Assembly: GCF_004103715.1 (NCBI RefSeq)
Contig: NZ_CP035282.1
Location: forward strand, 2,842,673 to 2,906,672
Reading direction: 5' to 3'
Length of the DNA: 64,000 nt
Source of the DNA: Acidilutibacter cellobiosedens
GTDB lineage: Bacteria; Bacillota; Clostridia; Tissierellales; Acidilutibacteraceae
Both the position numbers and the translations under genes were made by a program. Positions 1-64,000 of the stretch are shown here, piece by piece; the stretch's first letter is position 1, and the number at the start of each line of letters is the position of its first letter. The notes under the pieces were generated by a model. It had not been told where the DNA came from, did no database searches, and was given only the letters and a program-made list of their open reading frames with translations.

Positions 1-72
1 CCACTATGCAAAATAAAGCCCTCATCAATTCTTCGTAGTAAATGTAAAGTTTCTTATCTGTTTAAGTAATAT

Positions 73-2016
73 TTATTTATTTTGTTTATACTCAATAAAT
101 AGGTTTCCTGATTTACTTTTTATTACTGTGAAGTTCTTTTCTTTTTCATCTAACACTATATTTTTAGTCTCTATATAAGCGTCATCACAATGAATATGTG
201 GGCGACCTAATGTTAATTCAGTTCCAAAGAGTTCTATAGTTTCTTCCTCTTCACCTTCTATATCAAATTCAAATGCATCGCTATTTTCTTTATTATATAA
301 AGCAATTATCTTTTCATCTTCAACTGGCAATTCCTCAATATACAATTTACCATTGTTTTGAATGATATTACCTAGCCTATTAATTATATCGATATCATCA
401 TATGATATTTTATCTGGCACGTTAAAATTAACATGAAAATATTTTTGTATTTTTATGAGGTTCGAGTAAGCAAATTCTTGCAGTTTAAACGATTCAATAA
501 ATTCTTTCAAATTATCTTTTTCAATCGATATGTCAGGCAAATCAAAATGAATACTGTAATCATCTGCTCTATATAGTGATACTTTTTCTCCATTAAACCA
601 CTTTAAAAGCAACTTTGAAACCTTACTTCCTTCATATATATCTGATGGTTTTAACCATTGAATATTAATTTTTTTATCTTCAATTATGCAATGATGCTCG
701 TCTATACTTTTTAGTAAAAACTTGAATATTATTCTAAAACTTTTATGATTTATTTCAGTTTGTATTAAAAACTTAGAAACATATCTTTTAAATATGACAT
801 TTTCAGGTTCATCTACGTCTTGAAAATATAGGTGTCCTACATACTCTTCCTCTGGATGAGGTATTAAATGTAAACTATTAGTTATCTGTAAACATTGTGG
901 AACCGAATTTATGCTATAGCCATTAATTTTACTATCTATTTCTTTAATAAATTCACCAGGTATAGTAATAGGTTCAAAACTTTTACCATTCAAAAATTCA
1001 TATAATTTTTTCATTATATCAATATACTCTTCGTCTTTTTTATTACTTTCAAATCTAATGCTTAAGTTCATATTAACATTATCTGAATTACCATTTAATA
1101 AACCTATGGAAGATAAATATGGATACTGTCCGAAAATTTGGAAATCTAATTTTACTCCTTCTTTTTCAAAAACTTTTTTAACTTTTTGAAATTGTACTAA
1201 ACCTTTACTACAATCTTCAATTAATTTGTCTTTAATATCCTTTTCCAATTTAGGAATAATTTCTTCCGCAGACATCGGTATATAGGATATATTTTTTGTT
1301 GCTAAATAAGCCTGTTTATATTCAGGTAATTGTGGTATTGCTAAAAAACATTCATTACCAAATTGTCCCAACTTATCAATTATCTTATCAAAAATAAATT
1401 GGATATTAGGGTCTTCCAAAGAATATCCCACAAAAAAAATCGATTTCTTTGCAATAATAGATTTTATCTCTGTCCATAATGGCCTAAATATATCACTATC
1501 AAAAAACTTTAAATAATCCGATTTTGTTATTATGATTAAATCTGGATTAGTAAAATCAGAATGTATTTTAAATAACTTAACTTTATCAGAATTAATCGAT
1601 GAAAATGCTGTAGCAATAGACTCATCTCTAATAATTACCTCTATATCATTTCCATATGCTCTTTCAAATAAATCATCAAAATTTGTTGTAATAATTGTTT
1701 GTATTTGGGGTATGTTTTTTAATGAATTATGTACATATAAATCTGAAACATTAATGTCTACTTGCAAAGCATTTTTGATTATTGAAAATAACTCTGTTTT
1801 TTTATTATTACGCATTTTGACAAATTCTTCTGCTACTTCTGGTAAAGTGTTATAATGACTTAGTAGTTCCTTTTCACTTTGTGTCGCACTTGATTTAATT
1901 TTTTGTACTAATTCTGCTCCCATCGGCACTCCTGCGTATTTTGAGAATCCTGCTCCAACCCAAAGAACTACTTCATTATTTCTAATTTTATTTAATAGTT
2001 TTTCATAGTTATGCAT
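73..2016 (-). CDS. SIR2-domain protein, probable anti-phage NADase
   Basis: The protein has 647 residues. The N-terminal third is a SIR2-like Rossmann domain: GAGFS near residue 22, TTNFDDLFE near 113, a KIHSDF segment carrying the likely catalytic His near 153, and VGYSLEDP near 199. The C-terminal 370 residues match nothing I recognise and probably sense or assemble. Such long SIR2 proteins are known defence effectors that deplete NAD during infection; that role is inferred from the family. The start is supported by an AGAAGG ribosome site. It lies downstream of tnsD, where Tn7-like elements carry cargo, so it is probably transposon cargo. The ORF looks intact. Confidence 0.8.
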   Translation of the reverse strand: MHNYEKLLNKIRNNEVVLWVGAGFSKYAGVPMGAELVQKIKSSATQSEKELLSHYNTLPEVAEEFVKMRNNKKTELFSIIKNALQVDINVSDLYVHNSLKNIPQIQTIITTNFDDLFERAYGNDIEVIIRDESIATAFSSINSDKVKLFKIHSDFTNPDLIIITKSDYLKFFDSDIFRPLWTEIKSIIAKKSIFFVGYSLEDPNIQFIFDKIIDKLGQFGNECFLAIPQLPEYKQAYLATKNISYIPMSAEEIIPKLEKDIKDKLIEDCSKGLVQFQKVKKVFEKEGVKLDFQIFGQYPYLSSIGLLNGNSDNVNMNLSIRFESNKKDEEYIDIMKKLYEFLNGKSFEPITIPGEFIKEIDSKINGYSINSVPQCLQITNSLHLIPHPEEEYVGHLYFQDVDEPENVIFKRYVSKFLIQTEINHKSFRIIFKFLLKSIDEHHCIIEDKKINIQWLKPSDIYEGSKVSKLLLKWFNGEKVSLYRADDYSIHFDLPDISIEKDNLKEFIESFKLQEFAYSNLIKIQKYFHVNFNVPDKISYDDIDIINRLGNIIQNNGKLYIEELPVEDEKIIALYNKENSDAFEFDIEGEEEETIELFGTELTLGRPHIHCDDAYIETKNIVLDEKEKNFTVIKSKSGNLFIEYKQNK

Positions 2017-2185
2017 TCTTAAATCACCTTCTTTTCAAAGAAAGTTTATCATTTTATCTTGTACATCTTTATAATTAATATTTCGACATTAGCCCTTATT
2101 TTCCTTGAAGATTTTATAATTCTATCAACTAAAATATTAGCACATCTATAAAGTATATAATCATGTTTGTCGCTTTTGTAACTAT

Positions 2186-4063
2186 TTACTCAACAAATAT
2201 TTTACTTAATTCAAATTTATATTCCTCCCTAATCCCCGCCTTCCTGATTATCTTCCACATTTGCAGTTCCTCTCCTTCTTTCTCTAATTCCTTAACTGCC
2301 CAGCGAAACCTTCTTAACCTGAAGTCATGATTGGTCTCCTTAACAGAATCCAGGTATGCTTTTGTCTTTGGAAGTTTATCTAAATGCTTTCCAAGCAAGC
2401 CTCTTATACCTAATTTACTACCAATTAGACTAATAGTAATCCTTTCAGGCTTTTCGTCCGAATTCAGCATCTTATCAACTATTTCTTTTATCTGAGACAA
2501 TATCTCATTATCTCTTTGATTCCAATCAACTCTGCTTTTTACAGTATTAGACACTTTTTTATCAGGTGAGTTCTGGTTTAGCCATTCCCTGTCATTTCTA
2601 TAAAGCCAGGCAAATAAAGCCTTATCAACCTGCCGTAATTGCGTTTTTCCCATCTCTGGATATTGCTTTCTTAATTCATTCCACCTTTTTCTGTAGTAAT
2701 CCTTATCATCCAAGTTCTTTGAAGAATAACTGCTTTTTTCATTATCATATACAACATCAGCCTCACTCCGCTTTCCCCAGTAAGTCGTTAATCCAAGTTT
2801 CTTAGCATACTTCTTAACTGTAATAGGGTCTACCCCTAATAACCTTGCTGTTTCTCTTAAACTCAACTTTCGGTCTAATAATTCTTTGAGTTTCTCCTCC
2901 CATACTTGTCCAAACTTTTTTATCCTTCCGAATCTATATCTTGCATCCTCAGACTCATCTGGCCCACTTCTGGTATAAACAAAACCGCAAGCACAGGAAA
3001 AAGTCCCAACAGGACATTTTGAATCTGTACTGTGTGAGACCTTTAAATCAAAAACAACTGGTTTCAGATAATGGTCTGCCGCTGCATTCAAACAAGGCCA
3101 CGGTCCATCCCCAAATGGTTTATATTCCATCTTTTTATAAAATAAATCAGGAAGAGAAATTCCAAGAAAACGGGACAAAAGCAAATGTCTGATAGGATGA
3201 GCAGTCTTGTTTTTCTTCCTTAACATATCCATCAGCCAATTTGAATCGTTATCGACATCAACCCTAGACTGAACAATTTCTAAAAATTCTTCACCGTAAT
3301 AATTAACAAACTCTTTTATAAACTCCTTTTGATGCACTTTTCCGTTTGAAGTTGCAAATCCCATTTCTATCATCTTTGCAAGATACTGCTCTTTATACCA
3401 TTCTATATTTCTCTTTTCAAAATCACTGTTAAGTAAAATCTGAGCATCCTCTGCAAGCCTAACCAGTTTTTCAAAAACATCAGCAGCGTATATCACATCA
3501 ATATCTGGCTTTACACAGTTCTCTTCGCTAGCAGCCTTATATTGGTATTTGTTATATCCCCTGACCAGTACCAGGCTATTATATAAAGGAACATAATGTT
3601 TTAGGCATACTAGTACCCCTGGTATTTGATGAACTCTATGCCAGTATAACTCTCCGTACTGAAACTTATCTTCTTTAGCGCAGATAGGACAAAACTTAAA
3701 ATACTGGTTTAATACTATAGAACTGGCCATAATTCCAGTCCGGCTGTATATGCTTCCTCCATTTTCCCCTTTCATTGATTGAAAAACTTGTTCTGCACGC
3801 TCAGGAGGTAAGAAAGCAGAATAGAATGGAAGAAGTGTATGCCTTTTAATAAGATATTCTTCAGTATACCTGGAATTAAGGGGCATATTATTGACGAGGT
3901 TATGTATATTGGAAGGCAAGTCCATCACCGCTGTTACGAAAGTTGACCCAAATAGGTCTCTTATTGTCGCCTTATAACTTATATTTCCACTCCGCACATG
4001 GTATCTTGCAAGGACGCTGTATAATACTTCATCCTCATAAGGCACAGGAAAAAACGTCATCAT
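2186..4063 (-). CDS. tnsD: TnsD/TniQ-family target selector of a Tn7-like transposon
   Basis: This 625-residue protein has the TniQ fold: an N-terminal FFPVPYEDEVLYS segment, a zinc-binding cluster starting CPIC near residue 145 and followed by HRVHQIPG and LKHYVPL, a second cysteine pair near 355, then helix-turn-helix segments such as LSLRETARLLGVDPITVKKYA. TnsD proteins of this length bind an attachment site directly, classically the 3' end of glmS, and hand the target to TnsC. The island ends beside glmS (32175), which fits that specificity, although binding cannot be shown here. It is the last gene of the tnsABCD operon, 5 bases after tnsC. Confidence 0.93.
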   Translation of the reverse strand: MMTFFPVPYEDEVLYSVLARYHVRSGNISYKATIRDLFGSTFVTAVMDLPSNIHNLVNNMPLNSRYTEEYLIKRHTLLPFYSAFLPPERAEQVFQSMKGENGGSIYSRTGIMASSIVLNQYFKFCPICAKEDKFQYGELYWHRVHQIPGVLVCLKHYVPLYNSLVLVRGYNKYQYKAASEENCVKPDIDVIYAADVFEKLVRLAEDAQILLNSDFEKRNIEWYKEQYLAKMIEMGFATSNGKVHQKEFIKEFVNYYGEEFLEIVQSRVDVDNDSNWLMDMLRKKNKTAHPIRHLLLSRFLGISLPDLFYKKMEYKPFGDGPWPCLNAAADHYLKPVVFDLKVSHSTDSKCPVGTFSCACGFVYTRSGPDESEDARYRFGRIKKFGQVWEEKLKELLDRKLSLRETARLLGVDPITVKKYAKKLGLTTYWGKRSEADVVYDNEKSSYSSKNLDDKDYYRKRWNELRKQYPEMGKTQLRQVDKALFAWLYRNDREWLNQNSPDKKVSNTVKSRVDWNQRDNEILSQIKEIVDKMLNSDEKPERITISLIGSKLGIRGLLGKHLDKLPKTKAYLDSVKETNHDFRLRRFRWAVKELEKEGEELQMWKIIRKAGIREEYKFELSKIFVE

Positions 4064-4068
4064 ATGCG

Positions 4069-5724
4069 CTACACCGCCTTGAAAAAGTCTTTTTCTACCT
4101 GCTTAATAAGCCCTTTTTCTTTTAATGATTCATAGGCTGATTTTTTATTTCTCCTGCCCTCTTCCACAATAAACCTTATATCATTTTCATCCATATTCTT
4201 TGCTTTACTTTTTTCCTCTTGTTTTGATTTACCATTGGTTGCTATCATCTGTACAGCCTTTATTACAATCTCAGAAACTTCAAGCCCTTCTTCATTATCA
4301 AGTACCTTCTCAACTGCTTTTTGAGCCTTTTTGGCATCAATATTTAAGTCCAGCAATTTAAGAATTGCCTGTTCCTTCTTTGAAAGATTGACTTCCTCTT
4401 CTTTTTTCTTTTGCTGCTTTTGAAGCATTTTCATCCTCATGTCCCAATATACTGACTGTTTGCTTTTGTCCACAAATCCCATAAAATCAATGTCTACAGT
4501 GCAAATATCTTCATATTTTGCGATTTCTTTAATATTTCCTGATTTTAATGCTTCCAGCATAGGACGAACCAATTTTAAATTATCTTTTGCAACCTGCCTA
4601 ATCAGATTTGCTGTGATAACCTCTTTCCCTGAAAGAATAGCCCGTATTTGTGACATCGCATAAAGTTTTACCGCAATGTCTATAATGCCTTGTGACTCTT
4701 CATAGAGAACATCACTTAATTCAGGTGTTAGCGGTACTTCCTTTTTGGTCCATTGATAGTCCCAAAATGCATTGATAATCAGTTCCCAACTTTTATCTTT
4801 GCTCAACCTCTCCCAAATCATATCCCCTTGTCCGCTTCCACGCCTTGCCTGACGGAATTCAGATTGCAAAACTGATAATGCTTTTGTTGTACCAATAAGT
4901 ACAGTAGGCACTCCGATAGTATTTACAAGGGTGACAAAAAAGTTAAGCATCTTTTCATCCCCTCCGCTTTTTGCACTGCTCAGATGTTGAATCTCGTCAA
5001 TTACTAATACTCCTAACGCTGTATTTCTGGCTATCTGAGACATAACGGAGAGCATAGTGTCTACTGTATTCCTACCTACCCCGAATTTCTTATGATAGTC
5101 TGTACCCAACAGGTCATCTACCTTATGGAAGAACTCAATACACAAGCCTTTCAAAGAACCATCAAAAGGGCAGTCCAACTTAAGCCAAACCAGTTGGTAC
5201 ATACTAAAATTGGTATTATTATATTCTGAATGTACAATTATCTGGGGATAAAGAGATAATACACGGTTGATAGCAGTTGTTTTACCCATTCCACTTACAC
5301 CTATAATAGTAAATCCCGATGCAGTAGTCCTGAAGGATGCGTTACTGCTTAACTCCCATTTCATGCTTTGTATTGCCTTATATCCGTTTTGTAGACTTTC
5401 AGCATAGGAAGGTTTAAATGGGTTACGTGCCAGGTATCCCTGCCTTATGACTCTGCTTATCCTGCTTTCAAGGTCAATATGAATACTCAACGGCTGAAAA
5501 CACTGAAACAACCGCTGCACCATATGAATACGGTAGTGGCCTTCCAATCGTCTTTCCTCTGGATTATAGTGGGGATATAGAGATAGTTTATCCACTACCT
5601 CTTCCTTAGAATAAACCGGTGGTAGTGCTTCAATAAATGGATTCCCGCTATATTCAGGTATCAACTGTTCCTTGTATTCTGCAACTACAGCATTAGCACC
5701 GTTAGGTATTATTACTTTATTCAT
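4069..5724 (-). CDS. tnsC: TnsC-family AAA+ ATPase, transposition regulator
   Basis: The protein has 551 residues. A Walker A motif (GVSGMGKTT) lies near residue 143 and a Walker B motif (VLVIDEIQHLS) near 240, as in TnsC, the ATPase that links the target selector to the transposase. The C-terminal 120 residues are Lys/Glu-rich and may form a coiled coil that contacts TnsA/TnsB or TnsD. The start overlaps the tnsB stop by 8 bases, so translation is probably coupled. No defects are visible. Confidence 0.93.
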   Translation of the reverse strand: MNKVIIPNGANAVVAEYKEQLIPEYSGNPFIEALPPVYSKEEVVDKLSLYPHYNPEERRLEGHYRIHMVQRLFQCFQPLSIHIDLESRISRVIRQGYLARNPFKPSYAESLQNGYKAIQSMKWELSSNASFRTTASGFTIIGVSGMGKTTAINRVLSLYPQIIVHSEYNNTNFSMYQLVWLKLDCPFDGSLKGLCIEFFHKVDDLLGTDYHKKFGVGRNTVDTMLSVMSQIARNTALGVLVIDEIQHLSSAKSGGDEKMLNFFVTLVNTIGVPTVLIGTTKALSVLQSEFRQARRGSGQGDMIWERLSKDKSWELIINAFWDYQWTKKEVPLTPELSDVLYEESQGIIDIAVKLYAMSQIRAILSGKEVITANLIRQVAKDNLKLVRPMLEALKSGNIKEIAKYEDICTVDIDFMGFVDKSKQSVYWDMRMKMLQKQQKKKEEEVNLSKKEQAILKLLDLNIDAKKAQKAVEKVLDNEEGLEVSEIVIKAVQMIATNGKSKQEEKSKAKNMDENDIRFIVEEGRRNKKSAYESLKEKGLIKQVEKDFFKAV

Positions 5725-7882
5725 GGATTTTCTTCAAAGCCTCCTTTTGTTTTCTTATCAAAAGGCTTATCGTATCATTCTCGTCCACCTCTTCCTCCTG
5801 TTCTGCCCTGCTAAACGGTATAACTTCTGCATTACTTCCTGTTTCTTTTTTATCCAGTTCAAAGGCTTCTTTCTCCCTGTTTAACATCTTTTCTAATTTT
5901 CTGTTGTTTCTAATCCCTTTTTTACGTTTCGAATCGCTTTCATTTGATTTTTCTTCTTTAAAAGATTTTTCTGCCTCTTTTGCAATACTTTCAATTTCAG
6001 TAATTAAATCAACCTTTGCCTGCAGTTCCTTATCTTCTGCAATTTTTATTCTAAGTTTCTCATCTTCAAGAAGGTATTGAATTTCCTCAAGATTTTTATC
6101 TTGATACCTATCCTGGTGTTCCAGAAGAAAACATTTCTCGAAGTCCATACCATTTTGCTCTTTGACATAAATAAAGTTCATATTGCGGGGGTCATAGGAA
6201 ACATCAATCTTCCATGTTCCTTTATTTCGCGCCTTTTCAAACCATCTCTCCTTGAGAGTTTTTGGTGAAGCATAATACAATCCTTTGAATTTTATTCCCT
6301 TTGCTGTTACAGTTGCCGCATCTGAAGGCATTAGATTTAGTTTAACGATATCCTCTGGTACACTTCGCAATTTTCCCGCACGGTTCGCAATCCCCCAGTT
6401 CCATATTTCCCGTGGAATGCATTCTACTTCATCAGCAACCATCATCTCTTCCCTGTCATAGTTTTTAAGATGATACTGGTTATTATGGTACAAGGCACAT
6501 TTTATGATTATCTGTGTAAACTGGTATATATCCAATTTGGCATCCAACCTGTAATCCCTGTCGCCACGCTCTCTCACATCAGGGTCAACAGTACCAGGCA
6601 AAAGCGGTCTTACCCTTAAATTAGTAATTCTGAAATGCTGTTCAACAATTGCTTTCCAGTCTGCCCGATATGGCGGAGTATTCTGTATCTTTACATGCAG
6701 AGCATTAATAAGGTTTTCAACATTTTTTCCTTCAAGTTCCCCTCTGTCTGCCAAAATGGACTCTGGCAAGTGATGGACAGGCCAGTCCTTTTCTTCAATA
6801 TCTATTCCATACTCTTTGCAAAAGGCAACTTTGTCGGACGCTGCATTTACAAGAGCCATCATGGCCCCTATCCAACTCGGACCCTCTAAGCCAACATAAA
6901 TACCAACAACCATTCTGCTGAAAACATCTAAAACTGCGTAAATCACCGGTCTTCCAATTATCCAGTTCCTGTTATACCGGCTCACAAGGTAAATGTCGCC
7001 TACAGTTGCATCAATCTGATAGATACTTCCTGGCGCAATTGCTTCGGAAGTTGTATTGCCTAAAAGGGGTCTATACTGCTGCTCATATTTTTTGCTGCTT
7101 TGTCTGGATGAAATTTGCTTTTTGAAATTGATATTCTTATAATACCAGTAACGGAATTGGGCATATGTAGGAACCTCACCTATAGTTTTTATTACAGGAA
7201 CTCTTATTCCGTTTTCTATCTTAAATTCATCACTGAAGAATTCCTTTCTCATCAGTTCATATGCAAGTTTAAGAGAATTTTTGGCGCTTGTATGATAGTA
7301 TTTATTGATAGTGACATTGAATATCCTTTTTATTTCTTCATCTACATTGATTCCCTCACCCACCAGTTCAGCATTTTTTCTTCTGCGCCCACGCTTTTTG
7401 TCTCCTGCCCGCCTTTCTTTTCCCGGGCCTCCGCATAAATAGTAGTCCGGAAGCAAGGCGTTCTTTGTTTTCCCTCTCTTCCAGAATCGTTTTAGGTAAT
7501 TTGAAATAGTTTTGGCATGCAAATTATAAATTGCCGATGCCTTTAATACGAGTTTTCTCCGTTCTTTCTTATAAAAAATAACAGGTTCAAGCACAACCAG
7601 TTCCTTAATTACTTCCCATGCTTTATCACGTATTTCTTTTGATTTCTCTGATAATTCTCCTTCATCAATAACCTTAACAAACGGGTCGCTATCCAATATG
7701 TTTGCATTCCCCTGCTTAATGCCCTCTTCAATATCAGAAATATACCTTAGGAAAGGACTTTCATTTGAATATATGTTTATAACATATGCAATGTTTTGCT
7801 GCCTATCAAGCCATAAAATCCTTCCCACGTTTTCTTTATCATTATCATGTTCCCATTTGATTAATGTATTTACCGCTATCAT
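5717..7882 (-). CDS. tnsB: TnsB-family DDE transposase
   Basis: The protein has 721 residues, the usual size for TnsB. The DDE triad is visible: Asp in YQIDATVGDIY near residue 292, Asp in ILADRGELEG near 377, and Glu in AIVEQHFR near 412. A basic N-terminal part with winged-helix character should bind the end repeats, and a charged C-terminal tail should contact TnsC. TnsB makes the 3' cuts and strand transfer. The end repeats it would recognise are probably the GGACCGACTTTATT-like sites at 8939 and in the element at 25484-25934. The start overlaps tnsA by 4 bases. Confidence 0.95.
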   Translation of the reverse strand: MIAVNTLIKWEHDNDKENVGRILWLDRQQNIAYVINIYSNESPFLRYISDIEEGIKQGNANILDSDPFVKVIDEGELSEKSKEIRDKAWEVIKELVVLEPVIFYKKERRKLVLKASAIYNLHAKTISNYLKRFWKRGKTKNALLPDYYLCGGPGKERRAGDKKRGRRRKNAELVGEGINVDEEIKRIFNVTINKYYHTSAKNSLKLAYELMRKEFFSDEFKIENGIRVPVIKTIGEVPTYAQFRYWYYKNINFKKQISSRQSSKKYEQQYRPLLGNTTSEAIAPGSIYQIDATVGDIYLVSRYNRNWIIGRPVIYAVLDVFSRMVVGIYVGLEGPSWIGAMMALVNAASDKVAFCKEYGIDIEEKDWPVHHLPESILADRGELEGKNVENLINALHVKIQNTPPYRADWKAIVEQHFRITNLRVRPLLPGTVDPDVRERGDRDYRLDAKLDIYQFTQIIIKCALYHNNQYHLKNYDREEMMVADEVECIPREIWNWGIANRAGKLRSVPEDIVKLNLMPSDAATVTAKGIKFKGLYYASPKTLKERWFEKARNKGTWKIDVSYDPRNMNFIYVKEQNGMDFEKCFLLEHQDRYQDKNLEEIQYLLEDEKLRIKIAEDKELQAKVDLITEIESIAKEAEKSFKEEKSNESDSKRKKGIRNNRKLEKMLNREKEAFELDKKETGSNAEVIPFSRAEQEEEVDENDTISLLIRKQKEALKKIHE

Positions 7883-8724
7883 AGAACTCTCACCCTTTCT
7901 GTTAAACTGGGATTTATGATTTCTATACTCCGGGTCGAATTATTAAGGTCGATTTTTTTATTCATGTCCACCATTATCTTTTTAAGGGCAATTAAGCGCT
8001 TAAATATGTATATCCCTGTACCTGTGTCCAAATTAAACAGCCTGTCAAACTGCACAGTGAAATTTCTAATCGATGTATTACTTCCTTCCAATTTGTCAAT
8101 AAAAGCATTACAGTAATAGTCAACCTCTTCATCTGTAAGTCCTCTTTCATCGGAAGGATACAAGGATGAGTGAATCCATTCGATGTTCTTTGCCTTAACC
8201 ACTGGAATCTCTTTTTGTGTTACTATTCCCCAATCAATATTTTGGCTCTGCCAGTATCTCCTCTCTATTTCCAACCTTTCTAATGCTGTTTTGCGCTCAA
8301 GTTCATAGTCTGCTTTAAGACTTCTGGCAACATATACTATTTTATCGTTTGGTTTTTTCAAGGTTATAAAAAATGATGTAGATAAAATGTATGGCGTTCC
8401 TGTATCTTTGTCTTTAAATAAATTAAAATTTAAGCCAGCCTTGTTTTGCATTACTTCTTCACAATCAAATAAGGGGTAATGTTCCCTGATATCTAAAACA
8501 TCATCCTCCCATTCCAACAGATAAAAATACCGTGCTTCCGAATCCGTAAAAAAATGATGAATTCTTTTTGTTTTCCATCCAAATACACGTGTAACCCTTC
8601 CTTTGCTGGGAAAGTCCTGTACAGTAAGCCAGGGCTTGTAATCCTTGCCTTCCCCCTGTCCTCTGCCTTCCTGTATCCATTTTTTTAATTTATTTTCATC
8701 CCAATCTATTTTCCGTTTAGCCAT
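7879..8724 (-). CDS. tnsA: TnsA-family endonuclease with altered active site
   Basis: This 281-residue protein is the first gene of the tnsABCD operon. It follows TnsA along its length: Glu63 in the SEARYFYLLEW segment matches the catalytic Glu, and Lys137 in VARSLKADYEL matches the catalytic Lys. The position normally held by the catalytic Asp in a (T/S)TDFL motif reads STSFF, so Ser117 replaces it (codon TCA). A TnsA lacking that Asp is expected to lose 5'-strand cutting, which would turn cut-and-paste transposition into cointegrate formation. The N-terminal helix-turn-helix and C-terminal TnsC-contact region appear intact. A terminator-like hairpin and a TnsB-type site lie upstream. Confidence 0.9.
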   Translation of the reverse strand: MAKRKIDWDENKLKKWIQEGRGQGEGKDYKPWLTVQDFPSKGRVTRVFGWKTKRIHHFFTDSEARYFYLLEWEDDVLDIREHYPLFDCEEVMQNKAGLNFNLFKDKDTGTPYILSTSFFITLKKPNDKIVYVARSLKADYELERKTALERLEIERRYWQSQNIDWGIVTQKEIPVVKAKNIEWIHSSLYPSDERGLTDEEVDYYCNAFIDKLEGSNTSIRNFTVQFDRLFNLDTGTGIYIFKRLIALKKIMVDMNKKIDLNNSTRSIEIINPSLTERVRVL

Positions 8725-8960
8725 GCAGATACCTCCAGAGTTTAGGAGTTAAAGGTTAAGGTGGATAAGTTAAAAAAATTGATTAACTTTGTTAAAATCC
8801 CAGAATCTTTACTTCTTATCCCTTATTCTCCTATTCTGAATAAATAAAAAATGCCATCGACATCAGTTGGACACCTCTAGGGTGACTGTGTCAATGGCAC
8901 TTAGTCCATTTCCTTTAAACCTATTCTCATTATATCATGGACCGACTTTATTTTAAACGT
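8725..8960 (-). other. noncoding segment before tnsA resembling a Tn7-like right end
   Basis: This segment holds a hairpin at 8852-8900 (arms TGCCATCGACA and TGTGTCAATGGCA). On the minus strand it is followed by a T-run, like a terminator shielding tnsA from read-through. Ahead of it are GGATAAG and CTTATCCCTTATTC stretches like those in the miniature elements at 25484 and 31604. At 8939-8954 there is a good copy (GGACCGACTTTATTTT) of the repeat that fills the 25484 element. No further sites or a TGT/ACA terminus follow, so the right end is degenerate or truncated. Confidence 0.5.
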
Positions 8961-9029
8961 AAAATCTGACTTGAAATAATATGCAGTAGTCGGATAAAAT
9001 TCTGTGCAACCAACATAAGGAGGCATTTT

Positions 9030-9221
9030 ATGAGGTATAGTGTTTTTTTGACTATAAAATTGGTAATACTCATGAGCATGTTTTTGTTGCCATTTACCAT
9101 TATTGCAGAAAATATGTTTATCCGCTTTATTGCAGGCTCCCTACAAGGCATATTCCTTATTATGCTTCTTTCTTTTACCATAAAAGTCCAATCATACTTT
9201 AAAAAGGATAAGAAATATTAA
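9030..9221 (+). CDS. small membrane protein of unknown function
   Basis: This 63-residue protein has two hydrophobic stretches (about residues 7-26 and 31-48) and a basic, lysine-rich tail (KKDKKY), so it probably sits in the membrane with the tail inside. The start is well supported by AAGGAGG seven bases upstream. A strong terminator follows directly. I do not recognise the family. It lies between the tns locus and a PIN-toxin cassette. Confidence 0.6.
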   Translation: MRYSVFLTIKLVILMSMFLLPFTIIAENMFIRFIAGSLQGIFLIMLLSFTIKVQSYFKKDKKY

Positions 9222-9230
9222 AAAATAAGA

Positions 9231-9271
9231 AAAAGGTTTTGGTAGGCTTAAAATCTACTAAAACCTTTTTT
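9231..9271. terminator. bidirectional rho-independent terminator
   Basis: Arms AAAAGGTTTTGGTAG and CTACTAAAACCTTTTTT are separated by about nine bases, with T-rich flanks on either strand. It separates the small membrane gene from the converging PIN-domain operon. Confidence 0.75.
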
Positions 9272-9288
9272 ACTATAGTTCAGTATAT

Positions 9289-10158
9289 TCAAAAAATTAA
9301 ATGTATCGTGCTGTCCTTTAACATTTCTAAAAATGCTGCATTATCTATTAATTTGTCTTGCTCCTCAATTGAATTATCCTGTTTTTTTCTCGTAAATTTT
9401 ATTCTTCTCGTCTGCCTGTAACTGTCCACAAAGGCATCAATATTATTTTCATTTATATATCCAAGCCTTGTCCATTCATAAATCAGAAAATCATTCGACT
9501 TAAATGTTATGGAAGTATTATTTCTATTTTTAAATCGCTCATCTCCATAAAGTATTTCCTTGGCCTTAGAAATAAATTCATATGTATCTCTGTCACTGCT
9601 AAAGATAGTAATAATATCAATACTTTCACTGTAATAATAGGAAAGAATATAACTTAGAACAGAAATAGATATCTCTCCTGCATTTTTCCTTTGAATTCTG
9701 CCGTTTGAAAGTTTCCTCTGGTCTAGACCCTCTTCATAAAATATGTTTAGCCATTCTTCATAGGGGTCCAAGTCTTCTACAGGTCTGTTTTTTAAGATGT
9801 TTTTCTTGATAAAACTAATTAGTCTGCTCACATTGTAGCAGCAATACAAAAACAGATAGTATAATTCTACTTCTTTGTAATCCACTAATATTAAATAATC
9901 AACTTCATCTATAATTTGGACCTTCAAGTAATGTTCTAAATCATTTATGTAACTTTTTCTATTATCACTATCACAGACCTCAACCCATACCCATTGAGGA
10001 ATAAAAATAATATCATACTGGCTAAATATCTTTTCAGGGCTGATGCTCCCATGTACCCAAGTCAAAAATTCAACAGAGTTGTTATCTAAGATGCAAACTT
10101 TGAGAGACTTGCCCGTGGAAAGGTATTTTTTTAAATCATTTATGCCTTCTCCTTTCAT
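9289..10158 (-). CDS. PIN-like domain protein, putative toxin of an XRE/ImmA cassette
   Basis: The 289-residue protein has PIN-like features: an acidic residue after the first strand (KVCILDNNSVEFL, near residue 25), a WVWVEVCDSD segment near 58 with Glu and Asp, and a C-terminal acidic strand IITIFSSDRDTYEF near 192. PIN domains are metal-dependent RNases. The assignment is from pattern, not a close family match. Its ATG overlaps the stop of the upstream metallopeptidase gene, so the XRE, peptidase and PIN genes form one coupled unit. A similar trio lies at 20850-22601. It probably acts as a toxin or defence effector released when the peptidase clears the repressor. Confidence 0.55.
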   Translation of the reverse strand: MKGEGINDLKKYLSTGKSLKVCILDNNSVEFLTWVHGSISPEKIFSQYDIIFIPQWVWVEVCDSDNRKSYINDLEHYLKVQIIDEVDYLILVDYKEVELYYLFLYCCYNVSRLISFIKKNILKNRPVEDLDPYEEWLNIFYEEGLDQRKLSNGRIQRKNAGEISISVLSYILSYYYSESIDIITIFSSDRDTYEFISKAKEILYGDERFKNRNNTSITFKSNDFLIYEWTRLGYINENNIDAFVDSYRQTRRIKFTRKKQDNSIEEQDKLIDNAAFLEMLKDSTIHLIF

Positions 10159-10949
10159 TTGACAAGCCCCTCCACTCCTTTTTTAATTTTACTCTTTAGT
10201 TTGAGTAGAAACTGATAATTATCCTTATGATGGGAAACATCTGGGTTTTCTTTCATAGCATTTTGTATCTTTTTCTCTAACCCCCCCAAACTTACAACAA
10301 ATGAGGGTTTTACTAACTCTGCATCCAATTCCAAATCTATAAATTTTTGCACTAAGTCATCAGGTTTATTATCAAAATGCTCAAGAATTTTTTCTTTTAA
10401 ATCCAAATCATTATATTTTGTAACGGCTTCTTCAAATAGTTCTATCAGTACTGCCTTATATGGTGCCTTATATACATCCATGCATTTTATAACTCTGTCA
10501 ATAAAATTTTCATCATCTAGTGAATAGTAGTAGTCGTACACATTGCCAAAAATCATTTTTGCAGCAAAATAATCTGCTCTTCTCTCATTCAAATCCATAT
10601 CAACAGCAATATTATGGGTCTCATCCATTAAACTGAGGTCATAGAACAAATGATATATTTCATGCCATGCAACAAAATATTGGTAGACACGGGGCTGTGC
10701 TGTATTGATAACTGGTATTTTAATACTTCCCTTTGTAATAATAGCCCCGCCCCAATACTCATCATCAATAGGAATCTGGATTAAATGCTTCTCTTTTAAT
10801 ACCGAAAAAGACAGTTTATCCTGTCCCGTTACCCTCGACTTATTAAATCTGACTGTAAAATCATTTGTTAATCTTAATATATCATCTTTAATCAGGTTAT
10901 TTTTTTCAATAACCTGCTCAAGATTATTACTCGTTATTAATTCCGACAT
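10155..10949 (-). CDS. ImmA/IrrE-family metallopeptidase
   Basis: The zinc motif HEIYH lies near residue 96 (numbered from the internal ATG used here), followed by ERRADYFAAKMIFG near 125, the second zinc-ligand helix of the M78 family. ImmA/IrrE peptidases typically cleave a partner XRE repressor. The start at 10949 is preferred over 10958 because AAGAAGG is correctly spaced for it. It lies 13 bases after the XRE gene and overlaps the PIN gene by 4 bases. The C-terminal 110 residues are helical and of unknown role. Confidence 0.8.
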   Translation of the reverse strand: MSELITSNNLEQVIEKNNLIKDDILRLTNDFTVRFNKSRVTGQDKLSFSVLKEKHLIQIPIDDEYWGGAIITKGSIKIPVINTAQPRVYQYFVAWHEIYHLFYDLSLMDETHNIAVDMDLNERRADYFAAKMIFGNVYDYYYSLDDENFIDRVIKCMDVYKAPYKAVLIELFEEAVTKYNDLDLKEKILEHFDNKPDDLVQKFIDLELDAELVKPSFVVSLGGLEKKIQNAMKENPDVSHHKDNYQFLLKLKSKIKKGVEGLVK

Positions 10950-10962
10950 AATCTGCACCTTC

Positions 10963-11337
10963 TTAATTGTAATACAGTTCGCACATATGAACTATATCTT
11001 CTAGAATACCAAACATCTCTTGAGCATTAGGTTTCAGGACATGATTCTCTGGAGCATTGTCAGACAGAGCAAAAACAAGTTCCTTTTTTGTATTATACTT
11101 TGGAACATAGTTAAGTAATTGTTCTCCATCCATGCCCTGTGTTTCCAAGATTTTTCGAACATGAGTTTTAAATGTCGCAAGGCTGTCGACTTCTCCTTTG
11201 ATTAATTTATCTAAAGTAGGTCTTGAAATATTGGTAAGTCTTGAGAAGGAAGACTTCGTATATCCGTTGTCTTTAATGATACTCAATATATTTTTGCCAA
11301 TTAGTTTTCTATTTTCAAATAATAATTCCATACTCAT
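10963..11337 (-). CDS. XRE-type helix-turn-helix regulator
   Basis: The 124-residue protein has a helix-turn-helix at about residues 23-50 (YTKSSFSRLTNISRPTLDKLIKG). The rest is an acidic helical region that could be the peptidase target. It is the first gene of the XRE/ImmA/PIN unit, with AGGAGG before the ATG. A dyad in its promoter (11361-11375) suggests autoregulation. It probably represses the operon until cleaved. Confidence 0.75.
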   Translation of the reverse strand: MSMELLFENRKLIGKNILSIIKDNGYTKSSFSRLTNISRPTLDKLIKGEVDSLATFKTHVRKILETQGMDGEQLLNYVPKYNTKKELVFALSDNAPENHVLKPNAQEMFGILEDIVHMCELYYN

Positions 11338-11344
11338 TTTTTAC

Positions 11345-11395
11345 ACCTCCTATTATATTATACACCAAAAGTGTAAAAAAAGATACAGCATGTAA
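11345..11395 (-). promoter_or_regulatory. promoter and operator-like dyad of the XRE/ImmA/PIN operon
   Basis: A TATAAT box (plus strand 11357-11362) follows a T-rich -35 zone. The dyad TACAC-N5-GTGTA at 11361-11375 overlaps the -10 region, where an XRE repressor would block polymerase. Confidence 0.5.
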
Positions 11396-11501
11396 AAAAA
11401 ATTTTTACGAATTTTAAAGGTTGACTTTTTAGTAATAAAATTTCCTATAAGAAAAAAGCATCAGCAGAATTTATTTCCTGCTAATGCCTTTTACCTATTA
11501 C

Positions 11502-11963
11502 CTAATGAAGAATGCAACCTTTTATTCTGTAATTCTTAATATAATCCCAGTATGCCTTTTCTTCATCCCGTTCTAACATTTTTAAAATGCTCTCAATATA
11601 ATCATAAAAATCCTTGTATGTCTTGCGGATGGAAGGCCGCAATTCTTCTCTCAGATGCGGTAATAAATAATTGCAAAACACCAAATCCCTTAAGACCAGG
11701 AATTCTGCAATACTTGTTTCAATAATAACTTCTTTTTTATTGTAAGGTTCGGCTATAAGAATATACAGTTTAACCATTAACATCTCGGCATTGCCTATAT
11801 ATTCATATATTGCAAAGTTATTGACTATCTCTTCTTCATTACCTAATATTTCACGAAGTCTATCTACCTGCTGTAATAAAGTAAATAGTAATTTTTTGGG
11901 AATTATAACTTGAATATTTTCTTCATTGAATTTTGTATAAATTTCTTCCGGTTTTAGAAACAT
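11502..11963 (-). CDS. hypothetical protein (153 aa)
   Basis: I do not recognise this protein. It is predicted mostly helical, with amphipathic repeats (LLFTLLQQVDRLREILG) and no cysteine motif or membrane segment. AAGGAGGG precedes the ATG. It stands alone on the minus strand between the XRE promoter and the first IS21-like element. Confidence 0.5.
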   Translation of the reverse strand: MFLKPEEIYTKFNEENIQVIIPKKLLFTLLQQVDRLREILGNEEEIVNNFAIYEYIGNAEMLMVKLYILIAEPYNKKEVIIETSIAEFLVLRDLVFCNYLLPHLREELRPSIRKTYKDFYDYIESILKMLERDEEKAYWDYIKNYRIKGCILH

Positions 11964-12153
11964 AAAATGAGCCCTCCTTAGTATTATAAAATTCCTATTT
12001 GTGAACTGTATATAATATAAAGAGGGCTATATACTGGTAACAAGTGTTTTTTGCAAGAGGAAATTCCTCACTTTTGCAAATTTTTTTCCTCACCCCATAG
12101 GTGGGGAATTTTTGATCATTGCAGCCATCTTTCAACTTTTTATTCTGCGGTTA

Positions 12154-12879
12154 CTAAGCCGAAATACTTGATTCTCTCATCCTGTTGCTCTCCCCGGGGA
12201 AAAGCAGCAGGTGACAGTGGTGTAAAACTCTATCCAGTATTGCGGCTGTCATATCTTTATCATAAAAAACATTTATCCATCTTGAAAATTCAATATTAGT
12301 GTTTATAATCAGTGTTCTTTGTTCATAGCATTCGGATATAAGTTCAAACAACAGCCGGGCTCCTGTTACATCAAGGGGTACATATCCCCATTCATCACAT
12401 ATAATCAGTTCCGCTTTCATAATCTTTTTCATAAAACTGCTTAAGGTTCCTTCTTTCTTTGCTTCCGACAGTCTGTTAACTAATGCTGCCGTACGGTAAA
12501 AACGGGTTTCCATCCCTTTTTTACAAGCTTCTACTCCTAATGCTATGGATAAGTGAGTTTTCCCTGTACCTACATTTCCGTACATTATGATATTTGTTTT
12601 GCTTTCACAAAACTTTAACTCCTTTAAATACTCCGGTGTAACACCTGGAGGCAGGCTTATTTCATCAAACTTGAATCCGTTAAATGTTTTTATACTATAG
12701 AATCCTGCCTTGCTTATTAGTTTATCTATTCTTGCTGTTTTTCTGTGTTCTATTTCTTCCTGCAGTAGTTTAAGTAAAAATTCCTGATGATTTTCCCCTT
12801 CCGTTGTCTGTGCCTGTTCTGCCAGGTTTTGACTTAATCTGAGACGTTTACAGCATTCTCTGATTTCTTTATCTAACAT
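12154..12879 (-). CDS. istB: IstB-type transposition helper ATPase
   Basis: The 241-residue AAA+ protein has Walker A GNVGTGKTH near residue 101 and Walker B LIICDEWGYVPLD near 159, typical of IstB. It helps IstA choose and engage target DNA. It overlaps istA by 7 bases. It is only distantly like the IstB at 22931, so the two IS elements are different members of the family. Confidence 0.93.
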   Translation of the reverse strand: MLDKEIRECCKRLRLSQNLAEQAQTTEGENHQEFLLKLLQEEIEHRKTARIDKLISKAGFYSIKTFNGFKFDEISLPPGVTPEYLKELKFCESKTNIIMYGNVGTGKTHLSIALGVEACKKGMETRFYRTAALVNRLSEAKKEGTLSSFMKKIMKAELIICDEWGYVPLDVTGARLLFELISECYEQRTLIINTNIEFSRWINVFYDKDMTAAILDRVLHHCHLLLFPGESNRMRESSISA

Positions 12880-14405
12880 GTCCTTTTACCCCATTTTTTC
12901 AATGCCTTATCATACTTTGATAAATCTGTTTTCGTAGGTTTCAGTCGGGGTATTCTGCTTTCTGTTTTCATCGGAGGTAATTCCCTTATCTCACTGCATA
13001 AATGCCTGTGCATGCTTATCAGGCTGTCTACATCCACTGCATCATAACATAGTACTTGGGTTACTGTTTGTGCTGCATTCTCAAAACCATTTTTCTCTGT
13101 TAATGAAGCTATTACGGATAGTATCTTCCCTCTCTCGCTTCTTTTACATTTATCCAGGTATTTCTTCATATCTTCCGGCATAATGTTATAGATACCACTA
13201 TATTTTAGTGCCCCAGGACGTTTGGCAAGCTGCCTCAGATAGGGAAGCCACTTCATGCTTTGCTGTTTATGATCTCCGTATAATCTTTTGTGCCGAACAA
13301 TTTCGTTTTGATTTTCATCCATAGGTATCACATATAAAGATGTAATTTTGATTACAACACGGGTATTTGCGTATTTTGGTGAAACGGAATATTCATGTAA
13401 TCCATTGTTTAAATAAAATCGCCCATATCCGTTTGTATGTACTATATGATATCCTGCTGTATCAAACTCTGTTGCAGGCAGCGGTAAAAAATTCTTTTTA
13501 TCTTCTTCAAACAATTTACTGATAAAATCTGCTTTCCTGTAATGCTCCCTGTTTCCGTCTTCATTACATTTGACAAGTAATTCCTCGTTATATTTCCTTA
13601 ATTCCTGAAATCTCGGAATGGGGACTAACATATTTCTCCTGTGGTATCCTACTTTTGATTCAACATTCCCCTTTTCATGCCCTGCCTCAGGATTACAGAA
13701 TACAGTATCAAAACCGTAATGTTCCCGAAATCTCATGAATTTTTCAGTCAGGTTACGGCTTCCTTCTTTCAGTATTTTGGTTACAATCGTCTTCGTATTG
13801 TCAAACCATAACCGGGTTGGAACACCTCCTATATATTCGAATATTGCTTTCAATCCTTCCAACAAACATTCAATATTTTCTCCATAGAATAACTGAAGAT
13901 ATCCCTGATTACTGTATGGGAAAGATACATTCAGATATTTTCCGTCATGAAGTACGCCATTTTCATAAAACTGTGCATCCCCGAAATCAACCTGTGCTTC
14001 ACCCGCAGGGTGCTCCAACGGCAAATATCCTTCTTTTTCGGTATGAAAAATTTCCTTTTTCTTTAATGTTACAAAAGCCGCTACTGTCCGGTAAGAACAG
14101 TCAAAACCTTCGATTTCTTCTTTCAGTCTGTTATAGACCCTGGTGGCTGTATGACGTTGTTTCTTTTTTGCTTTCTTATCATTCTCCAGCCATTGGGTAA
14201 TAATTGACTTGTAAGGATCAAGTTTAGAAAATTCCATATTTGTTTTAACTGCAGGAACAGGCTTGTTCCAATCATTTTTATTAATATACTCCCTTATTGT
14301 TTTTCTGTCATAACCGGTTTCACGGGATATTTGAGATATATTTTTCCCTTCCTCAAAGTAAAGTTTTCTGATATCATATATTTGTGCCATTGTTAGCATC
14401 TCCAT
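12873..14405 (-). CDS. istA: IstA-type DDE transposase
   Basis: The 510-residue protein has an N-terminal helix-turn-helix (ISQISRETGYDRKTIREYI) and an rve-type catalytic core: Asp in QVDFGDAQF near residue 140, Asp in LWFDNTKT near 202, and Glu in GNVESKVGY near 246. The length is normal for IS21 transposases. It appears intact and may still be active. Confidence 0.93.
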   Translation of the reverse strand: MEMLTMAQIYDIRKLYFEEGKNISQISRETGYDRKTIREYINKNDWNKPVPAVKTNMEFSKLDPYKSIITQWLENDKKAKKKQRHTATRVYNRLKEEIEGFDCSYRTVAAFVTLKKKEIFHTEKEGYLPLEHPAGEAQVDFGDAQFYENGVLHDGKYLNVSFPYSNQGYLQLFYGENIECLLEGLKAIFEYIGGVPTRLWFDNTKTIVTKILKEGSRNLTEKFMRFREHYGFDTVFCNPEAGHEKGNVESKVGYHRRNMLVPIPRFQELRKYNEELLVKCNEDGNREHYRKADFISKLFEEDKKNFLPLPATEFDTAGYHIVHTNGYGRFYLNNGLHEYSVSPKYANTRVVIKITSLYVIPMDENQNEIVRHKRLYGDHKQQSMKWLPYLRQLAKRPGALKYSGIYNIMPEDMKKYLDKCKRSERGKILSVIASLTEKNGFENAAQTVTQVLCYDAVDVDSLISMHRHLCSEIRELPPMKTESRIPRLKPTKTDLSKYDKALKKWGKRTC

Positions 14406-14531
14406 TTCCTCCTTGCAATCTAATCAATTACAAGGATAATATATTGGTCAGATGTCTGCAATGGCATTTGCAATATTGGGGAAATTACCTCTGCAAAAGT
14501 GGGGAATTCTACTTTGCAATATTGGGTAATT

Positions 14532-15583
14532 TTATTTTACAGCAAACATTTGTGGTATAAACATATTTTTATCTTCTACTTTGACTTGTACATACTTAAT
14601 GTTTTCAGAAGAAGTATAATCGCTAATATTATGCTTTCCTTCTCTGGCGTCCTTAAGTATATTTTCTATATCATTTCGATTCTTAAACCTCATTACTTCA
14701 ATGAGTTCTTTTTGTTCAATTTCGCCTTTATAATCATTTAGTAAATTATTTAATCTTTCAGAAGATGCACCTCTCCACTCATAAATCATTTGTTTAGAAT
14801 CAGCAAAAAATATGGCTTTATTTTTTTACCTATTAATTTTTTTACTATTTTGTCTTGTAAATCTGATGAATCTTGGTATTCATCTAGTATAATAAGATTA
14901 TATTTGTTTTGAATTACACTTAATAACGTCTGCGACTTATTTAATAATTCCATCATATAATAGGCTATATCTGAAAAACCTATGTACCCTTCTTTATTAA
15001 CTTCTTTAATTATATTTTTGATATCTTCCTTATAAGGAATAAGTTTTTTTACAGAGGCTTTGACATTTCCATAGCGAGTTAAAGGTGTAAAATCCCCTTC
15101 AAGCAAAGTCTCAGCCCAGTCATATTGGTCTTTATTATTTATGTCATACCCTGGTATTGTTGAAAATTTTCCCTGAAGTATTTCTCTCCTTTGCTTAGGC
15201 GACATAATAATTAAATTTTCTTTCAGCCCCAAATATTTACTATACGCCCATACATACTTCTGAAAAAATGAATGAAAATTTGTTATCTCTATATATTTCC
15301 CCCAATTAATATCATCAGAACTTAATATATCTAACTGTTTCTCTATTTGTGCTCTTGCATTTTTTGAAAATGTTAATATTAAAACTTTTTTACTGTAACG
15401 AGGATTATTCCTAATATTAAAACGTACGTAATTCATTGCTGTTGCTACTGCTGTAAAAGTTTTTCCAGTACCAGGTGGTGCTTCGACCAGTAATATTCTC
15501 TTATTGGTATTATTTTGAGTAAAATAATTAATAATACTTTCTTGTTCTGGATTAGGTTTAATCATTTTATTCGCCTCGCACAT
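14532..15583 (-). pseudogene. GajB-like UvrD/Rep helicase, frameshifted and truncated
   Basis: The first part (15583 down to about 14812) shows UvrD-family motifs: Walker A EAPPGTGKTFTA near residue 34, motif Ia LILTFSKNARAQIEKQL, and Walker B LIILDEYQDSSDLQ near 228. The frame then breaks in a run of six T near 14806-14812. One extra T would restore FFADSKQMIYEWRGAS, the conserved helicase motif after Walker B. The second frame (14789-14532) ends exactly at the IS21-like element, so the last third is gone and no remainder is visible beyond the IS. Adjacent to an OLD nuclease, it is the helicase half of a Gabija-like system, now inactive. Confidence 0.85.
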
Positions 15584-17462
15584 TTAGAACATTATTATAT
15601 CCTTTTCTAATATACGCACATTTTTCGCAAATATCAGCATATGAAAATAAAGGATTAACTGCTTTATGAATTACACATCTTTTAGAATCTTCACAAACAA
15701 AATTGCTATCAACATATACACCTATAAGATTAAACATGTTTTTAAATTCCACAGCGAGAAAATCTTCAATTTCTTTTTCCTCTGCTTCACTTACCAAGTA
15801 TGAAGCAACATATTTAGCATTAGGTATACCTGCAAGATTAATATGTAAAAACTCTCTTTGAAATTCTTTAATTTCATTATCACTTAACAAATTAATTAAT
15901 TGTTCTAAACTTTTCGATTGCTCAATCTCTTGTAAATTATTATTATATTTATCTTTAAGAATATAACTTTTTGAACTTCCTGGTCTGAACGGTTTCAAAT
16001 AATCATCTTTATATTTTTTGAATTCATGTATTTCTTCAAATAGTTCCTTCCAACAATCCTGAAAAACTTGCATACTTATTATTGCTGTTTCATAATCTTT
16101 GGGCAAAATCAGAATTAAGCATTTTACCTGATTTTTCATAAAATTATTTAGTAAACGTTCAATATCAGCATCGTTATCAACCAAGCATATACAAGGAATA
16201 TTACATTCACTAAAGAATTTCGCATATTTATAAATTTCATCTTTTCCTCCTCCCATTATCAAATCTACTCCATTATATTCCAAGCCTTTCTTATACTTTT
16301 TTGAAAATATAGAGAGTCCAGATAAGTCTGCTTCTCCTTCAACTAATAGAACACCTTTAGAAAATAATCCTGAGATTAAATCTATTTTTGCATACTGTTC
16401 AATTTTTTTCTTAAATTTATTATCAACATACTCTAATGAAGGAAGAGGTCTAATTTCACCATCTCTCATCAAAAAGATGTTTTCAAACTCATGCATTTTT
16501 GCTACTTCAATTGAATGAGTCGTTAAGAAAATTTGACCTTTTATTGTATCAGTAATGTTTTGTATTATTTTCCGCTGCATAAATGGTTCAAGGTTTTGCT
16601 CTGGCTCTTCTAAAAATAATATTCCTGTTTCCTTTAACATTTCTCCTAAAGCAATTAGCAGCATTAAATTTTTTATACCTTTTGATTGATATTTAATTGG
16701 TATATACTTTTCCGTATTCTTATTTTTAAAAACAAGACTAAAGGCTTGCAATGTTTTACTTTCACTTAATTCAGTGGCTTCTAGACTTATAGCCACTTCA
16801 TCATCTGAAATCAAATTAAAGTTAGCGAAGTTATTACCTAAATTTTCTAATGCTAACTTAAAATCTGGGTCTTTCATTAAGCAAGCAGTAGTAGTATTAT
16901 TAAATTCTTCTATTATGCTTTGAATTAAGACATTTAAGTTATCATGATGTATAAATTTTGATAATACTGAATTTCTAACAAAAGATAGTTCCTTAAGCGG
17001 GTCTCTCTCTGATTCTATGTATTTAAAATTGATTATACCTTTATGTACTTGTTTGAAAGAATGCTCTTTTCCATTTGAAAAGATACTATGTATTGGCTTT
17101 TTATCAGGTCCAGCCTTAAACCTTGTAATCAAAACTAATTCTTTTCCATTTTCACTAATATTATCATTTTCATCAACATGTTCAAAATATAACTCTCCAT
17201 CATCCTCAATAAAGTCATCCAAATCTTTAAACCACACTTCAATCAAAATAGTGTTTGACGTGTTTCTATCATAATAGTCAATGTCAGATAATGTTCTATT
17301 GTACCATTGAATATACGGATTGAGTAAATAATCTAAAGCAGTTGCCAATGTTGATTTTCCACAACCGTTAGGCCCAATTATCACATTAACATTTTTATTT
17401 GGTTTCCATTCTAGTTTTTTAATACTCCTGAAATTTTCAATTATTATTTTATATATATACAC
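15567..17462 (-). CDS. OLD-family ATP-dependent nuclease, GajA-like
   Basis: The N-terminal half is an ABC ATPase: IIGPNGCGKST near residue 28, signature-like YQSKGIKNLMLL, Walker B ILFLEEPEQNLEP, and LTTHS as H-loop. The C-terminal half is a TOPRIM nuclease: LLVEGEADLSGL and CLVDNDAD. An extra cysteine cluster at the C-terminus (CEDSKRC, CEKCAY) could bind zinc and is not a usual GajA feature. The GTG at 17462 is chosen because GGGGGAG is well placed upstream. It overlaps the helicase gene by 17 bases. GajA with GajB forms the Gabija anti-phage complex; with GajB broken, this gene alone may not defend. Confidence 0.85.
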   Translation of the reverse strand: MYIYKIIIENFRSIKKLEWKPNKNVNVIIGPNGCGKSTLATALDYLLNPYIQWYNRTLSDIDYYDRNTSNTILIEVWFKDLDDFIEDDGELYFEHVDENDNISENGKELVLITRFKAGPDKKPIHSIFSNGKEHSFKQVHKGIINFKYIESERDPLKELSFVRNSVLSKFIHHDNLNVLIQSIIEEFNNTTTACLMKDPDFKLALENLGNNFANFNLISDDEVAISLEATELSESKTLQAFSLVFKNKNTEKYIPIKYQSKGIKNLMLLIALGEMLKETGILFLEEPEQNLEPFMQRKIIQNITDTIKGQIFLTTHSIEVAKMHEFENIFLMRDGEIRPLPSLEYVDNKFKKKIEQYAKIDLISGLFSKGVLLVEGEADLSGLSIFSKKYKKGLEYNGVDLIMGGGKDEIYKYAKFFSECNIPCICLVDNDADIERLLNNFMKNQVKCLILILPKDYETAIISMQVFQDCWKELFEEIHEFKKYKDDYLKPFRPGSSKSYILKDKYNNNLQEIEQSKSLEQLINLLSDNEIKEFQREFLHINLAGIPNAKYVASYLVSEAEEKEIEDFLAVEFKNMFNLIGVYVDSNFVCEDSKRCVIHKAVNPLFSYADICEKCAYIRKGYNNVLNVRGE

Positions 17463-17477
17463 CTCTATCTCCCCCAA

Positions 17478-17680
17478 TAGGTTTTTTAATCAATGGGTCT
17501 ATCTAAGTAGTTACAGATATTAAAACTATTACATAAAACATCGAAATATTTTCATTAATAATTATAAGACAAATTTCATATTTTTTCCACAAAACTTGCC
17601 GATTTACATAGTAAATTAAAATTATGCAAATATGAGAGACACAGTGAATTTTTCGTCTAAAATGTCTAAGATTAAGTTAA
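17478..17680. other. AT-rich spacer upstream of the OLD nuclease
   Basis: No gene is seen. It probably holds the promoter for the Gabija-like pair on the minus strand, but no clear -35/-10 pair stands out. Confidence 0.3.
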
Positions 17681-17893
17681 TTAATCTAAATTCAAACATT
17701 TTTTCAAATCAGTAATGCTTCTAAAATAACATTCAATAAATGTGTTATTAATATAATCTTCGTTTTTTCCTATACAAAGATTTACTCTATAAAATATGTC
17801 CAATCGTTCATCAAAGCCTCTATCAATTTGTATATCATTAAGCATAAAAGTTTGTAATACAGTAAAATTACCGAAAATTGTAACACCTATCAT
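17681..17893 (-). CDS. possible small protein (70 aa)
   Basis: The 70-residue ORF is preceded by TGGAGTGA about ten bases before the ATG. It has no recognised motif and no membrane segment. It could be real or a remnant; nothing in its surroundings decides. Confidence 0.3.
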   Translation of the reverse strand: MIGVTIFGNFTVLQTFMLNDIQIDRGFDERLDIFYRVNLCIGKNEDYINNTFIECYFRSITDLKKCLNLD

Positions 17894-18008
17894 TAATAAA
17901 TCACTCCACTCAATACTGATTTTGAGATATTATATAAGCAGTATTCTGCATATCAACTTTTGGAGTGATTTTTTTAGACATCTTACTTCAAGTAGAACAT
18001 TTTGATTA

Positions 18009-18057
18009 TTACATTGAACGGCTTTAGTAGTATAAATCTACTAAAGCCGTTCAATGT
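18009..18057. terminator. perfect 21-bp inverted repeat, terminator-like
   Basis: Arms TACATTGAACGGCTTTAGTAG and its exact complement flank a 7-base AT loop. There is no long T-run, so it could equally be a protein-binding or transposon-related palindrome. It lies between genes pointing away on either side. Confidence 0.5.
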
Positions 18058-18208
18058 ATAAAGCAATGGCAATTGCCTTTTAATATTTTAATATAGCACA
18101 TATTTTTAAAGACTTTTTTGCGCTTCCTGTAATATTTACTGGTTAAATTCATACTATTTTTGTGGTATAATATAACAAAAATCATATGTAAAGAGGTAGA
18201 ATCTTTTA

Positions 18209-18331
18209 ATGAAAGAAACAACAAAAATAATTGAACAATCGATTGACAGCAATCAAAAAGAAATCGAAAGTATTATGGACGCTATAATTAATGAAAATAG
18301 GCAGGCCCTTATAGAGTTGGCAAAACAATAA
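18209..18331 (+). CDS. very small acidic helical protein (40 aa)
   Basis: The 40-residue ORF starts METT-free as MKETTKIIEQSID and is rich in Glu, Ile and Asn, predicted as one or two amphipathic helices. Signals are good: an extended -10 (TGTGGTATAAT) near 18160-18172, AAAGAGG ahead of the ATG, and a terminator at 18387-18414. It may be a small antitoxin-like or regulatory peptide; function unknown. Confidence 0.5.
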   Translation: MKETTKIIEQSIDSNQKEIESIMDAIINENRQALIELAKQ

Positions 18332-18386
18332 TAATTATTATGCTTACTTTTCAAATAGGTTTGTCTAAGAATTTTGTATTGAGTTT

Positions 18387-18414
18387 AATAAGCCGAGATA
18401 TTTCTCGGCTTATT
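18387..18414. terminator. bidirectional terminator
   Basis: Stem AATAAGCCGAGA / TCTCGGCTTATT with a 4-base loop. It ends the 40-aa gene on the plus strand and the resolvase gene on the minus strand. Confidence 0.8.
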
Positions 18415-18427
18415 ATTAATTATCTTC

Positions 18428-19051
18428 TTAAATTTCATTATAAACTTTTTCATATTCCTTAACCCGTCTATAAAATGTATTTCTCTTCATCATACACAAT
18501 TCCATCGCTTTAACGGCTGTTATTTCTCCTGACTTCCATCGCTTATACACTTTTTCAAAATTATCATCGATATTATGTTTAGGTCTCCCAAATTTAACCC
18601 CTTTTGCCTTTGCTACGGCTATTCCTTGGCTTTGTCTTTTCCTTATATTATCCCTTTCCCGTTCTGCGACAAAACTTAGAACCTGAAGCACTAAATCGCT
18701 TACGAAGTTGCCTAAGGTATCCTTATATTGAGTAGTATCTAATAGGGGCATGTCTAACACTTTAATATCTGCTTTAATTTCCTCTGTTATTTCTCTCCAC
18801 TCTTTTAAAATTTCCCTATAATTTCTACCAAATCTGTCAATTGCCTCAACTATCAGTAAATCCCCCTGATTTAACACTCTCTTTATTAGTTGATATTCTT
18901 TCCTCTCAAAATTCTTTCCGCTTTCCTTATCAATAAAAATAAATCGCTCATCTACTCTATGCTTTTTCATCTCTTCTATTTGGCGTGCTTCATTTTGGTC
19001 TTTAGAACTAACCCTTATATACCCATAAATTCTTCTATTTATATTTCTCAC
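18428..19051 (-). CDS. small serine recombinase (resolvase/invertase)
   Basis: The 207-residue protein has the resolvase catalytic domain: YGYIRVSSKDQ (nucleophile Ser near residue 14), LIVEAIDRFGRNYREI near 66, and AERERDNIRKRQSQGIAVAKAKG leading to a C-terminal helix-turn-helix (TAVKAMELCMMKRNTFYRRV). It should resolve cointegrates or invert DNA at a res site. The start is GTG after AAAAAGG. A cluster of perfect palindromes immediately upstream (19081-19190) is the likely res site and autoregulatory operator. Confidence 0.9.
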   Translation of the reverse strand: MRNINRRIYGYIRVSSKDQNEARQIEEMKKHRVDERFIFIDKESGKNFERKEYQLIKRVLNQGDLLIVEAIDRFGRNYREILKEWREITEEIKADIKVLDMPLLDTTQYKDTLGNFVSDLVLQVLSFVAERERDNIRKRQSQGIAVAKAKGVKFGRPKHNIDDNFEKVYKRWKSGEITAVKAMELCMMKRNTFYRRVKEYEKVYNEI

Positions 19052-19080
19052 CGTCCTTTTTAAAAAGAAAATAAAAAACT

Positions 19081-19190
19081 ATTTCAAAATGTCACTACAC
19101 TTTTGAAATATATTTCAAAATATAAATTTAACTTTTTGAAATGCTATTTCAGGTCTTATTGAATAGTTTCAAAAAGTGCACTTTTTGAAA
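19081..19190. promoter_or_regulatory. res-like recombination/operator site cluster
   Basis: Several dyads share the half-site TTTTGAAAT. One is ATTTCAAAA-N11-TTTTGAAAT at 19081-19109. A perfect 20-bp palindrome lies at 19101-19120, a weaker dyad at about 19131-19151, and a perfect 24-bp palindrome at 19167-19190. Three subsites upstream of a resolvase gene is the usual res arrangement. Confidence 0.65.
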
Positions 19191-19200
19191 TAGGAAGACA

Positions 19201-19284
19201 CTATTTCTTTCTACCCATAAACCAGATGGCAGCAATACTGACAAGGGTAATGCAAAAAATCATAGTAACTATTAAATGAACCAT
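19201..19284 (-). CDS. 27-aa single-span membrane peptide
   Basis: Reading from 19284, an ATG follows AGGAGGAT at ideal spacing and opens a 27-codon frame ending in TAG at 19201. The peptide begins MVHLIVTMIF, is one hydrophobic helix, and ends in a basic GRKK tail, like small membrane toxins or regulatory peptides. It lies 40 bases downstream of another small membrane gene. Confidence 0.5.
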   Translation of the reverse strand: MVHLIVTMIFCITLVSIAAIWFMGRKK

Positions 19285-19324
19285 ATCCACTTATCCTCCT
19301 AATAAAACAGAGATAAGGTTTCCC

Positions 19325-19525
19325 TTATCCCTGTTGTTTTAACATCTTCCACTCTTTTCTATTATCTAAAATAACAAATCCTGTGACTATTAGAAACGGT
19401 ATTATTCCCAGCCATCTGTATTCGAAAAATGTTTTTTCGAATAAATAGTAAAGCAGGAAAAATACTATATATGCTACTGCGGTTGGTATCACTATATTAA
19501 GCATAATATTTATTTTCTTTTTCAT
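19325..19525 (-). CDS. small two-span membrane protein (66 aa)
   Basis: The 66-residue protein has hydrophobic segments at about residues 8-28 and 38-53, positive residues at both ends (MKKK, NRKEWK), and GAGGGG before the ATG. It is probably cotranscribed with the 27-aa membrane peptide. Family not recognised. Confidence 0.5.
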   Translation of the reverse strand: MKKKINIMLNIVIPTAVAYIVFFLLYYLFEKTFFEYRWLGIIPFLIVTGFVILDNRKEWKMLKQQG

Positions 19526-19764
19526 CGATAATCATCCCCTCTGTTATATAAATTTATAAGGTAATTGTAGCGCACACAAAAAAATTTGTCAGGTCCAAAT
19601 TTATAAAATTTCATGCATTTGTAATAAAGTCTACTAAAATCTTTGTCGCCTTAAAACACTTCAAAGCCTTGAAACTTAAGCCTTTCCCCTTATCAACTAA
19701 TATACATAATATTATAGGGGTTTAGGAAATAGGAGGTTTAAGGACAATAAGGATAAAGGAGGAT
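19526..19764. other. intergenic stretch with degenerate Tn7-like end motifs
   Basis: No gene is seen. AATAAAGTC at about 19625 equals the core of left-end sites in the 25484 element. CTTTCCCCTTATC and GGAAATAGG/AAGGATAAAGG runs resemble the purine/pyrimidine tracts in both miniature elements. This may be an eroded end, or chance in AT-rich DNA. Confidence 0.25.
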
Positions 19765-20637
19765 TTATTCCTTTATTCTATCTCTACTAAACACCATTCT
19801 CTCAAGTTCGTCTATGGTATTGATACCTGAAACCTTCCTAAGCCACTCCATTAAAATATTCTCATTTTGTTGATTTGTAATAGCAAAGTATAGATTGTCA
19901 GGTAAGGAATTAAATTTATGTAAAAGGATTATTAACAATGAGTTCTGCATACCCTCCTTAATTCCTTCATCCTTAATCCTTACCCCTACCTCTGTATCCA
20001 TGAGATATTCCTTTACAACACCAATCCCTTTGTTTCCAGTAAATCTTGAAACAATTTCGGTTATTACTGTCATGTAAGCCAGTTGTTCTTCCTCTTCATT
20101 TAATGCTTCTATAAGTGATAAAACCTTTGATAATGCTTCTCCTAATGGCAATGAATGATACATAAATGGCAAAAATATAAGTTTCGATTTATCTATATGA
20201 CTGAGCATACTACCTGAATGAATTTTTCCCTCAATTTCACTATATATTTCTTCCCCATTAAATTCTGAAAGACATATGATTTGAGCCTCATAATGTATTG
20301 AACCACTATCTGTCTTCAATTTTCCCTTTTGTTCGCTTCCAGAATATAAAATAACGGTAGTCACTTGAATACCATACTTTATACAGATATTTGCGTCATA
20401 TATCATCATACTTTCAATATTGGGTTTAATTTTATCATTAATAAATTCAATATGAAGTATTGTTTCATCTTCGAGCAGAAGCATGAGCAACGGCTTTTTA
20501 TAATTTTCTATCTGCTCCACTTCAACAACTTCTTTGACTGCTGGCAAGTCTAAACCGAATTCTTCAAAGGATAAGCCCTTAAAGATTCTATTAAAATATC
20601 CTTCAATAAAACTCTTTTGTTTAAAATCTGCTTTCAT
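19765..20637 (-). CDS. Rpn/PD-(D/E)XK nuclease-family protein
   Basis: The protein (290 residues from the preferred ATG, which has AGAGG upstream) resembles Rpn-family putative transposase nucleases: an N-terminal region with LFLEDETILHIEFIND-like nuclease strands (ETILHIEF near residue 60), a middle YHSLPLGEAL segment, and a C-terminal helical part rich in Glu. The family encodes recombination-promoting or anti-phage nucleases common in mobile DNA. The catalytic PD-EXK residues are only partly evident, so activity is uncertain. Confidence 0.6.
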   Translation of the reverse strand: MKADFKQKSFIEGYFNRIFKGLSFEEFGLDLPAVKEVVEVEQIENYKKPLLMLLLEDETILHIEFINDKIKPNIESMMIYDANICIKYGIQVTTVILYSGSEQKGKLKTDSGSIHYEAQIICLSEFNGEEIYSEIEGKIHSGSMLSHIDKSKLIFLPFMYHSLPLGEALSKVLSLIEALNEEEEQLAYMTVITEIVSRFTGNKGIGVVKEYLMDTEVGVRIKDEGIKEGMQNSLLIILLHKFNSLPDNLYFAITNQQNENILMEWLRKVSGINTIDELERMVFSRDRIKE

Positions 20638-20682
20638 AACTTTCACCTCTTGCCTTAAACTTTATCTTTCAAAAAATAAAAA

Positions 20683-20739
20683 AGCACATTCTCCTTAATT
20701 ACTGCCAAAACGAATCTGGCTGTATAAAGAGAATATGCT
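20683..20739 (-). terminator. terminator downstream of the second PIN cassette
   Basis: Arms AGCATATTCTC / GAGAATGTGCT (minus strand) are followed by TTTTTATTTTTT. It would end transcription of the XRE/ImmA/PIN cassette before the Rpn gene. Confidence 0.65.
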
Positions 20740-20849
20740 CTCCGCCTGTGTCACTAACGCTATTGTAGCGCATATTAAAGAAGAACACAATTACATTCTA
20801 ACAATAATACTTCCATCTAACCTTATCCCTTTAACCCATATCCCTGTTT

Positions 20850-21416
20850 TCATATGCCTAAATATCCTTTCCAGCCATTTCTCTCAAATCTTATAAAAGC
20901 CTTTCTATACTGCTCTTCAAATGAGTCCTTAGTTGGATGAGTCAATTTGCTATTAATATTATTAAAAATATCTTCTGCTTCGTTTTTTGTAATCTCACCA
21001 AAATACACACATAAAGCCAGAATATTATTGTGTGTAAGGGTAATAAACTCATCCAGCCACTTAAATTCAGTGTAATTATCTGATATTATTATTGGAATTC
21101 TCAACGCCTGGGCATATCCTGCGCATTAACTTTCTCCTGGACCGATTACCTTTTTCTTATCTTCGATGATGTCTCTAGCAAGTATGTTTATAGATATGTC
21201 TTTCTTCCTATCTACAATCTTAAATATACTCCCGTCCTTATGAATTGCTTCGTTAATCAAACCATAATATCTTCCTGCATTTTTCTTTATTTCAATGTCA
21301 TATACAAATTGAGGAATGATGATTTCTTTAAATAAAAGTTCTAAAATGTCCAATCTGTTAACCCTGGCTAAATTAATCAGGATATCAGCATCAGATATGG
21401 CTCCTGAATATCTCAT
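20850..21416 (-). pseudogene. PIN-domain gene interrupted by an in-frame TAA
   Basis: The frame starts with ATG two bases after the peptidase stop. It encodes ISDADILINLARVNRL (first acidic residue of a PIN fold), then IIIPQFVYDIEI, then reaches TAA at 21126-21128 just after VIGPGES. Without changing frame it continues CAGYAQALRIPIIISDNYTEF, the normal PIN continuation with an acidic ISDN strand, to 20850. A single nonsense mutation in a gene of about 188 codons explains this. It is the third gene of a cassette parallel to 9289-11337. Confidence 0.8.
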
Positions 21417-21417
21417 G

Positions 21418-22209
21418 TTAATAGTCCTCTTCCAAGGGATACTCATATCCGAATTGTTCAGGAGCCAGTCCGATAAATTCAAGGCTGGTTTTCATGTTCT
21501 TGTATGAAATATTCCCTCTTTCGTAGTTGGTTTTTATAAACTCGATATATTCCTTTGGTACATATGTTTCTTTTGATGGAGTTATCAAGTCTATACTGTA
21601 GCCTTCCCGTCTGGTTAAAGATTGGAGTTGTTCCGTATTTCCCAGTGAACAGATGTCTACTAGTTCCTCATACTTGTCAATAGAACATAAATTAAGTTGG
21701 ATAAGCCTTTTTAACATCGCCTTATAACTTACTTTAAAATAATTGTGCATTCTAATGATATGCCTTGGTAAAACACTATCTTTATCTACATTAACAATTT
21801 TATAAAATACTTCTTTCACATAGTCCTCAGGCATTAAAAATTCGGAAGCAAATACATCCGCTTTCGCATCTTCTGCTTTATGCTTTTCGTCATCCAAAAG
21901 GATTTTTTCTTTTTTCAGGATATCAGCATTATAAATAAGATGGTATAGTTCATGGGCACCAGTATAGCGCTCATGCCCCAAAGTAAAATTGCTGTTTAAA
22001 TAGACAATAAACTGTCTCTCAAAATAGGTACTAAATCCTGATAATTCATCTGTATCCAATGGTTTTCTTATTAGGAATGCAGCCTCTGTTAGAATATCAA
22101 ATATATCAGAAAGCCCTTTCCTCGCAAATTTTATTCTTACTTCTTCTGCCAAATCTTTGATTTGCAGTCTGAAGGATTCTCCTGGGAGATTTAAATTATT
22201 CTTTTGCAA
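21418..22209 (-). CDS. ImmA/IrrE-family metallopeptidase (second cassette)
   Basis: The zinc site HELYH lies near residue 87, followed by AEDAKADVFASEFLMP with the second ligand region, typical of M78 peptidases. The start is taken as the TTG at 22209, 8 bases after GGGAGGAG; the longer GTG version begins inside the XRE gene. It should cleave the XRE repressor of the same cassette. It differs clearly from the peptidase at 10155, so the two cassettes are not a recent duplication. Confidence 0.8.
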   Translation of the reverse strand: MQKNNLNLPGESFRLQIKDLAEEVRIKFARKGLSDIFDILTEAAFLIRKPLDTDELSGFSTYFERQFIVYLNSNFTLGHERYTGAHELYHLIYNADILKKEKILLDDEKHKAEDAKADVFASEFLMPEDYVKEVFYKIVNVDKDSVLPRHIIRMHNYFKVSYKAMLKRLIQLNLCSIDKYEELVDICSLGNTEQLQSLTRREGYSIDLITPSKETYVPKEYIEFIKTNYERGNISYKNMKTSLEFIGLAPEQFGYEYPLEEDY

Positions 22210-22211
22210 TC

Positions 22212-22601
22212 TTAACACTCCTCCCACAGTGGCTTTCTCTTTTGTGGTTTAAACTCTCCATCGTATATTTTCTTTTGGTAAATGAACATCTTTATTATAT
22301 CCTGGAGTTTCTCAACTTCTTTAACGGTTTTTTCCGAAAAATTTTTCTTCCTGAATAGTGTAACTAAATCGTCGTCTTCTTCATCTTCAAAAAGAATGTT
22401 TATATCTATATTCAGAACTTTGCATATGGCATTTAACTCCACAGCCGATACAGTCCTGTTGCCGTTTTCTATTTTGCTCAATGTTTCCCTGCTCATGTTA
22501 ATCCCCTTTTCAGCAAGTCTTTCTACTGCCTCAATCTGGCTTAATCTCCTTGCCTCTCTAATAGCCTTTATTTTTAATCCAATAGGAATATCCTTTGACA
22601 T
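22212..22601 (-). CDS. XRE-family repressor (second cassette)
   Basis: The 129-residue protein has a classic HTH_3 domain at residues 8-65 (IKAIREARRLSQIEAVERLA, SRETLSKIENGNR) and a charged helical tail. AAGGAGG precedes the ATG. Palindromes in its promoter suggest autoregulation. It is the regulator and likely peptidase substrate of the XRE/ImmA/PIN cassette. Confidence 0.85.
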   Translation of the reverse strand: MSKDIPIGLKIKAIREARRLSQIEAVERLAEKGINMSRETLSKIENGNRTVSAVELNAICKVLNIDINILFEDEEDDDLVTLFRKKNFSEKTVKEVEKLQDIIKMFIYQKKIYDGEFKPQKRKPLWEEC

Positions 22602-22618
22602 CTTTAATCCCTCCTTTT

Positions 22619-22690
22619 TGTAATATTATATTACACCAATATTGGTTTTGTGTCAATATTTTATGCATTTATGTAATATTTTATTACCTT
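22619..22690 (-). promoter_or_regulatory. promoter with palindromic operators for the second cassette
   Basis: On the minus strand TTGACA and TAATAT are separated by 17 bases. GTAATA-N3-TATTAC-type palindromes lie at 22620-22634 and 22673-22687, and CCAATATTGG at 22636-22645 lies in the spacer. This arrangement suits dimeric XRE repression. Confidence 0.6.
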
Positions 22691-22799
22691 TGTATAAAGT
22701 TATACTTAATTCGTTAAATAAAATTTTTGCACTGATTTTTTGATTTTCTATGAACTCACCTATATAATACCCGAAAATCTCTTGCGAGGAGTGGTTATA

Positions 22800-22828
22800 A
22801 TGATAAACTTAGAAGTTTTTAGACTGGT
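22800..22828 (+). pseudogene. 5' stub of a gene cut by the second IS21-like element
   Basis: TTGATT-N17-TATAAT (about 22738-22766) and GAGGAG precede an ATG at 22800 that encodes MINLEVFRLVY before the IS boundary. This start resembles LysR-type regulators, but eleven residues are too few to name it. No continuation is found beyond the IS at 25389. Confidence 0.35.
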
Positions 22829-22930
22829 GTATTTGTCAACCGAAAATTAGGTCAAAAGACCATTTAATTTTAGGTCACTTTCTTGTAAATAAATGTGCCT
22901 CTAAAATTTGTGTACAAAGGCACAAATACT

Positions 22931-23695
22931 TTAAGCTGTTAAAGATTTAATAGATGCACCATTTTCTCTTAATGTTTCTCTTAGCCGATAAGAATCACCC
23001 TCCATGTCGACAAGAATTGCCTTGTAAGTAAGTCTATCTATCATCGCACTTGTAACTGTCGGATCACCGAAAACCTCAATCCAACGCTCAAATGAAAGGT
23101 TAGAAGTAATTATTGTTGATTTCCTTGCTGCCCTTAAAGAAAGATTATTAAACAGCAGATCTGTCCCTTCCCGGTCAAACGAGGTGTACCCAAGTTCATC
23201 TGCCACTACAAGGTCATATTTTTCAAATCTATTCTCAAAATATCTCAAGGTCTTAGCGCTATTGCTTTCCTTCAATGTAGTAACCAGTAGTGGAATTGTC
23301 GTGAACAGAACCTTATAACCTGCCATGCAAGCCTTTAATGCTAAAGCAATACTAACCATAGTTTTTCCGGTTCCCGGGTTACCGGTCATTATGATATTTT
23401 TGCCTTTTTCGATAAAATCAAGTGTTGCTAACTCAGGAAGTCTTTTCTGCATATCTACTGGGAGACAGTCAATTTCAATATCTTCAATATATTGCCTGTA
23501 AGGCAAATGTGCATTTCGAATACGACATTCAATGGAACGCTTATCCTTTTCTTCCATCTCATAAGTTAAAAGCTTATGAAGAAAATCCTCATAATCAGCC
23601 GCTTCAGATATTACTTCTTCATAGTGAGTTTTAATTCCTTTAAGTTTCAATATATTACAGTATTCTTTAATCTCTTCATTTAATTTAACCTTCAT
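22931..23695 (-). CDS. istB: IstB-type transposition helper ATPase
   Basis: From the ATG at 23695 (AAGGAGG upstream) the protein has about 254 residues, with Walker A TGNPGTGKTM and Walker B LVVADELGYTSFD. It is the helper ATPase for the adjacent IstA. It sits 1 base after istA. Confidence 0.93.
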   Translation of the reverse strand: MKVKLNEEIKEYCNILKLKGIKTHYEEVISEAADYEDFLHKLLTYEMEEKDKRSIECRIRNAHLPYRQYIEDIEIDCLPVDMQKRLPELATLDFIEKGKNIIMTGNPGTGKTMVSIALALKACMAGYKVLFTTIPLLVTTLKESNSAKTLRYFENRFEKYDLVVADELGYTSFDREGTDLLFNNLSLRAARKSTIITSNLSFERWIEVFGDPTVTSAMIDRLTYKAILVDMEGDSYRLRETLRENGASIKSLTA

Positions 23696-23696
23696 A

Positions 23697-25280
23697 CTAT
23701 ACAGCCTCCTTGTTAAGCTTTCTTGATTGGAGTGCTGCAAGTTTATCATAAATCGATAATGTGCTCCTTGATTTTTCAGTTAGATGATCATTTAATGGAA
23801 CAGTAACGCAAATTTCTTTTTCCTTTCTACTTTCACAAATCACCTTAACCTTATCAGCACTCATATCCATTGGTGACAGTTTTTCAAGTTCCCTTAAAGC
23901 TTCTGTCACAGCATGGATTCCTTTTTCATAAATAATTTCTAAAACTTGTAGAAATGTCTTGGCATCTTTGGTATAATACTGTTCATAGATATATTTGATC
24001 TGGGTGTCCGTTTGGAGCAGTGCTGTGCTTCCTTTGAGGGCACCTGGTTTTTTATGTAGAGTTCTAAGATAATGATGAATCTCAATTTTCCAGTCATGCA
24101 GTTTAAAACTGCGGTCATGTTTAGCTACAATGCTGTTATCGTAGTAGATAATTATCTTATCTGTAAACATCTTCACTTTTACCATTTTACCAACTAATGT
24201 ATCCGGCACAGAATAATGATTTTGACTTACCGTTACGGTCGAATATTTGTCAACACGGTTTTCTGAATAAATACTGCTTTCAAACTTAGGTAAGTTAGGA
24301 AACAAGTGTTTTTGCTCTTCTTTAAAGATTTCCATCGGCACCAATCCGTTAGATGTTTCTTTATTATTAAGCTTCATACATTCTTCAAAAAGAAACTTGT
24401 TTGCTTCTGCAAGAGTGTCGAATTTGTCATTACCCGGCTCACTGAATACTTTTCTTCTAACATATTCTACACTTCTCTCAACGTGGCCCTTTTCATTGCC
24501 TTTTGCAATATTCGTGAACCTAAAGTTGAATCCATAGTATATTGATAATTCTGTCAATGCTTTTGTTGGCTCTTTTTCGAACAATCCAACAAATTTCTTA
24601 ACTGCAACCCTCATATTATCATAGACCATTGTTCTAAAATTACCTTTGCAAAATGAGAAAAATTCTGCATGTGATTGTTGAAATGCTGGAGTATCTTGAG
24701 ATTTAAAAAGCATTGAATATCTGATTCCGCTTTTAGCAGGAGTAAAAACTGCCATTTGATAAGCTTTATATCCTTCTCCCCCTATATCTAATTTTGCCGT
24801 ACCCCAGTCAAATTCACATACATCTCCAAGAACATATTCTTGTCTTATGAAAGCTTCACGATGCCTATCCTCGATTGTTTTAACTAATCTTTTAACTGAT
24901 GAATAACTAATATTAAAATTTTTCTTTAACAAGTATTCATGAATATCAATTTTTCTCATTTGCTGCTTTGACATACCGTTAGCACGCTTCCATTCATTAA
25001 CCTTTAAGCATTCTTCAATTACTTCAATCATCTCAGATGTTACCTTGTTTGGCCCTCTGTTTTCAGAATTGTATTTTGGTTTTTCAACAATTGCTTGAAT
25101 TAATTCTTTTGTATCTGTTTCAGGATTTTTTGCTAAAAGTTCTTGCTTTTGATTTTCATACTCATTTACATATTTATTTACAGTATCCTTGCTCATGTGA
25201 AGCTCACTGGCAATGCTTCGATTGCTCATACCGTCAATATGTTTAAGTATGATTTTTTGTTTTTGATTCAATTTTATCAC
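23697..25280 (-). CDS. istA: IstA-type DDE transposase
   Basis: The 527-residue protein has an N-terminal helix-turn-helix (MSNRSIASELHMSKDTVNKYV) and an rve core with Asp in CEFDWGTAKL near residue 158, Asp in MVYDNMRVA near 219 and Glu in GHVERSVEY near 265. It appears complete. It is the transposase of the element at 22828-25389. Confidence 0.93.
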   Translation of the reverse strand: MIKLNQKQKIILKHIDGMSNRSIASELHMSKDTVNKYVNEYENQKQELLAKNPETDTKELIQAIVEKPKYNSENRGPNKVTSEMIEVIEECLKVNEWKRANGMSKQQMRKIDIHEYLLKKNFNISYSSVKRLVKTIEDRHREAFIRQEYVLGDVCEFDWGTAKLDIGGEGYKAYQMAVFTPAKSGIRYSMLFKSQDTPAFQQSHAEFFSFCKGNFRTMVYDNMRVAVKKFVGLFEKEPTKALTELSIYYGFNFRFTNIAKGNEKGHVERSVEYVRRKVFSEPGNDKFDTLAEANKFLFEECMKLNNKETSNGLVPMEIFKEEQKHLFPNLPKFESSIYSENRVDKYSTVTVSQNHYSVPDTLVGKMVKVKMFTDKIIIYYDNSIVAKHDRSFKLHDWKIEIHHYLRTLHKKPGALKGSTALLQTDTQIKYIYEQYYTKDAKTFLQVLEIIYEKGIHAVTEALRELEKLSPMDMSADKVKVICESRKEKEICVTVPLNDHLTEKSRSTLSIYDKLAALQSRKLNKEAV

Positions 25281-25394
25281 TTCCTTCTCTTCCTCCTCCC
25301 AGTTTATACTGAAAGGATACCATATTTTCTTAAGAAAGTGACCTAATTTTCAATGAGCCAGCTGACCTATTTTTAGATTAGCATAAACAATTTT

Positions 25395-25441
25395 AGAACC
25401 AACTTTATTATCATAGAGTCAACTTTATTATTTCTAAAACA
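25395..25441. repeat. remnant Tn7-like right-end site array, cut by IS21
   Basis: Two sites (25395 GAACCAACTTTATTA and 25415 GAGTCAACTTTATTA) are 20 bp apart, in the same direction as the right-end array of the next element. ACA at 25439-25441 is at the expected distance from the last site. The IS21-like element ends six bases to the left, so it probably removed further sites. Confidence 0.55.
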
Positions 25442-25483
25442 TTTTCCTTATTCCTTTTCCCTAAAAATCCTTACCCCTAACTA

Positions 25484-25934
25484 TGTATATTTAAAATAAA
25501 CTCCGCTCCAAACCGAAATCCCTCAAACCCTTATCCCTTCTCGCCTTATGCCCATTTTCCTAATTCTTTCCATATAATAAAGTCGGTTCAAAAATTCCAT
25601 ATTTTCATTCCATTTAATAACATTTATTCCTTAATTCTTGTAGTAATTTTTAAAATAAAGTCGGTTCCAAATAGGGATAAGGTGAAAGGAAAAAGGTATA
25701 AGGTTGCATTTTCTATTGTCTTATTTCAGTGTTATTTCAATCAACATATCGTTTTCAATTCCTTTAAAATCAATACCTTTAGCCTTATTACTTACCCCTT
25801 AACCCTTTCTTACAGAAAACAAACCCCGCAGCAAATGAAGATTTCTCCTGCATCTGCTACGGGATTTTGGAACGAACTATATTTTTATAGAGCGAAGTTT
25901 ATTATTATGGAGTGGAGTTTATTTGTATTATACA
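25484..25934. mobile_element. miniature Tn7-like element (type A sites, 451 bp)
   Basis: The element begins TGTATA and ends TATACA; about 22 of the first 27 bases match between the two ends without gaps. At the left end three sites with core AATAAAGTCGGTTC lie at 25495, 25576 and 25654, about 80 bp apart. At the right end three inverted sites start at 25869, 25889 and 25909, exactly 20 bp apart. This asymmetric layout is that of Tn7 ends. A hairpin (25825-25864) lies just inside the right array. No gene is present. The site sequence matches the one before tnsA at 8939, so the resident TnsB may recognise it. Confidence 0.75.
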
Positions 25935-26532
25935 TCAACACCAATAATTATATTGTTATTCATATGCAGCACTCCTTTTCTAATTCTAATTTTGTTTTAA
26001 AAAGGTCCTTCTTAAAGTGTCAGGCTCCTTTATGTTCTTTGCTATCCTAATAAACCATTTTTTATAATTTCAAGTATTTCTACAATAAAAAAATTGCTTA
26101 CCTGTTAACCAGGTAAGCGTAGGAATTTATTTTAACGGAGGTATATAATGTCAATTCATTAAAATACCTTATTATTAAAGACAATTCTTTATAGTAAATC
26201 ATCTATTACAAAGTCAAGTATTTTTGTTTTTCTTTATATCCTATATCCTCTTCCTCCTTATCACTTTACCCTTCTCTAAATTATATATGTATTTAGTAAA
26301 TCCCCCCAATTCATTGATATAACAATGCTTTAATATACTTTTAAGCGTCAAAAATCATGTTAGGATATTAATCCTAAGTGCAAATGTTAAGGACTAATTA
26401 TGCATTATAAAACTCCTTAAGCCTTTTAACTATTTGAAATAATTTTATAAAAAATTCTAGTATAAAAATTTGACTTACGCTTAACAATCCGTAAAATGTG
26501 GAAAAATCTAATATTTGAAAGGATGAATCTAA
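25935..26532. other. intergenic region with one terminator-like hairpin
   Basis: No convincing gene was found. GCTTACCTGTTAACCAGGTAAGC at 26096-26118 folds into a stem followed by T's on the minus strand. An upstream promoter for the four-helix-bundle gene probably lies near 26450-26520. Confidence 0.4.
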
Positions 26533-26937
26533 ATGAGCAATGTTTTAGTCATAAGGGATTTTAAGACACTTAAAGTTTGGCAGAAGGCAAACGCTCTTGA
26601 ACAAGAAATAGAAGCATTGGTTAAAGCATTTCCAAGCCATGAGCAGTATCGGCTTACTGACCAAATCATTAGAAGCAGTCGAAGTATTTCCGCAAACATA
26701 GCCGAAGGAAATACCCAACTGTTTATAAAGCGGGAATTATTCCATGCCAACGCTGCTCTTGGCAGTTGTGGCGAAACGAGAAACCATTTACTTACCGCAT
26801 ATCAGAACAACTATATAAGTGAAGAACAATACAAAATTTTAGATGAGAAATTCCTTGAAGTAATAAAAATGCTGTATGGCTATATAAAGATGTTAAAATC
26901 TTGTTTAGATAATGAATCAGTTACAATTGACCCCTAA
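26533..26937 (+). CDS. four-helix-bundle (S23/intervening-sequence) protein
   Basis: The 134-residue protein has the family signature FKTLKVWQKANALEQEIEAL, followed by LTDQIIRSSRSISANIAEGN near residues 45-65, and forms four helices. Relatives are encoded in 23S rRNA intervening sequences or serve as accessory proteins (for example of diversity-generating retroelements). Neither an rRNA nor a reverse transcriptase is near, so the role here is unknown. Confidence 0.85.
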   Translation: MSNVLVIRDFKTLKVWQKANALEQEIEALVKAFPSHEQYRLTDQIIRSSRSISANIAEGNTQLFIKRELFHANAALGSCGETRNHLLTAYQNNYISEEQYKILDEKFLEVIKMLYGYIKMLKSCLDNESVTIDP

Positions 26938-27345
26938 TATTTTATAATCTTTACATACTCCATAATATTTTCACCTGCTATTTGCAAAGGCGATGATTGC
27001 GCAGTATCACATACTTTTGGTGGACTTAAAATTCACCTAGAAAAAATTTTTACAAATGAATAAGTTTGAACTTTACAGACTGTTATAAAAAATGCCTTGG
27101 AAAGACTGCTAAATCTCCAAAGCACTTAAAAAAATCCTAATAGCCCTATTTATTAATAGTTTTAGGGTCAAGGTGTTTGCACACCTTGGCTTTCAAATAC
27201 CTATATATATTATACCACATTTTACGCTTAATTTTCATATCTGTTTATAAATTCCCATAACATACTTTAAGTTTCCGTAATGCACCTGAAATGCCCTCAA
27301 ATGGGGATAAGTTTTGAGGATTAAGGGTTTTGGAGAACAATGTTG
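26938..27345. other. intergenic region with hairpin
   Basis: No gene is seen. A stem CAAGGTGT / ACACCTTG lies at 27169-27188 and a GGGATAAG/AAGGG purine tract near 27304-27330. The tract resembles tracts in the miniature transposon elements. Confidence 0.35.
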
Positions 27346-27702
27346 TTATATTCCATAGTGAATTAAATACTTGTTTCCTGTTATAGCCTCAGTTATTTTT
27401 TCAGTGAGAAGTTGAAGTTCTTTTGCCTTGAAGTGATTATTTGCCTTTATAATAATATCCCTGAATTGTTTGAGGGATTCTGGAGGGATAAGCGTCACAC
27501 CGCAATAATCTAATCCAGTACCTGGCTGGGTTGTAACCTGAAAATATGTCTTTATTGCCATTAATTCTTCATTATACTTTATAATTAATTCTTCAACTAA
27601 ATCGTCGTTGACAGAAATACAATTATATTTTTCAGGTTCATAGTCACTATACCATTTGTTTTCTTCAAAAGAATCTATTATTCCAAACTCATGCTTTTCC
27701 AA
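27346..27702 (-). CDS. hypothetical protein (about 118 aa)
   Basis: I do not recognise the family. The start is taken as TTG at 27702 with GGGAG upstream, giving MEKHEFGIIDSF. The protein is soluble, with a YCGVTLIPPESLKQF segment in the middle and a helical end. It belongs to the minus-strand run of small cargo enzymes. Confidence 0.5.
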   Translation of the reverse strand: MEKHEFGIIDSFEENKWYSDYEPEKYNCISVNDDLVEELIIKYNEELMAIKTYFQVTTQPGTGLDYCGVTLIPPESLKQFRDIIIKANNHFKAKELQLLTEKITEAITGNKYLIHYGI

Positions 27703-27764
27703 ATTATTACTCCCACACAAGTATGTATAACCTCTTAATACATATTTCTATAGAAAGTTTTGAC

Positions 27765-28151
27765 CTAAATAATCTCTGAAAAAATTTCATGTATATTGCC
27801 ATCTGGGTCTGCAAATAATGCTGTTCTTTGATTCCAGGGCATATTTTGAGGTTGATGAACAGGAGTTGCTCCCATCGTAACCAACTTTTCAAATGCTTCA
27901 TCTACTTCATCAGGATTTTCACATGGAAAAGCCAATTCAAAAGCCTGACCAACTACTTTTTTCCTATACTCATCACTATATGAATACATAACATTTCTCA
28001 TACATATAGCAAATCTTACTCCATTATTTTCAAATTCAACATAATTGCCAAGGTCATTTTTAATTCTAAATCCAAGGACTTGATTATAAAAATTTCTCAT
28101 CCTGTCAATTTCGTCTGTCCAAATTGTAATAAGGTTAATCTCTGCTTTCAT
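27765..28151 (-). CDS. VOC-superfamily (glyoxalase/bleomycin-resistance) protein
   Basis: From ATG 28151 (AAGGAGG upstream) the protein has 128 residues with the two-module betaalphabeta3 fold: TIWTDEIDRMRNFYNQVLGF at the start, then TPVHQPQNMPWNQRTALFADPDGNIHEIFS at the end. VOC proteins bind metal and either isomerise, cleave or sequester small molecules. The substrate is unknown; antibiotic sequestration is one possibility. Confidence 0.8.
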   Translation of the reverse strand: MKAEINLITIWTDEIDRMRNFYNQVLGFRIKNDLGNYVEFENNGVRFAICMRNVMYSYSDEYRKKVVGQAFELAFPCENPDEVDEAFEKLVTMGATPVHQPQNMPWNQRTALFADPDGNIHEIFSEII

Positions 28152-28218
28152 TATAAGTTCCTCCTTCTTAATTTCTCGCTTGTAGTTCGTAATATAAGTT
28201 CTATACAAAATGATTTTA

Positions 28219-29052
28219 TTACTTAACAAGAAGGATTTCTGTTTCAGAAATAAGTTCCTTAAGCATATTTATCCCTTCTCTTGTAGTATCTCTATCAGCG
28301 GAAAGTAATGTAATAATCTTATCTATTCTATTTTTATAATCCCTGGGCTTTATAATAAAGCCATCAATCGTTCTGACCGCTTTTTTCTCATTAATGCAGT
28401 ATTCTTCATTCAAAGCAAATAAAACTTGATTTAAGCAAGAAATACTTCTGAAACAATGTCCACATACATAATAAATGTCATCCTTATCGACATTATCCTC
28501 AGCAAACATTAAGGAAAAGGAGGCCTCAAACATAAAATATTGAACTATTGCATCTTTTAAAGTTTGAGGATATGGCTTGGTTCTGGATTTTAATTCTGAA
28601 ATTTTACCCCTAGGGTCAACAAGTATTTTGCAAACGGAAATTTCGCCCATATACATTACATTTAAATATGCATGGGGATGACCAGTTTGGTAATGAGCAG
28701 ATACTTTTCCTGACAAACAATCATCAACAACCTGAGACACCCTTTTTATGTCACGTAATATAAAGTCTACATGATATCCTTTAACAACAAGCCATCCGCC
28801 CGCATTTACCCAAGGTCCCCATCCACCTATTTGTGTAATTAAATTTTCTCTATGCTCATCATCTAGTTTTGAAGCAACCTTGCCTAATTCTCTGATATCA
28901 AAGCCCTCTGTTTCGTCATAGTATATTCCGATATCTATGTCGGACTTTTCATGATTGGTACCTCTTGCTCTTGAGCCTCCTAAAACTATACCTATAATGC
29001 CTGGTATGCCTTCCAATTCTCTGGTGATTTGATTCAAAATATTTTCTACCAT
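28219..29052 (-). CDS. nucleotidyltransferase-domain protein
   Basis: The 277-residue protein carries the polymerase-beta-like motif GGSRARGTNHEKSDIDIGIYYD at residues 25-46, with two catalytic Asp residues in DID. The C-terminal part is helical (HCFRSISCLNQVLFALN), like minimal aminoglycoside-type nucleotidyltransferases. It could modify a small molecule such as an aminoglycoside, or act as an antitoxin-like nucleotidyltransferase. No partner toxin is adjacent. Confidence 0.75.
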   Translation of the reverse strand: MVENILNQITRELEGIPGIIGIVLGGSRARGTNHEKSDIDIGIYYDETEGFDIRELGKVASKLDDEHRENLITQIGGWGPWVNAGGWLVVKGYHVDFILRDIKRVSQVVDDCLSGKVSAHYQTGHPHAYLNVMYMGEISVCKILVDPRGKISELKSRTKPYPQTLKDAIVQYFMFEASFSLMFAEDNVDKDDIYYVCGHCFRSISCLNQVLFALNEEYCINEKKAVRTIDGFIIKPRDYKNRIDKIITLLSADRDTTREGINMLKELISETEILLVK

Positions 29053-29083
29053 CGCAGCACTCCACCTCCGCCTTCATTTTGTT

Positions 29084-29824
29084 CTAATATAACTTCTTTC
29101 TTGCTGACACAAGCAGCATCATCGGCCGGCGCAGTTCATCCCGCATCCCAGGTACTGTGTTGAGCATATTTTCTGCAGGCTTTGGTTCGACAACACCTGT
29201 TATTTCAAAGCCTATTTTTATGAGACTGTTTAAGTATGTAGTAAGTGTCCGATGATATTTAATAACTTCCTCACCTAGAAATTTAGCATTGCGAATGCCT
29301 TCTGTGAAATAATGGTCAACTGGCCAATGCAGAATATTGCCCTTATCATCATAATACCAATCCTGAGGGCCTTGGGCAGTAAAAATGGGATGCTCTACAG
29401 AAAATATAAAATCTCCACCCCTTGAAAGGCATTTATATACTCTATCTAAAACATCCTCAAAGGATTTAATATAGTGAAGCGCCAGGGAACTGATAACAAC
29501 ATCAAAGGATTCTTCAGGAAAATCTATGTCTTCTATTGGCATACAGATATACTCGATATTTCCACACTTTGTTTTACTCTTTGCTTCACTTAACATTTTT
29601 TGTGAAATATCAATTCCAATTACTGACCTGGCACCGTTCTCTACAGCATAGCGACAATGCCATCCAAACCCGCAGCCTAAATCCAAAACCCTTTTATCTT
29701 TGAAGTCAGGCAGCATATTTTTCAGTTCATGCCACTCCCCCGCACCTTCAAGACCATTTTTCGACCTATCCATATTACTATATTTATTAAAAAAGGTGTC
29801 ATCATCGTATTTGTTTTGTTTCAT
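29084..29824 (-). CDS. class I SAM-dependent methyltransferase
   Basis: The 246-residue protein shows the methyltransferase-11 motifs VLDLGCGFGWHCRYA near residue 43, GIDISQKML near 69, and FDVVISSLALHYI near 108. AGAAAGGG precedes the ATG. The substrate is unknown. Confidence 0.85.
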   Translation of the reverse strand: MKQNKYDDDTFFNKYSNMDRSKNGLEGAGEWHELKNMLPDFKDKRVLDLGCGFGWHCRYAVENGARSVIGIDISQKMLSEAKSKTKCGNIEYICMPIEDIDFPEESFDVVISSLALHYIKSFEDVLDRVYKCLSRGGDFIFSVEHPIFTAQGPQDWYYDDKGNILHWPVDHYFTEGIRNAKFLGEEVIKYHRTLTTYLNSLIKIGFEITGVVEPKPAENMLNTVPGMRDELRRPMMLLVSARKKLY

Positions 29825-29898
29825 TATAAATTTCCCTTTCTATCTATTTGTTCTTCTTTTCATTTCAAGTTATATGCAAACAAAAACACCCTATCCTC

Positions 29899-30213
29899 CT
29901 ACTTTGACGTTTTGTCTCGATATGCAATCAGAGTAATTGCATTTAATATGATAGTAACAGTGAGAAGAATAATAGCGGCAAATGCCGCAGCACCAGTAGT
30001 GTCCATAAGAGCAGACCAGTCCTCAATCTTTACTAGATGGTAGCCATAAAGAATCTGGAAACATAGTGAAATAGCACAAGCGCTGATGCTCATAATAGAA
30101 AGAAAAACCCAATTCCTGTTGCCATGATTCTTATATCGCATAAGATTGACAACAGGAAGTATCCAGGCAATTACTCCAAGCACTAGGCTACCAAGATTAA
30201 GCAAACCAATCAT
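29899..30213 (-). CDS. small membrane protein, about three spans
   Basis: From ATG 30213 (AAAGGGGGA upstream) the protein has 104 residues with hydrophobic segments at about 1-22, 35-55 and 70-95 and a basic end (YRDKTSK). Function unknown. Its ribosome site lies in the tail of a truncated methyltransferase gene. Confidence 0.6.
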   Translation of the reverse strand: MIGLLNLGSLVLGVIAWILPVVNLMRYKNHGNRNWVFLSIMSISACAISLCFQILYGYHLVKIEDWSALMDTTGAAAFAAIILLTVTIILNAITLIAYRDKTSK

Positions 30214-30239
30214 AACATATCCCCCTTTTAGATTTTTTG

Positions 30240-30418
30240 GACAGCATAAATAAGAGTTCACCTTTATCGCAGCCGATGTCAAGGCAAGTATTAACATTAT
30301 CTGGAATAAGTTTCATGAGTTGTTTGAAATAACAGTTATTATGATTCCATTTTGGGTCATCAAGTTCTGATATTTCATTGAAATCATTTTTCACAACATT
30401 ATAATCTTCCACCTTCAT
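30240..30418 (-). pseudogene. N-terminal fragment of a methyltransferase
   Basis: About 60 residues remain, ending in TCLDIGCDKGELLFMLS, the SAM-binding motif I. The frame then runs out a few codons later. The next gene's ribosome site follows, so a deletion fused the fragment to the downstream membrane gene. Confidence 0.7.
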
Positions 30419-30577
30419 ACCCCCATAATAGTTACTGACGCAATATTATGTCCAATTCTTGATAATACAGATTTATATAAACCCAAAGAGCCTACTGCGG
30501 AAGAATAGGTTTTCACACGGTCTACTAATCCTTAATTGCAATTACTATTATAAATTAAAAGAATAAAGCGAACTGAT

Positions 30578-31066
30578 TTACTTCTTACCATTGACAATTT
30601 CTATAGCCGCTTTACCTGTCATATATTCGATTTTGACTTCAATTAAACATACTCTATCCCATGCTCTTTCGATTTCCTGCTGTCCTTCTTCAATATGGTC
30701 AGGCGAATATTTTTCAATTAAACTTTCGAGAGCATATCGTTTCTCAGAGTCGTCTGTAAGAATCCTTGCTCTACCAAAGATAGAAACACTTCTAAAATGA
30801 GTAGTAAAAGTTTTTTGTATTACTTCATCTTTTTCTATTACACAAAATGACACCTTATCATTCCTTTTTATACTGTCAATCTTATGCCCCTCTTTTGCGC
30901 TATGAATGAATATTTTGTCGTCTTTTAAAGCGTAACTTACTGGAACGGTATACGGGTAACCATCGTCGCCAATTACACCTAAAACTCCAGAAGTACATGA
31001 CTTTAGAATCTCAATTGTCTCTTCTTTGGATAACAACTGTTTCTTCCTTCTCATTTCTCTGAACAT
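30578..31066 (-). CDS. pyridoxamine-5'-phosphate-oxidase-family flavoprotein
   Basis: From ATG 31066 (AGAAGGA upstream) the 162-residue protein has the split-barrel fold of NimA-like proteins: GVLGVIGDDGYPYTVPVSYALKD at the N-terminus, KIFIHSAKEGHKID, and SVSIFGRARILTD. Relatives bind FMN or heme, and some (Nim) reduce nitroimidazoles. The exact substrate is not predictable. Confidence 0.8.
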   Translation of the reverse strand: MFREMRRKKQLLSKEETIEILKSCTSGVLGVIGDDGYPYTVPVSYALKDDKIFIHSAKEGHKIDSIKRNDKVSFCVIEKDEVIQKTFTTHFRSVSIFGRARILTDDSEKRYALESLIEKYSPDHIEEGQQEIERAWDRVCLIEVKIEYMTGKAAIEIVNGKK

Positions 31067-31477
31067 AATCACACATCCTTCTAATTCTTTCGCTATTTTG
31101 GTTTTTATCATTTTTTCAATTCTAAGGCTTAGACATTGTAATAGATTTATAATAACTTTGCTATCCGTAATATACTACTTGTTATGACCTTAATATAACA
31201 TAACTCTATTTTTATTTAAATACAATTTTGCCACTTATGAAATTACTTTTCTATTTTAAATTATTGTTCTTTATAAAAATAGAAATAAGATAATACGATA
31301 TAAAGCAGGAATAAAAGTCTGTTAGAATCCAAGGTTTATGACTTATTTATTTAAAGGCAAGTAACATAATTGCATTTCTATTCTTGTATCAAGAAATATT
31401 TAATTTTCTTTGGAAGTTCATTTTCTTCCTTGGTCAATGGGATTTTATATTTTTATCTATTATGCATTGAACTATCT
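31067..31477. other. intergenic, AT-rich
   Basis: Apart from the presumed promoter of the flavoprotein gene near 31090-31200, I see no gene or strong structure here. Confidence 0.3.
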
Positions 31478-31557
31478 AACACAACTTTTTCATTTTTAAC
31501 ACGACTTTTTTATTTTTAACACAAGTTTTTTATCTTTGACACAACTTTTTTATTTTG
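31478..31557. repeat. four 20-bp-spaced Tn7-like end sites (type B)
   Basis: Sites with core AACACAACTTTTTT start at 31478, 31498, 31518 and 31538, exactly 20 bp apart and all in the same direction. They equal the right-end sites of the element at 31604-32086. No ACA terminus lies at the expected distance, so this is an internal or truncated right end of another element copy. Confidence 0.6.
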
Positions 31558-31603
31558 CCCCTTATCCCTTAACCCTTTTTAGAATAAAACTTAATCCTAA
31601 CTA

Positions 31604-32086
31604 TGTATACACATAAAAAACTCATGTCAAAACCCAACACCCCTCAACCCCTTGTCCCATCTATCCTTAACCATATTTACCTATTTTCTTCCAGATAAAA
31701 AAGTCATGTCAAAAATCACCCACTTTCCTTGTTCTTTTCTCCTAATAATTTCCTATTTTTACTCTCATTTTAGATAAAAAAGTCGTGTCATAAATAGGGA
31801 TAAGTATCAAGAGAAAAGGGAAAAGTTTTAATCAATATCTTTCATCAATACTCTATTCAAATCCAATAAAATCAATACTTTTAACCTTATACCTTACCCC
31901 TTAACCCTACTCATCCTAAAACAAAAATCATGGCTCCAATAAGGTTTTCTACCCTATTTTCACCATGACTTTTAACATGACTTTTTTATTTTTAACACAA
32001 CTTTTTTATTTGTGACACGAGTTTTTTTTGGTTATACATTTAACACAACTTTTTTATTTGTGACACGAGTTTTTTTTGGTTATACA
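31604..32086. mobile_element. miniature Tn7-like element (type B sites, 483 bp)
   Basis: The left end TGTATACACATAAAAAACTC and the right end (inverted) TGTATAACCAAAAAAAACTC align without gaps. Three left sites (core ATAAAAAAGTCATGTC) lie at 31613, 31695 and 31774, about 80 bp apart, matching the 25484 element. Right sites lie at 31974, 31994 and 32014, then, through a 48-bp tandem duplication that also repeats the terminus, at 32042 and 32062. A weak hairpin (TCATGG / CCATGA) precedes the right array. There is no gene. Its site sequence (GACACGACTTTTTT) differs from type A throughout, implying a different TnsB partner. Confidence 0.75.
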
Positions 32087-32163
32087 CCCGCAACAAATCA
32101 GAAATTATTCTGTATCTACTGCGAGGTTTCACAAAGTTCATTATTATAGAGTAAAATACTACA
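32087..32163. repeat. Tn7-like right-end remnant abutting glmS
   Basis: Positions 32087-32130 align to the hairpin of the 25484 element (25825-25868) without gaps at roughly 75% identity. The next 30 bases resemble the start of its right array (CATTATTATAGAG). ACA at 32161-32163 ends 11 bases before the glmS stop codon. The type B element seems to have inserted into this older end. Alternatively, the hairpin is simply the native glmS terminator. Confidence 0.45.
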
Positions 32164-32174
32164 GCCTTATAATT

Positions 32175-33992
<1,818 letters not shown>

Positions 33993-34013
33993 TATTTTCA
34001 CCTTCCCTTTTAA

Positions 34014-35384
34014 TTAGTTGTATTGGCATCCCCAAACTTTTTCTCCCAGTCTTTTTTCAATCAAATCGGCTAATTCTGTTGCCATTTTATCAATTTTATT
34101 CTGATCCTTTCCTTCTATCATTACTCTGACTAAAGGTTCCGTTCCTGAAGGTCTGATGACAACTCTTCCCTCTCCGTTAAATTCAAACTCAAGATTTCTT
34201 ATCCTTTCTTTTATAACCTCATCTTCAAGGTATCTATTCTTATTCTCATTTTTCACCTTTGCATTAACTAACACCTGAGGATAATTAACCATCAAATTAT
34301 TCAACTCGGATAATCTTTTATTTGTCTTTTTCACGGTATCAATTAACTGCAGCGATGTAAGAAGGCCGTCTCCCGTAGTATTATATTCAAGAAATATTAT
34401 ATGACCCGATTGTTCTCCTCCAAGAACATACCCATCTTTCAACATCTCCTCTATTACATACCTATCTCCAACCTTAGTTTTCACAATATTTATTCCTTTG
34501 CTCTTTAAATAAACATCCAAGCCCATATTTGTCATAACCGTTCCTACTATCCCGTTATTTTTTAATTTTCCTTCCTCTTTAAGCCGTGTTCCGCATATAG
34601 CTAATATATGATCTCCATCTACAATATTTCCTTTTTCATCTACAGCTATCAATCTGTCTGCATCTCCATCATAAGAAAGCCCTATATCAGCTTTTGTTTT
34701 CAAAACCAATTTTTTAATCATAGCAGGATTAGTAGACCCACAATTCACGTTAATATTGACTCCGTTTGGCTCACGATTTATGACTACCACATCTCCGTTT
34801 AATTCTGTAAAAAGTTTAAGGGCAATATCGTATACTGCTCCGTTTCCGCAGTCAATGGCAATTTTAAGCCCATTCAAATCAGTATCTATTGTTTTTTTCA
34901 AATGGTCTATATAATCTCTTGCTCCATTCTCAGATACTATTTTTTCTCCTATATCTCCTGCAATCGGCCTTAAATCTATGACACCCCTATCTAAAATTAT
35001 GCTTTCTATTTTCTCTTCTATACTATCATCAAGTTTATATCCCTTTTCATTAAAAAATTTGATCCCATTGTATTCTACCGGGTTATGGGATGCCGAAATA
35101 ACTACTCCGCTTAAAGCATTATACTTTCTTGTAAGATAAGCAACACAAGGAGTGGGGACTATTCCTACGGATATAACATTCAGCCCGACTGACAATATCC
35201 CAGCTGTCAAGGCTTGCTCCAACATATCTCCGGATTTTCTCGTATCTCTTCCAACAACAATATTACCCTTTTTGCCGTTAGACAAAAAATACGCCCCTGC
35301 TCTTCCAATATTAAAGGCAAGTTCCGGTGTTAAATCCTTGTTAGCTATTCCTCTTACTCCATCAGTTCCAAACAATCTACCCAT
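34014..35384 (-). CDS. glmM: phosphoglucosamine mutase
   Basis: It interconverts glucosamine-6-phosphate and glucosamine-1-phosphate. RLFGTDGVRGIAN opens the protein, the phosphoserine loop reads VVISASHNPVEYNG near residue 100, the metal loop is SYDGDADRL near 240, and IRPSGTEPLVRVM is near the end. ATG 35384 is preferred, with GGGAGG upstream. It forms an operon with glmS. Confidence 0.97.
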   Translation of the reverse strand: MGRLFGTDGVRGIANKDLTPELAFNIGRAGAYFLSNGKKGNIVVGRDTRKSGDMLEQALTAGILSVGLNVISVGIVPTPCVAYLTRKYNALSGVVISASHNPVEYNGIKFFNEKGYKLDDSIEEKIESIILDRGVIDLRPIAGDIGEKIVSENGARDYIDHLKKTIDTDLNGLKIAIDCGNGAVYDIALKLFTELNGDVVVINREPNGVNINVNCGSTNPAMIKKLVLKTKADIGLSYDGDADRLIAVDEKGNIVDGDHILAICGTRLKEEGKLKNNGIVGTVMTNMGLDVYLKSKGINIVKTKVGDRYVIEEMLKDGYVLGGEQSGHIIFLEYNTTGDGLLTSLQLIDTVKKTNKRLSELNNLMVNYPQVLVNAKVKNENKNRYLEDEVIKERIRNLEFEFNGEGRVVIRPSGTEPLVRVMIEGKDQNKIDKMATELADLIEKRLGEKVWGCQYN

Positions 35385-35471
35385 CAATTCTACCTCCCAT
35401 GTAGAAATATAACATTATTATCATAGCACAAGCCAATTATATTAACAAATATTTTTTGAAACAAAACTTTT

Positions 35472-36812
35472 CTATTTCAGGGGATATCTTCTATTAACCA
35501 ATTCTATTAAACTTTTCTTCTTATTCAATTTTGAATTCCCCATAACTTCTTCCAATAAATAATTTAATATCTCTCCTATGACTTTTCCTTCTCTATATCC
35601 TAAATTAATTAAATCTCTTCCATCTATATCTAAATCCTTTAATTGAAACGCCTCTTTATTTTTAATTATTTCTTTGGTACGATTCTCCATTTGAATAATA
35701 TGTTCAAATTCATAATCTCCGCTGCTGCACTTTTTATCTGCCTTTTGAAGGGTAAATAAAGAAAATATTTTTTCTTTCCCCATTCTTCTTATAAGTCTTT
35801 TTAATCCTTTATCTCCAAAATTTCTGCCGTGTTTCATATGTAATTCTACTAACTCTCTTACCTCTTCTGTAAGTTCTTTTGAACATTTAAATCTTTCCAA
35901 TATTTCTTCAGTTATTTCCGCTCCCTTTTTATCGTGATTATAAAAATGGCCTATTCCTTTTTCATCAACAGTAAAAGTATAAGGTTTCCCAATATCATGG
36001 AAAAGTGCGGCCAAACGTATGCTGAGTACAGAAGGAGTATTATCCAATACGCAAAGAATGTGGTTATATACATCTTTATCATGGTGAGGATTTTTTTGGT
36101 CAAATCCTATGGCAGGAATAATCTCGGGGATTATTATTTTAAGAACTCCCATTTCTTCCATTAACCTTATTCCGGTTGAAGGAGTCTCTGAAAGAAGCAT
36201 TTTGAAAAATTCCTTCTGTATCCTTTCCATGCTAATATCTCGAATTTTATCCGCGTTTTTCTTCCCGGATAAATAAGTTTTTCTTTCTATTTTAAATTTC
36301 AGCTCACAAGAAAATCTTATAGCTCTTAATATTCTAAGATAATCTTCTTTAAACCTCTCTTCAGGATCCCCCACAGTTTGTATAATTTCATTATTCAAAT
36401 CCTCCATTCCGTGAAAGGGATCAACTATTCCTTCTGTTTTATTATATGCTAATGCATTTATTGTGAAATCTCTTCTTGAAAGATCTTTTTTAATATCAGT
36501 ACAAAAATTTACCCAATCAGGTCTTCTGCCATCGGAATAACTCCCCTCCACTCTAAACGTGGTAACTTCCACCCGGTGTCCTTCCGACAAAACTATTATA
36601 GTACCGAATTTTTTCCCTACATCTATAGTTTTTATGTTATTAAAAACACTCTGAATTTGTTCGGGAAGAGCGTTAGTAGTTATATCAAAATCTTGAGGAA
36701 CCTTATCCATAAGAATATCTCTTATGCACCCTCCTACCAGATATGATTCATAACCTTCCTCTTCCAATCTGTTTAATATAAATTTCACATATTGAGGTAT
36801 TTTAATATCCAT
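35472..36812 (-). CDS. CCA tRNA nucleotidyltransferase / poly(A) polymerase family with HD domain
   Basis: The 446-residue protein has the class II nucleotidyltransferase motif LVGGCIRDILMDKVPQDFDITTNA near residue 21, RRDFTINALAYN near 110, and an HD domain (LFHDIGKPYTF near 263). It probably adds or repairs the CCA end of tRNAs, though some relatives add only part of CCA or poly(A). A spacing of about 90 bases separates it from glmM. Confidence 0.88.
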   Translation of the reverse strand: MDIKIPQYVKFILNRLEEEGYESYLVGGCIRDILMDKVPQDFDITTNALPEQIQSVFNNIKTIDVGKKFGTIIVLSEGHRVEVTTFRVEGSYSDGRRPDWVNFCTDIKKDLSRRDFTINALAYNKTEGIVDPFHGMEDLNNEIIQTVGDPEERFKEDYLRILRAIRFSCELKFKIERKTYLSGKKNADKIRDISMERIQKEFFKMLLSETPSTGIRLMEEMGVLKIIIPEIIPAIGFDQKNPHHDKDVYNHILCVLDNTPSVLSIRLAALFHDIGKPYTFTVDEKGIGHFYNHDKKGAEITEEILERFKCSKELTEEVRELVELHMKHGRNFGDKGLKRLIRRMGKEKIFSLFTLQKADKKCSSGDYEFEHIIQMENRTKEIIKNKEAFQLKDLDIDGRDLINLGYREGKVIGEILNYLLEEVMGNSKLNKKKSLIELVNRRYPLK

Positions 36813-36861
36813 AAAATCACTCCATACTGATACTTAAAACACATAACATATATTATATCAC

Positions 36862-36892
36862 AAAAATGCCTCCCGAATTCAATTGGGAGGCA
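36862..36892 (-). terminator. terminator of the fab operon
   Basis: On the minus strand TGCCTCCC / GGGAGGCA is followed by TTTTTG, directly after fabF. Confidence 0.85.
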
Positions 36893-36899
36893 GCATAAA

Positions 36900-38135
36900 T
36901 TATTCAAATTTTTTTATAAGTATTGATCCATTATGACCACCAAAACCAAAAGAATTAGATAGGGCATATTTTACATCTCTAATTTTGCTTTTATTGGGAG
37001 TATAGTCAAGATCACATTCTTCATCAGGAAACTCATAATTAACGGTGGGGTGAATTATTCCCATTTCTACAGTCAAAACAGTAGCTATTGCTTCAATTCC
37101 TCCCGCTGCTCCCAAAAGATGTCCTGTCATAGATTTTGTTGAACTTATTGAGATTTCATGAGCATGCTCTTTAAATACCTTCTTTATGGCTAAAGTTTCC
37201 AACTTGTCATTATAATAAGTACTGGTGCCATGAGCATTAATATAGTCTACGGATTTGTAATCAACTTTTCCGTCCTCCAATGCCAGTCTCATTGCATCTG
37301 CCGCCCCTTCTCCATCAGGTTCCGGTTCTGTAATATGATAAGCATCTGAAGTAATTCCATATCCTACTATTTCTCCATATATATGAGCATCTCTTTTCAA
37401 CGCATGCTCCAGTTCCTCCAGTACAATTAATCCTGCTCCTTCTCCTACAACAAAACCGTCTCTGTTCTTGTCAAAAGGCCTGCTTGCTCTTTCAGGTTCT
37501 TCATTTCTTGTGGACAATGCTCTCATAGAAGAAAACCCTGCTACCGCCATAGGGCATACGGATGCTTCACTTCCGCCGGTTATAATAATGTCGGCTGTAC
37601 CGTTCTGTATCATTCTAAAGGACTCTCCTATTGCATGAGTCCCGGAAGAACACGCTGTAGTAATATCAAGGGAAGGTCCTTTGAACCCAAAAAACATTGA
37701 TACCTGTCCCGGAGCCATGTTAGAAATCATCATAGGTATAAAAAAAGGACTAATCCTTTTTGGACCTTTTTCCAACAATTTTGTATGCTCTTTCTCAAAG
37801 GTTTGTATTCCTCCTACCCCTGAACCTATTATAATTCCAACCCTTTTTTTATCAATTTTGTCCAAATTCATTTCGCTGTCTTTTATGGCAATCTCAGTCC
37901 CTGCTACTGCAAATTGGGCAAATCTGTCCATTTTTTTGGCCTGCTTCTTATCCATGTAGTCTTCAGGACAGAAATCATCTACCTGTCCTGCAATTTTAAC
38001 AGAAAAATCTTCAGCATCAAAACATGTAATTTTTCCAATACCGGATTTCCCTTCTATTAAAGAATTCCAATATTTCTCTTTTCCTATGCCTATAGGAGTT
38101 ATAGGGCCAATACCGGTTATAACTACTCTTCTCAA
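36900..38135 (-). CDS. fabF: beta-ketoacyl-ACP synthase II
   Basis: FabF condenses malonyl-ACP with growing acyl-ACP. The 411-residue protein has the Cys of [14 protein letters not shown] near residue 165, His in [11 protein letters not shown] near 305, and His in [13 protein letters not shown] near 340, the full Cys-His-His triad. It is the last gene of the fabH-K-D-G-acpP-fabF operon. Confidence 0.97.
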
Positions 38136-38154
38136 CTAAATTCCCCCCTAAACC

Positions 38155-38391
38155 TTAAGCTATTTTGGATTGCACGTAATTAACAATATCTCCTATATTC
38201 TTAAACTTTTCCGCATCTTCATCGGGAATCTCAATGTCAAATTCATCTTCAATTCCCATCATTACTTCAACGGCATCCAAGGAGTCTGCATCTAAATCTC
38301 CCATAATAGAAGTTTCAAGGGTTATTTCTTCCGAATCATCTATTTCAAGTTGTTCCGCAATAATATTCCTTATTTTTTCAAATACATTCAT
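38155..38391 (-). CDS. acpP: acyl carrier protein
   Basis: The 78-residue acidic protein carries the phosphopantetheine Ser in [16 protein letters not shown] 38391 with GAAGGAGG is chosen over the longer frame. It shuttles acyl chains among the neighbouring Fab enzymes. Confidence 0.97.
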
Positions 38392-38422
38392 ATAAATTTC
38401 CTCCTTCATATCAATTATGCTT

Positions 38423-39166
38423 TTACATTACCATTCCGCCATCCACATTTATTACCTGACCGGTAATATAGCTGGCTTCCCTACTGCACAGAAACAAAAC
38501 TGCATTAGCAATGTCTTCCGGTTCGGCACATCTTTTCAGAGGTATTGAATCAATCATCTTTTTCTTCACATCATCTTTTAAAATTTCAGTCATATCCGTT
38601 TTTACAAATCCCGGTGCGACAGCATTAACCCTTATTCCTCTGCCTCCCAATTCTTTCGCAACAGTTTTTGTAAAACCTATAATACCGGCTTTAGAAGCAC
38701 TGTAATTACTTTGTCCGGCATTACCCGTCAATCCAACTACAGACGCAATATTTACAATTATTCCAGACTTTTGTCGTATCATGCTCTTTGACACCGCCTT
38801 TGTAACAAGATATGTTCCTCTCAGGTTAGTATTGATAACTGAATCCCAATCCTCCGATTTCATCCTCACTAAAAGACCATCTTTTGTAATTCCTGCGTTG
38901 TTTATCAATATGTCTACAGAGTCAAATTGTTTTAGTACCAATTCAACCATATTTTTTACATCTTTCTCTTCTGAAATATCCGCTTTTACAGCTATTCCTT
39001 TCACTTCAAATTTCTTTATCTCATCTATCACCTCCTTTGCTTTATCATCATTAGAGATATATGTTATTGCCACATTTACGCCATTTCGTGCAAGTCCCAA
39101 AGCTATCGATCTTCCGATTCCTCTTGTACCTCCTGTAACTACAGCATTTCTGCCATTAATAGTCAA
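38423..39166 (-). CDS. fabG: 3-oxoacyl-ACP reductase
   Basis: This short-chain dehydrogenase has [12 protein letters not shown] near residue 9, the NNAG motif, catalytic Ser, and [15 protein letters not shown] start at 39166 is preferred because AGGAGG lies 8 bases upstream in the fabD tail; the ATG version would begin inside fabD. It reduces the ketoacyl-ACP with NADPH. Confidence 0.95.
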
Positions 39167-39167
39167 A

Positions 39168-40121
39168 CTAATACCTCCTTTTGTTAAAAAAATCACACAA
39201 TTCGTTATATTCCTCTATATTACTGACATTATAAGCATTTACCTCTACATTTTCATACTTTGCTATTCTCTTTACAAAGCCTGTCAAGCTTTTCCCAGGT
39301 CCCATCTCTACAAAAGTATCTGTTCCTTCTTTTAACATAAAAGATATGGTATCAGTCCACAAAACCGGACTGCTTACCTGTTTTATAAGATTTGGAATTA
39401 TAGATTCTCTTTTAACAGGTTTTGCATCCACATTAGCAATGACTTCTTTTTTCAATGGGAAAATATCTATATTTTTTAATTCATCTTTTAACTTTTCTCC
39501 GGCAGGTTCCAGCAATTTGCAATGAAAAGGTGCACTTACACGCAAAATAACAGCTTTTTTAGCTCCAAGTTTTTTTGCCTTATCACACGCCACATTCAAA
39601 GGGCGAATTTCTCCCGAAATAACTATTTGTTCAGGACTGTTATAATTAGCTACTTCAACTACTCCATACTGCCTTGATTCTTCAATTGCTTTAAGAACAC
39701 CTTCTTTATCTAATCCCAATATTGCAGCCATGCCTCCCTTTCCTTCCGGAACTGCTTCCTGCATATACTTTCCTCTTTTTTTAACAACTTTTACTGCATC
39801 TGAGAAACTAATAGATTCGGCTTTTACTAAAGAAGAATATTCTCCTAAGCTTAAACCTGCTGTATAATCACAGTCAATCCCCATTTTCTCTACAGCTCTT
39901 AATATTGCAATGCTGGTTGTAAGAATAGCAGGTTGAGTATTTTCGGTTTTTTTTAATTCATCTTCGTCTCCCTCAAAACACAGAGAACTTAAACCCATAT
40001 TGAGAGATTCATCTGCCTCGTCAAAGACTTCCCTGGAAACAGAAAATCTTTCATAAAAATCTTTTCCCATTCCTACATATTGTGCTCCTTGCCCGGGAAA
40101 TATAAAAGCAGCTTTCCCCAT
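39168..40121 (-). CDS. fabD: malonyl-CoA:ACP transacylase
   Basis: The 317-residue protein has FPGQGAQYVGMG at the start, the active Ser in AGLSLGEYSSLV near residue 90, and His in SAPFHCKLL near 200. It loads malonyl onto acyl carrier protein. It lies 3 bases after fabK and its stop is next to the fabG start. Confidence 0.96.
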   Translation of the reverse strand: MGKAAFIFPGQGAQYVGMGKDFYERFSVSREVFDEADESLNMGLSSLCFEGDEDELKKTENTQPAILTTSIAILRAVEKMGIDCDYTAGLSLGEYSSLVKAESISFSDAVKVVKKRGKYMQEAVPEGKGGMAAILGLDKEGVLKAIEESRQYGVVEVANYNSPEQIVISGEIRPLNVACDKAKKLGAKKAVILRVSAPFHCKLLEPAGEKLKDELKNIDIFPLKKEVIANVDAKPVKRESIIPNLIKQVSSPVLWTDTISFMLKEGTDTFVEMGPGKSLTGFVKRIAKYENVEVNAYNVSNIEEYNELCDFFNKRRY

Positions 40122-40124
40122 CTT

Positions 40125-41075
40125 TTATTCCTCCCCATTTCTCTTTAATAACATATTTAGCTGTTCTTCAGCTTCTCTAACTATGTCTTCAATTATCCCT
40201 TGACATGGTTTTATATCATGTATCATTCCCGCTATTTGTCCGGCCATTAAAGAACCGTTTGGAATATCTCCATCAACCACTGCTTTTCTAAGTCTACCTA
40301 CGCCTAAATTTTCCAATTTTTCAAAGGGAACCCCTTCTTTTTCAAGTTTTAAATATTCCTTTGCAAATTTATTTTTCAATACTCTTACAGGATATCCTGT
40401 ACTTCTTCCCGTAACTATAGCATCTCTGTCCTTGGCTTTCAGTATTGCTTCTTTATAATTTTCATGGGTACTGCATTCTGTAGAACATACAAATCTTGTT
40501 CCCATTTGGATACCTTCGGCACCTAAACTTAAAGCTGCCAGAAATCCCCTTCCGTCAGCTATTCCTCCCGCCGCAATTACCGGAATATCTACTGCATCTA
40601 TTACTTGGGGAACAAGACACATAGTAGTCTGTTCTCCAATATGCCCACCTGCTTCCGTACCTTCCGCTATCAGTGCATCTACTCCCTCTTTTTCCAGCCT
40701 TTTAGCTAAAGCCACCGAAGGAACTACAGGTAAAACTTTTATTCCATATTCTTTAAATTTTCTTATATATTTTCCCGGATTTCCTGCTCCGGTGGTCACA
40801 ACAGGAACTCTTTCTTCACAAACCAATTCTATTATATCCTCGGCAGAAGGAGACATAAGCATTATATTAACTCCAAATGGCTTGTCCGTTATTTCCTTAG
40901 TTTTTCTTATCTCTTCACGAATTACATCCTTAGGTGCGTTCCCTGCCGCTATGATTCCAAGTCCTCCTCCGTTTGATACCGCTCCTGCTAAACTATGAGT
41001 AGCAACCCATGCCATTCCTCCCTGTATAATAGGATATTTTATATTTAAAATTTCACATACTCTCGTATTAAACAA
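40125..41075 (-). CDS. fabK: enoyl-ACP reductase II (FMN-dependent)
   Basis: The protein of about 316 residues is of the nitronate-monooxygenase-like TIM-barrel type: YPIIQGGMAWVA near the start, AEGTEAGGHIGEQTTM near 140 and AAGGIADGRGFLAALSLGAEGIQMGTRF near 170. It does the last reduction of each elongation cycle and replaces triclosan-sensitive FabI, none of which is seen here. The TTG at 41075 fits the ribosome site better than the GTG at 41084; this start is uncertain. Confidence 0.93.
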   Translation of the reverse strand: MFNTRVCEILNIKYPIIQGGMAWVATHSLAGAVSNGGGLGIIAAGNAPKDVIREEIRKTKEITDKPFGVNIMLMSPSAEDIIELVCEERVPVVTTGAGNPGKYIRKFKEYGIKVLPVVPSVALAKRLEKEGVDALIAEGTEAGGHIGEQTTMCLVPQVIDAVDIPVIAAGGIADGRGFLAALSLGAEGIQMGTRFVCSTECSTHENYKEAILKAKDRDAIVTGRSTGYPVRVLKNKFAKEYLKLEKEGVPFEKLENLGVGRLRKAVVDGDIPNGSLMAGQIAGMIHDIKPCQGIIEDIVREAEEQLNMLLKRNGEE

Positions 41076-41089
41076 AATAAACACCCCTT

Positions 41090-42085
41090 TTATTTAGACC
41101 ATTTTAAAATTACGGAAGCCCAAGTAAGTCCCGCTCCAAAAGCAACCAAAAGAACTATGTCATCCTTCTTAATTAATCCTTTGGATACAGCTTCATCAAT
41201 GGCTACAGGAATTGATGCGGAAGACATATTGCCATATTTATTTAAGTTTATAAACACCTTTTCTTTTGGTACCTTAAGTCTTTTGGCAACAGACTCTATA
41301 ATCCTTATATTAGCTTGATGAGGAATAAGAAAATCAATATCATCTAAGGACATTTCTGCATCATTTAACGTATCAAGAGCAACTTTTTCCATAGATCTCA
41401 CCGCAAATTTAAACACTTCTCCTCCATTCATATGTACTGTATGAAGTTTTTTCTGAACAGTTTCAATACTTGCGGGCATCCTTGAACCGCCTGCAGGCTG
41501 AGTCAAGAAATGGCCATTTGCTCCGTCTGCCCCTAAATTATAAGCAAGAATTCCCTTGCCTTCTTCACATCTTTGAAGAATACATGCTCCTGCTCCATCT
41601 CCAAAAAGAACACACGTACTTCTGTCAGTCCAATTAAGAACTCTTGAAAGTATTTCAGCTCCAATAACCAATACAGTTTTACAAGCTCCTGTCTTAATAA
41701 AATTTGAACCTATAGCAAGTCCATATAAAAATCCTGAACAACCTACAGAAATGTCAAAGGCAGCTGCATTTTTCAGCCCCAAATTTTTCTGGACTAAACA
41801 TGCCGTGGAAGGATATGCCATATCAGACGTAACTGTTGCTATAATTACAAGATCAACATCTTCAGGTTCAACACCCGCATCTTTCATTGCCTTTTGAGCG
41901 GCAAAAGTACACAAATCAGATGTTGCCATGCTTTTATCGGCGATTCTTCTCGATTCAATTCCAGTTCTTGTCCTTATCCATTCATCAGATGTATCCACCA
42001 TCTTTTCCAAATCAAAATTTGTAAGTGTCGTTTCAGGCACATAGCTTCCTACTCCCGAAATTCCAACGGGATACAAAGTATTCAA
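41090..42085 (-). CDS. fabH: beta-ketoacyl-ACP synthase III
   Basis: It starts fatty-acid synthesis by joining acyl-CoA and malonyl-ACP. Cys in DISVGCSGFLYGL near residue 117, His in FLIPHQANIRI near 255 and Asn in NLNKYGNMSSASIP near 285 form the triad. TTG 42085 is chosen, with GGAGG upstream. First gene of the operon; branched primers could come from the 2-oxoacid pathway at the end of the window. Confidence 0.96.
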   Translation of the reverse strand: MNTLYPVGISGVGSYVPETTLTNFDLEKMVDTSDEWIRTRTGIESRRIADKSMATSDLCTFAAQKAMKDAGVEPEDVDLVIIATVTSDMAYPSTACLVQKNLGLKNAAAFDISVGCSGFLYGLAIGSNFIKTGACKTVLVIGAEILSRVLNWTDRSTCVLFGDGAGACILQRCEEGKGILAYNLGADGANGHFLTQPAGGSRMPASIETVQKKLHTVHMNGGEVFKFAVRSMEKVALDTLNDAEMSLDDIDFLIPHQANIRIIESVAKRLKVPKEKVFINLNKYGNMSSASIPVAIDEAVSKGLIKKDDIVLLVAFGAGLTWASVILKWSK

Positions 42086-42271
42086 AATATGCACCTCCAA
42101 TTTATGTTTAATTTAAATATTTGAATTAAGATATATTTTATAATATAATTTAATTGTTAAGTTTACATATAAACCTTTAAAGGATATTATAGATATTTTA
42201 TATCAGTGGAGATATAATATCAATATTTTTCTTTCTCTTTTTCCAAAATATAGTATAATGAGGTGTTCTTA
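42086..42271. promoter_or_regulatory. divergent promoter region between fabH and fabZ
   Basis: TATAAT at about 42253-42258 sits before fabZ. Toward fabH the DNA is AT-rich with a dyad TTTAATTTAAATATTTGAATTAAG near 42107 that could be an operator for a fatty-acid regulator. It does not match the FapR consensus I know. Confidence 0.4.
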
Positions 42272-42703
42272 ATGAAAAATGTATTGAATGTAACTGAAAT
42301 AAAAAATATCATCCCTCACAGATATCCTTTTCTGCTTGTCGACAAAGTAGAAATAATAGAGGAGGGTGTGAAAGGAATTGGATATAAAAATATTACCATT
42401 AATGAATATTTTTTTCAAGGCCATTTTCCTGAATATCCTGTAATGCCCGGTGTACTCATAATAGAGGCAATGGCTCAAACAGGAGCTGTAGTTATATTAA
42501 GCCAAGAAAATTTTAAAGGAAAGACCCCGTTTCTTGCAGGATTAAATAAAGTTAAATTTAGAAAAAAAGTTGTCCCCGGAGATACACTATTAATGACAGT
42601 AGAAATTTCCAAACTGAGAGGATCAATAGGCGTAGGAAAGGGTAAAGCAGAAGTTGACGGGCAAATAGTTTGTGAAGCGGAATTTTTGTTTGCCATAGGA
42701 TAA
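42272..42703 (+). CDS. fabZ: 3-hydroxyacyl-ACP dehydratase
   Basis: The 143-residue hotdog-fold protein has [13 protein letters not shown] near residue 14 and [22 protein letters not shown], with His and Glu catalytic residues. The ATG at 42272 is used. It dehydrates hydroxyacyl-ACP. It is transcribed alone, divergently from the other fab genes. Confidence 0.96.
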
Positions 42704-42713
42704 AAAAACTCCT

Positions 42714-42776
42714 ATTGAAACTCATTTTACGGAAAATCTACAGCAAGGAAATTATAATTTCCCTACGGATTATAAA
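42714..42776. repeat. interspersed intergenic repeat, copy 1
   Basis: The segment holds TGAAACTCATTTTACGGAAAATCTA and, later, CCCTACGGATTATAAAA, the two halves of the repeat family also at 51119, 52245, 55630 and 57683. It follows the fabZ stop. Confidence 0.55.
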
Positions 42777-42823
42777 ATCTCCTGCTTAGAGCTAAAGGCA
42801 AAGTTCTAAGCAGGAGATTTTTA
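42777..42823. terminator. bidirectional terminator between fabZ and nagA
   Basis: Stem TCTCCTGCTTAGA / TCTAAGCAGGAGA with T-rich flanks on both strands; the two genes converge here. Confidence 0.85.
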
Positions 42824-42838
42824 AAAATTTATCTTCTG

Positions 42839-43963
42839 TTATAAAATTATTTCTTGTCCGGATATAAAGGTTTTACGGACTTTAAAAGAACTGTCCACAA
42901 AATTAAAATCAGCGTCGAATCCTTTCTCAATTTTACCTTTTTTTATCTTCATATGTGTTCCGCAATTTGTAGAAGTCATTTTTACAGCATCAGGTATACC
43001 TAACCCTAATTTGACAATTATTGTTTTGAAATGATCCGCCACATCTCTTGTGCTGCCATACAGTACTCCGTTTTTTAGATAAATTGCTCCGTCCTTTATT
43101 ATATAATCTTCAGTTTCCCTGTCAGAAGAATCATGCCCAAACTTAATATCTCCATCAGATACTGCCATAATTTTGTCTGTCCCTTTTGATTTAATTAATA
43201 TTTTCATTGCTTCTTCGCTAACATGGACACAATCCATTATAAGTTCACAATATATATCATCACTAAGAATTGCCGCCCCCATGATGCCTGGTTCTCTATG
43301 TTCATACGCTCTCATTGCATTATACATATGAGTTACCTGAGTAGCCCCTTCTTCGATACCTCTCATGGCCTGTTTATAAGTTGCCATAGAATGACCCAAT
43401 GAAACTACTATTCCTGCTTCTGCAAATTTATTTATTGCCTCATAAGCTCCCTCTAATTCCGGAGATATTGTTATTATCTTTATAACATCAGCCCCTGCAT
43501 CAATTAATTCTTCTACTTCTTCGGGAGTTACTACCTGTCTAAGCTTTTTTTCATCCATAGCACCTTTTTTTTCTAAACTTAAGAATGGTCCTTCAAGATG
43601 AATTCCTAAAAAACAAGCTCCTAAATAATCGGAACCAAAAGCCTTTCTACATTCTTCAAACATCCTAAAATATTCTTGATTGCTTTCAGGTCCAATGGTC
43701 ACATAAAAACCGGTAACACCTCTACTGGCATAGTCAATCGCCATTTGCTTCAATTCATATGCATCATAGCCATTGGCTCCGTGGCAGTCAATAAATCCTG
43801 GGATTAAATAATAATTAGAAGCATCTATTATCTCATTATTTTTAGATTCTTTCTCCTTTAGTTGCCCCACATATTTAATAATACCATCTTCTATGAGGAC
43901 ATCATTATCCTTCGTCATTATACCATTAAAAGGTATTTGAGCATTTTTTATTATTTTCCTCAT
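42839..43963 (-). CDS. nagA: N-acetylglucosamine-6-phosphate deacetylase-like amidohydrolase
   Basis: The 374-residue protein has HLEGPFLS near residue 128 (metal-binding Glu), SLGHSMATY near 190, THMYNAMRAYEHREPG near 212 and AVSDGDIKFG near 270, all as in NagA. The first metal motif reads FIDCHGANGYDAYEL rather than DxHxHG, so metal use may resemble the single-metal enzymes. It lies downstream of a mannose-family PTS and would deacetylate the imported amino-sugar phosphate. No nagB is seen. Confidence 0.85.
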   Translation of the reverse strand: MRKIIKNAQIPFNGIMTKDNDVLIEDGIIKYVGQLKEKESKNNEIIDASNYYLIPGFIDCHGANGYDAYELKQMAIDYASRGVTGFYVTIGPESNQEYFRMFEECRKAFGSDYLGACFLGIHLEGPFLSLEKKGAMDEKKLRQVVTPEEVEELIDAGADVIKIITISPELEGAYEAINKFAEAGIVVSLGHSMATYKQAMRGIEEGATQVTHMYNAMRAYEHREPGIMGAAILSDDIYCELIMDCVHVSEEAMKILIKSKGTDKIMAVSDGDIKFGHDSSDRETEDYIIKDGAIYLKNGVLYGSTRDVADHFKTIIVKLGLGIPDAVKMTSTNCGTHMKIKKGKIEKGFDADFNFVDSSFKVRKTFISGQEIIL

Positions 43964-44008
43964 ATTATTTAGGCTTCACTCCTTTTTATAAAATTTTGGT
44001 TTGCTGCT

Positions 44009-44431
44009 TTAATTAAGGTTGTTAATGTTCCTGCTTTTTTCTGCGATTGATTTTTTGTCAAAAACCTGAACAGCGTTCTTCCCTACATTTGTTATCTGCT
44101 CGACTAATTCTTTTAACGGCATTACTTCTCTTTTAATAATCGATTCTATTATCATCGAAATATTGGTTCCGGTTACAACATATACATTGTCATATTTCAT
44201 GCCTAAAATAGTAGATATCCTAAATGGAGTACCGCCGATAATATCCGTAAATATTAATGTACCTTCCTTTGAGCTTTTAATAATATCTTCTATTTTGTTT
44301 GAATATATCTCTAAATCTATATTATTAAATTCAACTTTTATAATATCTTTCTGAATACCCATTATAAAATTTATTCCGTCCAACATTCCATCGGAAAATC
44401 TGCCATGACCTGTAATTATCAGTTTTACCAT
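44009..44431 (-). CDS. PTS mannose-family EIIA component
   Basis: The 140-residue protein has the phosphorylated His in LIITGHGRFSDG near residue 9 and the fold of EIIA-Man (LIFTDIIGGTPFRIS near 59). It passes phosphate from HPr to EIIB. Fourth gene of the EIIB-C-D-A set. Confidence 0.93.
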   Translation of the reverse strand: MVKLIITGHGRFSDGMLDGINFIMGIQKDIIKVEFNNIDLEIYSNKIEDIIKSSKEGTLIFTDIIGGTPFRISTILGMKYDNVYVVTGTNISMIIESIIKREVMPLKELVEQITNVGKNAVQVFDKKSIAEKSRNINNLN

Positions 44432-44462
44432 TATATATCTCCATTCTATAGTCCCTTATTTT

Positions 44463-45269
44463 CTAAAAAATTCCAAAGTACTTAGTAACTATTCCAAACA
44501 CTATAATAATTCCAAATATATAAGACGGCTTTAATCCTTTTTTCAGAAGCCAATAAACTAAAAAAGTAAAAGCCAATGGAATCATATTAGGCATAATTTT
44601 ATCCAAAACATCTTCCTGCAATTTTATTGATACTTTACCTGCGTTTATCACAAGAGGTGTACTCATGCTTACATATGAAGCAATCAACGCTCCCAGTACT
44701 GTAAGACCAACAATGGAAGCCAATTTAGAAAGTTGCTTTGTCCCAGTTCTAAGCTTCGACAACGCACTTAATCCTTTTCTATAACCGTATCCTATTCCTC
44801 CAAATTGGAGTACAAAATGCAGTACATTAAACAAAACAAGGGATAATATTGGCCCCGCAATATTACCTTGTATAGCAAGAGAAGCTCCTAACCCTTGACA
44901 AATGGGAAATATCGTAAGCCATATAAGAGCATCTCCTATTCCTGCAAAAGGTCCCATTAGAGCATACTTAACGCCTCGTATGGCTTCCCTGTCTTCACCC
45001 TTTTCTTCCATAGCTGCTATAACACCCGCAACAGGAGTAACCACAAAGGGATTTATATTAAAGAACTCTAAATGATCCTTCAATGCGGATTTTAATTTCT
45101 CCGGGTTGTTTTTATAAATTTTCCTTAGAGCCGGCATTAAAATATATTCCCATCCTCCCGCCTGCATTCTTTCAAAAGAAAAAGAGGATTGAAGGAAAAA
45201 AGATCTCCATGCCATATTATTTAAATCTTTTTTTGTTAATAAACCTTTTTCATTATTAGATTCCGTCAT
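44463..45269 (-). CDS. PTS mannose-family EIID component
   Basis: The integral membrane protein has MQAGGWEYILMPAL near residue 30, a GVKYALMGPFAGIGDALIW loop near 115, and several C-terminal hydrophobic segments. ATG 45269 with AAGGGGG is preferred; the gene overlaps EIIC by 14 bases. Together with EIIC it forms the sugar channel. Confidence 0.93.
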   Translation of the reverse strand: MTESNNEKGLLTKKDLNNMAWRSFFLQSSFSFERMQAGGWEYILMPALRKIYKNNPEKLKSALKDHLEFFNINPFVVTPVAGVIAAMEEKGEDREAIRGVKYALMGPFAGIGDALIWLTIFPICQGLGASLAIQGNIAGPILSLVLFNVLHFVLQFGGIGYGYRKGLSALSKLRTGTKQLSKLASIVGLTVLGALIASYVSMSTPLVINAGKVSIKLQEDVLDKIMPNMIPLAFTFLVYWLLKKGLKPSYIFGIIIVFGIVTKYFGIF

Positions 45270-46023
45270 TTGAAATAACCCCCTTATCTCCATCATCATC
45301 CGATCTTCCGTTATAGTAAGTATAAGCCGCTATTATAACCGCTATAATTGCAACACCTATTATAGATAATTTAAAATAAGTTACCAGCACAAATCCCAGA
45401 AACATAAAATAAACCAAATCCCTTTTCAGCATTATTTTAAGCAATATGGCAAAACCTACGGCCGGCATCATTCCTCCGGCTACCTGAAGACCATCAAGGA
45501 TTACGGCAGGTATGGAATCGATCACCGCCTTAGCTGTACTTGCCCCAAAATATAAAGGCAAAAAAGCAATTAAGAAAAAGAAAGTAAACATTGGAATCAT
45601 TCCGGCAAGGTTCATTAGTTCTATACCTTTCGTATCGCCTTTTTCAGCATATTTATCAGCTTTATGAATAAATCCGGCATTTGCGGTATATATTAAATTG
45701 CTGATGGCCTGAACGGCTATAGAAAATGGTACAGCTATTCCGATTGCAACTTTAGCATCAACATTCGTCAGTATTGCAAAGGAAGTTCCCAATATTCCTC
45801 CAATGACACTGTTTGGAGGCTGCGCTCCTCCTATTGCCATTACTCCCAGGAATACCAATTCCAAAGTACCCCCAACAATTAATCCTTTTTGAACATCCCC
45901 AAGAATCAGCCCAATTATTGCCCCAGTCGCAAGAGGCCTATAAATCTGTAGATTACCATTATCACTATCCAAACCGCATATCCCCGAATATATGGATATT
46001 AACAGTACTTTTAATAACATCAT
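45256..46023 (-). CDS. PTS mannose-family EIIC component
   Basis: The 255-residue membrane protein has LIVGGTLELVFLGVMAIGGAQPPNSVIGG near residue 50, the conserved EIIC-Man core, and about seven hydrophobic segments. It overlaps EIIB by 4 bases. Confidence 0.93.
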   Translation of the reverse strand: MMLLKVLLISIYSGICGLDSDNGNLQIYRPLATGAIIGLILGDVQKGLIVGGTLELVFLGVMAIGGAQPPNSVIGGILGTSFAILTNVDAKVAIGIAVPFSIAVQAISNLIYTANAGFIHKADKYAEKGDTKGIELMNLAGMIPMFTFFFLIAFLPLYFGASTAKAVIDSIPAVILDGLQVAGGMMPAVGFAILLKIMLKRDLVYFMFLGFVLVTYFKLSIIGVAIIAVIIAAYTYYNGRSDDDGDKGVISNDGI

Positions 46024-46502
46024 TCCGCCTCCTTTATTAATTTCATCATATCGGTTCCGTTTTCAGTCGGTACCCTTTTAGCTTCACATTTAATGCCCAT
46101 CTCTCCCAACTTTTTAAAAGCCTTGATATCTTCTTCATCAACTGAAATAGCAGAAGATATTTGTTTTTTACCTTCCTTGAAATGCATATTCCCGACATTT
46201 ACTTCTTTAATAGGAATACCTCCTTTAATAAGCTTAATAATGATGCTTACATCTCTTACTATTAAAAAAATATTTTGGTTCGGTCCCGCCTTTGGCAGTT
46301 TCTTAATAGCTTCTTCAATACTAAAATAACGAGTACCTACTCCGTGAGGAGCAGCCATATCCAGCAGCAGCTGCTGAGTCTTATCTCCACAAACCTTGTC
46401 GTCAACTACTACTATTAAATTAGCATTGACCTCCGAACACCAGGATACAGCAACCTGTCCGTGTATAAGCCTGTTATCAATTCTTGTCAATACAATTGGC
46501 AT
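46020..46502 (-). CDS. PTS mannose-family EIIB component
   Basis: The 160-residue protein has the phosphorylation site His in RIDNRLIHGQVAVSW near residue 14. It is the first gene of the PTS operon, downstream of a -24/-12 promoter. The likely cargo is an acetylated amino sugar, inferred from the linked nagA. Confidence 0.94.
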   Translation of the reverse strand: MPIVLTRIDNRLIHGQVAVSWCSEVNANLIVVVDDKVCGDKTQQLLLDMAAPHGVGTRYFSIEEAIKKLPKAGPNQNIFLIVRDVSIIIKLIKGGIPIKEVNVGNMHFKEGKKQISSAISVDEEDIKAFKKLGEMGIKCEAKRVPTENGTDMMKLIKEAE

Positions 46503-46533
46503 ATTTTCATCTCCTTTTGGTATTTATCTACCG

Positions 46534-46549
46534 CAAAATTCATACCAAC
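46534..46549 (-). promoter_or_regulatory. sigma-54 (-24/-12) promoter of the PTS operon
   Basis: TTGGTATGAATTTTGC on the minus strand has GG and GC exactly 10 bases apart. It lies about 30 bases before the EIIB start. The upstream gene encodes a sigma-54 activator. Confidence 0.8.
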
Positions 46550-46587
46550 CAGTGTAACATATAAATATAATAAAAAAACAAATAAAA

Positions 46588-46619
46588 AAAGGTGCCTCAA
46601 TTCAATATTAGACACCTTT
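46588..46619 (-). terminator. terminator between the levR-like gene and the PTS operon
   Basis: AAAGGTGTC / GGCACCTTT stem followed by TTTTTATTT on the minus strand. Confidence 0.75.
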
Positions 46620-46651
46620 AAACTGTAGTATTTCAATATTTACTCAACTTT

Positions 46652-49408
46652 TTATAACTTTAAATCACTTATTTTTAAATTAATTATATCATAAATATAG
46701 GCAATCTCTGATACAGGTATTTCTATTTTGTAAACATCGGCTATGACACTAAAAGATTCATCAACATAATTTATAAACTGTCCATGACACTGTTTAAATT
46801 CATCCAGCCCTTTATATGACATTATGGGTTCCTTCATCACCAATCTTTCTATAAGACAGCTTATATGGATATACAAACTTATCTTTAAATCATTGGTGAA
46901 ATACTTTTTTAGTCTTCGCTCAAGATCATTTATTATAATTTCAACCTGATCGATTATTTTGTTGGAATTTAATATAGTTATATTTTCTATAACATTTTGC
47001 AGTGAAAATAATTTTACTATAGCCTGATTAATCTTCTCTACATCTTCTTTACCTGCAATATTTTTTAGTGCCTTTTTAAGAGCACTGTAGCCTTTGCTGA
47101 GTATTAAATCTTCCAAAGACAAATACTGAATCTCTTGAATCCCTGGATTAATCGTCCCTATTATCAATTTTACTTCATATTCCTTAAATATTTTATCTTC
47201 GGTTCCATTTCCTTTAAGTTTATTATAGTCATAGGCAATTATTTCTATATTGTTATCCATGAGGCATTTGGCAAATAAATCCCTTATTTTTACCGCGACT
47301 CCTATTCCGGTCATACAAGTCACGATTATGGCATCTTTTTTGTTTCTGTTATATTTAATAAATTTATACCTATTATTATTTTCAGCTACAGATTCCGATA
47401 CAACTTTTTCTAATTCTTCTCCTCTTATTATCTTGTTGCCTACTCCTATGGCCAATTGAGTAGTAATATTGTTCACAATCCCTATATCTCCATTTACAAT
47501 ATCCCCAATGGATCTGTATATTTCCTCCAAAGAACCCATATCCACCAATATAATAACCCCTGAAGACGTATTTATGCCCTTTAGATAACTGCATATTTTA
47601 TGCATAATCTCTTGAATAGACATTTCTATAGGCATATCAAAAGCTTCAAAAATAAACTGCCTCAGAAGCCTGTTTGCAACGCTTGCAATACTGCTCGCTG
47701 TAGAATATCCGTGAGAAATAATTACAGCGGTAATATTTTCCCCGTTATTTTCTTGGTTAAATGTATTTATATATAATGTAAAATAAATTAATATTAATCT
47801 GTCGGTTTTCATATCAAGATTAACCTCAATAAGTCCTGTCATCTTTTTTGCAATTAAAAATTCCTTTGGGAAAACATCTTCTATAATATTCAAAGCAGCC
47901 TCAAAGTCATAGTTACCTTCGAGTTTTTTTGTAATACCATCATACATTATATTTATCAAATATGTAAAAACGATGGATGCATTGCCGTAATATCTGATTC
48001 CATATAAGTTCTCCATAATTTTCAAAATATTCTGTATAACCTTCTTAGTTTCATTATAAAAAACAGTGTCATTATAATTTTCTATATCTTCAAATATAAT
48101 TTTATCTAAAACTTTATCTATGGTTGTCGTCATTTTTTTCTTGAAATTCCGTATATCGGTTTTATTATTCTTATAATCCCGAATAGAATCAAGCAGTACC
48201 TCTGTTTCTTTATTTATCGTGGAATCTTCAAATATATCATTGGGGGCATAATCTTTAGGTATATCTTTAGATACAAACATGCTGCTGAATATACTTCCTG
48301 TTAAAATAAAATCAACTTTGGTCTTAATTTCTGCAGGTAAATCGTATAAATGTATTTTCAATATCTTAACACTGTCCATTACATATGCACCATAAGCCGA
48401 CGCACAACTGTATTTGATTGCATTCTTCAGTTTTCCTATATTTCCCGATATATTGATCTTTAATAAAACATCCATCACCTGTTTACTGACAACAATATCT
48501 ATTCCGATATTTTTTGATTCTTCCTGATAAAAATTGTATATCATCTGCAATTTTTCCTGAACAGGCCTTCTGAACAAATCCGGTATGCTTACAACTAAAG
48601 GTATACGACGTAAAAATGTGTTAATAAGACTCAAAGACGGTTCTTCCGTCGTAGCAAAGATAAATCTAACCTTTGATGACCTCCAATTGTTAGACTCTCC
48701 TAATCTTCTGAATATTCCTTTATCAAGAAATAAAAAAAGTTTCTCCTGTCCTTCCGGAGTCAGCCTATGAACTTCATCTAAAAACAAATAACCTCCATTA
48801 GCTTCCTCCAACAACCCTATTTTATCCTTATCAGCACCTGTAAAAGCACCTTTCACAAAACCAAATAAATTTGCCGACAACAATTCCGGATTGTCTGCAT
48901 ATTCTGCACAATTAAATATGACATAAGGAGCATCTTCGGCTATTATTTTGTTATTCTTTGCATATTCATATATAACTTGTGCCATAAAACTTTTACCTGT
49001 ACCGCTATTTCCTATAAGAAGCAGGGGAAGACCGTCAGGAGGATATGTAGCAGCCGACTTGCACATTTTGACCTGTTCTCTAAGACTTCCATGACTTCCT
49101 ATTATCTTGTCAAAGGGATCGTATTTTTCAACTGCCGTTCCTCTTCCGATTTCCACATGACCAATCGTTTTCTGCAATATAGAATTATTTTCATAGGCAT
49201 CCCTGTCTATGAAATAAACAGGTCTCGTATTAATTTTTATTGCTTTGCCTTCCATATACAATTCATTCAGCAAATGACTTGCAACATTTCTTTTGATATT
49301 TAATTCTTTTGATATTTCGCTGGCAGTTACACCTCTCTTTTTGTTATTACACAAATCTAAAGACATAACTTTTAAAAAATTATATACTTTATCCTTGTTC
49401 CTTTTCAT
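46652..49408 (-). CDS. LevR-type sigma-54 activator with PTS regulatory domains
   Basis: The 918-residue protein has an N-terminal winged helix (ASEISKELNIKRNVASHLLNEL), an AAA+ sigma-54 domain (IGNSGTGKSFMAQ near 129; GAFTGADKDKIGLLEE near 190; FLDEVHRL), a first PRD, an EIIA-Man-like domain (VIISHGYSTASS near 585), an EIIB-like domain (IIVTCMTGIG near 715) and a second PRD near the end with IHISCLIERL. Such proteins are phosphorylated by PTS components and activate the neighbouring operon. All key loops are present. It is transcribed separately from the PTS genes. Confidence 0.94.
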   Translation of the reverse strand: MKRNKDKVYNFLKVMSLDLCNNKKRGVTASEISKELNIKRNVASHLLNELYMEGKAIKINTRPVYFIDRDAYENNSILQKTIGHVEIGRGTAVEKYDPFDKIIGSHGSLREQVKMCKSAATYPPDGLPLLLIGNSGTGKSFMAQVIYEYAKNNKIIAEDAPYVIFNCAEYADNPELLSANLFGFVKGAFTGADKDKIGLLEEANGGYLFLDEVHRLTPEGQEKLFLFLDKGIFRRLGESNNWRSSKVRFIFATTEEPSLSLINTFLRRIPLVVSIPDLFRRPVQEKLQMIYNFYQEESKNIGIDIVVSKQVMDVLLKINISGNIGKLKNAIKYSCASAYGAYVMDSVKILKIHLYDLPAEIKTKVDFILTGSIFSSMFVSKDIPKDYAPNDIFEDSTINKETEVLLDSIRDYKNNKTDIRNFKKKMTTTIDKVLDKIIFEDIENYNDTVFYNETKKVIQNILKIMENLYGIRYYGNASIVFTYLINIMYDGITKKLEGNYDFEAALNIIEDVFPKEFLIAKKMTGLIEVNLDMKTDRLILIYFTLYINTFNQENNGENITAVIISHGYSTASSIASVANRLLRQFIFEAFDMPIEMSIQEIMHKICSYLKGINTSSGVIILVDMGSLEEIYRSIGDIVNGDIGIVNNITTQLAIGVGNKIIRGEELEKVVSESVAENNNRYKFIKYNRNKKDAIIVTCMTGIGVAVKIRDLFAKCLMDNNIEIIAYDYNKLKGNGTEDKIFKEYEVKLIIGTINPGIQEIQYLSLEDLILSKGYSALKKALKNIAGKEDVEKINQAIVKLFSLQNVIENITILNSNKIIDQVEIIINDLERRLKKYFTNDLKISLYIHISCLIERLVMKEPIMSYKGLDEFKQCHGQFINYVDESFSVIADVYKIEIPVSEIAYIYDIINLKISDLKL

Positions 49409-49636
49409 ACTTATCTTATTCTCCTTCTTTGCTAAACATTAAATTTTATATTTTAACGTTTAGCTGCCACATAAAATTGTACTTAAAATATTTCTTATTA
49501 TTTTGTTATTTAATCCATTATACCCTATTTAAGCCTTATATGCTATAAAGTAAAGTGACGATGGATTATAAAAAAATTTGTTGACATTTTTAAATAATGC
49601 TTGTATAATTCATTATTAATAATTGAATATGAAAAA

Positions 49637-49750
49637 CTTCTTATCCAGAGAGGTGGAGGGACTGGCCCTATGAAACTTCGGCAGCGGATTCTTTTCATTA
49701 GAGAATGCTGTGCCAATTCCAGCAAGCTTTATAGCTTGGAAGATAAGAAG
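49637..49750 (+). ncRNA. SAM-I (S-box) riboswitch
   Basis: The P1 arms CTTCTTATC / GATAAGAAG close around the S-box core AGAGGTGGAGGGACTGGCCC, then ATGAAAC and GCTGTGCCAATTCCAGC. A terminator stem (49775-49810) follows, so high SAM should stop transcription of the downstream M20 peptidase gene. Confidence 0.92.
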
Positions 49751-49774
49751 AGCGAATGTATCATCTTTTGATAT

Positions 49775-49810
49775 AAACCTCTTCTTACTTTAAATTAAGA
49801 AGAGGTTTTT
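49775..49810 (+). terminator. riboswitch terminator
   Basis: AAACCTCTTCTTA / TAAGAAGAGGTTT followed by TTTCATTTTC; the arm CTTCTTA can pair alternatively with the SAM riboswitch P1 3' strand. Confidence 0.85.
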
Positions 49811-49847
49811 CATTTTCATAATATGTCAGAAGAAGGTGATGCTTAAA

Positions 49848-51053
49848 ATGTCAGAAGAAATAAAACAAAAGATTTTAAAAGATGTAGAATCCAATAGTTC
49901 TAAGTATATTTCCATAAGTCATGAGATTCACGATCACCCTGAAATAGGAAATGAGGAAATCTTGGCCAGTAATCTATTAACACAGCTTTTAATATCAGAA
50001 GGTTTTTGCGTAGAAAAAAATGTAGCAGGTCATCCCACAGGATTTATTGCAAAAAAGGAATCTTCTCATTTATCGGGGCCTACCATTGGATTTTTAGCCG
50101 AATATGATGCACTTCCTAAATTAGGTCATGCTTGCGGCCATAACATCATAGGAGTCAGTAGTGCCGCGGCAGCAATTGCTTTAGGAAAAGTATTGGACGA
50201 AACGGGAGGAAAAGTTGTAGTTTTAGGCACTCCTGCCGAGGAAGGAGGAAATAACGGAAGTGCCAAAGGAAGTTTTGTAAAGCATAATCTATTGAAAGGA
50301 ATCGATGCTTGTTTAATGGTTCATCCCGGAAATAAAACATATACTACAGGAAAATCTCTTGCGGTAAATCCCCTTGATTTTGAATTCATAGGAAAATCCG
50401 CTCATGCATCAGCAGCTCCCGAAAAGGGGATTAATGCCTTAGATGGAGTTATACTTTTATTTAATGGGATAAATGCTCTGCGTCAGCATGTAACAAGTGA
50501 TGTAAGAATTCATGGAATAATTACCCATGGTGGAGATGCGCCTAATATTATACCTGAATATGCCAAAGCCCGCTTTTTCATAAGAGCAGATACAAAAATT
50601 AAATGCGACAAAGTCACTCAAAGAATAAAAGGCATTGCTAATGGTGCCGCTCTTGCTACCGGAGCAAAGGTAAATATTATTGAATTTCAAAATTCAGTTG
50701 ATAATATTCTGCCTAATAAAAAATTTGACGATGTTTTTAAAGAAATCTGAGAATCCTTTGGTTTAGATATTCATTCGCCGGAAAATAAAGCCAGTGGATC
50801 CAGTGATGTTGGAAATATCAGTCACGTAGTGCCAACTATTCAGCCTTCAGTTAAAATAGGTCCTGACAATTTAGTAGGACATACAATAGAATTTAGGGAA
50901 GCCGCTCGTTCAAAGGATGGTGACAGAGCCCTCTTATTAGGAGCTAAAACATTGGCTTTAACAGGATTAAAATTAATTTTAAATAAAAAATTGTTGAAAG
51001 AAATTAAAGACGAGTTTGAATATCAATTAAAGAATGAAGCTAATGAATTTTAA
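49848..51053 (+). pseudogene. M20-family amidohydrolase/peptidase broken by an in-frame TGA
   Basis: The frame shows M20D motifs: LAEYDALPKLGHACGHN near residue 85 (metal site), TPAEEGGN near 128, IDACLMVHPG near 153, GKSAHASAAPEKGINALDG and the last metal region GSSDVGNISHVVPTIQP. A TGA at 50748-50750 splits it after VFKEI; the same frame then continues ESFGLDIHSP to 51053, about 402 codons in all. The TGA site is not an active-site residue in the family, so selenocysteine is unlikely. Under SAM control it probably released sulfur amino acids from N-acyl or dipeptide forms. Confidence 0.8.
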
Positions 51054-51118
51054 CAATTTAATTTTGTAACATATTTAAAATTGTAAGTTTCTTTTTTAAT
51101 ATAAATTAACTCCTCCAA

Positions 51119-51180
51119 ATTTTTTGAAACTCATCTTACGGAAAATCCAAATTAGGATAAATGGAATTTTCATATAGTTA
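51119..51180. repeat. interspersed intergenic repeat, copy 2
   Basis: TTGAAACTCATCTTACGGAAAATCC matches the start of the copy at 42714; the second half is degenerate. Confidence 0.5.
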
Positions 51181-51185
51181 AAAAA

Positions 51186-51216
51186 ATAATACGGATTTTA
51201 AAAAATCCGTATTATT
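51186..51216. terminator. terminator after the M20 gene
   Basis: AATAATACGGATTTT / AAAATCCGTATTATT with flanking T's on the plus strand and A's on the other side, so it can serve cysK too. Confidence 0.85.
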
Positions 51217-51267
51217 TTTTAGTTTTGTAAATTTTATGATAATAATACTTCAACAAATAAATTGATT

Positions 51268-52185
51268 TTAGCTAAATATTCCCGTACTTAAATATCTCTC
51301 TCCATTATCCGGAGCAATAGCCAATACAGTTTTGCCTTTTCCTAATTTCTTTGCCCATTGTAGTGCTGCATAGACCGCTGCTCCCGATGAAATTCCTACA
51401 AGTATCCCTTCTTCCCTTGCCAGTTGTCTTGTAGTTTCAATGGCATCTTCATTAAATACCGTATTTATATCATCCAATAAATCAAGGTCCAGTATACTTG
51501 GAACAAAGTTAGCTCCTATTCCTTGTATTTTATGAGGACCTGCTTTTCCTTCAGACAATAAAGGTGAAGATTTTGGCTCTACGCCTACTATTTTCACATT
51601 ACTGTTCTTCTCCTTTAGAACCTTCCCTACTCCTGTAACTGTGCCTCCTGTACCTATACCTGCAATAAATACATCTATGTTACTCCCCAGATCTTTGAGT
51701 ATTTCTTGAGCTGTGGTTTCAATATGGGAAAGAGTATTATTTTCATTGCCAAACTGATAAGGTATATAATAATTTGAATTTTGCTTTGCAAGTTCTTCTG
51801 CTTTATCTACTGCTCCCTTCATCCCGTTTGAGCCAGGAGTTAAAACAACCTCTGCTCCAAAAGCTTTGAATAAATTTCTTCTTTCTATACTCATAGTTTC
51901 CGGCATAACAAGAATAACTTTATATCCCTTTGCAGCACCTACCATGGCAAGACCTACTCCGGTATTTCCGCTTGTTGGTTCCACTATTACATATCCTTTT
52001 TTTAACTTTCCCTCTTCTTCAGCTTTTTCAATCATATATAGTGCTGGCCTATCTTTAACACTTCCACCCGGATTAAAATATTCAAGTTTTACATATATAT
52101 CCGCATAATCTTTCCCTACCAATTTGTTTAATTTGACGATAGGTGTGTTGCCTATTAGCTCTAATACATTTGTTGCAACTGTCAT
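51268..52185 (-). CDS. cysK: O-acetylserine sulfhydrylase (cysteine synthase)
   Basis: The 305-residue PLP enzyme has the Schiff-base Lys in [13 protein letters not shown] near residue 43, substrate loop [12 protein letters not shown] near 69, and [13 protein letters not shown] near 177. It makes cysteine from O-acetylserine and sulfide. A T-box with a TGC specifier lies upstream, so expression rises when tRNA-Cys is uncharged. No cysE is adjacent. Confidence 0.96.
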
Positions 52186-52244
52186 TTAAATCCCTCCAAA
52201 TTAATATTTTAATACTAAATTTATGCCCTTTAAGCTTTTTTATA

Positions 52245-52325
52245 ACCCATAGAAAAATCCTGTTTACCTTAATATAGATTTTTCGTAAAATGGGTTTTAA
52301 GAAAGGTTTCCTTAATATATTAATG
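52245..52325. repeat. interspersed intergenic repeat, copy 3 (best hairpin)
   Basis: AACCCATAGAAAAATC pairs with GATTTTTCGTAAAATGGGTT across about 17 bases, giving a long imperfect stem. It lies between the T-box and cysK, thus within the cysK leader. Confidence 0.65.
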
Positions 52326-52404
52326 TCTCAATGGAAGCCTTTCTTCATTCACAAAATATTATTATTTTATGAATTACTAAAAAGCATTAAATTTATTGAA
52401 ACAA

Positions 52405-52690
52405 AAAAACTTCTGTCTCCGAAATAAACAATTTCAGAGGCAGAAGTTTTGCTTCCACGGTCCCACTCTGTTTAGATGAACAAACATCCATCTTTAAATC
52501 CGGCACTTTCATGCCTTATCTCTATAACGGAAGAATTCCGTAACAGTCTACTTTCCCTACGGTTTCGACTTAACACTCCCAAGAGCACTTTTGATATGTC
52601 CAACTATAGAGTTCTCTCACCGCCTGAACTCCTCTCTGTATATCTTTCATATCATACTTTCCTTGATCATAGCGTTTAAAATTTAATTCA
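52405..52690 (-). ncRNA. T-box leader, Cys-type, upstream of cysK
   Basis: On the minus strand AGAGTGGGACCGTGG is the conserved T-box. It is followed by a terminator (CTTCTGCCTCTGAAAT / ATTTCGGAGACAGAAG plus T-run, 52405-52450). The GA-rich AGAGAGGAG and GGAAAGTATGAT stem I elements lie near 52630-52670. The specifier position before CTTGGGAGT reads TGC (52585-52587), cysteine, agreeing with cysK. Confidence 0.9.
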
Positions 52691-52768
52691 TACTAAATTA
52701 CTATACATTCATAATAATTCATATTCAAAAAAAAGTCAATAGTTTATTTTAAAACTCTATAGCTATTT

Positions 52769-54421
52769 TTATGAAATATTTATTTCATAATCAATATCTC
52801 CGGCCATTATTCTTTCAATTCTCTCTCCTTCAGTAATTACCCTGTTCAATTTCTCATCAAAGGGGTACATTCCTCCATTTACAATTCTTGTAGTTAATTT
52901 CCCGCATGCAGCACTATTTCCTTTTAAATGAGGTGCATCAAGAATACCTATTTTAACCGCTTCTTCAAGAATAACAGGATCTGTTAGAGGATCTTTTGAA
53001 CTGTTAGATAGACTCTTAATGGAATTTATTATTATGCTGCCGTCTTTTATAAGCTGAGCCTTCCTTCTCTGAACATCTATATCGTCAACCATATTTATAT
53101 CTCCCAAGAATATATTTTTCAAAACTCCCCTAACTATCATACAGGATTCTATTATATCATCTGCTGTTGCCGCATGATGAGCTTCACAATATCCTACTAC
53201 GTGGTATATATGAGGTTTTATAGCCATAGATAGATAAGCAGATGATGCCAACTGTCCTTTTGCCTGGTATAGATTAGTAGGAAAACTTGCGAGGCCGGCT
53301 CTCGCTTGACGGTAAACCCTAAAATTCTCGTCTTCTAAGTTTTCAATAAGCTCTATCATTGCTAACATCTTGGCTAAGTCCATCTTAGGAGATATTGATG
53401 CAGGAACGTTAAACATATATTGTGAAATATAATCTTTTACTCCCATTTTCTTTGCATTATAGGCTGCCAAATAAGCCGTAGCCACTCCTACAGCATCATG
53501 AGCATCTCTCAAACTCCAATGATGAGATTCGTTTGCCTCTACAGGTATATTTCTCTGGCCATGCCACTTCATAACTTTTTGATTTTCCCTTATTGCTTCT
53601 TTTATTTTTCTGGGTCCTCTTTTATCTAACTCACTGTACCAGAACAAGGGGACAGCACACCAGGCATTATGAATAGTTTCCTGAAGCATTTCACTGTACT
53701 TGATCAAATTTTTTGTTCCGCTATAACATCTCATCAGAGGATAATTCCCCTTCTGAGCTGCTTCATATAACTTCGAGAAATCTTCTTTTGTCCTTAGCGG
53801 AACTCCTCCTGCTCCATCTAACCTCGAATCCATTTTGTCCTGGTCAAAAAAGTATTCCTGAGCATTTTGGTCCGGAGCAATGGATATTACATCCAGAACC
53901 TTTGAATCCGATATTTTATCAATAGCTCTGACAGTTTCCTCAACCGATGAAAGTCCTATATGATGTCTTAGTACAGGATATGGATATTTCCAATTAATCC
54001 TTGATATTAAATCTCTGGGATACGTTTCCTCCACTCTTAATTTTTTATTTCTCAAAATGGATATTACTTCGTCTACGTCTTCACCTCCATAAAATACTTT
54101 CTTAAATATACCACTTTTTTCGGCTACCTTCCCTGTCGGTTCCGTTCCCCCAAAGAGCCATATCTTATCTTTCAAATCTGATTTCTCCAATTTCTCTTTT
54201 AACTCATTTAGAATAGCTTCCAAAGGCTCCGGACTTAATCTATAGCTTAACCCTATTACATCCGGATCGGAACATTTTACATTTTCAATCACATCATCAA
54301 TAGGTAAAGATATTCCCATAAAATCTACTTCATATCCTTCCCTCTCCGCTAAAGCAGAAAAGTTCATTACACCGGCTACATGCACACAATTTCCTATTGT
54401 ACAAAGAGACATTTTTTTCAT
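52769..54421 (-). CDS. B12-binding-domain protein fused to a mutase-like TIM barrel
   Basis: The 550-residue protein begins with a cobalamin-binding Rossmann domain. The DxHxxG motif is modified to CVHVAG (Cys12, His14, Gly17), followed by LAEREGYEVDFMGI and VIGLSYRLS. The remaining 400 residues resemble the glutamate-mutase large subunit barrel (GGVPLRTKEDF, CYSGTKNLIKY, HHWSLRDAHDAVGVATAYL, QARAGLASFPTNLYQAKGQ). It thus looks like a single-chain B12-dependent carbon-skeleton mutase of unknown substrate. It starts at the last base of the dehydrogenase gene, so the two are coupled, downstream of a c-di-AMP riboswitch. Confidence 0.7.
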   Translation of the reverse strand: MKKMSLCTIGNCVHVAGVMNFSALAEREGYEVDFMGISLPIDDVIENVKCSDPDVIGLSYRLSPEPLEAILNELKEKLEKSDLKDKIWLFGGTEPTGKVAEKSGIFKKVFYGGEDVDEVISILRNKKLRVEETYPRDLISRINWKYPYPVLRHHIGLSSVEETVRAIDKISDSKVLDVISIAPDQNAQEYFFDQDKMDSRLDGAGGVPLRTKEDFSKLYEAAQKGNYPLMRCYSGTKNLIKYSEMLQETIHNAWCAVPLFWYSELDKRGPRKIKEAIRENQKVMKWHGQRNIPVEANESHHWSLRDAHDAVGVATAYLAAYNAKKMGVKDYISQYMFNVPASISPKMDLAKMLAMIELIENLEDENFRVYRQARAGLASFPTNLYQAKGQLASSAYLSMAIKPHIYHVVGYCEAHHAATADDIIESCMIVRGVLKNIFLGDINMVDDIDVQRRKAQLIKDGSIIINSIKSLSNSSKDPLTDPVILEEAVKIGILDAPHLKGNSAACGKLTTRIVNGGMYPFDEKLNRVITEGERIERIMAGDIDYEINIS

Positions 54422-55542
54422 TAGGCAACCACTCCTTCTTTATTATCTAATAATTTTCCCGTTCTGGCCAAATGGTGTATTTGAAATTTATCCAGTCCTT
54501 CCAATCCCAATTTTTTAACTGTTCTTCCCTCTTCCCAGAAATTTTTTCCGGTAATTATTTCTGAAAGAACTATAATTGAATCTATTGCCGGAGTCTCTAT
54601 ATCTAATTGCTTTGCTAAAGATGACATGGGAACAAGACTACAAGGAACATCTTCGTAAATATATCTGATATTAAGACCTTTAGGAGATTTAAGCCCTTTA
54701 TAGGCCGGATTATTTTGAACAGCATCATATAAGGTATCTCCTTTTGAGCCATAAGTTTCATATAGCCAGTCTTTTGCAGACATAGTATCTATGTTTAACT
54801 TATCAGCTATTTCCATTCTCTCTTTATCCATCCGTTCAATAAACCTTCCTACAGATGGAGTTATTCCTTCAGTATAATAATCAAACGTTATGCCTCTTTC
54901 TATATGACCGCTATTTAATAAAGTAGGTGCCGGATGAAATATGGCTCCAAAATTATTTAAGCTTGTTTCCATTACATCCTTGGCAGGTATGAATTGAGAA
55001 AATATGGGTGAAATTTTTGAAATTACTTCTTCGGTTCTGCTCGCAGGTATGGCTGATAAAGATACCTCTTTTTTGCTTTTGAATATATGAACTTCATTGT
55101 TTCCGGTTATCCTGCATGCATATATAAGGGATTGAGCTTCTGCTACGACTACATCTTGAGCAGTGCATTCGGAATTTCTGATATTTTCATATACTTCTAA
55201 TGCTCCCCCTGTTCTTCCCGGATTCAATATTATAATCTGTTCATCCTCTAAGTAAGGTGCTATGTTTTGAGAAATAAATTTGTGACCTACAGCAGGAACC
55301 GTAACCATAATTATATCCGTATTCTCTATAGCTTCCCTTATATTATCAGTAACTTTGTTTAACCGTCCGCAACCTTCTATCTCACCGGTTAAATGTATAA
55401 TTGGATTCTTGATTAATGACATTATATTTTCTTCAGTTCTATTATATAAATTTACCTCATATCCTTTCATAGCAATATATCCGGCTATTGCTATGCCCCC
55501 ATTTCCTGCTCCTAACACTGAATATCGTATTTTTTTATTCAT
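54421..55542 (-). CDS. NAD(P)-dependent octopine/nopaline dehydrogenase-family protein
   Basis: From ATG 55542 (AAAGGAGG upstream) the 373-residue protein has an N-terminal Rossmann fold (YSVLGAGNGGIAIAGYIAMKGYEVNLYNR) and the family's C-terminal helical domain, with NNFGAIFHPAPTLLNSGHIE (catalytic His) near residue 215. Relatives join an amino acid to a 2-oxoacid reductively, or oxidise the product. The substrate is unknown. It pairs with the B12-mutase-like gene. Confidence 0.82.
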   Translation of the reverse strand: MNKKIRYSVLGAGNGGIAIAGYIAMKGYEVNLYNRTEENIMSLIKNPIIHLTGEIEGCGRLNKVTDNIREAIENTDIIMVTVPAVGHKFISQNIAPYLEDEQIIILNPGRTGGALEVYENIRNSECTAQDVVVAEAQSLIYACRITGNNEVHIFKSKKEVSLSAIPASRTEEVISKISPIFSQFIPAKDVMETSLNNFGAIFHPAPTLLNSGHIERGITFDYYTEGITPSVGRFIERMDKERMEIADKLNIDTMSAKDWLYETYGSKGDTLYDAVQNNPAYKGLKSPKGLNIRYIYEDVPCSLVPMSSLAKQLDIETPAIDSIIVLSEIITGKNFWEEGRTVKKLGLEGLDKFQIHHLARTGKLLDNKEGVVA

Positions 55543-55629
55543 GCAATTTCCTCCTTTAAATTTATTTTCTGTCATAATCTAAACTGGTATTTACTTATAA
55601 AGGGCTCTTATTAAAAAGTCATATATTGA

Positions 55630-55706
55630 GGAAACCTTTCTTGGAAATCCATTTTATGAAAAGTTCACATTAAGGTAATTTAAGATTTTCCTATGGGTTG
55701 TAAAAC
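55630..55706. repeat. interspersed intergenic repeat, copy 4
   Basis: GAAACCTTTCTTGGAAATCC ... CCTATGGGTTGTAAAA aligns with the reverse complement of copy 3 over about 75 bases, including the ATTAAGGTAA centre. It lies in the leader between the riboswitch and the dehydrogenase gene. Confidence 0.65.
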
Positions 55707-55720
55707 ATGAGGGAAAATTA

Positions 55721-55744
55721 AAAGACTATGGAAGCATAGTCTTT
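55721..55744 (-). terminator. riboswitch terminator
   Basis: AAAGACTATG / CATAGTCTTT with a TTTAATTTT tail on the minus strand, directly after the c-di-AMP aptamer. Confidence 0.8.
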
Positions 55745-55767
55745 ATATAAGAATTACTTCCCCTTTA

Positions 55768-55874
55768 GTGCTTACGAGGTTAGCTGTCGGATTCGGGCAA
55801 AAGGGCTTGCCCTACCATATGGATTCACCCCATTTAATTGGTTCCCCCGCTTCTCTGAATTTCAGAATTAAGCA
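55768..55874 (-). ncRNA. c-di-AMP riboswitch (ydaO/yuaA class)
   Basis: On the minus strand GAGAAGCGGGGGAACCA, TGGGGTGAATCC, CCCGAATCCGACAGC and TAACCTCGTAAGC are the conserved blocks of the class, in order and spacing, closed by GCTTA / TAAGC. With the terminator it should switch off the dehydrogenase and B12-mutase-like genes at high c-di-AMP. Confidence 0.88.
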
Positions 55875-56300
55875 AATATTAAATTTATTGTTAAAATGTT
55901 AACTAATGCCCTATAAAATTTATTATTTTAATAAAAATAATAATCAATATCATTAAAATCATTTGGAAAAAATTGAAAAATATTTAAGTTAAAAAAAATA
56001 ATATCACAAATTAGTAATACTTAAATTATTAAAATTAGAAAATTTACAAGATATAATATAAGGTATAAATATATAAGAAAAGTCTTTAAATAAATAGCAG
56101 TAAAAGTTAACAAATTTATCTTATTAGATATATTATATACTAAATTAATTAATTTTGCAATTATTTTATTAAAAAAATTACCAAATTTTTCGAACTATTT
56201 ACTTACAGTATTTATACAATTTATTATTTGGACTGCCGCTTCGAAATCAGGAAATTTTCAACAAAAAATTAATAGATTTTTAAACAAGTGGAGTGATATA
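55875..56300. other. AT-rich promoter region
   Basis: It is very AT-rich and has no gene. It should hold the promoters for the riboswitch transcript (left) and for the cysteine desulfidase (right). Individual boxes cannot be told apart from the background. Confidence 0.35.
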
Positions 56301-56348
56301 ATGATAGATGAAAAATATTGTAAAGTAAAAGTCAAAAAAATTTATTGA
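56301..56348 (+). CDS. possible 15-aa leader peptide before the cysteine desulfidase
   Basis: GTGGAGTG precedes ATG 56301, which opens MIDEKYCKVKVKKIY and stops at 56348. The stop falls in the 5' arm of a hairpin (TTTATTGAAAA 56341-56351 / TTTTCAATAAA 56365-56375) just upstream of the main gene. The single Cys codon hints at cysteine sensing, but this is inference. Confidence 0.35.
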   Translation: MIDEKYCKVKVKKIY

Positions 56349-56395
56349 AAATGTTACGAAAACCTTTTCAATAAAATATAAATCAGGGGGTACTT

Positions 56396-57673
56396 ATGAA
56401 AAAAGATGATGCTCAATATAAATCCTATTTAAAAGTTTTACGGGAAGAATTAGTGCCGGCTATGGGCTGCACAGAACCGATTTCCATCGCCTATGCAGCC
56501 GCAAAGGCAATGGAACTTTTGGGAAAACTACCCGAACAATGTAGAATAGAAGTCAGCGGAAACATAATCAAAAATGTAAAAAGTGTTGTTGTCCCAAATA
56601 CTAACGGTTTAAAGGGAATCGAAGCTTCTGTTGCCGCGGGAATAATAGCAGGGGATGCGTCTAAGAAATTAGAGGTACTATCCAATATTACAAAAGAAAT
56701 GAAACCCAAAATCCGCGAATATCTCTTAAGTCACCCTATTGCCGTAGTGCCAGCAGATAACGATATGATTTTTTATATTGATATTATATTGCAAAATGGC
56801 GACCAATGGAGTGAAGTCATTATTGAAGGATATCATACTAATATTACTCAAATGAAATTAAATGGAAAAGTACTATTTCAAGCTGAAAGAACAGAAAATC
56901 CCGATAATAATTTTTCTAATCAAGGGCTTTTAAACATAAAAGATATCGTTAAATTTGCTAATATTGCCGATATTGAAGATTTCAGAGAACCTATAGGCCG
57001 ACAAATTGCTTATAACAGTACTATTTCTGAAGAAGGACTGAAACATAATTGGGGAGCTAATGTCGGAAAAACAATATTAAAAACCTACGGTACAAATATT
57101 GCCATGAGAGCAAAAGCTGCCGCTGCGGCAGGATCCGATGCTCGTATGGGGGGTTGCGAAAAACCGGTAATTATCGTGTCTGGGAGCGGAAATCAAGGGA
57201 TAACGGCAGTTCTTCCGGTAATAGAATATGCAAAAGAGCTTAATGTATCAGAGGATAAATTATATCGTGCTGTGGCACTTTCCGATTTAGTTACAATTTA
57301 TCAGAAAACGGGTATAGGAAGACTGTCTGCTTTTTGCGGAGCTGTCTGTGCAGGGTGCGGTTCAGGTGCAGGAATCGCATATCTTCATGGAGGAGGTTAC
57401 AAAGAAATAGCTCATACTATTGTTAATGCCCTCGCTATCGTATCGGGAATCGTATGTGATGGGGCAAAGCCGTCATGTGCTGCTAAGATTGCTGCATCTG
57501 TAGATGCAGGGATATTGGGCTACGAAATGTATAAAAACGGTCAGCAATTTCGAAGCGGAGACGGAATCGTTACAAAGGGAGTAGACAATACAATTTCCAA
57601 TGTGGGGCGAATGGCCAGAGAAGGCATGAAAAGCACCGATAAAGAAATTTTAAAAATCATGACGGGACATTAA
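56396..57673 (+). CDS. cyuA: L-cysteine desulfidase (CyuA/UPF0597 family)
   Basis: The 425-residue protein has the iron-sulfur dehydratase-like pattern of the family: PAMGCTEPISIAYA near residue 21, GSGNQGITAVLPV near 265, SAFCGAVCAGCGSGAGIA near 315 and GIVCDGAKPSCAAKIA near 355, giving cysteines for a [4Fe-4S] cluster. It degrades cysteine to pyruvate, ammonia and sulfide. AGGGGG precedes the ATG. It counters cysK, so the two should be regulated oppositely. Confidence 0.9.
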   Translation: MKKDDAQYKSYLKVLREELVPAMGCTEPISIAYAAAKAMELLGKLPEQCRIEVSGNIIKNVKSVVVPNTNGLKGIEASVAAGIIAGDASKKLEVLSNITKEMKPKIREYLLSHPIAVVPADNDMIFYIDIILQNGDQWSEVIIEGYHTNITQMKLNGKVLFQAERTENPDNNFSNQGLLNIKDIVKFANIADIEDFREPIGRQIAYNSTISEEGLKHNWGANVGKTILKTYGTNIAMRAKAAAAAGSDARMGGCEKPVIIVSGSGNQGITAVLPVIEYAKELNVSEDKLYRAVALSDLVTIYQKTGIGRLSAFCGAVCAGCGSGAGIAYLHGGGYKEIAHTIVNALAIVSGIVCDGAKPSCAAKIAASVDAGILGYEMYKNGQQFRSGDGIVTKGVDNTISNVGRMAREGMKSTDKEILKIMTGH

Positions 57674-57682
57674 TAAACTAAG

Positions 57683-57742
57683 AAAACCTTTTTTTAAACC
57701 CATTTTAGGTCAACTATAAATCAAGGTAAACGGATAATACCA
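57683..57742. repeat. interspersed intergenic repeat, copy 5 (partial)
   Basis: GAAAACCTTTTTTTAAACCC-ATTTTA and ATCAAGGTAAACGGA match copies 3 and 4; the last third is missing. Confidence 0.5.
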
Positions 57743-57764
57743 GTCAATTTCTAATTTACAGAAA

Positions 57765-57814
57765 AAAGGGAGCATCTCTAACCACTTATTCGGCAGTTCT
57801 GCGACACTCCCTTT
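57765..57814. terminator. bidirectional terminator between cyuA and the oxidoreductase operon
   Basis: AAAGGGAG / CTCCCTTT with T-runs on both strands; converging genes. Confidence 0.8.
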
Positions 57815-57832
57815 CTTTTTTATTTTATACTA

Positions 57833-58390
57833 TTATACTAATACCTTTCTTTGATTCTTCACAGCCTCGGCACCTTTTTCCAGAGCTTCTTTATTTAATG
57901 GAATAAACTTAGCCTTTCTTTCTCCAAATACTTTTGTAAAAGCCTTTAAAACAGATTCTACCTTTACTGCATTTGTTATTTCCAAGTAAGCACCCAGCAT
58001 AACCATATTTGAAACTTTATCATTCCCCAGACTGTTGGCAATTTCGTTTGCCGGAATATAATATACGTCTATGTCATTTCTTGATGATTTCCTGTCAATA
58101 AGGGATGAATCTATAAATAATTTTCCATTTGGCAATACATCCTTTTCAAATTTATCTAAGGATGGTTTATTCATTATTATTGCCGAATCAGATTCTACTA
58201 CTAACGGTGAGCCTATGGCTTCGCCGCTTATTATTACACTACAGTTTGCCGTGCCTCCACGCATTTCAGGTCCATAAGAAGGAAGCCAGGAAACATTATA
58301 ATTTTCTATCATACCCGCATAAGTTAAAAGCTGACCGATTGCCATTACTCCCTGTCCGCCAAATCCCGCTACAACCAATCTTTCTTCCAT
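57833..58390 (-). CDS. 2-oxoacid:ferredoxin oxidoreductase gamma subunit
   Basis: The 185-residue protein starts VVAGFGGQGVMAIGQLL, typical of the gamma subunit that contributes to CoA binding, and has SYGPEMRGGTANCSVI near residue 40. It shares an ATGA-type junction with the beta subunit gene. Last gene of the operon. Confidence 0.93.
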   Translation of the reverse strand: MEERLVVAGFGGQGVMAIGQLLTYAGMIENYNVSWLPSYGPEMRGGTANCSVIISGEAIGSPLVVESDSAIIMNKPSLDKFEKDVLPNGKLFIDSSLIDRKSSRNDIDVYYIPANEIANSLGNDKVSNMVMLGAYLEITNAVKVESVLKAFTKVFGERKAKFIPLNKEALEKGAEAVKNQRKVLV

Positions 58391-59139
58391 TATTTTTCCA
58401 CCTCCTCTGGAGTTCTAAAGTTGCCTAAAGGATAATAAGGTATCATATTATCTTCAAGCCATTTCATTGCATCCGCAGGAGAATACCCCCAGTTAGTAGG
58501 ACAGGTAGAAAGAACCTCTACAATTCCAAACCCTTTTCTGTCTATTTGAGTCTGGAAACATTTCTTTATGGCTTTTTTTGCATTTCTTATATGTGCAGGA
58601 CTATTAACGGCCACTCTTTCTACAAACTGCGCTCCATGTATTGTCGCAAGCATCTCCGCTATCCTTATTGGTCTTCCGCAAAGGGCTTCGTCTCTTCCAT
58701 AAGGTGCCGTAGTCGCTTTTTGGCCGACCAATGTAGTAGGAGCCATTTGTCCTCCTGTCATTCCATAAATGGCATTATTAATAAATATAGTTGAAATTTT
58801 CTCCCCTCTATGAGCGGCATGAACTATCTCTGCTGTTCCTATAGATGCCAAATCCCCGTCACCCTGATAGGTGAATACGAATTTATCCGGTTGAATTCTT
58901 TTTATTCCAGTAGCTACAGCAGGTGCTCTTCCATGAGCCGCTTCTTGCATATCACAGTTAAAATAGTTATATGCCAATACAGAACAACCTACCGGTGCCA
59001 CTCCTATGGCATTATCCAATACTCCCAGTTCTTCAAGACATTCGGCCACCAGCCTATGAACTATTCCATGGGTACATCCGGGACAGTAATGGGTTGGGAC
59101 GTCAGTTAATCCTCTTGTTTTGCTAAATACTATTGCCAT
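58390..59139 (-). CDS. 2-oxoacid:ferredoxin oxidoreductase beta (TPP) subunit
   Basis: The 249-residue subunit has YCPGCTHGIVHRL near residue 18 and the TPP motif YQGDGDLASIG ... NNAIYGMTGGQ near 90-130. It decarboxylates the 2-oxoacid using thiamine diphosphate. It overlaps its neighbours by one base each. Confidence 0.95.
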   Translation of the reverse strand: MAIVFSKTRGLTDVPTHYCPGCTHGIVHRLVAECLEELGVLDNAIGVAPVGCSVLAYNYFNCDMQEAAHGRAPAVATGIKRIQPDKFVFTYQGDGDLASIGTAEIVHAAHRGEKISTIFINNAIYGMTGGQMAPTTLVGQKATTAPYGRDEALCGRPIRIAEMLATIHGAQFVERVAVNSPAHIRNAKKAIKKCFQTQIDRKGFGIVEVLSTCPTNWGYSPADAMKWLEDNMIPYYPLGNFRTPEEVEK

Positions 59140-60200
59140 TACTTTTCACCTCCCATAATTTTTTTCACTTGATCTACCATTTCATTTGGTGTAGGCACCA
59201 TTCCTCCAGTTCTTCCATAGAAATAAACAGGGAACTTTCCTTCTACTGCAATTTTTACGTCATCCAGCATCTGTCCTGTATTCATCTCTATTGTTAATAT
59301 ACCTTTACATTTACTGTTAATCTTTTTAAATTCATCATAAGGATAGGGCCATAAGGTTATAGGCCTGATAAGCCCAACCTTAAATCCTTCTTTTTCAAGT
59401 TTTGCTATTGCTGTTTTGGCAATCCTTGAAGTTGTTCCATAAGCGGCAATTACTACGTCTGCATCCTCTATATTATATGACTCTACTTTTACTTCATTCT
59501 GTTTTATAATGGCATATTTTTTCTGAATTTCATTGTTATGCTTTTCCAATGCTTCGGCTGCCAGATACAGAGAATTAATAATATTAGGTTTTCTCTTACC
59601 TCCTGTACCTGTAGTTGTCCAATCCTTCTTTGGCAATTCTCTCTTTTTAGGAGTTTTAAACTCGACTGGTTCCATCATTTGTCCAATCATTCCATCACCC
59701 AGAACCATTACAGGATTTCTGTACTGATCTGCTATATCAAATCCTTCTATTACCAAATCAACTAATTCCTGAATATTTGAAGGGGCAAGAACCACCAATC
59801 TGTAGTCTCCATTTCCGCCTCCTCTTGTAGCCTGAAAATAATCGGTCTGAGAAGGTTGAATACTTCCAAGTCCCGGACCGCCTCTCATCATGTTCACTAT
59901 TAAGCATGGAAGTTCAGCTCCCGCAATATATGAAATTCCTTCCTGTTTAAGAGAAATCCCCGGACTTGAAGATGAGGTCATAACCCTTGCTCCGGATCCT
60001 GCTGCCCCATAAACCATATTAATTGCAGCTATCTCGCTTTCTGCTTGTAAAAACACTCCTCCTACTTTTGGTAATTCTCTTGACATATATTCAGGTAACT
60101 CACTTTGAGGCGTTATAGGATATCCGAAAAAATACTTACAATTGGCTTTGATAGCTGCAGCGCCAACAGCTTCATTTCCTTTCATGAGAACTTTCGCCAT
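59139..60200 (-). CDS. vorB: 2-oxoacid:ferredoxin oxidoreductase alpha subunit, VorB type
   Basis: The 353-residue protein has GNEAVGAAAIKANCKYFFGYPITPQSE, MTSSSSPGISLKQEGIS and MMRGGPGLGSIQPSQTDYFQ. This is the layout of subunits annotated VorB (branched-chain 2-oxoacid) or KorA (2-oxoglutarate). Linked butyrate kinase/ptb genes favour branched-chain or 2-oxobutyrate-type acids. Confidence 0.9.
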   Translation of the reverse strand: MAKVLMKGNEAVGAAAIKANCKYFFGYPITPQSELPEYMSRELPKVGGVFLQAESEIAAINMVYGAAGSGARVMTSSSSPGISLKQEGISYIAGAELPCLIVNMMRGGPGLGSIQPSQTDYFQATRGGGNGDYRLVVLAPSNIQELVDLVIEGFDIADQYRNPVMVLGDGMIGQMMEPVEFKTPKKRELPKKDWTTTGTGGKRKPNIINSLYLAAEALEKHNNEIQKKYAIIKQNEVKVESYNIEDADVVIAAYGTTSRIAKTAIAKLEKEGFKVGLIRPITLWPYPYDEFKKINSKCKGILTIEMNTGQMLDDVKIAVEGKFPVYFYGRTGGMVPTPNEMVDQVKKIMGGEK

Positions 60201-60220
60201 AATTAACCCTCCTTAAATTA

Positions 60221-60448
60221 TTATTCTGTAAATCGTTCTACTGTAATAACAACATCAGGACATATTGTCGCGCAATTTGCACAACCTATACACTTGTCCA
60301 TTTCTTTCACTGTTGCTGGGTGATAACCCTTCGAGTTAATTTTTTCCTTATCAAGTAATACGATTTTCATCGGACAGACGGTCGTACAAAGCCCGCAACC
60401 TTTGCAAATGTTTTCCTTGAATATCACTTTCCCTTTAACTTTTGCCAT
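60221..60448 (-). CDS. two-[4Fe-4S] ferredoxin subunit (delta)
   Basis: The 75-residue protein has two CxxCxxCxxxCP clusters (CKGCGLCTTVCP and CIGCANCATICP). It accepts electrons from the oxidoreductase catalytic core. 20 bases separate it from vorB. Confidence 0.95.
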   Translation of the reverse strand: MAKVKGKVIFKENICKGCGLCTTVCPMKIVLLDKEKINSKGYHPATVKEMDKCIGCANCATICPDVVITVERFTE

Positions 60449-60466
60449 TTTGACCCCTCCTTTAAT

Positions 60467-61141
60467 TTAAACCATCCATTCTTCCCTCATATATAAATCC
60501 ATAGGGAATATTTCACCCTTCATATCTTTAGGTAAAAGGGCTGCAACATTTTTAATTACTGATATATATTTAATTGGTATATCCAATTTTTCCGATACCT
60601 CCAATGCTACTTTTTGACCTCTAAGTAAATCATCAACAGTTGTACTTTTAAGCATATGGGTATTATTGACTAAGGCTGTAACCTTTATCCTTGCCATATT
60701 TTCTATTCTTTTTAAATATTCTATAGCCTTATCGGCGGTACTCGTTTCCTGTCTGTTGGCATTAAGTATATAAAACATATCATATTTCCCATTTACAAAA
60801 AACTCCTCATATCTTCCCAGAACTCTTGCTCCTGCCGGATCTCCTCCTAAATCCAAAACTACATCGTAGCTTTCATCCTCAAGGGGAGCATATACCTCCC
60901 CTGATATGGCGGGAATATCCACAGCAGGGGCGTTTATTGAACTCGAAATCACCTTTATGCCCATATTCTCTAAAAGCGAAGATTTTTCTCTGCTTCTAAA
61001 ATATAAATTGATTACATCTAAGTCAACTAATGCGACTTTTCTCTTTATTTTAGCAAGTTCTACCGCATAGTTAACACTGAATTCCGTTTTTCCGCTACCA
61101 TAATGACCTGTAACTATTCTTATCCTTTTATCATCTAACAT
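60467..61141 (-). CDS. MinD/ParA-like P-loop ATPase
   Basis: The 224-residue protein has Walker A VTGHYGSGKTEFSVN near residue 10, VALVDLDVINLYFRSRE, and VVLDLGGDPAGARVL near 95. It has the fold of CobQ/MinD-type ATPases. Its role within 2-oxoacid oxidoreductase operons is unclear; possibly assembly or regulation. Confidence 0.8.
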   Translation of the reverse strand: MLDDKRIRIVTGHYGSGKTEFSVNYAVELAKIKRKVALVDLDVINLYFRSREKSSLLENMGIKVISSSINAPAVDIPAISGEVYAPLEDESYDVVLDLGGDPAGARVLGRYEEFFVNGKYDMFYILNANRQETSTADKAIEYLKRIENMARIKVTALVNNTHMLKSTTVDDLLRGQKVALEVSEKLDIPIKYISVIKNVAALLPKDMKGEIFPMDLYMREEWMV

Positions 61142-61154
61142 AACAGATCAGCTC

Positions 61155-62231
61155 CTACTTATATACTTTTGCCATTTCTTCTCCCCTCAACACTCTTAGT
61201 CCGCCTAAAGCCAGAGCATCTAATTCATCTTCTCCCGGATATACATATACTTTGCTTATAAATTTAACTCTCTCCTCTATCAAAGCAGTAAAATCACTAT
61301 CATGAGCAATTCCTCCGGTAAGTAATATTCCGTCAACTTCTCCTTTCAAAACTGCCGCACATGCTCCTATATCCTTCGCGACTTGATACGCCATAGCGTT
61401 ATATATCAGCTCGGCCTTCTTATCTCCTTTTTCAATCATTTTTTTCACTTCTCTTACATCCTGGGTTCCTAAATATGATACAATTCCGCCTTTGCCTTTA
61501 ATCATTTTCTTCATATCACTGTGGCTGTATTTCCCCGAATAACAAAGTTTAACCAGGTCTCCTACAGGAAGTCCTCCCGATCTTTCAGGTGAAAAAGCCC
61601 CGTCTCCATAAAGAGCATTGAATACATCTATTATTTTACCATTTTTATGAGCGCCTACCGATATTCCCCCACCTAAATGAGCTATAATCAAATTTGCCTC
61701 TTCATACTTTTTACCGTTTTCTTTAGCCCATTTACGTGCAATAGCTTTGTGATTTAAAGCATGAACTATACTTCTCCTCTTAATTTCCGCCAATCCGGAT
61801 ATCCTTGCTATATCCTCCATTTCATCCACTGTTACCGGGTCTACGACATAGGAAGGTACTCCTATCTCCGTTCCTATTTCCTTTGCAATTATTCCTCCCA
61901 GATTAGAGGCATGGTCTCCCTGAACTCCCACTTTTAAGTCTTCAATCATAGCTTCGTTTATTTCATAAGTCCCGCCTTCAACAGGTTTTAACATTCCACC
62001 TCTTCCTACAATGCAATCCAAAGATTTCAAAGGTATGTTGTTCTTCTTTAAAGTTTCAACTATTATATCCCTTCTGAAAGCATATTGATCGTAAGTTCTT
62101 TCATATTTTGAAATTTCCTCTGTTGAATGTCTTAAAACTTCCTCAAATAACAATTTTTCATCTTGAAAAACCCCAATTTTAGTAGATGTAGAACCGGGAT
62201 TAATAACTAAAATTTTAAATTCTTTTTTCAT
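61155..62231 (-). CDS. buk: butyrate kinase
   Basis: From ATG 62231 (AGAAGGGAG upstream) the 358-residue ASKHA kinase has ILVINPGSTSTKIGVF at the start, GRGGMLKPVEGGTY near 78, AHLGGGISVGAH near 195 and LTGGIAHDS near 310. It converts butyryl- or branched acyl-phosphate to the acid with ATP formation. Operon with ptb. Confidence 0.94.
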   Translation of the reverse strand: MKKEFKILVINPGSTSTKIGVFQDEKLLFEEVLRHSTEEISKYERTYDQYAFRRDIIVETLKKNNIPLKSLDCIVGRGGMLKPVEGGTYEINEAMIEDLKVGVQGDHASNLGGIIAKEIGTEIGVPSYVVDPVTVDEMEDIARISGLAEIKRRSIVHALNHKAIARKWAKENGKKYEEANLIIAHLGGGISVGAHKNGKIIDVFNALYGDGAFSPERSGGLPVGDLVKLCYSGKYSHSDMKKMIKGKGGIVSYLGTQDVREVKKMIEKGDKKAELIYNAMAYQVAKDIGACAAVLKGEVDGILLTGGIAHDSDFTALIEERVKFISKVYVYPGEDELDALALGGLRVLRGEEMAKVYK

Positions 62232-62254
62232 TTTTAAACTCCCTTCTGACATTT

Positions 62255-63151
62255 TTATACCATAAGAGCTGACAATACTATTGAATTTAACTTTGTTTCC
62301 GCAGTATCAGTTCTTGAAGTTAACACTATAGGTGATTTTGCTCCGACTATAACAGCAGCATTTTGTGCTTTAGCCAAGAACGTTAAAGTTTTATACATTA
62401 TATTTCCGGCTTCAATATTAGGCATCAAAAATATGTCCACATCTCCAGAAACCGGATTATCCACTCCCTTATGAATTGCAGCCTCTTTTGATACAGCATT
62501 ATCAAGAGCCAGAGGGCCAATAACTGTACAATCCTTTATCTCTCCTCTTTTATTCATATCTTCCAATTCCTTAGCATCAATAGTTGATTCCATTTTTTTA
62601 TAAACTTTCTCTTTAGCACATACTACCGCAACCTTTGGATTTTTAATATCCAAACTGTGAGCAAATTCTACTGCATTCTCCAGTATTTTTTTCTTATATT
62701 CCAAATTCGGAGCAATATTCATTGCGGCATCCGTTAAAATAAACAGCTTAGGGTAAGTAGGAACGCAAAATACTCCTACATGGCTTATAACCTTATCTGT
62801 TCTCAAACCAATTTCCTTGTCCAAAACTTGTTTCATAATAATAGAAGTATCCACAAGCCCTTTCATCAATATGTCGGCTTTTTGAGAGCTCACAATGGAT
62901 ACTGCTTTCCTACATGCTTCTATGCTTTCCACTTCATCGATAATCTCAATACCATCTAAATTCAATTTTACTTTCTTTGCTACATCTTTAATTTTTTCTT
63001 CATTTCCTATTAAGATAGGTTTTACTATATTTTGATCATAAGCTTCTTTTACAGCACTTAATACATCAAAATCTTCCGCAACAGCAACCGCAATTTTTTT
63101 TGCACCATTTTTTTTAGCTAAATCCAATAATTCCTTAAAACTTTTTGCCAT
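62255..63151 (-). CDS. ptb: phosphate butyryltransferase
   Basis: The 298-residue protein has KKIAVAVAEDFDVLSAVKEA and ADILMKGLVDTSIIMKQVLD near 90, and SGDVDIFLMPNIEAGNIMYK near 230, as in Ptb. It exchanges CoA for phosphate on butyryl-type thioesters. Its ATG overlaps the stop of the upstream butyrate kinase gene (TGATG). Confidence 0.94.
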   Translation of the reverse strand: MAKSFKELLDLAKKNGAKKIAVAVAEDFDVLSAVKEAYDQNIVKPILIGNEEKIKDVAKKVKLNLDGIEIIDEVESIEACRKAVSIVSSQKADILMKGLVDTSIIMKQVLDKEIGLRTDKVISHVGVFCVPTYPKLFILTDAAMNIAPNLEYKKKILENAVEFAHSLDIKNPKVAVVCAKEKVYKKMESTIDAKELEDMNKRGEIKDCTVIGPLALDNAVSKEAAIHKGVDNPVSGDVDIFLMPNIEAGNIMYKTLTFLAKAQNAAVIVGAKSPIVLTSRTDTAETKLNSIVLSALMV

Positions 63152-64000
63152 CAAAAATCCACCTCGTCTTCGTATATTTTCTCTTTTTCAATCCCTTTAA
63201 GCACTCTCAGTACCCCTTGGTTTAATGCTCTCATTTCATCCTCTCCGGGATAAACAACTACTTCCCCTATAAATTTTACCATGCTTGTTATTATTTCAAC
63301 TAAAAATTTCGAATATGCAAACCCACCGGTCAATATAATATTATCAACCTTTCCGTTTAAAACTGTAGCCATTGCACCAATTTCTTTTCCTACCTGATAT
63401 GCCAAGGCACTATATACAAGCTCTGCTTTTTTGTCACCTTTCTTTATCATCTCTTCAACTTTTTTGCCATCATTGGTATTTAAATAACTTACCAAACCAC
63501 CTTTTCCTTTAATCTTCAGCTTCATTTCTTTAAGTGTATATTTCTTAGAATAACACATATCAACTAAGTCTCCGACAGGAAGACCCCCTGTTCTTTCGGA
63601 AGAAAAAGGCCCCATCTCACTGGCATTATTTGCATCAACTATCTTTCCATGCTTAAAAGGAGCGACAGATATTCCTCCGCCCATATGTGCTACCACAAAA
63701 TTCACATCTTCTATCTTCTTTCCTATTTCACCGGCTCGTCTGTAAGAAACCATTTTTATATTTAAAGCATGAACCAACGATATCCTTTCTATTTCCGCCA
63801 ATCCGGATATTCTTGCTATATCCTCAAATTCATCTACAGCAACAGGATCTGCGATATATGATTTTATGCCTTCCTTATCGCCTATTCCTTTTGCCAGCAT
63901 TCCACCTAAATTAGCTGCATGTTCTCCCCGAATTCCTATTTTTAAATCATCTATCATCTTCTCCGTAACTAAATATGTGCCTCCTGGCATAGGCCTTAAC
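63151..64000 (-). CDS. buk: second butyrate kinase, N-terminus beyond the window
   Basis: The visible 283 codons match the buk at 61155 from the MPGGTYLVTEKMIDDLKIGIRGEHAANLGG region onward, with AHMGGGISVAPF and LTGGFAYSKF. The protein clearly begins past position 64000, so the ATG at 63990 is internal. Two kinases around one ptb may differ in acyl preference. Confidence 0.9.
   Translation of the reverse strand, partial: LRPMPGGTYLVTEKMIDDLKIGIRGEHAANLGGMLAKGIGDKEGIKSYIADPVAVDEFEDIARISGLAEIERISLVHALNIKMVSYRRAGEIGKKIEDVNFVVAHMGGGISVAPFKHGKIVDANNASEMGPFSSERTGGLPVGDLVDMCYSKKYTLKEMKLKIKGKGGLVSYLNTNDGKKVEEMIKKGDKKAELVYSALAYQVGKEIGAMATVLNGKVDNIILTGGFAYSKFLVEIITSMVKFIGEVVVYPGEDEMRALNQGVLRVLKGIEKEKIYEDEVDF

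Follow-up and report, generated by a model that had tools for sequence, protein, structure and literature searches.

A c-di-AMP riboswitch heading a coupled opine dehydrogenase and B12-domain protein recurs in many related bacteria and suggests a route to a protective small molecule

Lysine 2,3-aminomutase is a radical-SAM enzyme. In Dehalobacter it is controlled by a tandem Na+/c-di-AMP riboswitch, and the authors who describe this system link the enzyme to an osmolyte precursor (PMC9337991). The targets reported for c-di-AMP riboswitches comprise transporters of K+ and amino acids as well as proteins of cell-wall remodelling and of the osmotic-shock response (PMC7266159). The locus of Acidilutibacter cellobiosedens described here resembles the Dehalobacter system in that a c-di-AMP switch and a terminator-like element precede an (in this case predicted) amino-acid mutase; it differs from that system in having a B12-type protein and an opine dehydrogenase (ODH) instead of a lysine 2,3-aminomutase with a named product (PMC9337991). 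The target is likewise unlike those reported before (PMC7266159), and no description of an ODH/B12 pair under a c-di-AMP riboswitch was found in the literature searched.

The window, i.e. the whole stretch of DNA analysed, comprises 64,000 nucleotides, and the parts of the unit follow each other on its minus strand in the order riboswitch, terminator, ODH gene and B12 gene. The aptamer (55754–55884, −) matches the ydaO/yuaA model RF00379 with 108 bits (E 8.7e-25; gathering score 38) in both consensus sequence and secondary structure, covering all 134 model positions (1–134 of 134), and is one of two RF00379 matches in the genome. A terminator-like element (55744–55721, −; 10-bp stem, 4-nt loop, T-rich tail TAATTTT) lies 9 nt past the aptamer and constitutes a candidate expression platform between aptamer and ODH; it is the one such element in 55400–56450, compared to 0.4 in shuffles. 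The ODH gene (54421–55542, −) starts at 55542 with an ATG preceded by AGGAGG, an alternative in-frame ATG being present upstream at 55575, and its stop codon overlaps the ATG of the B12 gene (52769–54421, −) in TAATG. The initial annotation had proposed a c-di-AMP riboswitch and terminator ahead of a coupled gene pair, and this arrangement is borne out; its coordinates span the riboswitch and the ODH gene and extend no further than the B12 start codon. A downstream cysteine synthase gene (51268–52185) was rejected as a member of the unit, as it is separated by a 583-bp gap and by eye does not adjoin the pair in the other loci of the order that were examined. Terminator-like elements were found in 40 of 42 riboswitch–ODH leaders (34/35 from the order and 6/7 from the phylum set, absent in genomes G121 and G337) versus 100 of 2100 shuffled controls. 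The genome encodes two diadenylate cyclase domains, and the riboswitch is predicted to be an OFF switch that binds c-di-AMP and shuts expression.

The family profiles agree with the octopine-dehydrogenase-like and B12-type genes named in the initial annotation (PF02317, Octopine_DH, E 2.1e-47; PF02310, B12-binding, E 1.1e-10). The closest solved structure to the 373-residue ODH is N-(1-D-carboxylethyl)-L-norvaline dehydrogenase (CENDH, 1bg6; E 2.8e-81 over residues 6–352). H203, R293 and D298 of ODH align with H202, R292 and D297 of CENDH, which we take to be the catalytic residues, and are identical in 114 of 115 aligned rows, the remaining row being gapped (some genomes appear twice). With both the PF02317 profile and the His/Arg/Asp set retained, the protein is classed as CENDH type and predicted to condense an amino acid and a keto acid reductively. 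It differs from CENDH in that its gene is paired with one for a B12 protein and lies behind a riboswitch.

The B12-domain protein (550 aa) carries an N-terminal cobalamin domain (residues 8–118), and Pfam gave no match at E 0.001 on the remaining ~430 residues. Because an AlphaFold2 model from a five-sequence input was poor (pLDDT 51.8), the fold was addressed by profile–profile comparison. Aligned with GlmE over ~350 columns, the C-terminal profile scored 86.8% (24 sequences) and 88.4% (126 rows, some genomes twice) in hhalign, as compared to 1.5% for methylmalonyl-CoA mutase, ≤0.6% and ≤4.2% in two runs for six other families, and ≤0.4% for 20 column-shuffled GlmE decoys; GlmE against methylmalonyl-CoA mutase, serving as yardstick, gave 89.7%. 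Thus, the C-terminal domain is predicted from profile comparison alone to adopt the GlmE (E-subunit) barrel fold. In common with the GlmE/GlmS glutamate (methylaspartate) mutase, the protein has a cobalamin domain, located N-terminally, and a glutamate (the invariant E413) at the position of GlmE E330. The DxHxxG cobalamin motif is kept in part: its His and Gly are found in 118 of 119 rows, one row being gapped, while the Asp is replaced by Cys in 104 rows and retained in 14. Conversely, both parts are here united in one chain with the cobalamin domain first, K326 of GlmE aligns with V409, and R66, R100 and R149 of GlmE, presumably the three-arginine glutamate site, are replaced by H154, Q188 and Y233 in both profile alignments (15–16% identity). 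As this site is not conserved, an assignment as glutamate mutase was dropped; the genome itself gave no match to PF06368.

The riboswitch–gene linkage, whose conservation was among the checks named in the initial annotation, is conserved. In the 199 genomes of the order the riboswitch lies directly upstream of all 35 close ODH orthologues and of none of the 61 listed paralogues (Fisher values for the order-set comparisons were computed without regard to shared ancestry). A divergent B12 paralogue occurs elsewhere in 9 of the 10 genomes in which the switch-led ODH has no adjacent B12 gene, versus 3 of the 25 with an adjacent pair; in one ODH genome, G088, no B12 relative was found. In G001 the riboswitch is followed by a divergent B12–ODH pair in reversed order, with neighbours of the same kinds as at other pairs. 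Across a phylum sample of 80 genomes with the B12 gene, that gene adjoins an ODH in 73, a further difference from GlmE/GlmS. The riboswitch is present on the module in 40 of the 80 (30 + 6, plus 4 with the ligase-like gene described below as first gene) and no RF00379 match above cut-off was found on the module in the other 40, including G657 with a match of 35.3 bits. The enzymes can therefore stand under other control. Among four named contigs, L006 has the pair without the switch and L005 the B12 gene with neither neighbouring ODH nor switch. Unlinked pairs were searched for other RNA switches as a clue to the substrate, and c-di-AMP riboswitches were the only class found in flanks of ~0.9 kb before ODH. 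A tree of 107 of the 110 genomes (G605 and G669 absent, G368 omitted as short), obtained by a quick method and with long branches, requires 12 changes of linkage state, 8 of them forced by starred branches, with gain and loss indistinguishable. A plasmid search gave no match.

A third gene, encoding a D-Ala-D-Ala-ligase-like ATP-grasp protein, was located in other genomes, outside the window. It adjoins the pair or its divergent paralogue in 16 genomes, in 4 of which it sits between riboswitch and ODH. The Pfam ligase C-terminal domain is above cut-off in the two ligase-like proteins scanned. Four such proteins reach 121, 203, 174 and 179 bits, compared with the 243 of the top-ranking D-Ala-D-Ala ligase model, and all four are below the cut-off of every NCBIfam model among the best 25 listed. 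The recurrence of this gene and the breadth of the module are additions to the initial annotation. CENDH forms a D-configured carboxyethyl group, whose carboxylate could be the very one used by a D-Ala-type ligase.

A regulatory context is provided by the remaining c-di-AMP riboswitches of the order. The second RF00379 riboswitch of the genome precedes EhuB, and those of related genomes precede ProV-/ProW-like genes, TrkH and a CPA2 antiporter; across the order such switches head importers of the betaine and ectoine types, genes of K+ transport and genes of the cell wall. In G025 a glutamate 2,3-aminomutase gene with its own c-di-AMP riboswitch lies directly upstream of the unit (TIGR04368, 707.5 vs 650 bits). 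Its step leads to beta-glutamate, a compound listed among osmoprotectants (PMC9337991), which supports an osmolyte reading. The suggestion in the initial annotation that the pair might make or remove an amino-acid-derived osmolyte fits this regulon and the lysine 2,3-aminomutase precedent, and is in this respect partly supported. At high c-di-AMP, aptamer binding would end transcription ahead of the ODH–B12 operon; a fall in c-di-AMP under hyperosmotic stress would permit readthrough. ODH would then couple an amino acid reductively with an alpha-keto acid, while the B12 protein may be an adenosylcobalamin-dependent mutase of glutamate-mutase fold that acts on another substrate and rearranges an amino-acid building block. 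In several lineages the D-Ala-D-Ala-ligase-like enzyme may add an ATP-driven bond, the presumed order of these steps yielding jointly an amino-acid-derived compatible solute. Such an OFF-switched route is the reading we favour, with somewhat better than even confidence. Since a c-di-AMP OFF switch should express its genes under osmotic stress, we infer that the pair more probably makes than removes the compound.

The same third enzyme, by its resemblance to D-Ala-D-Ala ligases, also lends itself to a module that makes or modifies a cell-wall precursor, where ODH and the ligase-like enzyme, as a reductase–ligase pair, would alter a peptide stem and the mutase would supply an unusual amino acid. 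In the order, cell-wall hydrolases and sensor kinases are also headed by c-di-AMP riboswitches, and the unit of G009 is preceded on its own strand by a gene resembling peptidoglycan hydrolases (120.7 bits, cut-off 240); for these reasons the regulon alone is no proof of an osmolyte. Additionally, a divergent B12–ODH pair resides in a locus read as surface-polysaccharide (L072). Still, the ligase-like proteins score below the models as given above, and a ligase of the L049 kind occurs in just 16 of the 35 ODH genomes of the order; a cell-wall role appears rather unlikely. Alternatively, the pair might degrade an amino-acid-derived nutrient such as an opine or a branched amino acid, with c-di-AMP gating for another reason. 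This would draw on the reversibility of opine dehydrogenases and on the fermentative role of the known B12 mutases of the GlmE fold, and an M20 amidohydrolase-like gene follows ODH in G108 and G088 (the former checked by profile scan). However, uptake or ion genes useful in osmotic stress stand behind many of the order's other riboswitches, the beta-glutamate-forming enzyme stands behind one, and a gene for a ligase-like, ATP-consuming enzyme is repeatedly found next to the pair, which makes this an improbable reading.

Control of the pair by the aptamer would be bypassed if transcription started downstream of the terminator. A promoter-like site with 9/12 consensus matches is indeed present between terminator and ODH (55704–55677, −), and sites of this type are commoner in the scanned stretch than in shuffled versions of it (16 vs 7.9, sd 3.2). 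These 16 sites are, however, spread over both strands with just one between terminator and ODH start, and resemblance to a consensus does not show that a site functions. Considering also that aptamer and ODH occur together in 35/35 close orthologues, 34 of them with the terminator-like element, a bypass of this kind is very improbable.

In summary, the recurrence of switch and pair in many related bacteria suggests that a protective small molecule is handled by a pathway not yet described, most likely one that makes it. A bolder version of the compatible-solute reading, held only tentatively, is that ODH, a new B12 mutase that has the GlmE fold but a different substrate, and the ligase-like ATP-grasp enzyme form an undescribed three-enzyme pathway. 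Its product would be an opine or opine amide representing a novel compatible-solute class, and the pathway might rank as a main biosynthetic output of c-di-AMP signalling across much of the phylum. In 20 of the 35 ODH genomes of the order the RF00379 match on the module is the sole one above cut-off; therefore, the module would be their one riboswitch-controlled c-di-AMP response. c-di-AMP riboswitches mark genes of osmotic balance, and here one flags a widespread enzyme module. Its product, once solved, would reveal a further solute pathway, one that depends on B12, and would also assign a role to a family of B12 proteins in which Pfam recognised nothing in the C-terminal domain.

On the minus strand of the window, a c-di-AMP riboswitch (55884-55754, RF00379, 108 bits) precedes the two genes, and a terminator-like element (55744-55721, minus) begins 9 nt past the aptamer. 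The CENDH-type opine dehydrogenase gene (ODH, 55542-54421, minus) carries an AGGAGG site, its ATG lying ~212 nt past the aptamer, while the ATG of the B12 gene (54421-52769, minus, 550 aa) overlaps the ODH stop codon as TAATG. The initial annotation, which had placed a c-di-AMP riboswitch and terminator ahead of a coupled octopine-dehydrogenase-like and B12-mutase-like pair, is thus borne out. A stem-loop with a T-rich tail was found 3′ of the aptamer in 40 of 42 leaders (35 from the order and seven picked from the phylum set), compared to 100 of 2100 shuffled controls preserving base make-up only. In this riboswitch class, high c-di-AMP leads to termination; together with the stem-loop, this suggests that the module would be terminated at high c-di-AMP. 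One relative (G337) shows two tandem c-di-AMP aptamers directly ahead of ODH (L237 2949-3075 and 3215-3338, minus). The own genome holds two RF00379 matches and two diadenylate cyclase domains; one such domain lies at G000:C1:2908240-2908593 (-), ~1.6 kb past the right end of the window.

Conservation of the riboswitch–gene linkage, a check proposed in the same annotation, was examined by searching the 199 genomes of the order with ODH as query (places kept at E 1e-20 or better). A riboswitch was present within 600 nt upstream at all 35 close ODH places (59-100% identity) as opposed to none of the 61 places with 27-45% identity. RF00379 gave 97 matches over cut-off, spread over 67 genomes, and in 20 of the 35 the ODH riboswitch is the sole match over cut-off in its genome. 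ODH and B12 genes are adjacent in 30 genomes, with the riboswitch 73-260 nt ahead of ODH in 25; the remaining five are the most distant ones (B12 identity 43-51%). Ten of the 35 ODH genomes lack an adjacent B12 gene. A divergent B12 paralogue of ~640 aa is encoded elsewhere in nine of these ten, compared to three of the 25 with the pair; the search of the order genomes found no such paralogue in G088. Both G006 and G001 have a riboswitch immediately upstream of the divergent paralogue, and a distant relative of ODH comes next. The G001 paralogue pair shares its kinds of neighbours with pairs elsewhere, by reading oxoacid:ferredoxin oxidoreductase genes before, and tRNA nucleotidyltransferase and phosphoglucosamine mutase genes after. 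A further divergent B12-ODH pair (L072) sits within what reads as a surface-polysaccharide locus, which suggests production of an opine-type sugar substituent in some relatives.

Across the phylum sample, 85 of 398 genomes, the own genome among them, have a B12 protein match at E 1e-40 or better, and neighbourhoods were counted for 80 of the 84 others. ODH adjoins the B12 gene in 73 of the 80 (71 upstream, two downstream), and in six of the seven non-adjacent cases the separate ODH has its own riboswitch. In 30 of the 80, a riboswitch is found no more than 900 nt from the module's first gene. It is located further upstream in G520, G564, G609 and G672 because a ligase-like gene intervenes between riboswitch and ODH. 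Overall, the switch is on the module in 40 of the 80; among the other 40, G657 has an RF00379 match below cut-off (35.3 bits). A quick tree of 107 B12 proteins requires no fewer than 12 changes in linkage state, indicating that the linkage was gained or lost repeatedly, and a clade of 43 rows including the window is linked throughout. Among four named contigs, the whole arrangement is present in Thermovorax subterraneus (Bacillota) and a Thermoanaerobacterales bin; the switch is missing from the pair in a Bacteroidetes bin, and the B12 gene of a Thermosediminibacterales bin lacks both an adjoining ODH and the switch.

The intervening gene encodes a D-Ala-D-Ala-ligase-like ATP-grasp protein, and such genes adjoin the pair or the divergent paralogue in at least 16 genomes, a lower bound given the short flanks (11 of the 80 phylum cases, three of the 30 order pairs and two paralogue clusters). 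Two kinds, ~31% alike, can be distinguished: four of the 16 genomes have the L049 kind and the rest the L071 kind. Apart from the four cases already named, the gene is divergent from ODH in G311, G480, G504, G552, G596 and G639, follows the B12 gene in G427, and in G013, G040 and G057 the riboswitch sits between it and ODH. Four ligase-like proteins scanned with NCBIfam stayed under every ligase cut-off among the models listed. Of the 35 ODH genomes, 16 have an L049-kind match (≥68% identity), versus none of the 164 others of the order; the match is split into two separate fragments in G062, and in the own genome it lies far from the window (G000:C1:1786857-1787855).

ODH is a member of PF02317, and its nearest solved relative is CENDH (1bg6, E 2.8e-81), followed at distance by octopine dehydrogenase (3c7a, 4e-13). 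H203, R293 and D298 align with CENDH H202, R292 and D297 and are identical in 114 of 115 aligned rows, the remaining row being gapped; the rows take in the window sequence, and some genomes appear twice.

In the B12 protein the cobalamin domain spans residues 8-118, and the other ~430 residues have no Pfam match. In hhalign, the C-terminal profile matched a five-sequence profile of glutamate mutase E (GlmE) at 86.8% when built from 24 sequences and at 88.4% when built from 126 rows, against 1.5% for methylmalonyl-CoA mutase, ≤4.2% for six other families and ≤0.4% for 20 column-shuffled GlmE profiles; as a yardstick, GlmE versus methylmalonyl-CoA mutase gave 89.7%. Within the cobalamin motif, 118 of the 119 rows share H14 and G17, and the last one is gapped. 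At 15-16% identity, where residue claims are tentative, both alignments place GlmE R66/R100/R149 opposite H154/Q188/Y233, K326 opposite V409, and E330 opposite E413, the latter being shared by 117 rows, with gaps in the other two. The protein thus resembles glutamate mutase in its barrel profile and in E413, but the three arginines of the glutamate site appear to be replaced. We read it, from sequence comparison, as a putative B12 mutase of glutamate-mutase fold acting on a substrate other than glutamate. An AlphaFold2 model was poor and was set aside as evidence.

Elsewhere in the window, a SAM riboswitch (RF00162, 90.9 bits, 49638-49749, +) precedes an M20 amidohydrolase gene (49836-50750, +) that seems shortened (304 aa, covering positions 1-289 of 366 of TIGR01891). 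Consecutive Tn7-like transposition genes (Pfam; 2186-8724, -) encode TniQ/TnsD, a TniB-like ATPase, a protein with a Mu-type transposase C-terminal domain, and TnsA, and adjoin a SIR2-domain protein (73-2016, -); genes for an OLD-like ATPase/TOPRIM protein (14786-15583, -) and a UvrD-like helicase (15567-17477, -) overlap. Such a layout is known from anti-phage systems.

Among the 97 riboswitch matches of the order, 37 precede the ODH/B12 module, another 51 were judged by their first reading frames, and nine were left out; eight representative targets were scanned with NCBIfam and the remaining ones named by eye. Over cut-off were EhuB-type ectoine import, the other target in the own genome, TrkH K+ uptake, and a thiamine-diphosphate enzyme; under cut-off were a betaine/proline-type ABC ATPase and permease, a CPA2 antiporter, a WalK-like kinase and a SleB-like hydrolase. 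In G025, the gene immediately upstream of the riboswitch-ODH-B12 unit encodes glutamate 2,3-aminomutase (L057 6977-8290, minus; 707.5 bits, cut-off 650) and has its own c-di-AMP riboswitch; in G009, the gene upstream of the unit is peptidoglycan-hydrolase-like (under cut-off). In G626, the ODH-B12 operon is adjoined by a second c-di-AMP riboswitch (L245 5441-5606, minus), which precedes an asparagine synthase of the glutamine-hydrolysing type (over cut-off), possibly an amidation step. As precedent, PMC9337991 describes a Na+/c-di-AMP tandem switch ahead of lysine 2,3-aminomutase, and counts the β-glutamate gene eam as one of the osmoprotectant genes that have Na+ riboswitches.

Literature searches combining opine dehydrogenase/octopine or cobalamin mutase with c-di-AMP riboswitch did not find the system, although an entry in the gene tables of Block 2010 or Nelson 2013 is possible; nor did searches on opine dehydrogenase/octopine with riboswitch, cobalamin and mutase, compatible solute, ATP-grasp and glutamate mutase. 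The simplest common meaning of the riboswitch targets is osmotic balance, and the ODH/B12 module is therefore taken to be one that would make a compatible solute.
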